From positions 1-42,907 of IMG/VR virus record IMGVR_UViG_3300028376_000459: a DNA stretch of 42,907 nucleotides. One strand, written 5' to 3'. This DNA comes from a virus. Shown piece after piece: positions 1 to 42,907 of the stretch. The position numbers were made by a program, and so were the translations under genes. The notes under the pieces were generated by a model. That model made no database searches, had not been told where the DNA came from, and worked only from the letters and a program-made list of their open reading frames with translations. The first letter of the stretch is position 1; every line of letters starts with the position of its first letter.

Positions 1-472
1 CCTCGGGGCCGAAGCGTTCGCTCGCTTGCTTGACCACTTGGGAGAAATCTTCCGGAGCCAGCCCGGCTTGCAGTAGCCGCCCGAAGAACTGCCCCTGGAA
101 GCTGTTCAGTCCAGCCTTCTTCATGTAGCCGTCGAGCGTCTTCCAGGCTTTCTCCCCGGTCGTGTCCCCTTCTTCGTCGAGCTTGAACTTGCGGGCTCCC
201 TCCCCGCTAGCCGACCGGGCCACCGAACCGCACTCCTCGCCTCGCTTGGCCATCGCCTCCTGGATCCCGCTGGCATCGGCTGAACTGACCGAAGGGGGCT
301 GGGCCTGAGCCGCCACGCTGGGATTGGCCGGAAAGCGTCCGGTCCAAGGGAAGTGGCCCGAGTACTGCGGACCAGCCAGGGCCGTCCCGCCGAGTGAGGG
401 CACGCCCGCCATCGCTCCCATCCCAGGCTGCTGGAGAGACGAGAACGCTTGCTTGTGATGAGAAAAACGCAT
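1..472 (-). CDS. Unknown protein, 3' end beyond the left edge
   Basis: An open frame of 157 codons starts with ATG at 472 and runs off the left edge without a stop. The start has a fair ribosome site (AAGG about 8 bases upstream). The visible protein has a Gly/Ala/Pro/Gln-rich, probably disordered first third, then a more charged helical part near residues 85-157 ending in an amphipathic segment (FFGRLLQAGLAPEDFSQVV). I do not recognise a family. Reading upstream in the same frame without a stop gives a protein-like stretch (HLFQVNNLALKVASMRF) that leads back into the frame-broken Nudix region. The ATG at 472 may therefore be internal to one longer Nudix-fusion gene rather than a true start. 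Confidence 0.6.
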   Translation of the reverse strand, partial: MRFSHHKQAFSSLQQPGMGAMAGVPSLGGTALAGPQYSGHFPWTGRFPANPSVAAQAQPPSVSSADASGIQEAMAKRGEECGSVARSASGEGARKFKLDEEGDTTGEKAWKTLDGYMKKAGLNSFQGQFFGRLLQAGLAPEDFSQVVKQASERFGPE

Positions 473-477
473 CGAAG

Positions 478-999
478 CTACCTTGAGAGCGAGGTTGTTG
501 ACTTGGAACAGGTGCCGGGTGCCCGCCGACCAGTCGGCGGTTCATCTGGGGAACCTTCGAGAGTTCGGTCGGATGGACCCAGCGGTGTTGATCGTGCTCG
601 CTGGGCTGAGAGCTTGACCTCGGGCTTGATGCCAGGAGGCGTCCCACAAACAAGCGGATGGTCTTCTGACCATTGGGGGTCTGGATGGTGGTCGTCTCCG
701 GGAGAAACTCGGCGGTCAGGCCGGCCAGCTTCTTCCAGCTCCCGCTGAGCCGCCTCCAGGTCGGTCTCCCCGGCCTCACTGTGTCCGAGCGGATTCTCCC
801 AGGCCCCGGACCGGGTGTTTTGCTTGCTGCGGCGGATCAACAGCAGATTGTCGGCCGCATCGAGAACAACCACCAAGGCGATGTCGGCTGCCTCTTTGGT
901 GGTCTCCGGGAGTTCGCCTCGACGCTTTCGCAGAGCAAACAGACGCTGGGCCCAGTCGGTCGGCGGCCGGCCCTGCGGGGCGATGTATCCTGAACCCAT
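478..999 (-). pseudogene. Nudix hydrolase, reading frame disrupted
   Basis: ATG at 999 has a good SD (AAAGGA, 8 bases). Residues 39-95 are a clear Nudix domain: strands (ALVVVLDAADNLLLIRR), then the Nudix box starting GHSEAGETDLEAAQREL. Nudix enzymes hydrolyse nucleoside diphosphates linked to another group. The box loses register near 735, where one residue is missing from the REUxEExGU pattern. Sense then continues in the next frame (GLTAEFLPETTTIQTPNGQK), returns to the first frame near 640 (PPGIKPEVKLS), and shifts again near 600 (SEHDQHRWVHPTEL). Removing one C from a short C run near 600 joins two of these pieces. The listed frame ends at 478. Either this is decay or the sequence carries several indel errors and the gene is intact, perhaps fused to the gene at the left edge. 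Confidence 0.65.
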
Positions 1000-1064
1000 G
1001 AATCGAATCCTTTCGAATCAGCTTCCAAATGTCCGTATTTTATACAACAAGGTACGCAGGTCTG

Positions 1065-1356
1065 TCACGGGAACTTGCAAGTACTCGCAAAAGGGGCGAG
1101 CCCGCTCGGCCGGCCGACCCGCTCAAAGGTTCCCCGCCGCAGAGCTCCTCGTAACTGACCTCCAGCCATCCTCAAGCGGTCCGCAAAGAGCTCAAGAGCT
1201 GCCTGCTGGTGGCAGCGATAAGGGATCAGCCGCCAGCTCCCCACCTGCAGTGGATGTGCGTGCACAGCAGGCTGAGAAATCGCCTGCGGATCGGTCTGCC
1301 AAGCTCGCTGCAGGGCTTGCTGCGGCCGCAGTGGTCCTGGGAAGCATCGAGGACAT
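1065..1356 (-). pseudogene. Small unknown gene, probable frameshift near its start
   Basis: An ATG at 1356 has an SD (AAAAGGA, about 10 bases upstream), but its own frame stops after about 54 codons. A second frame open from about 1340 to 1065 is more protein-like (QALQRAWQTDPQAISQP, then QQAALELFADRLRMAGG). The simplest reading is one roughly 95-residue protein with a single indel close to 1325. There is no recognisable domain. It lies between a broken membrane gene and the broken Nudix gene, in a stretch where several genes show the same problem. About 65 bases between this gene and the Nudix start hold nothing obvious except the Nudix ribosome site. Confidence 0.3.
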
Positions 1357-1381
1357 CAGTCAGGGATTCCTTTTCAAGGGG

Positions 1382-1840
1382 TTAGCGAACAAGCAGCCAG
1401 AGTACCCAGATCGAGACGATGTGCCAAACGTTGTCGACCACGATCACGCTCCAAGGTCCGGTGGGCGGCTTGCTGAACTTCTCCTGCCCCATCTCGTACA
1501 TGTAGACCTGGATCAGGACCGAGGAAACCTGCAGGAAGTGCAGCCCCCACGGGCACCGGCAACGTCCAGAGGGGCCAGCCACCTTCGATCAAGATCTCCT
1601 GAAAGCAAGTGAATCGTCTCCGGACTGGCCAGGGCACCCAAGGCCATCCGGCCCGCCCCGTCAACCCACACACAGCCCCACACACAGAGCGTCCAGACCA
1701 GACAGTGCACCGTACAGATCCAGGGGTTCTGTTTCTTGCCTGCCGCCATCGGGTCGTTCTGCGGAAACGCATCGAAGCATCCTTGCGTAAGGGGAAAGAT
1801 GGCCGGGATTGTACCACACACCCAGCGGCCCTCCAGGCAT
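1382..1840 (-). pseudogene. Probable small membrane protein, frame disrupted
   Basis: Three frames contribute to one plausible integral membrane protein. The first sensible piece includes MAAGKKQNPW followed by a hydrophobic helix (CTVHCLVWTLCVWGCVWV) and ends near SPETIH. The next frame gives FQEILIEGGWPLWTLPVPVG. A third frame gives LHFLQVSSVLIQVYMYEMGQ and a C-terminal helix (WSVIVVDNVWHIVSIWVLWL) before the stop at 1382. The last switch falls on a run of five G/C bases, a typical place for an indel. Possible starts are an ATG at 1840, directly after a terminator U-tract and in yet another frame, and an ATG at 1749. A phage membrane protein such as a holin, spanin or superinfection factor is conceivable, but no motif decides it. 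Confidence 0.4.
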
Positions 1841-1878
1841 AAAAAACCCCCTCGCCCCGGGAGAAAAAGGCGAGAGGG
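1841..1878 (-). terminator. Rho-independent terminator
   Basis: On the minus strand a 10-bp stem with one mismatch (right arm 1869-1878 GGCGAGAGGG, left arm 1847-1856 CCCCCTCGCC) is followed directly by six U residues (1841-1846). It lies 31 bases after the stop of the gene ending at 1909 and would end transcripts arriving from the right. Confidence 0.8.
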
Positions 1879-1908
1879 TACTCTGGCCCTAGCAGCCCCT
1901 GAAAACCA

Positions 1909-2568
1909 CTACAGCCAGTGCACCTGCAAAGGTCCGCTGAGGTAATGCAAACAGACCCGCTCGGCCGTCCAGTGTGTGAGCAACGGACGATGCAATTCGA
2001 CCTGAAATCGCGAGCACTCGAACAGCACGTTTTGATCCTGTCCAAGCACGCCCATCCGTTCGACCCACTGCTCCAAAACGCGTCGCATGCCTGCCCGCAC
2101 ACCCGTCGACAAGAAGTTGAATTCCTCGCCTGGTCGTAGCCGCCAACCACTGCACAACAGCGGTGGCAACGAGGGATCATCAAGTAGCCTCAAACGACAA
2201 GAGAGGAGGCCTCCGTTTTCGCGTTTCGGCCAGTGTTTTTGCAGGCCTCGAGTGCCTACCAAAGTTGTGTTCCCTGCATCTTTCCTCTCCCCACCCTCCC
2301 CGCGTTCTCCTCGTCCCCTGCTCCCTCGCGTCCCCCTCCCCTCTCCGCCGAACACTTCTCCAAAGTCTCCCCGTAGAGCCTGCACCCTCGGCATCCCCGC
2401 ATCCCGTGGTTCTTCCCCTTGGCTTTTCCCTGCCGCAGGGACCATCACTTGGATCACTTTCCTTCCCTGCCCCTGCAACAACTCCTGATGCTGCTGTTCA
2501 CTCAGGCAATACGCTTCCGGGCTCTCCACATCCAGCTTCCCTGCTATCTCAGGTAGGTTCCAATCCAT
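1909..2568 (-). CDS. Unknown protein with purine-tract linker
   Basis: The frame encodes 219 residues from the ATG at 2568. That ATG overlaps the upstream stop as TGATG, so translation is probably coupled. An in-frame ATG at 2598 with its own AAGGAAG site is an alternative start. Three parts can be seen. Residues 1-45 are acidic and Gln-rich. A middle stretch of about 70 residues is rich in Gly, Arg and Glu and is encoded by a strongly purine-biased tract. A C-terminal part of about 95 residues, rich in hydrophobic and Trp residues (FNFLSTGVRAGMRRVLEQWV), looks folded. No family is recognised. The odd middle could be a linker, or the result of an indel or insertion joining two unrelated pieces. 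A terminator follows the gene. Confidence 0.55.
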   Translation of the reverse strand: MDWNLPEIAGKLDVESPEAYCLSEQQHQELLQGQGRKVIQVMVPAAGKSQGEEPRDAGMPRVQALRGDFGEVFGGEGRGTRGSRGRGERGEGGERKDAGNTTLVGTRGLQKHWPKRENGGLLSCRLRLLDDPSLPPLLCSGWRLRPGEEFNFLSTGVRAGMRRVLEQWVERMGVLGQDQNVLFECSRFQVELHRPLLTHWTAERVCLHYLSGPLQVHWL

Positions 2569-2915
2569 CACTTGGCTTCTCCGATCTTCCGGGTACATGT
2601 GCTAGGACTTCCTTTACAGCCACTTGCCCACTCCTGGCACTTCCGTGCTCGCTGCCGGCCACACCTCCTGCGGAGATTCGGGGTGAACCGGGGCCTCTCG
2701 CCGGAGGGCTTCCCCTGCGGAGGAAACACCGTGGTCGTTACCGCACACTTAGCTTGACTGGGCCAGGGAGCCGGGCACCTTGATCGGTTGAATACGCACA
2801 CTCGGACCGGCAGCTGCTCTCCCGCATTTCCCCCTGCAGGTGCCCAGGGCAATAACGACGCCCCGAGCAAAGCAAAGCCCGTACCAATCCCGCTCGCTCC
2901 TACCGCTCGAATCAT
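2568..2915 (-). CDS. Small protein with N-terminal signal or anchor
   Basis: The product is 115 residues. ATG at 2915 follows a strong SD (AGGAGG, about 9 bases). The N-terminus resembles a signal peptide or anchor: MIRAVG, then a hydrophobic, small-residue stretch (ASGIGTGFALLGASLLPWA), then a polar Gly/Asn segment. The rest is Cys-, Arg- and Pro-rich (six cysteines in the last 75 residues), which could form disulphides outside the cytoplasm or bind metal. No family is recognised. Its stop overlaps the next start by one base (TGATG). Confidence 0.55.
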   Translation of the reverse strand: MIRAVGASGIGTGFALLGASLLPWAPAGGNAGEQLPVRVCVFNRSRCPAPWPSQAKCAVTTTVFPPQGKPSGERPRFTPNLRRRCGRQRARKCQEWASGCKGSPSTCTRKIGEAK

Positions 2916-2929
2916 GCTGCTTTAACCTC

Positions 2930-3301
2930 CTAGTACGTCACCATCGGCTCAACCCAATCCCCGCATCTGCAATCCTCTCCTGGGACCGCTAACTGCGAAG
3001 AACGATTACTGATCCACTCACTCTTACAAGATCGACAACGAAAATACAAAAACCGGCGAGGCTTGCTCTTGATCGAATCAAACCGGCGAAGCACTCGCTT
3101 GCGAACATCGTGAATCCTCGCCCGCCGGACCGCCCGAGCAGGAACCGAACCACGAGCCGGCTCCTCGGGAGGTTCCAATAACGGAGGAAATGGATTGACC
3201 GGCTGAACCTCCGGAACTTCCTCGGGATCCTCAAAACCTGCTGATTCCGCCGCCTCGAATAACCGCCGCTCCTCCTCGCCCTGATCCTCTTCGTCAATCA
3301 C
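2930..3301 (-). CDS. Unknown protein with C-terminal zinc ribbon
   Basis: I take the GTG at 3301 as the start (123 residues), because GGGAGGG lies upstream and the product begins naturally (MIDEEDQGEEERR). The open frame extends back to 3427, but that part covers a perfect hairpin and reads poorly. The N-terminal half is acidic and Pro-rich. The C-terminal 40 residues carry two Cys pairs (FRCRSCKS and CRCGDW), a probable zinc ribbon like those used for nucleic-acid or protein binding. A central Arg-rich helix (ARAVRRARIHDVRKRVLRR) may contact nucleic acid. No specific function can be assigned. It lies 14 bases before the secreted-like small gene. Confidence 0.6.
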   Translation of the reverse strand: MIDEEDQGEEERRLFEAAESAGFEDPEEVPEVQPVNPFPPLLEPPEEPARGSVPARAVRRARIHDVRKRVLRRFDSIKSKPRRFLYFRCRSCKSEWISNRSSQLAVPGEDCRCGDWVEPMVTY

Positions 3302-3325
3302 CGCACCAACCCTCCCTGCATGAGA

Positions 3326-3350
3326 GAAACCCTGCGTTTTGCAGGGTTTC
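3326..3350 (-). other. Perfect 10-bp hairpin in a gene gap
   Basis: GAAACCCTGC and GCAGGGTTTC are exact inverted repeats around a 5-base loop. The hairpin lies in the 135-base gap between the gene ending at 3437 and the GTG start at 3301. On the transcribed strand it is followed by UCUCUC rather than a clean U-run. It may be a weak terminator, an RNA-processing site or a translation control element. Confidence 0.55.
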
Positions 3351-3436
3351 CCGCTCCTAACCGAGAAGATCCGGACCCCGGGCACGGGACCGCCAAGTAA
3401 ACCTACCCGTAGACCCGCCTGGTCCAAATCCGGAAT

Positions 3437-3790
3437 TTAAGATCGCCGGCGACAACCATCCCGATACGTCATCACCTCTTGCTCCAACTGCAACACAAAT
3501 ACCTCCAGCTCGCACCGCTGATGCCAAGCCGTAGGAACCAACTCGAAACCCTCCTGCTCTAACGTCAACACGTCCTCGGGATCCAACTGCATCGTGCCGA
3601 CCGCGTACCGGTGAGGAGTATTCTTCTCCGCAAAACGACGAGCCTCACCCGAACTCCCGAACGTCGGAACCATCCGCCGAGCAGGCTGATCGCAAACCAG
3701 AATCGGACAGATGCGTTCGACCTTCAAGTCCCGTAACATCTGCCGACCATTCAACTGACCGTCCCCAGATAACGCTACCCAACTCGTCAT
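3437..3790 (-). CDS. Unknown small protein
   Basis: The product is 117 residues. The start is the ATG at 3790, which overlaps the previous stop as ATGA, rather than a longer frame opening at 3838. It has a mixed alpha/beta look (VERICPILVCDQPARRMVP) and ends in a helical region with Gln, Glu and Leu (LEVFVLQLEQEVMTY). I recognise no domain. The overlap argues that it is co-translated with the 244-residue upstream gene and perhaps acts with it. Confidence 0.6.
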   Translation of the reverse strand: MTSWVALSGDGQLNGRQMLRDLKVERICPILVCDQPARRMVPTFGSSGEARRFAEKNTPHRYAVGTMQLDPEDVLTLEQEGFELVPTAWHQRCELEVFVLQLEQEVMTYRDGCRRRS

Positions 3791-4521
3791 GATTCCGACT
3801 CCCGTGCCGGCTGAAAACCACCGCCGCCCGAAGTCCACTGAGGCTCCCCGCTAAGCCGTCCCAAACAGATCGAAGGAGGCGGAGCAAAGTGTTGCTCGAT
3901 CCGCTGCAAGTACTCCTCGTAATCCGCCCGCAACTCCGGAGGAGCCTGCCTCATCGCCTGCTGCATCGCCTGCCATAAATCCTCCCAGATACGAGGCTCC
4001 GGACGCCAACCCTTCTGGTCGTAAAAGGTGTCCGGACCCGGGCTGAATAATGACTCGTTGAGCTGCTGATGAAACGCCCCAGCAATCCGACTGATCACCG
4101 GAACCGTCAGGGGAACACCCGGCTGTAAACCGACCGCCGAGCAGTTGTATTCCATCCGATGTCCGTCCCCCCAAAGGATCGTGAACGTCGCCTGAAAGTC
4201 ACGGATCGTCTGGGCTGGTAGCGGAGCCGATTCAAGCAAAATCATCGTCCGCACCGCCGCTGCCGCCGAGACCAAATCCGCCGGTTTGTTGTTTCGGATC
4301 AAACCCCAGAACATGTCCCGATTAAGCTCGATTGCCTGGACGCCCAGCTCCTCTTTCCACTTCGACTGCAGATCGTCATACCAATCCAACGACTCCAGTA
4401 AATCGGACTCGCACAGATCGTCAAGCAGACGCTTGATGGTCTCCTGAAAGACCGGCAATTCGGTCGTGCCGGCCTGCTCCAATGCATAGCCGACGAAGAT
4501 GTTAAAAAGTGGATTTGACAT
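3787..4521 (-). CDS. Unknown 244-residue phage protein
   Basis: ATG at 4521 follows GGTAGGAG at short spacing. The protein is globular and acidic, with a helical first half (QETIKRLLDDLCESDLLESL) and a middle part with beta character (TFTILWGDGHRMEYNC). A Gln-rich helical stretch follows (DLWQAMQQAMRQAPPELRAD), then a Gly/Pro/Ser-rich tail. No known family. It lies 6 bases after the previous small gene and overlaps the next by 4 bases, so it belongs to a small operon downstream of the tubulin gene. Confidence 0.65.
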   Translation of the reverse strand: MSNPLFNIFVGYALEQAGTTELPVFQETIKRLLDDLCESDLLESLDWYDDLQSKWKEELGVQAIELNRDMFWGLIRNNKPADLVSAAAAVRTMILLESAPLPAQTIRDFQATFTILWGDGHRMEYNCSAVGLQPGVPLTVPVISRIAGAFHQQLNESLFSPGPDTFYDQKGWRPEPRIWEDLWQAMQQAMRQAPPELRADYEEYLQRIEQHFAPPPSICLGRLSGEPQWTSGGGGFQPARESES

Positions 4522-4527
4522 GCACTC

Positions 4528-4839
4528 CTACCGCTTGGAACGGGTCACCGAAATCGAGTTATCCGGGTTGGCCATGTCCCCCGTCGCACCCGAAATCGGG
4601 GCCGATGGAGAGATCTGCAACTGCTGGCTATTGGAAAGAATTACGCCATAGTTGTTGTCCACGGCGAAAACTTCCGAAGGCCGATGCTGGTCCAAATAGG
4701 CCTTCGCCCAGTCCATAAATGGTCGAAAATCGACCAATTCGGCCTCGCCCAGCCCCTTCTCAGCTCGGTAACGGGCCTCCAAATGCGTCAAAATATCGGG
4801 CAAATCGCCCGCCCCGTGGGGGTCATTTGTCGAGAACAT
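4528..4839 (-). CDS. Unknown 103-residue protein
   Basis: ATG at 4839 has an SD-like AAGGGAAAAG about 8 bases upstream. The first 60 residues form acidic helices (LPDILTHLEARYRAEKGLGE, then FMDWAKAYLDQH). The rest is Ser/Asn/Gln-rich. No family is recognised. The 86 bases between this gene and the tubulin stop are AT-richer than the surroundings and could hold a promoter, but I see no convincing -35/-10 pair. Its position directly after the tubulin gene leaves open an accessory role to the filament, such as the adaptor that accompanies TubZ on plasmids, but nothing in the sequence shows this. Confidence 0.6.
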   Translation of the reverse strand: MFSTNDPHGAGDLPDILTHLEARYRAEKGLGEAELVDFRPFMDWAKAYLDQHRPSEVFAVDNNYGVILSNSQQLQISPSAPISGATGDMANPDNSISVTRSKR

Positions 4840-4925
4840 GGATTAACTTTTCCCTTGAGTGTTGTGATGCAGGAGGATCTTACAGGAAAATACCCCCAGA
4901 AGGTGTAACGTTTTAGAGGGTAAAA

Positions 4926-6248
4926 TCAGTGGTCATCCACCCCCAGAAAGGAGGCCAGGCCTCCCGTCAATTGGGACCGGCTGATATTCGCCTCTTTGGC
5001 CAGTCGAGCCAGGGTCTGTACCGGGGGCTGCAAGTCGCTGATCATGGCGTAGGCCTGCAGCCCAGGACTAGCTCCCACGTATACGCCCCGATGCACCACG
5101 CTGCTGCCCCCTTTGAGGGTCCGATTCAGCTGGGTGAAACCCGCATCGAAGTAGTCCAGGCTGAGGTTGTTCATGTGGTCCTCGTCGCCCACGAACAGGC
5201 AGGCTCCCTTGGTCCCTTTGGTCAGGTCGACCTCGGCCAGCACGTTGCCGGTCAACTGCTCCCGGATCGCCGTGGAGATGTCGGCCGGCCCGCTGATGTT
5301 CTGCAAGCTGGCTGCACCCATCACGCAGATCCCATGATCGAGCAGCTGAGCCAATTCGCTGCGATCGAACGTGATCAAAGGACTGTGCACCGCTGCCAAC
5401 TGGTTGAACAGGTGCAGCAGCTGGCTGACCGTCTGGTTGGCCACGTTGTAGAGGTTCATCATGCCGGGCCGGTACAGCTGATTGATGCGAGCATTGTCGA
5501 TCAACAGCAGCGGACTGACCTTCAAGTCAATGAACCGCTGGAAAGCCGTCACCGCATTGCGGCAGACCTGTTGGCCCTCGGTGTGGGAGGGAATCGAAGC
5601 GATCACTCCGACCCGCGGAGGTTTGCCTTTGCTCTCCAGGTACTCCCGAGCGATCTGGATCAACCGCCCACTGGTCCCTGAGCCGGTGCCACCTCCGGTG
5701 CCCACACAGATCAGCCCGTAATCGACGTCGTTGCCCCAGGACCGCTGCAACAAGTCCCAGATCTCTTCGTCCCGCCCATCGATCGCCTGCTCGGCGAAGC
5801 GAGCGTCCTTCGCAGCTCCTCCAATATCGAGGGTGTGCCGCCCGATCTCCTCGGGAAGCCCCTGGAAATCGCTCTCAGCGGTGTTGAACAAGCCAACCCG
5901 GCGGTACCCCAGGTCCCAGAAACTCGAAGCGATGCGGGCTCCTCCTTGTCCGGAACCGAGGAACGCCATGTTGAACGCCACGTCGTAATCGAAGGCATCG
6001 TCCACGTTGACGTCCGCCGCGGCCTGGGGCTGAGCAGTGGGATTGAGGTTGGCTGCAATATCGCCCACCTGCACCGCTCCCGGAGAGCCCGTCGCCGGCC
6101 GGCTTGCTCCCGGGGCCGGCGGGGCGGGGGCACTGGCGACCGGCGGAGCCGGGGCTCCCGCAGCGGGCGGAGCCGGTACGTCGGCCGGCTTGGGCGTCCC
6201 TGCGGCATGCTTCAATGATTCATTCATCTTATCGTCTGGCGTACTCAT
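4926..6248 (-). CDS. Tubulin/FtsZ-family GTPase
   Basis: The product is 440 residues from the ATG at 6248 (AGAGG, 8 bases upstream). Residues 20-75 are a Pro/Ala-rich flexible extension. The GTPase core follows: nucleotide-binding FLGSGQGG near 96-103, the tubulin signature CVGTGGGTGSG at 181-191, and a T7-loop equivalent ITFDRSEL at 292-299. The Asp and Glu in the T7-loop match the catalytic acids that FtsZ and tubulin insert into the neighbouring subunit's nucleotide. Polymerising GTPase activity is therefore expected. Known phage relatives include PhuZ, which forms a spindle that positions the replicating phage DNA, and plasmid or phage TubZ. The overall pattern looks nearer to FtsZ-like proteins than to PhuZ. 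The long disordered head is unusual, since flexible tails are normally C-terminal. The exact role (DNA centring, virion transport or interference with host division) is inference. Confidence 0.9.
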   Translation of the reverse strand: MSTPDDKMNESLKHAAGTPKPADVPAPPAAGAPAPPVASAPAPPAPGASRPATGSPGAVQVGDIAANLNPTAQPQAAADVNVDDAFDYDVAFNMAFLGSGQGGARIASSFWDLGYRRVGLFNTAESDFQGLPEEIGRHTLDIGGAAKDARFAEQAIDGRDEEIWDLLQRSWGNDVDYGLICVGTGGGTGSGTSGRLIQIAREYLESKGKPPRVGVIASIPSHTEGQQVCRNAVTAFQRFIDLKVSPLLLIDNARINQLYRPGMMNLYNVANQTVSQLLHLFNQLAAVHSPLITFDRSELAQLLDHGICVMGAASLQNISGPADISTAIREQLTGNVLAEVDLTKGTKGACLFVGDEDHMNNLSLDYFDAGFTQLNRTLKGGSSVVHRGVYVGASPGLQAYAMISDLQPPVQTLARLAKEANISRSQLTGGLASFLGVDDH

Positions 6249-6321
6249 GCCTTTACCTCTGGCGTTGGTAGGAAACAGCTTGGGGCCAAACTCTCCGCAG
6301 TGGCGTAGACGGCCCATCGAA

Positions 6322-6927
6322 TTACCAAGAAATAGAGTCCAAGAATTGACTCAAACGCTCGTCGCTTTCTCCCTGCGTCCAGGCTCGCACCTCTTGGTTG
6401 GTCAGAGCGAGCCGACGAGGGAATAGTACGAGGTGCTCATTGTATCGGTTGACATAGCATTCACGAACCTCCTCCAGGTAGGAACGATCGCGAGTCGAAC
6501 CGGTCCAGCTCTCCAGAACCTGCAGATCCTCCTCCTCAGTAGCCTCCACCGAGACCAACATCGAAGCGACAGCCGTCCAGATGTCGACAAAGGGAGCAAT
6601 GGTGAGCCCAGAGATCACCACCGAGGTTTCGTCAAACTGATCGATGAACTCCCGAGGTCCAGGATAAGGTACCTCGTAGAAGCGAGGCAGCTGCGTGGCC
6701 ACCACTTGGCAGTCGTTCTGCAGGCACAAGCAATCGTGGATGTGCTGCACCTCGATGTTCTGCCGGTTGTGGCGAAAGAACATCTCGCCGTCACGGATCT
6801 TCAGGTCCTGATCAGGCCAGCAGATCGACCACCCTCGATCCGCGATTTTCCCTGCCACGACATTGAGCCAAGCCCCTGGGGTGCCGGAGACAACGATATT
6901 GTGCGGACTTATGGGCTGATGGGACAT
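6322..6927 (-). CDS. Possible P-loop protein in a glycan cluster
   Basis: The product is 201 residues. It starts with a beta strand and glycine turn (NIVVSGTPGAWLNVVAGKIA) resembling the start of sulfotransferase or nucleotide-kinase P-loop folds, but the GK[ST] of a true Walker A is absent. Sulfotransferases often lack the standard form, so a sulfotransferase-like role is possible. The middle contains VVISGLTIAPFVDIWTAVAS, and the end is helical and charged. Its start overlaps the 3' end of the GT4-like gene by 19 bases, tying it to the glycosyltransferase island. The function remains open. Confidence 0.5.
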   Translation of the reverse strand: MSHQPISPHNIVVSGTPGAWLNVVAGKIADRGWSICWPDQDLKIRDGEMFFRHNRQNIEVQHIHDCLCLQNDCQVVATQLPRFYEVPYPGPREFIDQFDETSVVISGLTIAPFVDIWTAVASMLVSVEATEEEDLQVLESWTGSTRDRSYLEEVRECYVNRYNEHLVLFPRRLALTNQEVRAWTQGESDERLSQFLDSISW

Positions 6928-8000
6928 TCGTCGACGATCTCATTGGTCAGGTAACGTTGGAAAGACTGTTGCTTGCGAGGCAACACCTGGGAGGCCTGCA
7001 CCTGCTGGTTCTTGAGGGTCACGTGCGGACGATGCAGGGTCCGCGAGAGCACGTCCTTAACGTCCTGCAAGTTAACATCGGCCACCGGGTAATCGTAGCC
7101 TGCCAACTGGCAGGGAATCAGGTTTCCCGTTTGGTTCTGCTGGACGTGGGCCTCTACCGGAGAGATGTCATGGCAGATCAGGGGCACGGTCGACGAAGCA
7201 AGGAGAGCCAACAGGGATCCGTAGTAATGCCGCGTGCTGGCCAGGTACACCCAGTCGTGGTCTCGAGCCATGCTGATCAGCGAGTAATAGGGCACGCCTC
7301 GATGGACCTGTACCCGTCCACTGTACCGCCGCTGCAGCTGATGAAGCTCGCGGCGGTACATCCGGCATACCGAACTCTCCAGCACGATCGTGATCTGTAG
7401 CTCCGGTTGCTCTTGCAGGAGCTGGTCAAAGACCGTCACGACGCCGGCTCCCAGATCTCGAATGGCAAACCGAGGGAACATCACCAGCAGCCGGCGAGTG
7501 GTCTCATCGACCAGACCGTACTTGGGGACCAGCAACTGGTCAGCCAAGGCCAAATCGACCCAAGAGGAACTCGCCGAACAGGAGTGCAAGTTATAGCGAT
7601 CCTGCACCCACTGATGCATGGCCTTGCTGAGACAGATCGCCCGGTCGGTCTGATCGAGAAAGGCCTCCCAGTCCCGGGACCAGTTGCCCCAGTTGGGAAA
7701 GGACAGGCTGCGGCAGTGCCGGCGGACCCCGGCTCCCGCTGCCAAGCGAGCATGATGCAGAGCCTGTTGATCCGGGGTAAACCAGCAGAGGTGAGTTGCT
7801 TGGTACGCCCAGCGGTAGATCGTCCCTCGGCGAGCCCGGGCCACGCGATGATCCCAGACCGGATGAATCCCGCTCTCGATCCTCTGGCTGGAGAGGAAAT
7901 CGACCTCCACCCCCAACCGCACCATCCAGTCAGCGAACTGCACCGCAGTCAGAGCGACCTCGTTGCGGACATAAGGAGCGAAAATTCCAACCCTGAGCAT
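6909..8000 (-). CDS. GT-B fold glycosyltransferase (GT4-like)
   Basis: The product is 363 residues with ATG at 8000 and SD GAGGA. The N-terminal half has the Rossmann start of GT-B enzymes (MLRVGIFAPYVRNEV) and a region with FLDQTDRAICLSKAMHQWV typical of the segment where GT4 proteins list acceptor-side helices. The C-terminal half shows the donor-domain pattern: RLLVMFPRF, LQITIVLESS, VPYYSLISMARDHDWVYLAS, then YYGSLLALLASSTVPLICHD, the region that binds the sugar nucleotide. Transfer of a sugar from a nucleotide donor is therefore likely. The acceptor is unknown and could be phage DNA, capsid or tail protein, or host surface glycan. Confidence 0.65.
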   Translation of the reverse strand: MLRVGIFAPYVRNEVALTAVQFADWMVRLGVEVDFLSSQRIESGIHPVWDHRVARARRGTIYRWAYQATHLCWFTPDQQALHHARLAAGAGVRRHCRSLSFPNWGNWSRDWEAFLDQTDRAICLSKAMHQWVQDRYNLHSCSASSSWVDLALADQLLVPKYGLVDETTRRLLVMFPRFAIRDLGAGVVTVFDQLLQEQPELQITIVLESSVCRMYRRELHQLQRRYSGRVQVHRGVPYYSLISMARDHDWVYLASTRHYYGSLLALLASSTVPLICHDISPVEAHVQQNQTGNLIPCQLAGYDYPVADVNLQDVKDVLSRTLHRPHVTLKNQQVQASQVLPRKQQSFQRYLTNEIVDECPISP

Positions 8001-8023
8001 GTTGTCCTCGTGAAAACGTAGTT

Positions 8024-8722
8024 CTATCCATGTCCGTGCGGCACGAAGTCAAAGAACGGGGAAGCACTCCGATGACCCGGGACATAACCATAACGCAGAC
8101 CGAGCCTCCAGGCCGTGTAATTGAAGCTCAGCTGGTCCCTTAGACTGTACTTTTCGAGCTGCTCCCACCAAAGCTCGTTGAAGGCAATCACCTCCTCCTG
8201 CCTCTCGCGGATCACGCAAGCGGTCTCCGCCAGCCCGTGAAACGGTGAGTATCCTTCGAGCTGGTAGCGATTGATCTGCCGCTGCATCAGCTGGGGGTTG
8301 TCTTTCCGCAGCCGCCGGCAAGCCTGCAGCTCCTGATAGACGCAAGTCCGGTCCGGATGCTTGAAGGCCGCCAACACCTCCTGATGCATCAGCGGCTGGA
8401 CCAAATCGGCTCCCAGTGGTCGGGCTTTGATCTTCTGCGACCCGTCGACCCAGACCGAATAGGTCGTATCGGTAACCAGATGGCTGTGCAGCTTGTGCCA
8501 ACGGGCGGTTCGCCGGGAACAAAGGGGATGCCGCCACCGCAGCGGATGCAGCTCCCAAGAGACCGTCGTATGTCGACTCTGGAACCGCTCGAGCGACTGC
8601 ACCGCATCGGTGAAGAGCACGTAGCGGACATCCTCCTCCGGAACCAGCGGCGAGGCCAGCAAAGTGGAACGGACCTTGTCGTATTTGCCGGTCACGCAGC
8701 TGTAGACGGTCGTATCGGTCAT
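8024..8722 (-). CDS. DUF616-like glycosyltransferase
   Basis: The product is 232 residues from the ATG at 8722, overlapping the upstream GT2 stop as ATGA. The order of motifs fits the DUF616 (TOD1/MUCI70-like) glycosyltransferase family: an N-terminal strand and YxxVTGxYD-like start (VYSCVTGKYDKV), VRYVLFTDAV, a metal-site-like YSVWVDGSQKI, then FKHPDRTCVYQELQACRRL, and near the end SLRDQLSFNYTAWRLG. Length is close to the family core. It lies between GT2 and GT4 genes, so the three probably act on one glycan. The substrate cannot be read from sequence. Confidence 0.7.
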   Translation of the reverse strand: MTDTTVYSCVTGKYDKVRSTLLASPLVPEEDVRYVLFTDAVQSLERFQSRHTTVSWELHPLRWRHPLCSRRTARWHKLHSHLVTDTTYSVWVDGSQKIKARPLGADLVQPLMHQEVLAAFKHPDRTCVYQELQACRRLRKDNPQLMQRQINRYQLEGYSPFHGLAETACVIRERQEEVIAFNELWWEQLEKYSLRDQLSFNYTAWRLGLRYGYVPGHRSASPFFDFVPHGHG

Positions 8723-9513
8723 CGCTTTCGGTACCAGTTCCCTCGTTTGTAACGATTCCCGCGGGAAACCGCTCGATAGTGAAAAATGAAGCTACTCAAG
8801 GCCACTGCCGAGTGTTGTCCTTGCTTCTGCCAACGAGCCTGCAGCTCATCCTCGTTGAGGGTCATCGTTGGCGTCGGATTTCGCTTGCCACGTCTGGTAT
8901 GGGTGTTCAGAGGTCGATAGTAATGCTGATGATCAAACATCCCCTTCCGCCAAGCCTGCATGCTAGCGATCTGGAAGAAGCCGTTGATATTGCTCTCGAT
9001 CACGTGCCCCAGTCGCTCCGCGTACAAGGTCTCGGCGACCCGCTGGAGTTGTTCTGGCTGACCACTGAGCTGGTAGTTCGGCACGTACCGCTCGACCTCC
9101 TGAGCCCCGCCGGCGGTGGTCCCCGGAGCATTGGAGACCGGCCCGGCCATGGCGTACCCGTTGGTCAGGGCGTGCAGCAGGCCAGCATGCCAGCGATCCG
9201 AAGGGAAGATGATATCGTTATTGCTGGCAATCACATAATCGAGATCGAGCTCGTAGGCCCGAGCCAGCCCCGCATTCCAGCTACGAGTCAGTCCGCCCTT
9301 TTTGCCAAAATGGATACATTCGAGCCCCTGTCCCTCGTCTCGAGCCATTTTCCGGTAGTGGGCCTCCCACTGCTGCCAGTCGCTGGTCGCGTCATCGACC
9401 AGTAAGGCCACCCCGCCTGGCGTGGTTCGCCAGAAGGACCGCAGGGCTTCGGTGGTGTACTCGTGAAAATTCCCCGCCTGATAAGTCGGGCAGATGTAAC
9501 CGATTTTGACCAT
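8719..9513 (-). CDS. Family 2 glycosyltransferase (GT-A fold)
   Basis: The product is 264 residues. The start (IGYICPTYQAG) is the usual GT2 first strand. VALLVDDATSD gives the nucleotide-binding acid, and YVIASNNDIIFPSD supplies the DxD-like metal site (NNDI) common in GT2 enzymes. A possible acceptor-side acid lies near LNEDELQARWQKQG. It would transfer a sugar from a nucleotide donor with inversion. The gene begins 13 bases after the portal stop with only a weak SD, so translation may depend on reinitiation. It opens the three-gene glycosyltransferase run. Confidence 0.8.
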   Translation of the reverse strand: MVKIGYICPTYQAGNFHEYTTEALRSFWRTTPGGVALLVDDATSDWQQWEAHYRKMARDEGQGLECIHFGKKGGLTRSWNAGLARAYELDLDYVIASNNDIIFPSDRWHAGLLHALTNGYAMAGPVSNAPGTTAGGAQEVERYVPNYQLSGQPEQLQRVAETLYAERLGHVIESNINGFFQIASMQAWRKGMFDHQHYYRPLNTHTRRGKRNPTPTMTLNEDELQARWQKQGQHSAVALSSFIFHYRAVSRGNRYKRGNWYRKR

Positions 9514-9526
9514 TGCACGCCTGGGT

Positions 9527-12430
9527 TTACATCAAGGAGCCGGACTGCATCTGCTGCATGGCTGCCCCGCCGGCCTGCGAACGCACCTGCTGGCGGATAT
9601 CATCCATGGCGGATCGCGTGGCCGAATGTAGCACCGGATGGCTCTGCTTGAGTTCTCGCAGTTGGCTGTCCTTGACGCCCTCGGGGAGCCCCAGCAGTTG
9701 CTGAGCCAGGCTCTGAGCCGCGGACTGCAGCTCCTCGGGGGTGATCAAGGAGTTGGGGCCCATCGATTGGATGTACTCGGTGACAGGCATGTTGCCTGCC
9801 CCCATCGCCGACTGAGCGTCCGGGCCAGGCAGATTGCCGCCAGCCGCGGCTCCGCCAGCAGCTCCTCCTGCCGCAGGATCGCCACCCCCGGCCGCAGCCT
9901 GTCCTTGGGTTGCCGGGTTGATCCCCTTGGCGATCTCGGCCGCAAATCCCGCTTGCTCCATCTCCTCTTGGTTGCGAGCGGCGATCTCCTGTTCGATACG
10001 AGCCTCCTCGGCCAGCGACTGCTGTTCGCTCTCCCAGTCGAAGCCCAGAGCTCCCAGGCCTGAAGTGCCCGAGAGGCGTTGAGCCATCATCAGCTGCAGG
10101 GCCGCCATTTGCTTCTGCACGTCGTCAGCGATCGTGACCGGCTTGAGTGAAGCATCGACCCGTTCCCAAGACATCACGCGACTGAGCGTCTCACAGATCC
10201 ACTGCAGAGCGTGGTTGGCGTCACTGACCAACTGCCGGTGGGTGCTCTCAAAGAGCCGTAGGGCCGCTGGAGCGGCCTGCGTCGAGAGGTTGCCATTGTA
10301 GAACTCGACCGGCACCCCGGACTCGTTGAGCAGCGTATTGAGGCCTTGGGTGATCAGCTCGGTAGGAGCCAGCTGACTGGCGTCTCCGCCGAGCATCTGG
10401 TACTGCACCGGAAAGGGGAGCGTTTGCCACGCGGCCGGATCCCGTCGCCGCTTGTTGATCATGTGGCGGACTTGAGCCCGGAAATCACCCCCGGAATAGA
10501 TCGACATGGGATCCTGTGTTGGCATCCCGCCCACACTGCCGCCGCTGCGGGCCTCCGGAGTGATCAACCGGAAGGGGATCACGTAGTCCATGGCGATCGC
10601 TTCGTTGTAGCGACGCAGCACCTGAACGTACCAGATCTGGCGGAAGTTGACCAAGCTCCGCGGCAGACCCCAACCCATGTTGCGGATCCCCGCAAGAGTC
10701 TGCTCCTTCATGTGGTAGATGGCATCCTTGTGGAAGCGAAACAGCTTGTCGTACTTGATCGCCTCGAGAACCTGCTTGCTGGCCCGTTCCAGGTGGAACA
10801 AGTTCCCCTCGCGGATCATCCGCTTGTAGTCTTCCGGGATCCGCCACAGGTAGGCGACCTCGCCGGTATAGAGGTCCGGCAGCAACTCAATCTCATGAGG
10901 GCTCCACCGCTTGAGGATCACATGGTCGGCTTCCTCACGGGGCTTGTCGATCAGCTTCCAGGGCCCTCGCCAGCCCGTGGTCGGACAGGTGGCGATGAAC
11001 TCGAAATCACCGTTGAACTCAAAGTTGAAGTTGTCATACACAACCTTCAGCGGGAACAGGTCGCCGGTCTTGGGGCACATCAAGAAGCGGCGAAACGGCA
11101 CCAACAGGCTGGCGAAGGCATTTCCGTAGCAGTTCGAAGTCAGTACAGCCTGATCCACGACGAACGTATGGGTCTCCATTTCGACACAACAGAACACCTC
11201 GTCGACGATGCCGGTCTCCGTAACGCCGCGAATGCCGATGTACTTACCGTAATTGGAATCTGGGTTCCAGTTCTCTTCGAACTTCTCTCTGTGCTTGGAC
11301 AGCAAGATGTCTTCTGGCTGCATGAACTGTTTCAACAGCGTCATGAAATGGATAGTGCTCTCGTAGATACCGCCATCGCTGTAGTTACCGTAAGCACTCA
11401 GATCAGTGATACGTTCTTGTGCCCGAATAGGTCCGGCACACATCCCAATCCGTGGTAATTGTTCTTCGATTGCTTCCAGCGTCGCTTTGGAGATCTGCGT
11501 TAGCATTGCACAGCCGTATGTGTCGACCGTGCCATCTGCGGCTAAGAAACCGCAAAGGAAGCCATACCAATAAGAGGCACTTGCCGAATTCTCCGGTAGC
11601 GACTTGTATGTTGCAGGTAGCCCGTAAAGAATTGTTCGACCTTCGTGAACCTTAGGTTCGTTGGCAGAGTGACCCTCGAAATGCTTCAGCATTTCTTGGT
11701 CTTTATCCCCGTAGAAGTATGCCGCAGCCATCGTGGTGCGGCTTTCATCCTGGTTGTATAGCGAACCGTCCCCGAAGACAAATCCGTGGCGGATCCCTTC
11801 ACGGTAGTCGTCGTTCTTCTCAGGACGCGGAGCCACAGTACGCTTCAGTTTGTGTCCCTTTATCAAGGACTTAGTGGGTAGAGTCACTTCCTTGCCCGAG
11901 CAATTAAGCACGGGCCACTCGTGATCAGGGGTCGCAAGAATTGTGCGTCCGTCTGAAAATTCAACCTCTAGCAGCTCCTGGCGGCCAAACGATTTGAACT
12001 CCGCCGGTCGGTAAATTCCGTCTTTTGACAGCACTTCAACTGTCTTACCTGCCAAGTCCCGGAGCTTGAACACGCCGTCCCTGGTGGTCGTCTTCACGTC
12101 ACCGTGGAAGCACAGCCTGTCCCGCATCATCAGACCCAGGAACGACAGCACGTCCAGGTCTTTTTTCAAGTAGTCCTTGTACTTGTTTTTCTCGTCGTCA
12201 CCAGCATCGCCGCCCAGTTCCACTTCAGTGATGAAGTAGCTGACGATCCGCTCCATCGCCATCCGGTAGGTGCCCATCCGCATCCAGATCTGCTCCGACC
12301 ACCAGAGAGCCGTCCGCATCGTGGTCGGCATCTGCTGGGTGGCCAGATCATTGAAAGGATCGGCGAATCCCTGGTCTCCGCTGGTACGAACCCCCTGACT
12401 CAGATAGGGGTTGTTCGGCGATAGTGACAT
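9527..12430 (-). CDS. Portal protein precursor interrupted by an intein
   Basis: A precursor of 967 residues with ATG at 12430 and SD AGAGGA. Residues 1-106 and 434-967 join to a portal of about 640 residues. Evidence for portal: the helical start (WWSEQIWMRMGTYRMAMERI), CYGNAFASLLVPFRR, RWSPHEIELLPDLYTGEV, GIRNMGWGLPRSLVNF and a long helical region with YNEAIAMDYVIPFRLITPEA. The C-terminal 150 residues are Gln/Ala/Gly-rich with a repetitive Gly-Ala stretch (846-866). The portal forms the ring at one capsid vertex through which DNA enters and leaves, and to which terminase and tail attach. The spliced junction would read DRL-CYGNAF. Two CPxTG motifs (452, 482) flank a beta segment after the junction. 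Downstream come glycosyltransferases, upstream likely virion genes. Terminase and capsid genes are not in the window. Confidence 0.75.
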   Translation of the reverse strand: MSLSPNNPYLSQGVRTSGDQGFADPFNDLATQQMPTTMRTALWWSEQIWMRMGTYRMAMERIVSYFITEVELGGDAGDDEKNKYKDYLKKDLDVLSFLGLMMRDRLCFHGDVKTTTRDGVFKLRDLAGKTVEVLSKDGIYRPAEFKSFGRQELLEVEFSDGRTILATPDHEWPVLNCSGKEVTLPTKSLIKGHKLKRTVAPRPEKNDDYREGIRHGFVFGDGSLYNQDESRTTMAAAYFYGDKDQEMLKHFEGHSANEPKVHEGRTILYGLPATYKSLPENSASASYWYGFLCGFLAADGTVDTYGCAMLTQISKATLEAIEEQLPRIGMCAGPIRAQERITDLSAYGNYSDGGIYESTIHFMTLLKQFMQPEDILLSKHREKFEENWNPDSNYGKYIGIRGVTETGIVDEVFCCVEMETHTFVVDQAVLTSNCYGNAFASLLVPFRRFLMCPKTGDLFPLKVVYDNFNFEFNGDFEFIATCPTTGWRGPWKLIDKPREEADHVILKRWSPHEIELLPDLYTGEVAYLWRIPEDYKRMIREGNLFHLERASKQVLEAIKYDKLFRFHKDAIYHMKEQTLAGIRNMGWGLPRSLVNFRQIWYVQVLRRYNEAIAMDYVIPFRLITPEARSGGSVGGMPTQDPMSIYSGGDFRAQVRHMINKRRRDPAAWQTLPFPVQYQMLGGDASQLAPTELITQGLNTLLNESGVPVEFYNGNLSTQAAPAALRLFESTHRQLVSDANHALQWICETLSRVMSWERVDASLKPVTIADDVQKQMAALQLMMAQRLSGTSGLGALGFDWESEQQSLAEEARIEQEIAARNQEEMEQAGFAAEIAKGINPATQGQAAAGGGDPAAGGAAGGAAAGGNLPGPDAQSAMGAGNMPVTEYIQSMGPNSLITPEELQSAAQSLAQQLLGLPEGVKDSQLRELKQSHPVLHSATRSAMDDIRQQVRSQAGGAAMQQMQSGSLM
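11132..12112 (-). mobile_element. Intein with LAGLIDADG-type homing endonuclease
   Basis: Residues 107-433 of the portal precursor. The first residue is Cys (CFHGDVKTTTRDG, splicing block A). Block B is GRTILATPDHEWPVL with the TxxH motif. Two dodecapeptide endonuclease motifs follow: GIRHGFVFGDGSLYN and WYGFLCGFLAADGTVD, each with the catalytic Asp. Block F/G reads VFCCVEMETHTFVVDQ and ends AVLTSN, followed by extein Cys434. The terminal Asn and +1 Cys needed for cyclisation are present, while the usual penultimate His is Ser. Base composition differs from the portal: two 60-base lines inside have 29 and 32 G/C, against 42 in a portal line, which suggests later acquisition. The element should be mobile between portal genes. 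Confidence 0.92.
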
Positions 12431-12458
12431 TCGCTGATCCTCTGTGATTGTTCAATAG

Positions 12459-12482
12459 CAGTAGGTCAATCGTGACCTACTG
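12459..12482 (-). other. Perfect 10-bp hairpin over a stop codon
   Basis: CAGTAGGTCA and TGACCTACTG are exact inverted repeats with a 4-base loop. The hairpin contains the stop codon of the 65-residue gene (12477-12479) and lies about 30 bases before the portal start. No U-run follows. An RNA-processing or translation-control role before the portal gene is possible. Confidence 0.5.
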
Positions 12483-12674
12483 AGGCGAGTCGGTCGGGCG
12501 GCTTTGCGAGGCCACCGTATCAACAGCTCGCTTGGTCAGATCCTCCTCCAGAGCGTCTGCTTCGCGTTCGGTCTGCGGGAACTGAATCCCCTGCTGATCG
12601 TCCGCTTGCTTGGAGTGGCAGTTACCGCCGCAGCAGTGCGGGGTTTGATTGCTGATGGCTCCATTCTTTTCCAT
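12477..12674 (-). CDS. Small Cys-containing protein upstream of portal
   Basis: The product is 65 residues from the ATG at 12674, three bases after the upstream stop, with AAGGA 9 bases before. A longer frame to 12761 overlaps the upstream gene and is less likely. The sequence is polar and has a compact Cys cluster (HCCGGNCHSKQ) that could bind metal, then an acidic helix (TEREADALEEDLTKRAVDTV). No family is recognised. Its position directly before the portal suggests a virion or assembly role, but this is only context. Confidence 0.6.
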   Translation of the reverse strand: MEKNGAISNQTPHCCGGNCHSKQADDQQGIQFPQTEREADALEEDLTKRAVDTVASQSRPTDSPQ

Positions 12675-12676
12675 GG

Positions 12677-13720
12677 CTACACTTCCTTGTCGCTTTCGTG
12701 AGTGATCAGGATCACAACGTCCAGACAACCCAGTGTCCAGTGAATCCCTAACGAGGAACAATTGTAAACCTTACCGTCCAACTTGGGAACGGAAACCTTA
12801 ATGCGGGTCTCCCCGAGGTTCGGCGGCAGGTACTGAAAGCCGTCCTCAAACCGGGTGTCGTAGACCAAGGCTAGGCAGCAACTCCCCTCCACCACGGCGT
12901 GATACCGGGCCGAGATCGTCCCCATGGGGTCCATCTCGAAGAAAGCCTCAAATTCGGGCCGTCCGGGGTGCCCGCGGTCCAGGAAGGCGACTCCGGTCGA
13001 ATGCCGAGAGGCGACGTCCTCCGCGGCGTCTGCGGCCCCCGTAGCCGGCGGGGCGGGCTCGGCGGCAGGCTTGGCAGCAGGCTCGGCGTTCGATTGCTGT
13101 ATCGCCTGAACCGCCGACACCAGGGAATTGATCACCTCGGCGTGCTGCGACATCTCCTGGCGAGCCTGCCGGAGAACCTGGTCGTACACGTTCTGCTCCT
13201 CGCGAGCCGCTTTGACCTTCTCCTCTTCGAGCAGCGACTGCAAAGAGCCCTCCACGCCGCGAGAGCTCTCCGTCGCAGGGGAACCAGCGGTAGGAACAGG
13301 AGGCAGCTCCTGGAGTCGCTGCAGCGGGGCAGCAAGAGCGGCAGAAACTTGAGCGGGAGCTGAAGCGGCAGGGGCCGGAGCCGGAGCGGCCGCAGGGGCT
13401 GCAGGCTGAGGGGACATCTGGGATTCCTTATCGAGACGAGTACTGAGATCGCGATAGAACTGAGAGACATCCCCCGAATTGCCCACTTTCCGGGCCGCGG
13501 CATTGAACTTGGAGTCCGAGCCCAAGCGAGAGACGTCCAGATGGAACCCGCCACCCGGTTCGCCGGGATCCACGATGACGGTGTGGGGCTTGTTGGGGTC
13601 GAACGCCAACGAGCGTCCGTCTCGATCCGAGCGGGGCAGCATGACCCCGGGAACGCCCCCGTTGTTGGGATGGTACTTGGAGGGATCCGGGGTATCCGCT
13701 CGCACTGAATTGTCTGCCAT
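12677..13720 (-). CDS. Putative structural protein with coiled-coil middle
   Basis: The product is 347 residues with ATG at 13720 and SD AGGGA. Residues 1-105 are Pro/Gly/Asp-rich. Then comes an Ala/Pro-rich linker (about 105-140) and a charged helical stretch likely to form a coiled coil (SLLEEEKVKAAREEQNVYDQ, then VINSLVSAVQAIQQSN). A second Ala/Pro linker leads to a beta-rich C-terminal domain of about 110 residues (ISARYHAVVEGSCCLALVYD, then TRIKVSVPKLDGKVYNC). This layout of disordered head, coil and beta tip fits a capsid decoration or tail-associated protein. No family is recognised. It stands two genes before the portal. Confidence 0.6.
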   Translation of the reverse strand: MADNSVRADTPDPSKYHPNNGGVPGVMLPRSDRDGRSLAFDPNKPHTVIVDPGEPGGGFHLDVSRLGSDSKFNAAARKVGNSGDVSQFYRDLSTRLDKESQMSPQPAAPAAAPAPAPAASAPAQVSAALAAPLQRLQELPPVPTAGSPATESSRGVEGSLQSLLEEEKVKAAREEQNVYDQVLRQARQEMSQHAEVINSLVSAVQAIQQSNAEPAAKPAAEPAPPATGAADAAEDVASRHSTGVAFLDRGHPGRPEFEAFFEMDPMGTISARYHAVVEGSCCLALVYDTRFEDGFQYLPPNLGETRIKVSVPKLDGKVYNCSSLGIHWTLGCLDVVILITHESDKEV

Positions 13721-13748
13721 GATCTTCCCTGATAGCTAAAAAAAGGAA

Positions 13749-14396
13749 CTAATCCTCCTCGACGCCCCCATCGGCGTCAGGATCATCATCATCGTCCGGA
13801 TCGTCGTCCTCTCCCGTGAAGGAATCATCGTCGATGTAGCCGTCAACGTAGAACGACTGGGACTCCAGGTAGGCCTGATCCCCTAACCAGCCTTCCTCCT
13901 CCAGCTCGAGGCTGACCGGCAGGAGGGACTGATCCACTAGCTGGAAACCCTTCTCCGCAGAGATCACCGCTGCTTTCTGATTGGGCAGCAGCAGGTACCG
14001 GACCGTGATCTGCTTGTTGCCTTGCTCGATGGTCTTGGCCTTGGTCAGTCGAAGTGGGATTCCCCACATCGGCCAGACCGCCGTCTCTTCTCCTTCCCGC
14101 TTGGCGATCAATTCGACCAGGCGTTCCAAGGAGGGCAGAGCGTAGACCCGAGGGAACTCCCCTTCGGGCGTCTCACAGAGACACCACTGGGGCTCGATCA
14201 GCTTGCCCCACTCGATCTCCTCGGACTCCGCGTGAGCACTGGAAACCCGCTCGGCGATATCCACAGGCAACTGATCCAACATTGCCTGGAATTCGCTATC
14301 GGAGTCATCCGACGCGGTCAGTGGGGGTTGCTGAAATTCGTCCATCCCGGGGATCTTGTCCCGGTAGGCTTTCCACTGCTCACTGGTACTAGACAT
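13749..14396 (-). CDS. Unknown acidic protein
   Basis: The product is 215 residues from the ATG at 14396, overlapping the upstream stop by 8 bases. The protein is acidic overall, with a central folded part (WCLCETPEGEFPRVYALPSL, LVELIAKREGEETAVWPMWG, ITVRYLLLPNQKAAVISAEK) and a C-terminal tail of about 25 residues that is almost all Asp with Gly and Pro. Such tails occur on proteins that mimic DNA or bind basic partners, but no family is recognised. It is probably co-translated with the small upstream gene. Confidence 0.6.
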   Translation of the reverse strand: MSSTSEQWKAYRDKIPGMDEFQQPPLTASDDSDSEFQAMLDQLPVDIAERVSSAHAESEEIEWGKLIEPQWCLCETPEGEFPRVYALPSLERLVELIAKREGEETAVWPMWGIPLRLTKAKTIEQGNKQITVRYLLLPNQKAAVISAEKGFQLVDQSLLPVSLELEEEGWLGDQAYLESQSFYVDGYIDDDSFTGEDDDPDDDDDPDADGGVEED

Positions 14397-14679
14397 GTTC
14401 GACGCCTTCACTGGCCGGCACGTAGGTGACACCTAGCAGGTACTGGGCATGGCTTTCCCTGTCGATACGAGTGATCGGACCAACGACAGCCACGATATTT
14501 TGGGTCTCCTTGATCCACTGATTCACCTGAGCGTCCAGATGGGCCAAGGAACGGGCCTCGAAGGTCCGGTACTTGACCGTGGTGTCAGGTGTCAAGAACT
14601 GCCGCAACGAAGGCAAAGGGAATTCAGTCGGCGGGACGGGGTTGTTCCCGGTGGGGGTCTTATTGAGTTCGTCGGCCAC
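14389..14679 (-). CDS. Small unknown protein (96 residues)
   Basis: GTG at 14679 is preceded by AGGAG at 6 bases and overlaps the upstream gene by 20 bases. The open frame extends to 15003, but that part is only the shadow of the upstream gene. After a Pro/Asn-rich start, the protein forms a compact alpha/beta unit: VKYRTFEA, a helix (LAHLDAQVNQWIKETQN), IVAVVGPITRI, and YLLGVTYVPA. The pattern of strand, helix with NQW[IL]K and two strands recalls small Cse60-like proteins, a weak resemblance only. Confidence 0.6.
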   Translation of the reverse strand: MADELNKTPTGNNPVPPTEFPLPSLRQFLTPDTTVKYRTFEARSLAHLDAQVNQWIKETQNIVAVVGPITRIDRESHAQYLLGVTYVPASEGVEHV

Positions 14680-15409
14680 GTGTCGCTCCTGAGGATTTGG
14701 CTTGCTTTTCCAGCTGCTGTTGACGGGTTCGCGTCTCGGCGTCCTGCAGAGACAACATGATCTCTTTGTAACGCTCGAAGGCTTTGTCCTGATCCAGCTT
14801 CTTGTCACGGAACAACCGCTGAGCGGCTTCCACGTGCACCGGCTGGGGCTTGAAACTGACCGCCCGGGGTCGCACGGCCAACTGGCGATTGCGGACATCG
14901 AAAGCGAATTGTCGCTCGTTGGAGAGGACCGCAAAAACGTGGATATCCCGGGTGGGCGTTTTCGGCGACACCACCCGGGCGATATCCACGGCCAACGGAT
15001 CATAGACCGTCAGCGACTGCATCGCGTACTGGTACAGCCGAGCTCGCGGAATGTCGAACTGCACCGTCTCCAAAATACCATCCACCAACCGTCTCCACTG
15101 ATCCTCCCGAGCCGCCCACAGGATGTGATTCCAACCAGGATTCCCTTGGCACTCAAACCCCTGGAAGATCGGTTTGTCGAACCGGTACCAGAAGACCTGC
15201 AGGTTATCCCGCTGGACCAGATCCGCCAAATTGGTTTCCGAGTAACGTCCCCACAGGTAGAGCATGGCTGGACTGTACCAGACATAGCCTTGCACATCGT
15301 CCAGCTGGCGAGCTCGCTCGAACTTCACCTGGTACTTGGGCACCCGGAAGGGCTTGAACTGATAAAACTTGTCCTGCTTAGGTTGGAACGGCTCCGCCGA
15401 TTTGTTCAT
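14660..15409 (-). CDS. Unknown 249-residue protein
   Basis: ATG at 15409 follows GGAGTAATACGGGG, and the upstream gene ends 7 bases earlier. Aromatic-rich segments (VWYSPAMLYLWGRYSE, LQVFWYRFDKPIFQGFECQG, PGWNHILWAAREDQWRRLVD) give way to beta strands (DIHVFAVLSNERQFAFDVRN) and a basic helical C-terminus (KLDQDKAFERYKEIMLSL, then Arg/Gln-rich). No family is recognised. It lies in the run of co-oriented genes leading to the portal, so a virion or packaging role is possible. Confidence 0.6.
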   Translation of the reverse strand: MNKSAEPFQPKQDKFYQFKPFRVPKYQVKFERARQLDDVQGYVWYSPAMLYLWGRYSETNLADLVQRDNLQVFWYRFDKPIFQGFECQGNPGWNHILWAAREDQWRRLVDGILETVQFDIPRARLYQYAMQSLTVYDPLAVDIARVVSPKTPTRDIHVFAVLSNERQFAFDVRNRQLAVRPRAVSFKPQPVHVEAAQRLFRDKKLDQDKAFERYKEIMLSLQDAETRTRQQQLEKQAKSSGATRGRRTQ

Positions 15410-15416
15410 CCCCGTA

Positions 15417-16103
15417 TTACTCCATCCCCAACCGCATCGCAGTGGCAATCGTGATCGGACCATCGATATCCGCACTCGCTCCGGTTCCTAACCAGTAGGC
15501 CAGCAGGCTCCGGAATTTCTCCTGCTCTCCTGGATCGGCTTGATTGTAACGGCAGGCATTAAGAAAGTCGCGGAGGTGCTGATCCTCCCGCAGCTCCGCC
15601 ATCTTGACCGGCCGCTGCCAGAAGTCGACCGGCATCGGCTGGCCCAGCACCCCACAGCAGTCGGTCAGCCGCAGGACGAAGTCCTGCAGCCCCTGAGGTC
15701 CCGCCAGCACCAACCGCTGAGGCTGCTGATCGAAGAGGTTCCCGGTCCATTCCCCTTTGAAGGTATTGAGCAAGTAGGCCCGCACCGCCAGGCTAACCGG
15801 CAGCTTGTTGGTATCCGGCGTCCGCCGCGGCAGCTTGAAAGCCACCACCTTGCCCAGCTCAGGGATGGCAATCCGCACCGAGAGTAGATCTCGATTGAGC
15901 TTGTCAAAGTCGTCGACCGAGAGCTTCTCCGCCTCCAGAGCCGCCAGGTACTCCGCATACTCCGGCAGGCAGTTCTCGATGGTCAGCTGAGCTGCCTGCT
16001 CGCTCTGCTTGTCCTCTTGCAGCAACTGCTGGACCCATTCAGCCCGTGTCAGCTCCGCTTTCTCGGCGACCGAAACGTACGTCCAATTGATAAAAACATA
16101 CAC
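15417..16103 (-). CDS. Unknown 228-residue protein
   Basis: The start is a GTG at 16103 with AAAGGA about 10 bases upstream. The protein is mainly helical at the N-terminus (LTRAEWVQQLLQEDKQSEQA, YAEYLAALEAEKLSVDDFDK). A middle with strands follows (VRIAIPELGKVVAFKLPRR, RLVLAGPQGLQDFVLRLTD), then a C-terminal helix with Ala-rich end. The length and composition recall small phage tail-assembly chaperones or head-completion proteins, but there is no decisive motif. It sits directly after the gene ending at 16118. Confidence 0.6.
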   Translation of the reverse strand: MYVFINWTYVSVAEKAELTRAEWVQQLLQEDKQSEQAAQLTIENCLPEYAEYLAALEAEKLSVDDFDKLNRDLLSVRIAIPELGKVVAFKLPRRTPDTNKLPVSLAVRAYLLNTFKGEWTGNLFDQQPQRLVLAGPQGLQDFVLRLTDCCGVLGQPMPVDFWQRPVKMAELREDQHLRDFLNACRYNQADPGEQEKFRSLLAYWLGTGASADIDGPITIATAMRLGME

Positions 16104-16117
16104 GAAATCGTTATCCT

Positions 16118-17323
16118 TTACGGGGTGATGATCTTCCGGGACAGAGCCATGTGAACCTCGTCCACCGGCACTTCGGCCACCATCGCCGTGCCGACATGGA
16201 TCTGGTAGTACGCCCCTTGCTCGTCATCCCGGTCGACCCGCTGGGCCGTCACCCCTCGCAGCACATTATGCGTCCGCAAGGTGGTGTACTCCGACTGATG
16301 CAATTCGTTGTCCTTGAGATGCCGCGGCAGAGGCACCCCGCCGATCAACAGGCAGCCCGCCTTCTTGCACCACTGCTTGAGTTTCTTCTGGGCCTCGTTG
16401 ACCCGGGAAACCAGTGGCATGAACGAGGCGTCATTCCCGGCATGAGCCACATCGTCAATCAGCAGCAAGTCCATGGGTTCCTGGAGGGCCGGCTGGATCC
16501 GTGAGATGTAGAGCCGCTGGAACTCGTTGAAAGAGGTCGCGGCCTTCTCCCAGCCCTTTTCCGGCACGTACTCGAACCGCTCCAGTCGCTGGGCCGGTTT
16601 GTTTCGTGTCAGATGCACCGCTTGGTAGACGTTGCTGTACTCTGCGTCCACCACGCCAGCGGCCAGCCGATTCAGCACCCACTGTACCGCGGGCTGCCAA
16701 CCGATCAGCAGGACCGATTGTTGTCGCTGCAGCTGGTCCTGTGGTTCCTCTTGCTGTTCCGGGAAGATCGCCATCTGTACATTGATCGGTCGCTGAACCC
16801 GTCGCTCCTCCTCGTCCCGAGCGTGCTGCTTGTTCTGCTTGTCCTGCTGCTCGTTGTGCTTGGTGACCGTGTCTTGAATCCAAGGGATCACCGTCTGGAC
16901 CAGGCCCCGCAGCAGCTGATTCTCGTCGAAGGGCTGCTGGGCCTGAGTGGCCGCCGAGTTGATCAAGATCTCCTTGAACAGCACCTGCTGCTCGTTGGTG
17001 AGTCCTACCGTTTGACTATTCTCGAAGCGGACCACCTTCTTGAAGTCCGTCCGATCACAGAGTCGTTCCAGCTCGTAGAGGCACATCGCATAGAGCTGAC
17101 GGGAAGCCAACATGCCGGAAAGCAGCAGCTGGTAATCAACGTTCTCCTGGGCCAAATGATTGGCTGCCTGGGCTGCGACCTCCAACTCGCGAGCCTGTCG
17201 CTGCTGTTCCTCCGTGGGGGTCGCCGTGGCCGCTTCCGCGGCCGGTGAGGACTGCTCCTCCTGCTCGATCGCTTCCTGCAAGGACTCCTCGACCGACTCC
17301 TGTGGGGACTGTTCCTCAGCCAT
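16118..17323 (-). CDS. Possible RecA-fold ATPase with degenerate P-loop
   Basis: The product is 401 residues from the ATG at 17323 (a GTG one codon earlier is also possible) with SD AGGA. Residues 1-180 are Gln/Glu-rich helices, probably coiled coil. Residues 205-335 have alternating strands and helices: SVLLIGWQPAVQWVLNRL where a P-loop would sit but without GK[ST], then MDLLLIDDVAHAGND, a good Walker B-like strand with two acids, and KKAGCLLIGGVPLPRH, a sensor-like strand. This fits a RecA/AAA-like fold that may have lost ATP hydrolysis. A function in packaging or DNA handling cannot be decided. An 87-base gap upstream separates it from endonuclease VII. Confidence 0.55.
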   Translation of the reverse strand: MAEEQSPQESVEESLQEAIEQEEQSSPAAEAATATPTEEQQRQARELEVAAQAANHLAQENVDYQLLLSGMLASRQLYAMCLYELERLCDRTDFKKVVRFENSQTVGLTNEQQVLFKEILINSAATQAQQPFDENQLLRGLVQTVIPWIQDTVTKHNEQQDKQNKQHARDEEERRVQRPINVQMAIFPEQQEEPQDQLQRQQSVLLIGWQPAVQWVLNRLAAGVVDAEYSNVYQAVHLTRNKPAQRLERFEYVPEKGWEKAATSFNEFQRLYISRIQPALQEPMDLLLIDDVAHAGNDASFMPLVSRVNEAQKKLKQWCKKAGCLLIGGVPLPRHLKDNELHQSEYTTLRTHNVLRGVTAQRVDRDDEQGAYYQIHVGTAMVAEVPVDEVHMALSRKIITP

Positions 17324-17410
17324 CACTATTCCTTTCGCTTAAATTCCATTTTTTAACCGCCCGATTGGCGATTTGATCCTATCGAAATCCGACCAGGCCG
17401 TCGACAACGC

Positions 17411-17854
17411 TCAAGTCGCGATCAGCCACTTCCGGTAGAGTTTAGTTCGCTCGTGCTTGTTTTTGCAGGAAGCAATCTCCTCTTCGGGGATCTCCAACTC
17501 CCGCATCATTCGCAGCTGCTCTTCCTTGATGCTGTTAGTGAACCGCTTGGTCCGCTGTCGGGTCCCGGCCGGATGGAGCGGACCCTGCTCTTGTTCCAGG
17601 TAATCCGCCATGGCTCGTAGCACCTGCGATAGGTTCCACTCCCCGTTGACACAGCGTGTCCGGTAAAAATTCTCAATCTTCCCTAGCAGAGCATTGCCCT
17701 CTGAGGAAACCACTCCCCGGATTCGGCCCGTCCTGTGATCGTGATCGACCACTGGGATCAGATCCACATGCCCCAGCAACGGACAGATGGCGGGAGTATT
17801 CTCTTTGCGATAACGCGGCAGGTCCTTCTGAGAGACATAAGTCGGTTGCTTCAT
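17411..17854 (-). CDS. Recombination endonuclease VII-like resolvase
   Basis: The product is 147 residues from the ATG at 17854, two bases after the exonuclease stop. The frame continues upstream, but that is shadow. The His-Me finger core is clear: PVVDHDHRTGRIRGVV with the catalytic His/Asp set at 37-40, and GNALLG with Asn54 at the metal-binding helix. T4 endonuclease VII cuts Holliday junctions and branched DNA before packaging. The usual structural zinc site is altered. Before the core there is ICPLLG instead of a CxxC, and the following CNxC is replaced by SSEG, so the fold must be held together differently. The C-terminal half is helical and basic (LRMMRELEIPEEEIASCKNK) as in the family's dimerisation region. 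It sits next to the exonuclease and before the packaging genes. Confidence 0.8.
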   Translation of the reverse strand: MKQPTYVSQKDLPRYRKENTPAICPLLGHVDLIPVVDHDHRTGRIRGVVSSEGNALLGKIENFYRTRCVNGEWNLSQVLRAMADYLEQEQGPLHPAGTRQRTKRFTNSIKEEQLRMMRELEIPEEEIASCKNKHERTKLYRKWLIAT

Positions 17855-17855
17855 G

Positions 17856-18770
17856 CTAAACGGGTCGCTGGCGTCGCCGCCTCCTAGACTGAGAGAGGGT
17901 CCGAGATTTCCGCTTCGTGGGCGGGGTTTCCGGGGTCGGCTGGGGTACTCGCCCGGCAACTTTGTCAACCGCCCGCTCCATCGCCTGAGGCGAGGAGAAG
18001 GGATTCGTCTGCTGACGGTGTCGGGCGTGATACTCCTGCATCAACCAATGCACGCACCGGGCATCGAAACCAGCCGAATGTCGTTGTTCTTCCTGGATGT
18101 CATATTTTTCCAGGATGCCATATTCCGTCAGGATATCATCCATCTTCCATTTGCAATTGGGCAACTGAGCGTGAACGATGCGGTGGAAATAAGCCTTCGG
18201 GGTCTCCCGAGCTGTCGGCAGCACGATCCCGCGGAAGTTGTGCAGGTCCGAACCGGGGGGAGACTGCCAGACCTTGGTCGCCCGGAAGATCCCGCCCACA
18301 TCGATGTACCGGTTCTCCGGGAGCTCAAAGGATTTGTCGAGATACCGCTGGAACATCCCGTTGAGCATCCGCTCATCGGCAGTATGTCCATTCTGAGCTA
18401 CGAAGCAGAGCCCTCGCTGGTCCCAGATTCGGAATAGCTGCTCGTAGAAGCCCAGGGCCTTGATCGGATCGATTCCACGGGTCCGCACGTAGTTCGGCAG
18501 CAACTTCCAGCCGGGACCGACACGGGACCGCATCGTCTTCAGCTGATAATCCAGCCGGCCGTGATCGACCCCGGGAAGCTGGAAGCAATTGAGCACTAGG
18601 TTTAGCTGGTCAACCACTCGGCCGTCTTCCACCATCGTGTGCCCGATCTCCACCACGTAATCCTTTTTGTGGCTTCCCCCGCTGTACTCGGTATCGAAAG
18701 TCAAATACGTCTGCGGAAAACTTCCTCCCATACGTGATAGGAACGCGGCGTCCCATTGATTGATAATCAC
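17856..18770 (-). CDS. DEDDh 3'-5' exonuclease (DnaQ-like)
   Basis: The product is 304 residues from the GTG at 18770 (AAGG, 7 bases upstream). A TTG eight codons earlier overlaps the upstream stop and is the alternative. Exo I is YLTFDTEYSGG (Asp/Glu), Exo II is CFVAQNGHTADERML, and Exo III is HSAGFDARCVHWLM with the His and Asp of the DEDDh class. It should remove nucleotides from 3' ends of DNA or RNA using two metal ions. The C-terminal 50 residues are basic and disordered (TKRKSRTLSQSRRRRRQRP), a likely nucleic-acid-binding tail. The polymerase in this window carries its own proofreading domain, so this enzyme more likely acts in recombination, repair or nucleotide salvage. Confidence 0.8.
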   Translation of the reverse strand: MIINQWDAAFLSRMGGSFPQTYLTFDTEYSGGSHKKDYVVEIGHTMVEDGRVVDQLNLVLNCFQLPGVDHGRLDYQLKTMRSRVGPGWKLLPNYVRTRGIDPIKALGFYEQLFRIWDQRGLCFVAQNGHTADERMLNGMFQRYLDKSFELPENRYIDVGGIFRATKVWQSPPGSDLHNFRGIVLPTARETPKAYFHRIVHAQLPNCKWKMDDILTEYGILEKYDIQEEQRHSAGFDARCVHWLMQEYHARHRQQTNPFSSPQAMERAVDKVAGRVPQPTPETPPTKRKSRTLSQSRRRRRQRPV

Positions 18771-18790
18771 AAGCCTACCTTCGGTTGAGC

Positions 18791-19300
18791 TCAATCCGCT
18801 CGCAGACTCTGCAAGGCCTTGCGGATACGGATCTTGAGCATTTCAAATCGACGCCGGAACCAGGACATTCCCTGGAACCTGCGGAACCGTTCCGCGTGGC
18901 AAAGTAATTCATCGACCGATTCCAGCGGTCCTTCGCCTCCGATCGTTGATTCCCGCACCCCGGCGTACTGGATCCCGGCGTAGCAGGTTCCGATCATGGC
19001 CAGCACCGCCACCTGAGCCGCCGGCTCACAGTCGAAGAAGCCCGATTTGGTCATCCCTTCCAACATGCCCAACTGGGGCTCCGTCTTCCCGTAGGCCAGG
19101 TACTCACAGTAGGCCCCACAGGCCGCTCCCAGATCGTCCATGGTGATGCCCTCTCGCTTGAGGACCTCGTCCAACTCCGCCCACTTGTGGTCTTCCAGAC
19201 GTCCCGCCACCAACTCCATCACCTCCCCGAAGTTGTGGGCGACGTCACGGCTGGGGTTGTACAGACGCCGATCATCCGCTGACATACGTGCCTGCAGCAT
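18791..19300 (-). CDS. Unknown helical protein (169 residues)
   Basis: ATG at 19300 has SD AAGGA at 9 bases. Mostly helical, with an N-terminal acidic region (FGEVMELVAGRLEDHKWAEL), a central small-residue-rich region (AACGAYCEYLAYGKTEP, then AAQVAVLAMIGTCYAGIQY) and a basic C-terminal helix (FRRRFEMLKIRIRKALQSL). The central stretch is hydrophobic but not a convincing membrane helix. No family is recognised. It precedes the exonuclease in the same operon. Confidence 0.6.
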   Translation of the reverse strand: MLQARMSADDRRLYNPSRDVAHNFGEVMELVAGRLEDHKWAELDEVLKREGITMDDLGAACGAYCEYLAYGKTEPQLGMLEGMTKSGFFDCEPAAQVAVLAMIGTCYAGIQYAGVRESTIGGEGPLESVDELLCHAERFRRFQGMSWFRRRFEMLKIRIRKALQSLRAD

Positions 19301-19328
19301 GGATTCATTCCTTGAGTGGAGAAAAAGC

Positions 19329-20249
19329 CTAAAGGAGGTCTCGCACCTCGAAGGCACATTGTAAACAAAGTTCCGGATTGTCCTCTTCCAGCGGATCGAA
19401 GTACGCCTCCTTTTTGCACATCGGGCAAGTCCCTTTCGTGTAGGTCTTCCGATGTGTGCCCAAGGGGCAGTGATCCGTCCCGTAGATACAGGCGTGACAT
19501 TCCGGGGCCGTAGGGTAACCTTTCAGGCAGCGGGACTCATAACGGTCACGTCCCCGAATCAGCTCCCGATTGAAACTCATCGTACTGCCGGTATGTCCGA
19601 TCTCAAAGGCCACGGGTTCGTCGCCCGAGCGATGCGGATCCAGCAGCAACCAGCACCGCAGTCGATACATCTGCCGCACGTCGAGGTACAGCATCCGTCC
19701 CATTTGCTCGCCGCGGGAGTTGCGGCGGTGCTTGCCGAACCCGAAACCGTAACCCGAAGCGTTCCGCAGGGAGGTCAGATACCGCGTCTTGCGGGTCGAC
19801 CAGTGCTGCACCATCCGCCGGGGGACGATGCTACCGGCCTGAGATTGGAAGACGAAGCGGTTGTAGAACCGCCCCTCCCGCTTCAAGGCTCGAGCCTCCA
19901 TGATCTGTACGGGCACCCACTCGAAGCGGGTCTGCCGCTGCCAGACGCGAGCGGGTTCTTGGTCCCGCAAGGTCTCCAGGTTGCCGGCCAATCTCCAGCA
20001 GGTCTCAACCAACTGTCGGGTCGTCAGCTCTTTTTTAAGCAGATCCAGCACGCTGGCCTGGACGGTCGACCGCAAAATCGGCTGAGGCAGGGACTTGTGC
20101 AGCTTGTCCACGAATGCATGGAAGGTACCTGCCACCAACTTGCGACCGAGAAACTCAGTTAAGTCGCTGCTGAGTTGGTCCCTCTTCCGAAGGACGGTAT
20201 TCACGGAGATCCTCGGAATCGGAGGATGCTCCGGGATGGTCTGGGTCAT
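19329..20249 (-). CDS. Unknown protein with C-terminal zinc fingers
   Basis: About 306 residues from the ATG at 20249. This start overlaps the upstream gene by 95 bases, and a GTG at 20204 (GAGG upstream) would reduce the overlap to 50. The N-terminal half is basic and helical, and the middle has strands with many Arg residues (RMLYLDVRQMYRLRCWLLLD). The last 75 residues hold a dense Cys/His set: CHACIYGTDHC, then CPMCKK, then CLQCAF, enough for two zinc sites. The layout suggests nucleic-acid binding or a scaffold for protein contacts. No known family. Confidence 0.6.
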   Translation of the reverse strand: MTQTIPEHPPIPRISVNTVLRKRDQLSSDLTEFLGRKLVAGTFHAFVDKLHKSLPQPILRSTVQASVLDLLKKELTTRQLVETCWRLAGNLETLRDQEPARVWQRQTRFEWVPVQIMEARALKREGRFYNRFVFQSQAGSIVPRRMVQHWSTRKTRYLTSLRNASGYGFGFGKHRRNSRGEQMGRMLYLDVRQMYRLRCWLLLDPHRSGDEPVAFEIGHTGSTMSFNRELIRGRDRYESRCLKGYPTAPECHACIYGTDHCPLGTHRKTYTKGTCPMCKKEAYFDPLEEDNPELCLQCAFEVRDLL

Positions 20250-20700
20250 TGTCACTCTCCGACATCTGCTCAGGGGTGAGCTCACTGTCGATGTATTCGT
20301 TATGAACCCAGCGAACGAAGCGATCGCCGTCATCGTTAATGAACTCGTGCACACAGTTGCCGTTGGAGCTGACCCCTGTGTCAAAGTACCTCCAGCCAGG
20401 ATAGCGAAGGAAACCCTGCACTTGGCTGATCAACTCCTCGGCGAACACCGACCGCATCTCCTCCAGATCTCCGCCGGCGTTCAAGAACTCCGCAATCCCT
20501 TGCCAGACCAGCAATTTCCGTTTCAGCTCGCCAATGTCGACAGCTGTCGGCCGCTGACGAACCTCGATCACGGTCTGCCGGATCATCTCGCCTCCGGCAT
20601 TGAGCCCGAAATACAGGCTGGATCGCACTTCCCAGAGGGACACGACCGCGGCGTAGTAGCCGTCCTCGGGATCCATCTGACCCCAGTCAAACGTTTTCAT
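20155..20700 (-). CDS. Unknown 181-residue protein
   Basis: ATG at 20700 has a good SD (AAAGGA, 6 bases). The N-terminal part looks folded (DGYYAAVVSLWEVRSSLYFG, MIRQTVIEVRQRPTAVDIGE), the middle is helical, and about 50 C-terminal residues are acidic and Ser/Asp/Pro-rich, so likely disordered. That tail overlaps the start of the next gene in another frame. No family is recognised. Confidence 0.6.
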   Translation of the reverse strand: MKTFDWGQMDPEDGYYAAVVSLWEVRSSLYFGLNAGGEMIRQTVIEVRQRPTAVDIGELKRKLLVWQGIAEFLNAGGDLEEMRSVFAEELISQVQGFLRYPGWRYFDTGVSSNGNCVHEFINDDGDRFVRWVHNEYIDSELTPEQMSESDNDPDHPGASSDSEDLREYRPSEEGPTQQRLN

Positions 20701-20703
20701 GGA

Positions 20704-21117
20704 CTATCCTTTCAGTTCGGCGACCAGGCCAAAATAGGCCCGTGATCGCTGCTCATCGAGTCGGTGGCATTCGTGAGCAAGGGTGATAATCAGTCGCTCG
20801 ATCGACTCCCGGGAGGGAAGCTTCTCGAAGAACGCCGCCGATACCTCCAAGGCGGAAGCTACCAACAGGCTACCGTGAGTCAGGGTCAGCCCGGCCTCGG
20901 AACCCTCTGTCGTCTCCTTCTGTGGAGGCGTGGCAATCCCGAAGACGGAGACCCGGACCCCGTCACTGTTGGCCGTGGCCACGGAGTGGCTACCGTCCGC
21001 CGCATCGGTCAGTACGCAGTAGCGGTACCCGGGCCGCACACCGCGGAAAACGAAAGAAGGCTGTACCTGCGATTGCAGGTAAGGGGTTGCGTCGAAAACG
21101 TAGTATTCAAATTTCAT
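20704..21117 (-). CDS. Unknown 137-residue protein
   Basis: ATG at 21117 lies inside the 3' end of the upstream glycosyltransferase gene (11-base overlap) and has no SD of its own, so translation is probably coupled. The protein begins with strands (KFEYYVFDATPYLQ, YRYCVLTDAADGSHSVATAN), then a loop, then a helical C-terminal half with HECH (LIITLAHECHRLDEQRSRAY). HECH resembles part of a metalloprotease HExxH site but lacks the spacing. No family assigned. Confidence 0.55.
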   Translation of the reverse strand: MKFEYYVFDATPYLQSQVQPSFVFRGVRPGYRYCVLTDAADGSHSVATANSDGVRVSVFGIATPPQKETTEGSEAGLTLTHGSLLVASALEVSAAFFEKLPSRESIERLIITLAHECHRLDEQRSRAYFGLVAELKG

Positions 21118-21928
21118 AGCGGTAGATGCTTAATGAGAAGTTCTGATGGTCCAGCAACGGCTGGGAATTACCGTCTGCCCAAATATAGCGTTCGTCGTGG
21201 ACCCCCAGTCCCCGGCGACCTTTCCGGCCGCCCACGTTGATGTGCACCACCGGAGCCGAACGAGCAGATCGCTTCCGCATGCAGTCCTCACAGTGGCACT
21301 GCATGCCTCCTGTCAGCTTCCCCAGCGGCTCGTCTTGCTGGCGGAGCAGTTCCCCTAGGATCGAATCACCCCCGTTGTGGTAGAGATCCGGGAAGGGGTA
21401 ATCCCACTTCCGTAGGAACTCCGTCTGAGCGATCCACCACCCGCCGGTGATGAACTTGAACCGCGAACGGGCATTGAAGGGCTTGTTGCGAAACCAGGGC
21501 TGCTGGGCGATCACCTCGTGCTGCCTGCCTCGCCCCCTAATGGAGTGGATCGAGCCGATCTGACGGAAGTTCCGCGAGAGCTCCATCGCTTGATCCCACC
21601 AGGGCTTACCGACCTGCTCGTCGAGGTAGCTGTCGTCGTCGAACCACATGATCCGCTTCGCGATCTCTCGGTCACGAAACATCTGCCGCATCAGCGGGTA
21701 CTTCCCTGCGTTGAGACCCTCCGTGGGTTGGTACAGGTAAACCGGCCGCTGTCGCTTCTGCTCGGCCGCCCAGCGGTGCACGTAATCCTGGGTCCGGGAG
21801 TGCACAGCGTTCAACCCCAGCCGGATGTCCTGCACGTAATGGACGTCTCGCAACGAGTCGAGCAATCGCGTGGCCAGGTCCAAGTGATCCCCGTAGAGGA
21901 CCGCACAAATCGAAAACACGGGCTTCAT
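21107..21928 (-). CDS. GT2-like glycosyltransferase
   Basis: The product is 273 residues from the ATG at 21928 (GGAGA, 6 bases). The much longer open frame upstream runs through a terminator and the lysine-rich gene and is shadow. The enzyme begins FSICAVLYGDHLDLATRLLD, has a nucleotide-binding region and the metal site RIMWFDDDSYLDE (DDD), then FKFITGGWWIAQTEFLRKWD, where GT2 enzymes bind acceptor and catalytic acids, and a Cys/His motif near the end (MQCHCEDCMRKR). It would transfer a sugar using a nucleotide donor. It stands apart from the main glycan island and sits directly after a terminator. Confidence 0.7.
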   Translation of the reverse strand: MKPVFSICAVLYGDHLDLATRLLDSLRDVHYVQDIRLGLNAVHSRTQDYVHRWAAEQKRQRPVYLYQPTEGLNAGKYPLMRQMFRDREIAKRIMWFDDDSYLDEQVGKPWWDQAMELSRNFRQIGSIHSIRGRGRQHEVIAQQPWFRNKPFNARSRFKFITGGWWIAQTEFLRKWDYPFPDLYHNGGDSILGELLRQQDEPLGKLTGGMQCHCEDCMRKRSARSAPVVHINVGGRKGRRGLGVHDERYIWADGNSQPLLDHQNFSLSIYRYEI

Positions 21929-21939
21929 CACCGTCTCCG

Positions 21940-21989
21940 AAATAAAAACCGAGCCCTGGACCCACCCCAATAGGAGCCCAGGGCTCGGT
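21940..21989 (-). terminator. Rho-independent terminator
   Basis: A perfect 12-bp stem (21978-21989 with 21948-21959, ACCGAGCCCTGG on the plus strand) around an 18-base loop is followed on the minus strand by UUUUUAUUU. It ends transcripts of the lysine-rich-tailed gene before the glycosyltransferase. Confidence 0.85.
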
Positions 21990-22034
21990 GGGAGCCCAGT
22001 AGGGAAAGGAAGAAGACCTACCGGGCCGAACCGG

Positions 22035-23012
22035 TTAGGCCGTCGCCGCTTGTGAACGACGCGGACGCTTCCGCTGCTTGGCCGCCTTCTTACTCGGACG
22101 CTTCGCCGAAGCCAGCTTGGACGTCTTCTTGGCGGTCTTCTTGGCGGCCTTGCCGCTGGACGCCTTGGCAGCCTTACTGACCCGACGCTTCCCGGTCGGT
22201 CGGCTCTGCGGCGGTTCGCTCTCCGACTTGGCCTCCAGAGCCGCTTGACCTCGCTTGGCAATGACCTTCTGAGCCCGATCCCGCACCTTCTTCAGCTTGC
22301 TCGATGCAGACTGGATGTGCTGACCGGTCTCCTCCATCCGGGTCAAGGTATCCTCGACCCGCCGGAGGAAATCCTCGTCACACTCATCCGGAGCGATCTC
22401 CAAGAAAGCACCACCCAGCGGCTCGTCGATGGCCGTCACGTAGTTGTCCGTCTGCTGCACCGTGGTGAACAACTTCTGCAGCATCCCGTTCGGGGTCTTC
22501 GGCAGGGTCGGCTTGCGGCCGCCCTGCCGTGACACCTTGGATTCCCGCTTTCCCTGGATCTCCAGGGCCAGCTCGTTGGCACTCCAGGCGTGCTGCCGGA
22601 CCTTCTTGAGGACGGCCAGCTGGCGGTTGGGCTGCAGCTTCTGCAGTTCCTTGAAGTGACTCCAGGTCAAGAAGTTCCCGTTGCTGAGCGGCTCAGCGGA
22701 TTGCTCCTTGATGAATTCCCGATCGAAGGCCGCCGCCACGTTGCGAAGATCGTACAACGTGCTGGCCTGCAGGTTGCTGTGATTCCAGTACGCAGCCAGC
22801 CGCTTGATCTCCTGTCGACGCTGAGTCTCGTTGAGCTCCTCGTCTTCGTAGACAGTGTTGACCAGCATGCCGATGTCGTACTGGGTCAGCAGCATGACCT
22901 GAAACCCGGTGCAGAGCCGATTGGCTCCCTGGATTGCCGCCTCCTGAGCCACCGGTGTCATTTCATTGAGAATCTCGTCGCGTTCTTTCCGTGTCAATTC
23001 GGTGGTTGACAT
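22035..23012 (-). CDS. DUF1016-N-like protein with H1-like basic tail
   Basis: The product is 325 residues with ATG at 23012 and SD AGAAGGA. Residues 75-155 (YWNHSNLQASTLYDLRNVAA, then NFLTWSHFKELQKLQPNRQL and AWSANELALEIQGK) follow the pattern of the DUF1016 N-terminal domain, found with nucleases and DNA-binding proteins. The matching nuclease domain is absent. The C-terminal 85 residues are a Lys/Ala/Ser/Arg tail (KAAKASSGKAAKKTAKKTSK) like bacterial histone H1-like proteins, so tight nonspecific DNA binding is likely. A role in organising phage DNA or in transcription control is inference. A strong terminator follows. Confidence 0.6.
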   Translation of the reverse strand: MSTTELTRKERDEILNEMTPVAQEAAIQGANRLCTGFQVMLLTQYDIGMLVNTVYEDEELNETQRRQEIKRLAAYWNHSNLQASTLYDLRNVAAAFDREFIKEQSAEPLSNGNFLTWSHFKELQKLQPNRQLAVLKKVRQHAWSANELALEIQGKRESKVSRQGGRKPTLPKTPNGMLQKLFTTVQQTDNYVTAIDEPLGGAFLEIAPDECDEDFLRRVEDTLTRMEETGQHIQSASSKLKKVRDRAQKVIAKRGQAALEAKSESEPPQSRPTGKRRVSKAAKASSGKAAKKTAKKTSKLASAKRPSKKAAKQRKRPRRSQAATA

Positions 23013-23043
23013 GAGGTTTCCTTCTAAAATCTGGAATTTGCGA

Positions 23044-23604
23044 TCAGGGACTCCACACGAGCCCTTTCTTGAGATGGTCGATGAATCCGATGTACGGCTG
23101 CACGATCAGATTCATCTTGTGCGTCTTTCCGCCCTTGAACAGGTGGCAACTCGACTGCGGCGGAACAAACAACTCCCAGTCGCCATTGTGCAAGATCATC
23201 CCTTGCTGGAAACCTTTCCTCGGGAAAACCATTCCGATGGGAGTTCCTTTGTACAGATCTCCTAACTCCTCGAAGTGTTCTTCGTACTTCCGTACGAAAG
23301 GAAGACCTCGGAAACTGCGAAACCAGGCCGGATGGATCGACCGCTGATCCCGATGGATCGGTGGCTCATTGAGCAGAGGCTCAGCAACTAACCGAATCGG
23401 GAAATTCACGACTCGGTGGAAGTCGCTGAAAGTATAGCGACCTCCTACGGCGTCTGAAAGGATCTCCTTGCGTTGATCCTCCAGTTTCAGACGCCGCAGA
23501 GTCCATTCTACTCGGCTGGATTCCCATTGGTCGGCCCGCTCGCCAGCTTGCTCAAATCGCTCAATCTTGCCAAGCAGGGGATTCAAGGGATTCACGCCAG
23601 TCAT
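23044..23604 (-). CDS. Unknown 186-residue protein after the recombinase
   Basis: ATG at 23604 overlaps the recA-like stop as ATGA, so the two proteins are probably made together. The N-terminal half is charged and helical (LRRLKLEDQRKEILSDAVGG). The C-terminal half has strands and aromatic residues (GMILHNGDWELFVPPQSSCH, then KMNLIVQPYIGFIDHLKKG). No family is recognised. Coupling to a recombinase suggests a mediator or partner, similar in position to T4 UvsY, but there is no sequence support. Confidence 0.6.
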   Translation of the reverse strand: MTGVNPLNPLLGKIERFEQAGERADQWESSRVEWTLRRLKLEDQRKEILSDAVGGRYTFSDFHRVVNFPIRLVAEPLLNEPPIHRDQRSIHPAWFRSFRGLPFVRKYEEHFEELGDLYKGTPIGMVFPRKGFQQGMILHNGDWELFVPPQSSCHLFKGGKTHKMNLIVQPYIGFIDHLKKGLVWSP

Positions 23605-25223
23605 TGCACCGTTTCCAAATGCTCGGCAACCAGTTCGTCGTAGGGTCGATCCAATTGGTACCGCCGCTTGATGTTCAGGGCGTCGCGGATGCGATCACAG
23701 ACCTCCTCGTTCTCCTGAATCATTTGCCCCACTTCCTGGAAAGGCAAATACTCATCCTTGCCCATCCCGATCGCTCGGAAGTTGGCCAGACACTCGATAT
23801 CTGCCTGTGGTGACCGGCAGGTAATGGTCAGGCCCCGTTGCTGAAGCCGTTCCTTGTAGATCCCGTCCGCCTCATTGAGGAGCGTACACAGGGACCAGTT
23901 CCAATCCCACAGAAAACGGTCCTGCGGCACCCCGTTCTCATCGTCATCGACCCACCACAGGAAACGAGTCTTGATCGACCGTCCCGTAGGTCCGAAGGAG
24001 TTCTTGGAGCAGGTCAGCCGAATCCCGACCCCCTCGAACTGAGCGTTCTTGAACCGACGTCGCCACACACTGTTGTGGATCTCGAACGACTCGTGGAAAT
24101 TGAAAGACTCCCCGCCCAGCGTGTACTGCCGGGTGTTACCCATGTCGTCCGCCTTCTCCTTGAGGTGGTTGACCACCAGCAGGGTGAAGGGCCAGTTCTC
24201 GAACTGCTTCTTGATCCCGGACAGGTAGATCTTATTCTTGAGAGCCTCCACCGGATGCGACCGTCCGGCATTCCCCTTGTCCATGATCTTGTCCTGTACC
24301 TCCTCCGAGGAGCTCCCTGCCAAGCTGTCGATACAGAAACAGCAGGGAATCGTCTTGCCCGGGCCCGGATCGTTCTTGGTGCCGATCAAACTCTTCTGCA
24401 TCTGCTTGAGATAATGCGTCAGAATCTGCTGCATCTGCTCGGTCGAGTTGGCCCGGTTGGAGATGATCGGCATGTAATCATGAGGCACCCGCATGATGTC
24501 ACAGGCGAATGCTCCATCGAATTTGTCCTCAGTGTCGATGTGAACCGGGACCCCGTCATTCTCATGGAACCAGCGGAAAAACTCGTAAGAGAGGGCAGAC
24601 TTACAGGACCCCCAGCTCCCCGCCAACATCAGCACGCTGGAAAGCGGAAAGACGTCATTGGCGATCGCGAACTCAAACGCCAGAGCCGGCACGGGTATAC
24701 CGATCGCCAACTGATCGAGCTCCTCCCGGGACCCGAACACCCTATCGGCTCCGAACCGATCCCGAGCCGAGCTGACCAGGCCCTGCATCAAAGACACCCG
24801 GGACTTGCCGCTATTGGCTGCCGACCAGCGTTCTCGCACTGTCGACTGGCCCTTCTTGGTCAGCTTCCGGCCGTCCTCCAGTTTGACCTTCCGCTTGGCG
24901 GGTTTCTTGTCGGGGGTGGACACTTTGTCCGGACCGGCTGCCGTGGCTGGCTTGCTGGTCTTCTTGCTGGCCGGCTTGCTGGCCGGCTTGCTGGTCTTCT
25001 TGCTGGCCGGCTTGCTGGTCTTCTTGCTGGCCGGCTTGCTGGTCTTCTTGCTGGTCTTCTTCGTGACCTGATTGGTCGCCGGAGGCGACCCCGCGGGCTG
25101 CTTCGACCGGCGGGGTACTTTTCGCGGCGGCGGGGGATCCATCGCCTGGGCTAGCAGGTCATCGTCACCTGTATCCAGCGTTTCGTCCTTGTTCGCTTTA
25201 TCATTCAACGCGGTAACTCCCAT
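23601..25223 (-). CDS. RecA-like recombinase with lysine-rich head
   Basis: The product is 540 residues. Residues 52-125 are a repeated Lys/Thr/Ser/Pro/Ala segment (KKTSKPAS units) joined to a RecA core. Walker A is GSWGSCKS at 202-209, VHIDTEDKF carries the activating Glu near 232, Walker B is CCFCIDSLAG near 294-302, and LLVVNHLKEK with TLGGESFNF covers the region before the DNA-binding loops. It should form filaments on ssDNA and catalyse strand exchange like T4 UvsX. In Walker A the last Gly of GxxxxGK is Cys. The ATG at 25223 touches the U-tract of a terminator and has no SD. A TTG five codons later has GGGAG upstream and may be used instead. It is followed by a coupled unknown gene. Confidence 0.85.
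   Translation of the reverse strand: MGVTALNDKANKDETLDTGDDDLLAQAMDPPPPRKVPRRSKQPAGSPPATNQVTKKTSKKTSKPASKKTSKPASKKTSKPASKPASKKTSKPATAAGPDKVSTPDKKPAKRKVKLEDGRKLTKKGQSTVRERWSAANSGKSRVSLMQGLVSSARDRFGADRVFGSREELDQLAIGIPVPALAFEFAIANDVFPLSSVLMLAGSWGSCKSALSYEFFRWFHENDGVPVHIDTEDKFDGAFACDIMRVPHDYMPIISNRANSTEQMQQILTHYLKQMQKSLIGTKNDPGPGKTIPCCFCIDSLAGSSSEEVQDKIMDKGNAGRSHPVEALKNKIYLSGIKKQFENWPFTLLVVNHLKEKADDMGNTRQYTLGGESFNFHESFEIHNSVWRRRFKNAQFEGVGIRLTCSKNSFGPTGRSIKTRFLWWVDDDENGVPQDRFLWDWNWSLCTLLNEADGIYKERLQQRGLTITCRSPQADIECLANFRAIGMGKDEYLPFQEVGQMIQENEEVCDRIRDALNIKRRYQLDRPYDELVAEHLETVQ
24946..25063 (-). repeat. 24-bp coding repeat in the recombinase head
   Basis: Nearly identical 24-base units (plus-strand CTTGCTGGTCTTCTTGCTGG core) encode KKTSKPAS-type octapeptides. 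The repeats stay in frame and are coding, not CRISPR. Copy number could vary by slippage. Confidence 0.85.
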
Positions 25224-25261
25224 AAAAAAGGCGGGGCCGGAGCAATCCCCCGACCCCGCCT
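25224..25261 (-). terminator. Rho-independent terminator touching recA ATG
   Basis: On the minus strand a 12-bp stem with one G-U pair (25250-25261 with 25229-25240, GC-rich) is followed by six U residues (25224-25229), and then immediately by the ATG of the recombinase (25223-25221). It lies 18 bases after the ssDNA-binding protein stop and should make recombinase expression depend on read-through. Confidence 0.85.
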
Positions 25262-25279
25262 AAACCTCAGTGACACAAA

Positions 25280-27304
25280 TTACGACTTCCGCCGGGTCCG
25301 CTTCTTTGCGGTGCCTTTGGTGGTCTTCTTGCCTGCCGTTTTGGAGGACTTCGACTGCTTGGCCGACTTAGCCTGCTTGCTGGACTTCTTCGCTGACTTG
25401 GCGGGCTTCTTCGCCGACTTCGCCGACTTCGCCGACTTGGTCTGCTTACTGGGCTTCTTCGCCGACTTCGCCGACTTGGCCTGCTTGCTGGTCCGCTTCT
25501 TACTGCGGGCCAGAGCCTTCGCCTGCGACAAACTCTCATCCAACTTGGCATCGATGTCCGAGGTATCGGCTTCGTCGTCGAAATCATCCGACGCTTCCAC
25601 TTCTTCCTCGTTCATTTCTCCCTCGTCGAACTCCTCTTCGTCGCCTTCAGCTTCGATCTCGCCATCGTCGTCGAATTCTTCCCCCTCCTCGTCGTCATCG
25701 ACAACCAGGTCCTGGGCTTCTTCGTCGCCTTCTTCCTCGAAATCGTCACCTTCCTCGTCGAAGTCGTCGCCTTCTTCGTCGTACTCCTCTTCGTCGCCTT
25801 CTTCGTCGTACTCCTCATCGCCCTCTTCATCGAAGTCGTCACCTTCCTCGTCGCCTTCCTCGTCGTACTCCTCATCGCCTTCTTCGTCGTACTCCTCATC
25901 GCCTTCTTCGTCGAAATCCTCGTCGAATTCCGCTTCCTCCTCGGGGCCAGCCTCCTCATCGAAGGCATCGACGATATCGGACGCCGATTGGCCTTCTTCT
26001 TCGTCTTCGACGGTTTCCGGCTTGTTGCCGGCAACGCTCGTCCGGTTGCCGAGAATCCCCTTCACGGAGTCGAACTCCAAGAACTCGGGGCTGGACATCC
26101 AGCAAAGTTCCAGCAGGTCGGGCACCGCCTTGAAGGCCTTGGCGATCAGCACGCAGCGTTCTTCGATCGTGGGCTGGTGCAACAAGAACGAATCCGCCGG
26201 ATCCGTCTTGGAATCCCGCCAGAAGAACAAATGCTTGTTGAAAACGTTGTCGGTCTGCTCCGGCGACATGGTGGCCCGGACGGGCTTGCCATCCAGACCC
26301 GCGATCGCCTTGGAAACCGCCGCGGCGTAGGTGGTCACCGTGGTTTCCTGCTGACCTTCCACGTAGGTGGAGTTCTTGGTGATCTTCATCACGTCCGGAT
26401 CGAAGACCGTGAAGAACACCCCGCCTTCCACCGTGTTGGTCTGCGGGTTGTAGCGGCCCGTGGGGTCCCCGTACTTGAAGCAGACCGCCGGATTGGCGAC
26501 CTCGTCTCCCGACCAGTCTTCCTTGCGGGCATTGCACAGCTTGAGGATGCTGTTCCCGGCGGAGATCGTCAACGGCACCACGATCAACGGATCATCCGGA
26601 GCGTCACCGAGCATCACCCCGTTGCGGGGATGGTCCTCGACCACCTTCTTCCCGTCCTTGGTGTACTCGATGTGCTCCCGCTGCAGGTTCAACCGCGGTC
26701 CGTTCTCGGCCACCGAGGCGACCCCGAAAAACTGCTTCTTGAATCCCGGCATGGCGGGCATCTTCCGGATCCCCGGCATCAGCTCGTTCCACTGGGAATT
26801 CCAGGTGCCGGTGCGGCCGAACTTGCCGGTGTCCCGGGCCTTCTTCGCGGCGACGTACAGCCGCACGTAGGGCAGATCCCAGAACTCGTAGCCTTCGACC
26901 TTCTGGGCCTTCGAGCGGGCGATGATGTAGCTGCACCGTTCGATGTCGTCATCGTCGTTCACGAACTTGTAGCCGGAATCCTTGCTGATCCCCACGAAGT
27001 TGGCGGTGTAGGCCGGCTCGGAAATGGACATCCCACCCAGGCCCGCATAATCGTCCGCCGACAGCCGTCCCTGCAGGAGGTTGCTGTCCGGATTTTCTGG
27101 GTCTAGCATCGGCCAGAACCGGAGGACCAGCTTGCCCTCCTGGGAGATCTTAGGGAAGAACAACCGTACGTTCTGGATGCCGGGGTTGAGGAAGTAGTTG
27201 CCGCGTGGCACCAGTCCCCCCTGATCATCCGCCTCCGAATCCAGATTCCGGTTGACGACGCTTTCACGGGAGCGGGGCTTGAGGGAACGTTGTTTACGTG
27301 ACAT
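25280..27304 (-). CDS. Probable ssDNA-binding protein with acidic-basic tail
   Basis: The product is 674 residues. The first 430 residues are folded, with strand-rich segments (VRLFFPKISQEGKLVLRFWP, DDPLIVVPLTISAGNSILKL, CFKYGDPTGRY, GGVFFTVFDPDVM) that fit a gp32/gp2.5-type OB-fold ssDNA-binding protein. The assignment rests mainly on this, on the acidic tail and on its place between dTMP kinase and recombinase. Residues about 440-590 are extremely acidic, built from DEEGDEEYDEEG-like repeats. Residues 600-674 are the opposite, a Lys/Ser/Ala stretch (KQAKSAKSAKKPSKQTKSAK) like histone H1. Acidic tails on ssDNA-binding proteins recruit replication partners, but the added basic tail is unusual. 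The start is the ATG at 27304 after a GAAAGG site. A strong terminator follows. Confidence 0.5.
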   Translation of the reverse strand: MSRKQRSLKPRSRESVVNRNLDSEADDQGGLVPRGNYFLNPGIQNVRLFFPKISQEGKLVLRFWPMLDPENPDSNLLQGRLSADDYAGLGGMSISEPAYTANFVGISKDSGYKFVNDDDDIERCSYIIARSKAQKVEGYEFWDLPYVRLYVAAKKARDTGKFGRTGTWNSQWNELMPGIRKMPAMPGFKKQFFGVASVAENGPRLNLQREHIEYTKDGKKVVEDHPRNGVMLGDAPDDPLIVVPLTISAGNSILKLCNARKEDWSGDEVANPAVCFKYGDPTGRYNPQTNTVEGGVFFTVFDPDVMKITKNSTYVEGQQETTVTTYAAAVSKAIAGLDGKPVRATMSPEQTDNVFNKHLFFWRDSKTDPADSFLLHQPTIEERCVLIAKAFKAVPDLLELCWMSSPEFLEFDSVKGILGNRTSVAGNKPETVEDEEEGQSASDIVDAFDEEAGPEEEAEFDEDFDEEGDEEYDEEGDEEYDEEGDEEGDDFDEEGDEEYDEEGDEEEYDEEGDDFDEEGDDFEEEGDEEAQDLVVDDDEEGEEFDDDGEIEAEGDEEEFDEGEMNEEEVEASDDFDDEADTSDIDAKLDESLSQAKALARSKKRTSKQAKSAKSAKKPSKQTKSAKSAKSAKKPAKSAKKSSKQAKSAKQSKSSKTAGKKTTKGTAKKRTRRKS
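25590..25960 (-). repeat. Acidic low-complexity coding repeats
   Basis: Repeated short units on the plus strand (TCGTCGCCTTCTTCGTCGTA and variants) encode Asp/Glu/Gly/Tyr tracts of the ssDNA-binding candidate. The repeats are irregular and remain in frame. Large indels in multiples of three would be tolerated. Confidence 0.8.
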
Positions 27305-27309
27305 AGAAA

Positions 27310-27996
27310 CTAGCCTTTCTTTCGGTGAGTCTGTACCAAATCAAACACGATGCCCTGGACCTTCTGGAAGACGTCATCCAGCGTGATCAACTGCTCATCC
27401 CGAACACAATTCACGATCTCAAAACGCGTAGCCGGGTGAAATTTCATCAACTCATGGAGGTAGAAGTTGCGTACCCGGGCCAGGTACGCCGCATCCGCCT
27501 CGTGGATGTCGGAAGCGTCCGCAGTATAGCTTCGCGGATCCTTCTTTCTGACGTTCGCCATCGCCATTTCGACGGGAACATCCAAAAAGATGATCAGGTC
27601 CGGAACCGGCAGTTGGAAAATGCCGTACTCCAGGTTCACAAAGTGCTCAACAATCGAAGCTTCCTCGCCTTCGGTGGCTTTCATGGCCATGTAGCAGAGA
27701 TTGGACGTGACGTATCGGCCCAACAAGACTAGCTCGTTGTCGTGACACATCTGGTCAATCTTCGCCTTGGACTCGAAACGATCTATCGAATAGAGCGTCC
27801 CGGATAGGATGGGGTGTGTATCCCGTCCGAAGTCCCCGTTGAGATAGCGACCAACCATGTCCCCGTAGAGCGTAGACTCATACCGAGGGAAGCTGATCTG
27901 ATCCGCCTTCCAGCCGATCTGTCCTGCTTCTTGCTGCAGGCGTTTGGTGACAGTTCCCTTGCCGGATCCGTCGATTCCTTCGATGGCGATAAGCAC
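27310..27996 (-). CDS. tmk: Thymidylate kinase
   Basis: The product is 228 residues from a GTG at 27996 with AAGGAG about 10 bases upstream. P-loop AIEGIDGSGKGT at the N-terminus, the DR motif SIDRFESK, LLGRYVTSNLCYMAM in the TMP-binding region, and PDLIIFLDVPVEMAMANVRK before the lid are all typical of dTMP kinases. It phosphorylates dTMP to dTDP, feeding dTTP synthesis. The protein is slightly longer than usual. The gene lies directly between the polymerase and the ssDNA-binding candidate. Specificity for a modified pyrimidine nucleotide cannot be excluded. Confidence 0.9.
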   Translation of the reverse strand: MLIAIEGIDGSGKGTVTKRLQQEAGQIGWKADQISFPRYESTLYGDMVGRYLNGDFGRDTHPILSGTLYSIDRFESKAKIDQMCHDNELVLLGRYVTSNLCYMAMKATEGEEASIVEHFVNLEYGIFQLPVPDLIIFLDVPVEMAMANVRKKDPRSYTADASDIHEADAAYLARVRNFYLHELMKFHPATRFEIVNCVRDEQLITLDDVFQKVQGIVFDLVQTHRKKG

Positions 27997-28040
27997 TAAA
28001 ACTTACTCCTTCGTCGTTTCTTGGGGTTGTAGGGTTGGCA

Positions 28041-31000
28041 CTACTCCTTATCGAGAACGCGAGGAGGTCGTACCTTCGATGCCTGGACGACCGACCGCCG
28101 CTTCCGAGGTGGCCGGGCTTTACTGTAATTGGTCACGCAGCCATTCACGCTGGTGGTGCCAGTGGGAGTGCGAGCCTTGTGAGCCTCCTGGTAGGTGAGA
28201 ACCTCACCCCAGTGGTTCATAACATCCGCCTCGATTCCGAGGAAGTACGGGCCGTCCCCGGTCGGAATCCCGTCCAGCCGCGAAGGCCAGATCGGCACCG
28301 CCTCCCGCATGTAAGTCGGCAGCACGTACTCGCAAACGTGCCGCACGTAACGGAAGGGCACTTCCAGCAGCACGGCATCGTGGACCTGCAGCACGATGTT
28401 GAAAAGATTCCAGCCCTTGCGGGCTTGGCGTCGCTTGTACGCGTGCAGGTAGGCGATGGCCCGACTCATCGCCGAGGCGATCATCGACTGAATGGGGAAG
28501 TTCATCGCCTGTCGCTCGAACTCCGAGGCGATCCCTTGATCCCAGCTGGAATCAGGGAACCGCCGGAACCGACCGTAGCAGTTGCACAGCCAGTTGTTCT
28601 CCACCGGCTGATTGGTCCGTGGGTCGACGTACTGCCCCAGAGCCCGCAAGCGGCACTCCTCGAAGAATGGCTCCAAGCCGGGGTACATCTCAAAGATCGC
28701 ATCGATCACGGCCTGAGCCTCGTCGACAGTGATGTCGATCCCCTGCTCTTTGGCCGCCACAGCAATTGCTTTGGCTCCGCGACCGTAAGCGATCCCGAAA
28801 ATCACCGACTTGGCCACGATGCGGATGTGCTTCTTGCCAATCGAATCCAGTCCGCTCTTGGTGGGCGGGCAGTTCAACCGGAACGCAAAGCAAGCCACGT
28901 TGCTGTGAATGTCGTAGAAATTCGGATCCTCCTCCGGCAGTTGGTTCCGCATCGCGTGCTCGATCATCGTCGGATCCCCCGACATGACCGCCATCCCGAA
29001 CAGCTCCGCTCCCACGTAATCCGCCTCGATCAACACATGACCGGGACTGGCCTTGAGGATGCTCCGTAAGCTGTACTTGTAGGACGTTCCCAGCAAACGC
29101 TTGTAATCAGGATCCCGCTGCTTGGAGATGTTCTGCAGGTTCGGCCGGGCACTCGCCCAGCGGCCTGTCTCCTTCGTCTGGTAGATGTGCGTCCGAATCC
29201 GGCCGTCATCGCAGACCGAGGAAACCAACCCGTCGGCGTACTCGAAATTCCCCTCGTCGTTTCGCATGAATTCCTGAGAGTCATCGTCCTGCAGCGGAGG
29301 CCGCAGCACCGTCTTGAGCACCTGATCCAAGAACCGGTAGTCCCGGATCATATTTACCAGCCGGGACTTCTCCTCGGTCGGAGCCGCTTGGGCCAGCAGG
29401 GAGAGCACCTGTTTGTTGGTCGAAGGCGAGTGTTCGCCCTCTTTGTGTAGCTTCTGAATTTCCCGCCAAGGCTTGGGCGGCTTGCTGGTGTCGAAGATAG
29501 GCGTCAGCTGTAGGCTCATCGCCCCGGGCGGACGGATCCGCACCGGCTTGCCGGTCTCCGTATCGAGCCTCCCATTGAGGTGGTGCCCGAAGAGGAACTC
29601 CTTGACCTGCTGCAGCGAACGGATGTTGAACTCCGGCCAAAAGATCTCGGACCGGATCTGCTCCTCCAAGGAAGCCCGGGCCTCCACGAACCGCTCGGTC
29701 AGAAAGTCCGCTCGGTTACGGTCCGCCAGGATCCCCGTCCGGTGAATCTCCAACACCGCCGAAGCGGCGATCTGGCTCTCCCAGAAGGACTCCCGGCAGT
29801 TGTTCCCTTCGTAATCCTCCTCAAGGAGGACGTCGAACTTGTAGAACAGCCGCAGGGTGACATCCGCATCGTAGATACCGTAAGGAATCAGAATCTCGTC
29901 AGGACACTCCCCGTATCCTTCCAGGTGGGCGGAAGAGATGCCTCGTTCCTTGCAGAAATCGGTCCGCCACTTCACCAGCTGCTCGTCGTAACGCGGAGCG
30001 GTGGTATGCCGCATCGCCAACGTTTCCAGCTTGTAGGTAGCCGTCTCCTCAATCGCATGGGCCATCAGACCTGTATCAGCTCCGCCCTCGTACTTGGTAC
30101 GGAACCAGGCCGGTACGATATCTCCCTGCTGAAACCCTTCCTCGCGGTAGAGCTTGAGCAGGCGACGATGCCGCTTCGATCGAGCCTGCTTGTACGGCAC
30201 GATCTCCAGGTCCTGGATGGGCGACTCGAAGCCTTTTCGCAGGTCGATATCCAGATCGACCAACCACTCCAGGTCAGAGTTGAAGAAGTGCCCGACAATC
30301 CGCTTGGGCTTGCACTTCAGCGTCTTGGTTTTGTCCAGTTGGACCGTCCCGCCGTTGAAGTACTTGCGAAGCAACTCCAAGACCAACGGGTTGATCGTCT
30401 CCTTGCCGTCTTTTCCGGTATGAAGGAAGTTCGGATTGATCTGCCCGCCAGCTTCATACAACTTGACCGCGGCCGCCTTCTTGGGCTGCCAAGCGAACTG
30501 CACGGTTCGCACGTAGGAGCCCTTATTGCAAGGATGCTCCCCTTCCCATTCTGCGTCCACCGACACCACGTCGTCGACTTTCGTCTCGTCGGTCTCGGCG
30601 TCCCGTAGGCAATCGATCAGATCCATCAGGTTGTCGATCGACCGGTGGTCAACCTGTTCGGTCGCCCCTACCTCCACGCCGTTGGTGAGGGCCACGAAGC
30701 GACCGATTCCGTCTTCCAACTGACGGGCAGCCGCCTGATCCCGTAACACCTGCTTGGGATGGGTCACCGTCATCACCTTGGCTTCGTGCAGGTGATCCTC
30801 CCTGGTCTCCAAGGTGAACGCCGAGCTGTAGGTAATCGTCTCCACCCTCCCTTCCATGGCCGACACGCTGGCGTGCTGTCCCAGCAGGGCCTTACTGGCA
30901 TCGGCTCCCAGGCAGAGGATGTACTTCGGCTGCACGATCTTCAGCTCCTGGTAGAGCAGATGCAGGCAGTCCTTGATCCAGGCAGCTTTGAGGGTAGTCT

Positions 31001-31598
31001 TCCAGTTGGGCGGCATGAACTTAACCAGGTTGGTCAGATAGTACCGCCCCAATCGCTTGGCTTTGGCCCGCTGGAACATACCCAGCAGCACCCGACCCTC
31101 CTCGCCGATCAGACACTGCTTGGCATGGACATCATCCACCCAAGGCAGCTTGTTGATGATCATCACGTCCGCTTTTCGTGGCCCTCTCGCCTGGGTCTGC
31201 TCCCAGTAATGCCCGGGAACAAAAGTCGCTTCCTTCTCGCGGTGAGCTCCGATCTCCACCGGCAGGGAAAAGCCGGGCTCACGCAAGGCGGACTGGATCA
31301 GCTTGTAGAGCTCATCACTGTACGCCAGTCGCTGCCGTTTCTTCTTCTTGCCGTCCTGATCCGTGTAGGTTTCCTCGATCAGCTGAGATTGCTCGCAGCC
31401 CAAGGCCTGCACGTGACTCAGGAACGCCGAATTGGGTGGCAGCGGCGGCAAGTCCGGAGCGGTCAGCGGGAAGATTCGATCCCCCTCCTGCATCTCGCGT
31501 AAACGCCGATGGTAAGCCGACCCTCCCTGAAGCGTCCTGCGAGAGAGCGGCGTACCCGTAGTCCCCTTCGGGCCGGTATTGATTCTACGTCGTACCAT
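28041..31598 (-). CDS. DNA polymerase A with UDG-like and exonuclease domains
   Basis: The product is 1185 residues with ATG at 31598 and SD AGAGG. About 145-300 is a uracil-DNA-glycosylase-like domain (CLIGEEGRVLLGMFQ, YYLTNLVKFMPPN, CLHLLYQELKIVQPKYILCL, VMTVTHPKQVLRD), as known at the N-terminus of SPO1-type polymerases. The 3'-5' exonuclease has DAEWEG (348-350), GHFFNSDLEW (440-442) and YGIYDADVT (573-579). The polymerase motifs are A IEADYVGAEL (Asp860), B RIVAKSVIFGIAYG (Lys930, Phe934 at the position equal to E. coli Phe762) and C LQVHDAVLLE (Asp1074). In motif C the usual second acid of HDE is Ala. The 5' nuclease domain of bacterial Pol I is absent. It is the phage replicative polymerase. 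A basic tail ends the protein. Confidence 0.95.
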   Translation of the reverse strand: MVRRRINTGPKGTTGTPLSRRTLQGGSAYHRRLREMQEGDRIFPLTAPDLPPLPPNSAFLSHVQALGCEQSQLIEETYTDQDGKKKKRQRLAYSDELYKLIQSALREPGFSLPVEIGAHREKEATFVPGHYWEQTQARGPRKADVMIINKLPWVDDVHAKQCLIGEEGRVLLGMFQRAKAKRLGRYYLTNLVKFMPPNWKTTLKAAWIKDCLHLLYQELKIVQPKYILCLGADASKALLGQHASVSAMEGRVETITYSSAFTLETREDHLHEAKVMTVTHPKQVLRDQAAARQLEDGIGRFVALTNGVEVGATEQVDHRSIDNLMDLIDCLRDAETDETKVDDVVSVDAEWEGEHPCNKGSYVRTVQFAWQPKKAAAVKLYEAGGQINPNFLHTGKDGKETINPLVLELLRKYFNGGTVQLDKTKTLKCKPKRIVGHFFNSDLEWLVDLDIDLRKGFESPIQDLEIVPYKQARSKRHRRLLKLYREEGFQQGDIVPAWFRTKYEGGADTGLMAHAIEETATYKLETLAMRHTTAPRYDEQLVKWRTDFCKERGISSAHLEGYGECPDEILIPYGIYDADVTLRLFYKFDVLLEEDYEGNNCRESFWESQIAASAVLEIHRTGILADRNRADFLTERFVEARASLEEQIRSEIFWPEFNIRSLQQVKEFLFGHHLNGRLDTETGKPVRIRPPGAMSLQLTPIFDTSKPPKPWREIQKLHKEGEHSPSTNKQVLSLLAQAAPTEEKSRLVNMIRDYRFLDQVLKTVLRPPLQDDDSQEFMRNDEGNFEYADGLVSSVCDDGRIRTHIYQTKETGRWASARPNLQNISKQRDPDYKRLLGTSYKYSLRSILKASPGHVLIEADYVGAELFGMAVMSGDPTMIEHAMRNQLPEEDPNFYDIHSNVACFAFRLNCPPTKSGLDSIGKKHIRIVAKSVIFGIAYGRGAKAIAVAAKEQGIDITVDEAQAVIDAIFEMYPGLEPFFEECRLRALGQYVDPRTNQPVENNWLCNCYGRFRRFPDSSWDQGIASEFERQAMNFPIQSMIASAMSRAIAYLHAYKRRQARKGWNLFNIVLQVHDAVLLEVPFRYVRHVCEYVLPTYMREAVPIWPSRLDGIPTGDGPYFLGIEADVMNHWGEVLTYQEAHKARTPTGTTSVNGCVTNYSKARPPRKRRSVVQASKVRPPRVLDKE

Positions 31599-31601
31599 GG
31601 G

Positions 31602-32684
31602 TTACCTCTTCTTCCAGCTCACGCGGATACCTTGCTGTTCCGCCTGTTGAGCAATAAACGGTCGAAGAACGCCACGATCCAGCGAGCCCGGATCGTACTC
31701 CTTCATGAACTCCAGCAGGCAAAATCCGGATTTTAAGCGGGGATGCATGTCCGCCGCGATTTCCGTCAGTTTCTCCCGCAACTCCTCATTCAAATCCCCG
31801 TCGAATCCCAAGCCTCCCGCGTAGTTGCGGAAGCCTCGAGCGAACAGGGATTGTTGCTGCTGGGTCAAGGTCGCTCCCAGCGTGCAGCAAGCCTGGGGTC
31901 CCAGCTTCCAGACGTCCGTCACCCCCTCGAAGATCACCCCAAATCGGTAACGCACTGCATTGCCGAAATTGTAAAGGATTCGCCTTCGTGGGGTGCCCGG
32001 GGCCGTGTAGTACTTAGGCAATCCGGTGCTTTTCCAATCCGTGTCGTAAGCCGGCCGCACCTGCCAGCCCACCATTCGCTTGTTGTGGTAGATCGGGATA
32101 ACGATACGGTCTTCGCAGATGAACCGCGTGGACTGGTAACACCAGTGCACGTTGTAAAACCGACCGATCATCTCCGGGTCAAAACCACGGCCGGCCAGGT
32201 AGGCCACCGCCTCGTGCGTCGGCGGCAGTTTGTCCAGGCGAGTCACCTTGCCGGGCCAGGTTGCCCGGATCTCGTCCAAATTAACTTCGCGGCCTTCCCG
32301 GATCGTGGGTCGCCGCAGTTGGTGCAGAAACTTCCCCATCAGCATGTCTTCCAGCTGATCGTAGGTATGTCGGTCCTTCATCGCTAAGGGGCACCCTGCG
32401 TTGAAGCAGGTTGCCAGGTAGGTCTGGGGGATACCCAGCTCATCCTCGGTACCGTACCGGTGATTGATGTAGCAGCGAAACCGGGTGTCGTTACAAAAGG
32501 GGCAACACACCGCGTAGTATTCGCCGGGGTACTTGATCACTGGTTTCGGTTTGCCAGTCTTCAAGTCCTGGCTCAGTCGACGAGTCTGCTTCTCGCCTTC
32601 GTTGCGGATCTTGACCTGACCAAACGTTGCCTTGCAGCGACGAAAGAGGACCGCGTTCAGGGCAGATTTTTCATCGCTTGCCAT
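31602..32684 (-). CDS. DNA primase (zinc finger and TOPRIM)
   Basis: The product is 360 residues with ATG at 32684 and GAGGA upstream. The zinc-binding part lies at 60-98 (AVCCPFCNDTRFRC, then CFNAGCP). The TOPRIM catalytic core appears as RIVIPIYHNKRMVGWQ, VIFEGVTDVWKLG (Glu253) and GLGFDGDLN (Asp295/Asp297). It would make short RNA primers on the template exposed by the DnaB-like helicase. At 360 residues it is shorter than DnaG and lacks a C-terminal helicase-binding domain of usual length. Its start is 24 bases after the helicase stop and its stop 4 bases before the polymerase start codon. Confidence 0.85.
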   Translation of the reverse strand: MASDEKSALNAVLFRRCKATFGQVKIRNEGEKQTRRLSQDLKTGKPKPVIKYPGEYYAVCCPFCNDTRFRCYINHRYGTEDELGIPQTYLATCFNAGCPLAMKDRHTYDQLEDMLMGKFLHQLRRPTIREGREVNLDEIRATWPGKVTRLDKLPPTHEAVAYLAGRGFDPEMIGRFYNVHWCYQSTRFICEDRIVIPIYHNKRMVGWQVRPAYDTDWKSTGLPKYYTAPGTPRRRILYNFGNAVRYRFGVIFEGVTDVWKLGPQACCTLGATLTQQQQSLFARGFRNYAGGLGFDGDLNEELREKLTEIAADMHPRLKSGFCLLEFMKEYDPGSLDRGVLRPFIAQQAEQQGIRVSWKKR

Positions 32685-32708
32685 GGTGTCCTCGGTTAAA
32701 ACTTCTAG

Positions 32709-34466
32709 TTAATGCTCTGAATGTTCTGGGTCGTGGTAGCCATCTTCAGGCATCTCCTCGGCGGGCCCAGACTCTGCCGGGGTTGATGATGGAGAAGCTG
32801 CCGACCCCTGCTGAGCTGCCGCCTGGGGGTCCTGGGAGCTGGCCGCATTGATATCAGCCTTCAAGGCGATATTCCCGCGAGCATCCACTCCGTACTGGGA
32901 AGCAGTAACCACGTCGTTGAACTCCCCCTTCACCTGGATCAGCTGAGGGATGGAAACGGTCTCCTTACCCTGCCGGCGAGCCTTCGTACAGGCGATCCGG
33001 CCTACCGAATCGGAATTCAAATTCCCGATCACGAAAGCGAAGTGCAGGTTCTCCGCGAAACTCTTCGAACCCTTGGAGTCCGTATGGTGCAGGGTAGCCG
33101 TCGGATTCAACTTCGCGTTGGCCTGTCCGCTCAGCTGTTGGAGCAACCAGGTCGAACACTTGAAACGAGTCGAGATCTCCTTCTGGACCTGGTACACCCT
33201 ATTCTGGTAAAGCTTGTGGTCTTCCTGGCGTGACCCTGGTTCGATGGTGTTGTCCTGGTCAACCATCAAGGCCAGGTAATCGATGATCACGTTCTTGACG
33301 TAGTACTCCGGACCACGGCTTCGCAGCTCCAAGTTGATCCGCGTCACGATCTCGTTGATGCCGCCATGGCCAGCAGAAGGGAACTCCGGGTCTGACCCTG
33401 TCATATCAAGGCAGGCCGTATAGCCGTTCATGGCAGGCATGAACTGTTCGACCCGCATCCGCTCAGGAATAAACTGCCCGTCGGCGATCTCCGCCTGGTA
33501 GATCTTTTTCTCGTACTCCTTGGGCTTATCCGGATCGTTGGACAAGTAATCCAGACCCTGCAGCCCCATCTCCTCGAGGCGATTGCGTTTGATCCGGGCT
33601 CCGAACATCACCGCCCGGTGCTGCAGCTCTACCGACAAGGGAGCCTCGTAGGAGACTATTACAGACAGCCCTTTGGGGGTCTTCTGCTTTCGTACCTTAG
33701 GGTCATCGCTATTCTTCCGCTGCTGCTCCGCTTCCAGGAATTCCCGGCGAGCATTCTTTGCCGCATTCACCCAGAGCATCACAGCAATCGTCGTCTTACA
33801 GGTCCCGTACGGAGCCATCAGCCCGTAGGTCTCTTTGTTGACCGCTCCGGACCCTAAGAAGCCATCGAGAAACTCGATCCCTGTCGCATGCTTCTTGGCT
33901 TCCTCCTTGCGATCCCAGCCTTTCGGCATCGTCTTCCGGACCTTGACGGAATACTCCGAGGTGGCCAGGTATTCCGAGGCCTCGCGGAAGTCCCCGAACA
34001 AGGCGGGCAGGGTGTCCAGATTGTTGCACGACTTGAGCGTCTCAATCGTGCTCTCGACTTGCCTCCGCTGCAGGAATAACTTCCCGGCTTTGAACGCGAA
34101 ACGTTCCATCTTCGGGCTGGTGACAGAATCAGCTCCGAAGGTGTCCGGATCGTACGCGTAATCAAGAAACTCTTCCAGCTCCTCGCGAGCCGCTTCGGAG
34201 ATGATCTCTTCATCCAGCTCGAAGTAGCCTGCCAGCTCTGTCTGCAGCTCCACTTCGGTAGGCAAGGCCTCATGCTCCCGGTACAACTCCAGGACGCAGC
34301 GATAGAGCAGCTGGTAACTCTCTTCGGTAAAATGCTCGACTGCTAGATTAGCTAAGAAGTGCTTGAAAACCAGTTCATTCTGGATCAGGATCGCGACCCA
34401 CAACCGCAAACGAGCGGCCGTCAGGTGAGTCGCGGACAGTCGAGCTGACTGTCGGTTGGATTCCAT
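32709..34466 (-). CDS. Replicative DNA helicase (DnaB-like)
   Basis: The product is 585 residues, ATG at 34466 with AAAGGA. The N-terminal helical domain (about 10-160) resembles the DnaB scaffold, and the RecA-like motor follows. Walker A is APYGTCKTT near 218-226, GLSVIVSYEAPLSVELQHRA carries the motif-1a Glu, YYVKNVIIDYLALMVDQ is Walker B, and STWLLQQLSGQANAK is the motif with conserved Gln used by DnaB. It should unwind duplex ahead of the polymerase as a hexamer. As in the recombinase, the last Gly of Walker A is Cys (GTCKT). The last 60 residues are Ser/Ala/Pro/Glu-rich and disordered. Confidence 0.88.
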   Translation of the reverse strand: MESNRQSARLSATHLTAARLRLWVAILIQNELVFKHFLANLAVEHFTEESYQLLYRCVLELYREHEALPTEVELQTELAGYFELDEEIISEAAREELEEFLDYAYDPDTFGADSVTSPKMERFAFKAGKLFLQRRQVESTIETLKSCNNLDTLPALFGDFREASEYLATSEYSVKVRKTMPKGWDRKEEAKKHATGIEFLDGFLGSGAVNKETYGLMAPYGTCKTTIAVMLWVNAAKNARREFLEAEQQRKNSDDPKVRKQKTPKGLSVIVSYEAPLSVELQHRAVMFGARIKRNRLEEMGLQGLDYLSNDPDKPKEYEKKIYQAEIADGQFIPERMRVEQFMPAMNGYTACLDMTGSDPEFPSAGHGGINEIVTRINLELRSRGPEYYVKNVIIDYLALMVDQDNTIEPGSRQEDHKLYQNRVYQVQKEISTRFKCSTWLLQQLSGQANAKLNPTATLHHTDSKGSKSFAENLHFAFVIGNLNSDSVGRIACTKARRQGKETVSIPQLIQVKGEFNDVVTASQYGVDARGNIALKADINAASSQDPQAAAQQGSAASPSSTPAESGPAEEMPEDGYHDPEHSEH

Positions 34467-34500
34467 CAGATTCCTTTCGAGTCAAAACACACGCAACCTT

Positions 34501-35286
34501 TCACTGCTCTAAGGCAGATTCAAGTAACTCACACGCCGCTACACAAAAACCCTCGGGAAGCACGTCCCGATAAATCTTGTCGTACTCCCCTGGAAAGAGT
34601 GTATATTCCATCGCCGCCTGGAACTCAAATTGCTTCGCCACAGAGAGCAACGCCTCGCAGTGCTCGTCCGCCTCATTGTCCGCTTTCAGTTTCGCTACTG
34701 TCGATGTCGCCAAACAGTAGCGAAACAACGGAGAAAGCGGCAAGTGGCTGCCGGCGACCGCGTAATATACCGAGAGGGATAGGGGATAGCCAGACCCGAG
34801 ATGCTTGAGGGTAATCTCCACTTTGGCCTGCTGTCGCTCCCTCGCATTCTGATCTGCTAACTGCTTCTCCTGCGTGTTCAGGAAGACGTTGACATACTCC
34901 CGCAATTGATGAGTCGCCACCTGCCTAATCGTGGGAATCGGTAGGGAGCTTCCCCGTAACAAGCGGAACAAAACCCGTAGGTAGTGCTCGGGACTAGGGT
35001 ACCGCTTGAAACTGGCCAGCCGCTCGTAAGCGGCGGCCCATTCGTTAGGAGTCTTCTTCTCCTCAGGACTGTTGTACTTCGACTTGCCGTCCAGCGAAGG
35101 CGAGGGAGTGTAGGGCCGGTGTTCCGGTCCGTAACGAAACCGCTCAAGATACCGTCGCTCGTGGACGTACACTTTCTTGAATCGGGCCAGCATCGGAGGC
35201 ATTTCATCCCCCGCTGCTCGCCCGGACGCCCGTGACCCTTTTGCCGGAGCCGGCGGGCGACTGAAACGTCGTCGCTTCTTTGCCAT
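34501..35286 (-). CDS. Unknown protein between two helicase genes
   Basis: The product is 261 residues from the ATG at 35286, five bases after the upstream stop. An ATG at 35307 overlaps the helicase gene and has no SD. After a basic, Arg/Pro/Ala-rich start, the protein is mostly helical (WAAAYERLASFKRYPSPEHY, LREYVNVFLNTQEKQLADQN) with a Leu/Ala-rich C-terminal part. There is no known domain. Its place directly before the DnaB-like helicase is where some phages keep a helicase loader. That is context only. Confidence 0.6.
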   Translation of the reverse strand: MAKKRRRFSRPPAPAKGSRASGRAAGDEMPPMLARFKKVYVHERRYLERFRYGPEHRPYTPSPSLDGKSKYNSPEEKKTPNEWAAAYERLASFKRYPSPEHYLRVLFRLLRGSSLPIPTIRQVATHQLREYVNVFLNTQEKQLADQNARERQQAKVEITLKHLGSGYPLSLSVYYAVAGSHLPLSPLFRYCLATSTVAKLKADNEADEHCEALLSVAKQFEFQAAMEYTLFPGEYDKIYRDVLPEGFCVAACELLESALEQ

Positions 35287-35290
35287 GGGC

Positions 35291-36787
35291 TCACCGTAGG
35301 TGATCATTCAAAGTGGTCGAACCCGGGAACACCTGCTCCCAGCGATTTTGCTTATAGATCTTCATTCGACTGACGGCCTTCATATTGCAGCCATGGTCGA
35401 ACTGATCGAGATAATCATGGACCAGGCTGCCAGCCTTGCCATCCTGGATCCGGCTGGCTCGACCTGGGACCTGCACGCTAGCGATCGCACTGCTGGAGCC
35501 CTCGGCTCGCAGCAGCACCGAGAGGTGGTTGAAACTCACCCCTACGTTCCAGACCGTCGTGCAGATGGCCTTCTTCAGTTTGCCTTTCTCGAACGCGGTC
35601 GTCAGCTTTTCCCGTCGTTCGATGTCCATCAGGGGCTCGCTCGCCTTGCAATACCCGTTGTGGGCATAGCGATTACGTTCCCGCTCGGTGAGTCCGCCTT
35701 CGCGATAAACCAAGGTGTACTCCGGAAGGAGTCGCTTCAGGTTCATCGCGTGTTCCAGCGTCTCCACGGTGATCAAGGTCTGAACGTCCGGTCCATACCG
35801 CCGGGCATCTTGAGCGATGCACTGGTTGCGGTACTCGTTCCGCCAAATCCCGTGCCGCTTCTTTTCAATGTCCGCGTAGTCTCCGCAGGGATTGAAATCC
35901 ATTACCACCGGAGTCCAATGCACTGTGATAGGCACCACCAGACCGGAGCTCTGAGCTTCTTCGTAACTCATGCGGAAGACCACCGGACCGAACAACCCGT
36001 GGGTACGCAGGTCCTTGCCGTCCCACCGCATGTCGTGGCTCGCCGAGAGTCCCATGTTGCGGGAATCTTGCCAGCGGGCCAGCTCCTCGGCCGCCTTATC
36101 GCTGGCCAGCTCGTGACACTCGTCACCGACCAGGAAATCCCCGTCGCCTTTGGCATGGTGGATCGAACCGACGGTGTAGCACATCACCCGACAACCAGTG
36201 ACCCGCTTGCCACCACCCACGATCCCCACGTCGCCCACCATCTGAACCAGCTCAGGATAGATCCGATCCCGCAGCACGGCCGCCCGGCGGGTCACGATAT
36301 CGAAGCGTGCCCGCGGCAGCAAAGCCGCCATGATGCCGATCATGTAGGACTTGCCAAAACCAGGCGGGCAGTCGAAACGCCCACAGCGATTGGTCAGGAA
36401 CTGCTTCAAGAACTCCGGCTGACCGGTTCGCAGTTGGTACGAGGCGATATTCTTCCAGCGGGGCTGCAGTCGCCGAGCCGGCATGGGTTTCAAGTCTTTG
36501 AACCCCACCCGATAACCGTGCTTCCGCAACGTATCGCGAATCAGCTTCCAGAACCCAAACGGAGCTACCAACCTCTGCTTGAAGTCCAACTCGAACAGAT
36601 TGTGCTCGGTGAACTTGAGTGGCCCTAGTCCCTTTGCCTTCCGCTGTTGGGCTTCCACCCCGAACGCTTTCTGCTGTTCGGTAAAGGAAAGCACGGGCTT
36701 CAAGATCTCAAAAATTGTGTCCGTCGTAGGGGAAACGCAGAGAATGTTGCCTTGCTTGTGGAGGGTGATGATTTTTTTCGTCGCCAT
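35291..36787 (-). CDS. SF2 helicase, UvsW-like
   Basis: The product is 498 residues from the ATG at 36787 (GAGGAG, 5 bases). Walker A CPPGFGKSYM near 140-147, DEAD-box equivalent LVGDECHEL (DECH) near 222-225, motif III SAS near 248-250 and motif VI QVPGRASR near 439-446 define a superfamily 2 helicase. An N-terminal domain of about 120 residues precedes the motor, as in T4 UvsW. UvsW unwinds R-loops and moves branches in recombination-dependent replication. The recombination genes on either side support the same role. A stable hairpin lies in the leader of this gene. Confidence 0.85.
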   Translation of the reverse strand: MATKKIITLHKQGNILCVSPTTDTIFEILKPVLSFTEQQKAFGVEAQQRKAKGLGPLKFTEHNLFELDFKQRLVAPFGFWKLIRDTLRKHGYRVGFKDLKPMPARRLQPRWKNIASYQLRTGQPEFLKQFLTNRCGRFDCPPGFGKSYMIGIMAALLPRARFDIVTRRAAVLRDRIYPELVQMVGDVGIVGGGKRVTGCRVMCYTVGSIHHAKGDGDFLVGDECHELASDKAAEELARWQDSRNMGLSASHDMRWDGKDLRTHGLFGPVVFRMSYEEAQSSGLVVPITVHWTPVVMDFNPCGDYADIEKKRHGIWRNEYRNQCIAQDARRYGPDVQTLITVETLEHAMNLKRLLPEYTLVYREGGLTERERNRYAHNGYCKASEPLMDIERREKLTTAFEKGKLKKAICTTVWNVGVSFNHLSVLLRAEGSSSAIASVQVPGRASRIQDGKAGSLVHDYLDQFDHGCNMKAVSRMKIYKQNRWEQVFPGSTTLNDHLR

Positions 36788-36869
36788 CTCTACTCCTCGT
36801 TGATTTTCATAAATTCCAAGCCTAGAATGCTTGCGGGTCGTGCGAAACACACCGCATCCCGCTACACCG

Positions 36870-36905
36870 AAACGCCGGCCAAGCTTCGCCACTTGGTCGG
36901 CGTTT
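36870..36905 (-). other. Strong hairpin in the uvsW-like leader
   Basis: A 14-bp inverted repeat with one G-U pair (AAACGCCGGCCAAG with CTTGGTCGGCGTTT) around an 8-base loop lies between the gene ending at 36914 and the helicase start at 36787. On the transcribed strand only UUU lies at its foot, so it is a weak terminator at best. It could also be a leader structure. Confidence 0.6.
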
Positions 36906-36913
36906 TGTCTTTC

Positions 36914-37411
36914 TCAGGGTTCCCCCTGGTCCTCGACGGCTCGCCGACGCGGTCGCAAACTGACCACCTCGTAGTGTCCGTAGGTCCCAGGCTGCCACGG
37001 CGACAAGCCGCGGTACTTCCCTGCGATCTGCATCAGTGCCCAGAAATCGTCATCGTCGATCTCCGGAGGCACCACGCAGTTGATGCCGATCGTTTGTCCC
37101 TTCACCAGTGACTCGTGAGTCGACCAGCGACTGCGTCCTTTTTTGGTCTTCCGATAATAGCAGCGATCCAGGCATTTCTCCCGGAGCTCTGCGTCCACCT
37201 CGATATCCCAGTAGATCTTCTTGATCGCCTCCTGGTGTCGCCCCAACATGTTCGCAGCGAACTTCATGTTGGCTTGATGCCAGGAGGAGAGAAAGAGAAT
37301 CTTGCCATTGCTGCCGGGACTGCGTTGAAACTTGAATCGCCCGTTCGACGGGTCCTTCTCATTTCCGAGACTGGGGTTGCTGAACCGTATCCGTACTGTC
37401 AGCTCTCGCAT
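36914..37411 (-). CDS. Conserved unknown protein (YRGLSP motif)
   Basis: The product is 165 residues from the ATG at 37411, two bases after the upstream stop, with AAGGA. The N-terminus has TVRIRFSNPSLGN and a DNA-binding-like FLSSWHQANMKFAANMLG. The C-terminus shows IGINCVVPPEIDDDDFWALM and AGKYRGLSPWQPGTYGHYEV. I recall this arrangement in hypothetical proteins of phages and some bacterial genomes, without known function. It is downstream of the SbcC-like ATPase group and upstream of the UvsW-like helicase, so a DNA-handling role is plausible. Confidence 0.6.
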   Translation of the reverse strand: MRELTVRIRFSNPSLGNEKDPSNGRFKFQRSPGSNGKILFLSSWHQANMKFAANMLGRHQEAIKKIYWDIEVDAELREKCLDRCYYRKTKKGRSRWSTHESLVKGQTIGINCVVPPEIDDDDFWALMQIAGKYRGLSPWQPGTYGHYEVVSLRPRRRAVEDQGEP

Positions 37412-37413
37412 GG

Positions 37414-38274
37414 TCAATCCTTGAACTTGTTGAGGTAAGAACATTCATTGCCGACCTGCTGGAAAAACTTGGCGGGATTGAAGTACCCTGTGCAGCCCAG
37501 CTCCTCCAGCCAGTTCCGGACGATAAAGCCCAGCACCAGTTGACAGGCCTTCCGTATCCGTTGCACCTCATCAGCGATCCCTCGTACCTCTGCATGAATG
37601 CAGCTATCCGGACGCAACGAACTGACCAGTCCTAACAGCAACCTAGTCCTCCCTGCTCGGGCAGCCTCCGCCTCGGAGGACTCCTGGACAGTTCGCCAAG
37701 CCGCCTCGAACTGAGCCGGTTTGAGTCCGAAGTAGCTCTCCAGTCGCGACAATCGGTACGGACGGGTAACCCCCAGGAACCAACGAGGATCCACGATCTC
37801 CGCAATCATGCGAATTGCAAACCGCAGGACCTCCACTCCCAGGAACTCGAAGTATTTGGCCGTACAGTGGTTCCCGAAATTGTCCGGCAACCGCTGTGGG
37901 CCATCCGCCTCCCGCCAGAGTCGCAGCAGGGTGTAATTGTAGAACATCTCCCGGTTCAACGGATGCCAGCAGTTGATCAGGCTACCGTGCACGTTCAGCA
38001 CCGATACGCAGGACAACACGTCCGCCACGGACTCCTGCCGCTGGTGGCAAACCGCCGGCGAACCGACCAGCACCGTCACCTGATCCCCGCTCGCTGCATA
38101 CAGGCGGGTGATCAGCTCGTAGTTGGACGGGCAACCCAGCACGCGATAGACCCCGGATCGCAGCTGCGGCCAGTCGAGCCCGCAGAAGATCTTTTGGTTA
38201 CCCCTGGACTCCACGCACCAAACCTCGCCCGCCTGCGTCGTATGCAGGCAAATCAACTCGTTAGCAACGGCCAC
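37414..38274 (-). CDS. Unknown 286-residue protein
   Basis: The start is the GTG at 38274 (AAAGGA, 8 bases upstream), just after the SbcC-like stop. A longer frame to 38298 overlaps that gene. The protein has strands at the start (MAVANELICLHTTQAGEVWC), a region LITRLYAASGDQVTVLVGSP and VADVLSCVSVLNVHGSLINC, and a helical C-terminal half (AAWRTVQESSEAEAARAGRT, then RIRKACQLVLGFIVRNWLEE). No family. It belongs to the recombination operon by position. Confidence 0.6.
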   Translation of the reverse strand: MAVANELICLHTTQAGEVWCVESRGNQKIFCGLDWPQLRSGVYRVLGCPSNYELITRLYAASGDQVTVLVGSPAVCHQRQESVADVLSCVSVLNVHGSLINCWHPLNREMFYNYTLLRLWREADGPQRLPDNFGNHCTAKYFEFLGVEVLRFAIRMIAEIVDPRWFLGVTRPYRLSRLESYFGLKPAQFEAAWRTVQESSEAEAARAGRTRLLLGLVSSLRPDSCIHAEVRGIADEVQRIRKACQLVLGFIVRNWLEELGCTGYFNPAKFFQQVGNECSYLNKFKD

Positions 38275-38287
38275 TGTTGGTATCCTT

Positions 38288-40441
38288 TCACAGCTCAATC
38301 AGCTGGTCGAAAACCTCCCCAAGTTCCTGGGCGTGGGTAATCACCATCAGCTGCCGATCTTCGGCAACTTTCTGAGCCAGTATCTGAAGTGCGTCGTGGA
38401 AATAATTCATGTTGTCAGCATCGAGCCCCGCCGTAGGCTCGTCGAGGAACAGCATACCAACATCGTGCCCAAAAACACTATCCAGAGCCGCTCGGAAAGC
38501 GACCGCCAGGATTACTTTTTGACCGCCGCTAAGCTGTTTCCCTTTAACCGCAGGCTGGCCGGGAAAGAAGACCCGAAATGTCAAGTCCTCATCCGCTTCC
38601 ACGTAGAAGGGATTACCAAATAACTCCAGGTTTTGATTGATGTCACCGACCAGCATCTCCATGTTGGCTTGAGAGACCTGCTTAGGGAGTCGGTTCCAGT
38701 GGAACAGCCCCCCAACCGTTCCGATCGGTTCCATCAAATTCTGGATTTTAGTTTGCCGGGCGAGCTTGGCTTTCAGATGCAACAGCGTCCGCTTAGACTC
38801 CTCCCAAGACCGCTTCGCTTCGCCGAAACACTCCCGGGCAACCTTGCGATCGTTGACCGCCTGCTGGTGCTGACGGAGCTGCTGTCGGGCCTCCAAGAAC
38901 TCCTGTTTGCTCGGCCGTTGCCGCCGATGCTCCCGGTACTTCGCCTTCCGCTGCTCCTCCGTCTTCAAGCGATCCTGCAAGTTGGTCAGATTCGCCCGGT
39001 TAACCTGCTGGGTCGACTCGTCCGAGCTGATCTTTTCGGCCAACTGCTGATACTGCTGAATCTGCTGGTAAGCCTCCCGGTATTCCTCCGAATCCGGGCT
39101 GCAGGGCAGCTGGGCTTCCATCTCCTGGATGCTCCGGTTCAGCTGCTTCAGTTGCGTCTGACTCTGCTCCTGCTGAGCATTAGCCTCGCTTTGCTTCTGG
39201 TCGTAATCCTGGGAAGCCTGCAAGATGGTTTCCAGCTCCTTGTACCGCTCGCTGCGGGCCTGGTAAGCCTCGACCAACTTGGTCATCTTCTCCTCGTCCA
39301 TCGGCTCCTGGCAGTAAGGGCAAACCCCACTCTCGGCATTCTCCTGGTAGAGCTCCACCAACTCCGCTTCAGCCTCTTGCTGGTGAGTAATCGCTCCCAT
39401 CTCTTTGACGGCCGCCTGTCGGCATTCCCCGCGTTCCAGGTAACCCTCCGGAGGCTCCAACTGAGCCATTTTCAAGGCCTTGGCACGAGCAACTTTGGCT
39501 GCTTTTCGCTTTTGCTGCTCTTTTTCGAGCTTTTCCGTCCGGCTCTGGTAATGAGAATCCGTCTCCCGCACCAACTGCTGGAGATCCTGCAATCGCTCCG
39601 CGTCGAGATCGAGAGCCTCCAGCTCGTCCCGCCGCTCCTGTAAATCTGAATCCAGCTGCTCAATCTGCTTTTTCAGGCTAGCGAGCTGGGTGCCCAGCTT
39701 CGTCAACTGGGGGTTCAGTTCCTCCAGGTTCTGCTTGGCCGTCCGGGCCTGCGTGTTTCGCTTCAACACCTGCCGATATGCTTGCCGCTGACTTTTCGGG
39801 GCCAGCTTCGCTTTGGCGTCCTCCCCCTGCTTCCTGTACCGCCGCATGGACTGGTGTGACATCTCGATCGACTCGGACAGCTCTAGGCTGTTGTCCACCA
39901 CCTCCTGCTGAGCATTCTTGGAGACATACTCCGTGCACAGCTTGTGGATCTCCGTTGCCTCGGTAGTACCACAGAGAAACTGGAACGTCTTGGCTCGCTC
40001 ACTGGGCGTCTGGCTGAGGAACTGGAACATCTCCCACTGCTCTACGAACACATAGCGATCGATGATCTGCTTGGAGACGCCCAACTTCGAGGAGACCGCC
40101 TCTGCGATATCGTTGGCTTTGGTTAGAGGTTCCTCGCCATCCAGGATCAATTCATTCTTGTTCGGTCGCAGATGCCGGGTCAGCTGGAACCGCTGCTCGT
40201 GGTGGCGGCCGGTCAGTCGAATGTAACTCGCCTGCTTCGGTTTGGAGGTATTGGTGATGATGTCCGACCGCACCCCCTGAAACCGGCTGAAGTCGTTCGT
40301 TAGGGCGGCATAAATGGAGTTGACCAGCGTCGACTTCCCTGCCCCATTTGGCCCTACCAGGCCGATCAAACCGGAACCCAGTTGCACGTCCAACTTGACG
40401 TGAGGTCCCACATTCCGCAAACACAGCTTGTCAATGATCAT
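38288..40441 (-). CDS. SbcC/Rad50-like ATPase (T4 gp46-like)
   Basis: The product is 717 residues from the ATG at 40441, overlapping the methyltransferase stop as ATGA and preceded by GAGG. Walker A GPNGAGKST near 30-38, two long coiled coils about 190-370 and 385-575, a zinc hook CPYC at 374-377 between them, ABC signature QLSGGQKV near 636-643 and Walker B MLFLDEPTAGLD near 663-674. Together with the Mre11-like nuclease it forms a complex that trims DNA ends to start recombination, as gp46/gp47 do in T4. All ATPase motifs look intact. It is shorter than cellular SbcC and typical in length for phage versions. Confidence 0.92.
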   Translation of the reverse strand: MIIDKLCLRNVGPHVKLDVQLGSGLIGLVGPNGAGKSTLVNSIYAALTNDFSRFQGVRSDIITNTSKPKQASYIRLTGRHHEQRFQLTRHLRPNKNELILDGEEPLTKANDIAEAVSSKLGVSKQIIDRYVFVEQWEMFQFLSQTPSERAKTFQFLCGTTEATEIHKLCTEYVSKNAQQEVVDNSLELSESIEMSHQSMRRYRKQGEDAKAKLAPKSQRQAYRQVLKRNTQARTAKQNLEELNPQLTKLGTQLASLKKQIEQLDSDLQERRDELEALDLDAERLQDLQQLVRETDSHYQSRTEKLEKEQQKRKAAKVARAKALKMAQLEPPEGYLERGECRQAAVKEMGAITHQQEAEAELVELYQENAESGVCPYCQEPMDEEKMTKLVEAYQARSERYKELETILQASQDYDQKQSEANAQQEQSQTQLKQLNRSIQEMEAQLPCSPDSEEYREAYQQIQQYQQLAEKISSDESTQQVNRANLTNLQDRLKTEEQRKAKYREHRRQRPSKQEFLEARQQLRQHQQAVNDRKVARECFGEAKRSWEESKRTLLHLKAKLARQTKIQNLMEPIGTVGGLFHWNRLPKQVSQANMEMLVGDINQNLELFGNPFYVEADEDLTFRVFFPGQPAVKGKQLSGGQKVILAVAFRAALDSVFGHDVGMLFLDEPTAGLDADNMNYFHDALQILAQKVAEDRQLMVITHAQELGEVFDQLIEL

Positions 40442-41142
40442 AAAAACCTCACGGTGACTTCCCACTCCGCTACGATCGGTTTCTTGAACTTCACCGCCAG
40501 CGGCTTCGGTCCAAATCGCGACTCGTAACGGTTCACGTCAATTGGGGTATCGATGGGTACTACGCGATGGTCCCGCATGTTCCGGATATATCCGGCGGGC
40601 TTCACGTTCAAAACGTATTGCCGGCGAGCTGCCGGATCTTGTTTCTGGTTCCAGTCATTGATGGCATCCAAGCAATCCTGAACCAACCAGTGCGAAGGAT
40701 GCCCTCGCCAGTTGGTCCAGGTGAACCGCATGCCATGCTCCCGCAGCACACCCTCCCCGGTCTCGGTATCCTGCTCAAAACTAGGCAACCGGAACCAGGC
40801 GGCCTGCTGGGAGCAAGAAAGGGAAGCCTGGACCAGCTTTCGCGACCAATCCTTATTGGGCACGTGCTCCAAAAAGTGCCAAGTGAGATAAACCTCCGCC
40901 GGAGGCAGTTGAGCGATCGCCTCGTCGGTTGCCAGGTTAGCGAGACGGAACTGACAACCGCGGGCTTCCACATCCTTGCGGTAACCTTCCCCTTCCGGCC
41001 GTTCGTAACCCACACAGCGAGCAGGTTGCAGCCGAGCGACGGCGTCCTTTCCGATCAGGGTCTGTCCGACTTTCGTCAGGAACGCCTCAATCGCGTTTCC
41101 CTTCTTGGTTCCCAAATCAACAACGTCAAATTCCGTTTTCAC
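40438..41142 (-). CDS. SAM-dependent methyltransferase-like protein
   Basis: The product is 234 residues from the ATG at 41142 (ATGA overlap with the nuclease gene). Its motif I-like start EFDVVDLGTKKGNAIEAFL and EVYLTWHFLEHVPNKDWSRK match class I methyltransferases, where the second motif follows the core strand of the SAM fold. The ARCVGYERPEG segment fits the strand carrying the acid that binds the SAM ribose. The target (DNA, protein or glycan) cannot be read. Unusually, it lies between the Mre11-like and Rad50-like genes with 4-base overlaps on both sides. Confidence 0.7.
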   Translation of the reverse strand: MKTEFDVVDLGTKKGNAIEAFLTKVGQTLIGKDAVARLQPARCVGYERPEGEGYRKDVEARGCQFRLANLATDEAIAQLPPAEVYLTWHFLEHVPNKDWSRKLVQASLSCSQQAAWFRLPSFEQDTETGEGVLREHGMRFTWTNWRGHPSHWLVQDCLDAINDWNQKQDPAARRQYVLNVKPAGYIRNMRDHRVVPIDTPIDVNRYESRFGPKPLAVKFKKPIVAEWEVTVRFL

Positions 41143-42257
41143 GATAACTGTTCCTCGACCCAGCGACGCAGTGCCTGTTCTTTATCGGGAGCCTCGAGCA
41201 GCTTCCTCGCCAGGCCATGAACGAGGGGCTTTTCCTGAGCATCGACCTCCGCGTCCAGGCAGTTTATCAAGTTCGACCGATCCTCAACATCGAGGTGCTC
41301 GGTCAGCTGAGGCTCCAGCTCTTCCGGGGTGTAGTACCGCACCGGCTTGAGAAACAGGTGGACCGTCTCCCCCAGCTCCTTCTTGATCTGCATGATCGTG
41401 GCGTGGTCTTCCCGGTCGTACGTCAATCGCAGCAACGGTTTGCGGATAGGATCAACGAATTCCTTGGACAGCGACTGAAAGTACTCCTTGGCCGCGTCCA
41501 GCTGTTCCTGGATCCGAACGTAGGCCGTCTCCGGAGACTGCCCGGAGGAGATCTTGATATCCACCCTTCGCCGGGTCGTCAGCGGCAGGCTTTCGATGCG
41601 AGGCTCGCGGCCATCCCGCAGCTCCACCTCGAACACGCTCTTGTTTTCGATCTCCGAGATCTCCCGCAAGTGGGTGCTCCCTGGACTCAGCACTGTCAGC
41701 TCACCGAACCGCCGGATGATGGCCTCGTGGTAGTCTCCCGTGATCAGCAACCGAATGTTGCTGGGAATATCCGCAAAGGAACCCTGGGGTTTCCCGACCG
41801 AGCCCATGAAATCGCTCCAGACCTGGTGCATGACCAAGATCTCCGCCTGCTTGGGCAACTCACCCTGCAGGAACTCCTGCAACGACTCAGTGTGCAGGAA
41901 GTCGCAACCCAGCACGGCCCATTCATCGGTCAGCTGCATCACCTCCTGGTTCAACCAGCGAGCCGAGTAGGACAGCGACAACCAGGGAACCGCCTGGTAC
42001 TCGTGCTGACCTTGCACGTAAAACACATCGATCCCGTGCTCGTGCAGCTTCCGCAGTCCCGAGACCAACTCCTTCACTGGCCGCGAGAGGTTGGTTTGTC
42101 GATCCAGCAGATCTCCCGCTAAGATGACCAACTGCACTTCGCGAGTAATCGCCAGATTACAAATCTGGCTCCACGCGTGGTAGCTATCGCCCTCGATGGG
42201 TCGATGCTTCCAGATGCGATCGCTCAGATGCAAATCGCTGGCTACCAAGACTTTCAT
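41139..42257 (-). CDS. SbcD/Mre11-like nuclease (T4 gp47-like)
   Basis: The product is 372 residues with ATG at 42257 and AAAGG. Metallophosphoesterase motifs in order: VASDLHLSD near 5-13, LAGDLLDRQ, VQGQHEYQ (the GNHD motif has become GQHE), LVMHQVW, and ITGDYHEA. These bind two metals for exonuclease and endonuclease cutting. The C-terminal region with helices would contact the SbcC-like ATPase. The Asn to Gln and Asp to Glu changes in the third motif are worth noting, since that Asn normally binds metal. It begins the recombination operon. Confidence 0.9.
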   Translation of the reverse strand: MKVLVASDLHLSDRIWKHRPIEGDSYHAWSQICNLAITREVQLVILAGDLLDRQTNLSRPVKELVSGLRKLHEHGIDVFYVQGQHEYQAVPWLSLSYSARWLNQEVMQLTDEWAVLGCDFLHTESLQEFLQGELPKQAEILVMHQVWSDFMGSVGKPQGSFADIPSNIRLLITGDYHEAIIRRFGELTVLSPGSTHLREISEIENKSVFEVELRDGREPRIESLPLTTRRRVDIKISSGQSPETAYVRIQEQLDAAKEYFQSLSKEFVDPIRKPLLRLTYDREDHATIMQIKKELGETVHLFLKPVRYYTPEELEPQLTEHLDVEDRSNLINCLDAEVDAQEKPLVHGLARKLLEAPDKEQALRRWVEEQLS

Positions 42258-42283
42258 CGTAAACCTTTCACGGAGGAAACAAG

Positions 42284-42676
42284 ATGTCCAAAACGAAACC
42301 TGTCGCCATGCCCATCTGCGAGCTCTGCGACCGAATGACCATTGCCCGCCTGAAGTACCACCGCCTGGCGGACGATGAAATCGACAAGCAGAGCCTGCAA
42401 AAACAGATCGAGTACTACGACGCAGGCATCGATCAGGGTAACGCCCAGCTCGGGTTTCTGATCGTGGACTTGGAGCACATCAACGGCAAGATCTGGGATG
42501 CGGAGCATGCGATCCGCCGAGGTATTGATGAGCAGCTGGGACTCGAAGAAATCGGGCGACGGGCTTTGCGGATTCGGGATTTGAATCGCGAACGGATCGC
42601 CCTCAAGAACAAGATCACGGAACTGGCGGACCAGCCGGAGTTCTCCGACTGCAAAATGAACCACGCCAGCAGCTAG
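42284..42676 (+). CDS. DUF6165-like protein, only plus-strand gene
   Basis: The product is 130 residues from the ATG at 42284 with a strong SD (GGAGG, 7 bases). The protein is helical with ICELCDRMTIARLKYHRLAD, KQIEYYDAGID and LGLEEIGRRALRIRDLNRER, a pattern seen in DUF6165-like hypothetical proteins found in phages and in glycan-related clusters. It faces away from the nuclease gene across only 26 bases, which hold ribosome sites for both. Its stop overlaps the end of the minus-strand gene on the right by 4 bases. It lies antisense to any transcript coming from the right. Confidence 0.7.
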   Translation: MSKTKPVAMPICELCDRMTIARLKYHRLADDEIDKQSLQKQIEYYDAGIDQGNAQLGFLIVDLEHINGKIWDAEHAIRRGIDEQLGLEEIGRRALRIRDLNRERIALKNKITELADQPEFSDCKMNHASS

Positions 42677-42907
42677 CTCGACGAGGCCTGCATCGCCTTA
42701 CCGGAAAAACACAGTCCGGCCTTGCGGAGGGCGACATAGCGGTTTCGCAGCCAGCTCAAGCAGAGCAGATCCAAATTTCGCACCCGGCACCGCTGGGCGA
42801 TAATGTTCCGCAGTTCGATAAGCTCATCAATCCGCGGGGCGTCACTGTGATCCGGAGCCCAGTACTGGGTTGCCCGGATGATGTGCTTGTCCGAGATACT
42901 TACCGAC
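42673..42907 (-). CDS. Unknown protein, C-terminal part only
   Basis: An open minus-strand frame of 77 codons enters from the right edge and stops at 42673. It has a charged helical character (RIDELIELRNIIAQRCRVRN, then LLCLSWLRNRYVALRKAG). Nothing specific can be said about function. The stop overlaps the end of the plus-strand gene. Confidence 0.6.
   Translation of the reverse strand, partial: SVSISDKHIIRATQYWAPDHSDAPRIDELIELRNIIAQRCRVRNLDLLCLSWLRNRYVALRKAGLCFSGKAMQASSS

Follow-up and report, generated by a model that had tools for sequence, protein, structure and literature searches.

A divergent phage tubulin placed on the TubZ branch, with a conserved N-terminal extension, in an IMG/VR virus record

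Two kinds of phage tubulin are chiefly known: PhuZ, from nucleus-forming phages, and TubZ, from plasmid-like phages. The DNA analysed here (the window, a virus record of 42,907 bases from IMG/VR) raises the question of where a tubulin belongs that carries a long Pro/Ala-rich segment ahead of its core, and what such a protein would do for its phage. A minus-strand open reading frame of 440 aa had been read, from the sequence alone, as a tubulin/FtsZ homologue with intact catalytic motifs, belonging to a lineage distinct from PhuZ and possibly to a class outside both known groups.

The tubulin core and its kinship

The tubulin core of the window protein is real. The Pfam tubulin/FtsZ GTPase domain PF00091 matches at E 8.5e-10, with 39.7 bits against a curated cut-off of 33. 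The nearest solved structures found by sequence in the PDB are TubZ/RepX proteins (E 2.3e-9), which reach E 6e-16 with the family profile, followed by CetZ and then FtsZ. Structure prediction, proposed earlier as a check on the identification, returned the tubulin fold as a whole: the AlphaFold core aligns with TubZ 4ei7 over 322 residues (Z 24.5, rmsd 4.6), and TubZ is the top Foldseek match of the model (E 2e-14). The GTPase domain is modelled with confidence; the C-terminal domain and tail are modelled poorly from a shallow alignment, with many C-terminal-domain residues below pLDDT 50. Fold alone does not discriminate among relatives, because CetZ2 is tied with TubZ 4ei7 at Z 23.9; the structure-comparison matches listed include these two and no PhuZ chains, and nothing is concluded from that absence.

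The T1, T4, T6 and T7 motifs (T1, T4 and T7 in Table 1) are invariant or nearly so in an alignment of 14 distinct members, the set behind all counts of extensions, motifs and C-terminal peptides given here. T4 does not vary, nor do the T7 residues T316, F317, D318 and E321, so the GTPase signature and the T7 acids are as intact as the sequence-only reading had stated. Its likening of the T7 loop to that of FtsZ did not hold, since FDRSEL is closer to the TubZ form FD[SA]SEF than to the FtsZ form VDFADV. The tubulin gene lies between replication genes and large genes presumably for the virion, in a cassette with a putative portal-like gene, which could point to a non-motile scaffold or particle-assembly factor using the tubulin fold for structure only. 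The invariance of the catalytic T7 acids and nucleotide loops across the family argues against such a role, which we consider highly improbable.

Kinship was assessed by profile, tree and motif. In hhalign comparisons, the family matches TubZ at E 3.9e-34 over 326 columns spanning both domains. The corresponding values are 1.8e-16 for CetZ, 3.4e-10 for FtsZ and 8.6e-7 over 128 columns for PhuZ, a margin that is partly unequal because CetZ and part of FtsZ were represented by fragments, whereas PhuZ was compared as full proteins. Both sequence marks of TubZ, a T4 of GGGTG[ST]G and a T7 loop of FDxSEF type, are present in the family. A tree of 34 tubulins recovers the family as one clade (99/100), lying outside a separate PhuZ clade (100/100). 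Family and TubZ group together in the best tree at a weak 67/87, and constrained groupings with PhuZ, FtsZ or CetZ were not rejected. From the profile match and the TubZ-like T7 loop, we assign the family to the TubZ branch as a divergent clade, with a weak link in the tree, and not as a lone new class; the full-length match to TubZ is far stronger than those to FtsZ, CetZ or PhuZ, contrary to the expected class outside PhuZ and TubZ.

The predicted separation from PhuZ was confirmed. The PhuZ HMM (PHROG 4733) gives no match to the window protein at E<=1, against 4.6e-118 for the phiKZ PhuZ control; two relatives score 0.02 (L022) and 0.23 (L014). No PHROGs family matches the window protein at all. 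A PhuZ with a mis-called start is rejected on HMM, tree and motif, and the start appears to have been mis-called in the other direction.

Table 1. Features of the tubulin gene and its neighbours in the window
Feature	Position	Strand	Basis or remark
Small downstream gene, 103 aa	4528..4839	-	Helix-helix-beta3 model; close relatives only
Phage tubulin gene, long form (463 aa), probable start	4926..6317	-	Open reading frame; conserved in-frame N-terminal motif; PF00091
Short form as first called (440 aa, ATG 6248)	4926..6248	-	Good ribosome-binding site
C-terminal peptide LASFLGVDD	4932..4958	-	Conserved; A-x-F/Y-LGV in 14/14 distinct members
T7 loop TFDRSE, catalytic-type acids D318 and E321 (463-aa numbering)	5355..5372	-	TubZ-type FDxSEF
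T4 tubulin signature GGGTGSG	5676..5696	-	Invariant across the family
T1 nucleotide-binding loop FLGSGQGG	5940..5963	-	Alignments
Pro/Ala-rich disordered linker	6075..6197	-	Partly coded by a 24-bp tandem repeat at 6116-6176
Short predicted helix ExMxxSLxxAxG in the tail	6204..6239	-	Conserved in alignment; AF2 helix 27-38, low confidence
N-terminal motif GEFGPKLF (GExGx[RK]xF)	6273..6296	-	In the window, L005/6, L009, L012/13, L020, L021 and L022
Upstream gene, 201 aa, motif GTPGAW	6322..6927	-	Conserved in 15/18 loci compared
Three glycosyltransferase-like genes (GT4-like, TOD1/MUCI70-like, GT2-like)	6909..9513	-	Conserved cassette

The two ends of the protein

An extension of 58-131 residues precedes the core in all 14 distinct members. 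In the window protein, Pro and Ala make up 39% of the extension against 12% of the core, and in every other member, too, the extension is richer in these residues than the core. AlphaFold assigns the segment low confidence and draws one short helix in it, in keeping with the disordered Pro/Ala-rich extension described from the sequence alone. The motifs at the termini are conserved, and the linker between them varies in length and sequence; the 24-bp tandem repeat can explain the variable length. When the window, the loci of the relatives and two whole contigs were searched in six frames, GExGx[RK]xF turned up solely in tubulin frames. On the family tree, its presence in 7 of the 14 distinct members takes four changes, and repeated loss is one reading of this patchy pattern.

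The position of this motif bears on the start codon. An ATG at 6317, four bases past the stop of the upstream gene, lies in frame ahead of the called ATG at 6248 and adds 23 residues, which carry GExGx[RK]xF. Because this conserved motif lies upstream of the called start, the call at 6248 is probably too late and ATG 6317 is the probable beginning of the extension. ATG 6248 nevertheless outdoes 97.7% of internal ATGs in anti-Shine-Dalgarno energy (-7.1), and of the two starts the downstream one has the stronger ribosome-binding site, both in the window and in all two-start relatives. Long and short tubulin forms may therefore both be made. Two in-frame starts also occur in L006, L009 and L020-L022, the upstream one where the preceding gene ends or close by, and the downstream one with the stronger Shine-Dalgarno sequence.

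The tail had been described as N-terminal, unlike the usual C-terminal tails of such proteins. The N-terminal tail is real, but it is not the only conserved end, as the C-terminal peptide is kept throughout the family. This peptide, which we take to be vaguely like the FtsZ C-terminal peptide, could favour interference with host division, in which the FtsZ-like core or the xFLGV terminus would compete with host FtsZ or its partners. A weak match to the FtsZ model TIGR00065 (E 1e-6) points the same way. However, its 28.3 bits compare with an equivalog cut-off of 295, the T7 loop is TubZ-like, and a simple inhibitor would need neither intact hydrolysis motifs nor a fixed gene order; we regard this role as improbable.

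Relatives, gene neighbourhood and carrier phages

The family comprises 21 further IMG/VR relatives. Their identity over the protein is 53-80%, and their contigs reach 224 kb. No relative was found at E<=0.01 among 50,697 records of isolate phages, and a plasmid search gave one weak TubZ match. Two pattern-based scans of 84,980 GTDB bacterial and archaeal genomes, with limited reach in distance, found no host or prophage copy. The family was not described in the literature searched, a search that did not include PMC12625630, on chimallin/PhuZ diversity.

Gene order around the tubulin is conserved, even in relatives of just 53-58% identity. It runs from a ~640-aa protein through three glycosyltransferase-like genes and the 201-aa protein to the tubulin, followed by a small gene, not the same one in every clade. 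The glycan island noted earlier beside the tubulin is thus a standing part of the cassette; its three glycosyltransferase-like genes are fixed in nearly all relatives, and the TOD1/MUCI70-type gene matches PF04765 at E 2e-22. The ~640-aa protein is perhaps a portal, with PHROG 21 at E 0.07 and nothing in the PDB. In the window it is interrupted by an intein of ~327 residues (11132-12112, minus strand, inside the open reading frame 9527-12430), which starts CFHGD, finishes LTSN before C and contains a LAGLIDADG-like GFLAADG. L018 carries an intein at the same site; the ~640-aa proteins of other relatives are uninterrupted in length. The window also encodes replication genes (DNA polymerase, primase, DnaB-like helicase and SbcCD). 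Several overlapping tandem repeats with units of 9-57 bp lie at 24951-25931, within long minus-strand open reading frames.

The kinship with TubZ makes a TubZRC-type partition motor, keeping an extrachromosomal plasmid-like phage in dividing cells, an obvious candidate, and phage-borne TubZ partition is known (Oliva 2012, as cited in PMC7824862). The neighbourhood speaks against it. The gene directly upstream of the tubulin encodes 187-226 aa (67-83 aa in L020-22), and no recognised TubR-like HTH gene, expected at ~100 aa, was found in that position; the 201-aa protein of the window matches no Pfam or NCBIfam family. The 103-aa downstream protein, suggested earlier as a possible partner of the tubulin, was considered as a TubR and rejected. 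Its model is folded, but it has no PDB match, recognisable fold or HTH-like match, and no orthologue was found in L012/13 and L020-22. No non-coding tandem array resembling tubC iterons was found around the tubulin, at 4-13 kb of the window, and the large phages carry the tubulin gene in a densely packed operon. Because TubR proteins may have diverged past recognition, partition is somewhat less improbable than the other alternatives, though still unlikely.

The carriers are large phages with their own transcription genes. RNA polymerase beta was found in all six contigs of at least 157 kb (157-224 kb), and tubulin and multisubunit RNA polymerase are reported to co-occur in jumbo phages (PMC7824862). 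In the L003 record (G001, 112695-117161), beta shares one frame with the N-terminal portion of beta', which includes the DFDGD catalytic motif. A single beta/beta' frame of ~1480-1512 codons also occurs in G002, G004, G006 and G007, and G005 has two neighbouring frames; the shared frame is an unusual arrangement for a phage RNA polymerase. A weak phrog_2 match in G001, followed up as a terminase, falls on a PhoH gene, and the large terminase was not identified.

Large phages carrying both RNA polymerase beta and a tubulin could suggest a spindle working like PhuZ and centring a phage nucleus, built here from an unrecognised shell protein. The chimallin HMM (PHROG 4795) found nothing in five contigs of 157-224 kb, which are linear and may be incomplete, although its phiKZ control scored E 1.8e-232. 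This result and the separation from PhuZ by both HMM and tree argue against a nuclear spindle, to which we give a low probability, much as for division interference.

Proposed activity and comparison with known systems

We favour, at a probability of about 0.62, a TubZ-branch tubulin that acts as a GTP-dependent cytomotive filament and positions phage DNA or particles in the absence of a nucleus, tethered by its terminal peptides. The observations behind this reading are the fold, the GTPase and T7 motifs, the kinship with TubZ, the terminal motifs and the gene order. The invariant nucleotide loops and T7 acids point to GTP-driven head-to-tail polymerisation as the most likely activity of the family. 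In a large-phage lineage with an RNA polymerase beta subunit and no recognisable nuclear shell, GTP would be bound in the T1-T6 pocket, and the hydrolysis site would be completed by D318 and E321 in the T7 loop of the adjoining subunit. Head-to-tail growth would then yield dynamic filaments, whose task in the infected cell could be to place or segregate phage DNA as it replicates, or to move particles during assembly. By analogy with the cargoes of PhuZ and TubZ (PMC10299810, PMC13282480), phage DNA or particles are the likely cargo. Terminal peptides that stay conserved while the linker varies freely suggest docking: cargo or adaptors would bind to the disordered arm, with its short motifs, and to the C-terminal peptide. 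With no nucleus and no TubR found, the adaptor must differ from those of the PhuZ and TubZ systems.

Phage tubulins of the TubZ branch are already known; the unusual N-terminal arm and a phage lineage apparently without a nucleus set this variant apart. That a lineage of large phages conserves a TubZ-branch tubulin, along with RNA polymerase beta but no chimallin that could be detected, suggests a repeated uptake of tubulin transport by phages, and that such transport needs no phage nucleus. The arm, in turn, would offer defined peptides for finding cargo. A bolder and more doubtful extension is that the family forms a second kind of phage spindle, of the TubZ branch and without a nucleus, in which an N-terminal docking arm replaces the C-terminal tail and possibly two forms are made.

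Among known systems, TubZ/RepX of Bacillus plasmids (4ei7, 2xka) shares the two-domain fold, the T4 GGGTG[ST]G, the T7 FDxSEF and the full-length profile match. TubZ-like proteins on Lysinibacillus, Pontibacillus and Alicyclobacillus plasmids are grouped with TubZ/RepX as the closest known. Unlike TubZ, the family has the long N-terminal extension with conserved motifs, an FLGV C-terminus and a clade of its own, and its carriers are phages with RNA polymerase beta in which no TubR gene was found. FtsZ (TIGR00065) and CetZ have the tubulin/FtsZ GTPase domain in common with the family, with weaker profile matches than TubZ. PhuZ (phiKZ, 201phi2-1, RAY; PHROG 4733) is likewise a tubulin encoded by large phages that have a phage RNA polymerase, but it has ~320 aa, no extension and a T4 of GGASGS type, and forms a separate clade; the family's contigs, in turn, yielded no chimallin. 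Bacillus phage G gp138 (FtsZ-like, PHROG 17961) is also a TubZ-like tubulin of a giant phage. It differs in having no long N-terminal extension and a distant sequence; PHROG 17961 matches L014 and L022 weakly and the window protein not at all. The best viral structural match is BFVD A0A6J5RW92, an 'FtsZ' of an uncultured Caudovirales phage (452 aa, E 1e-18), which is similar to the window protein in length and, at 24% identity, likened to it by fold only.
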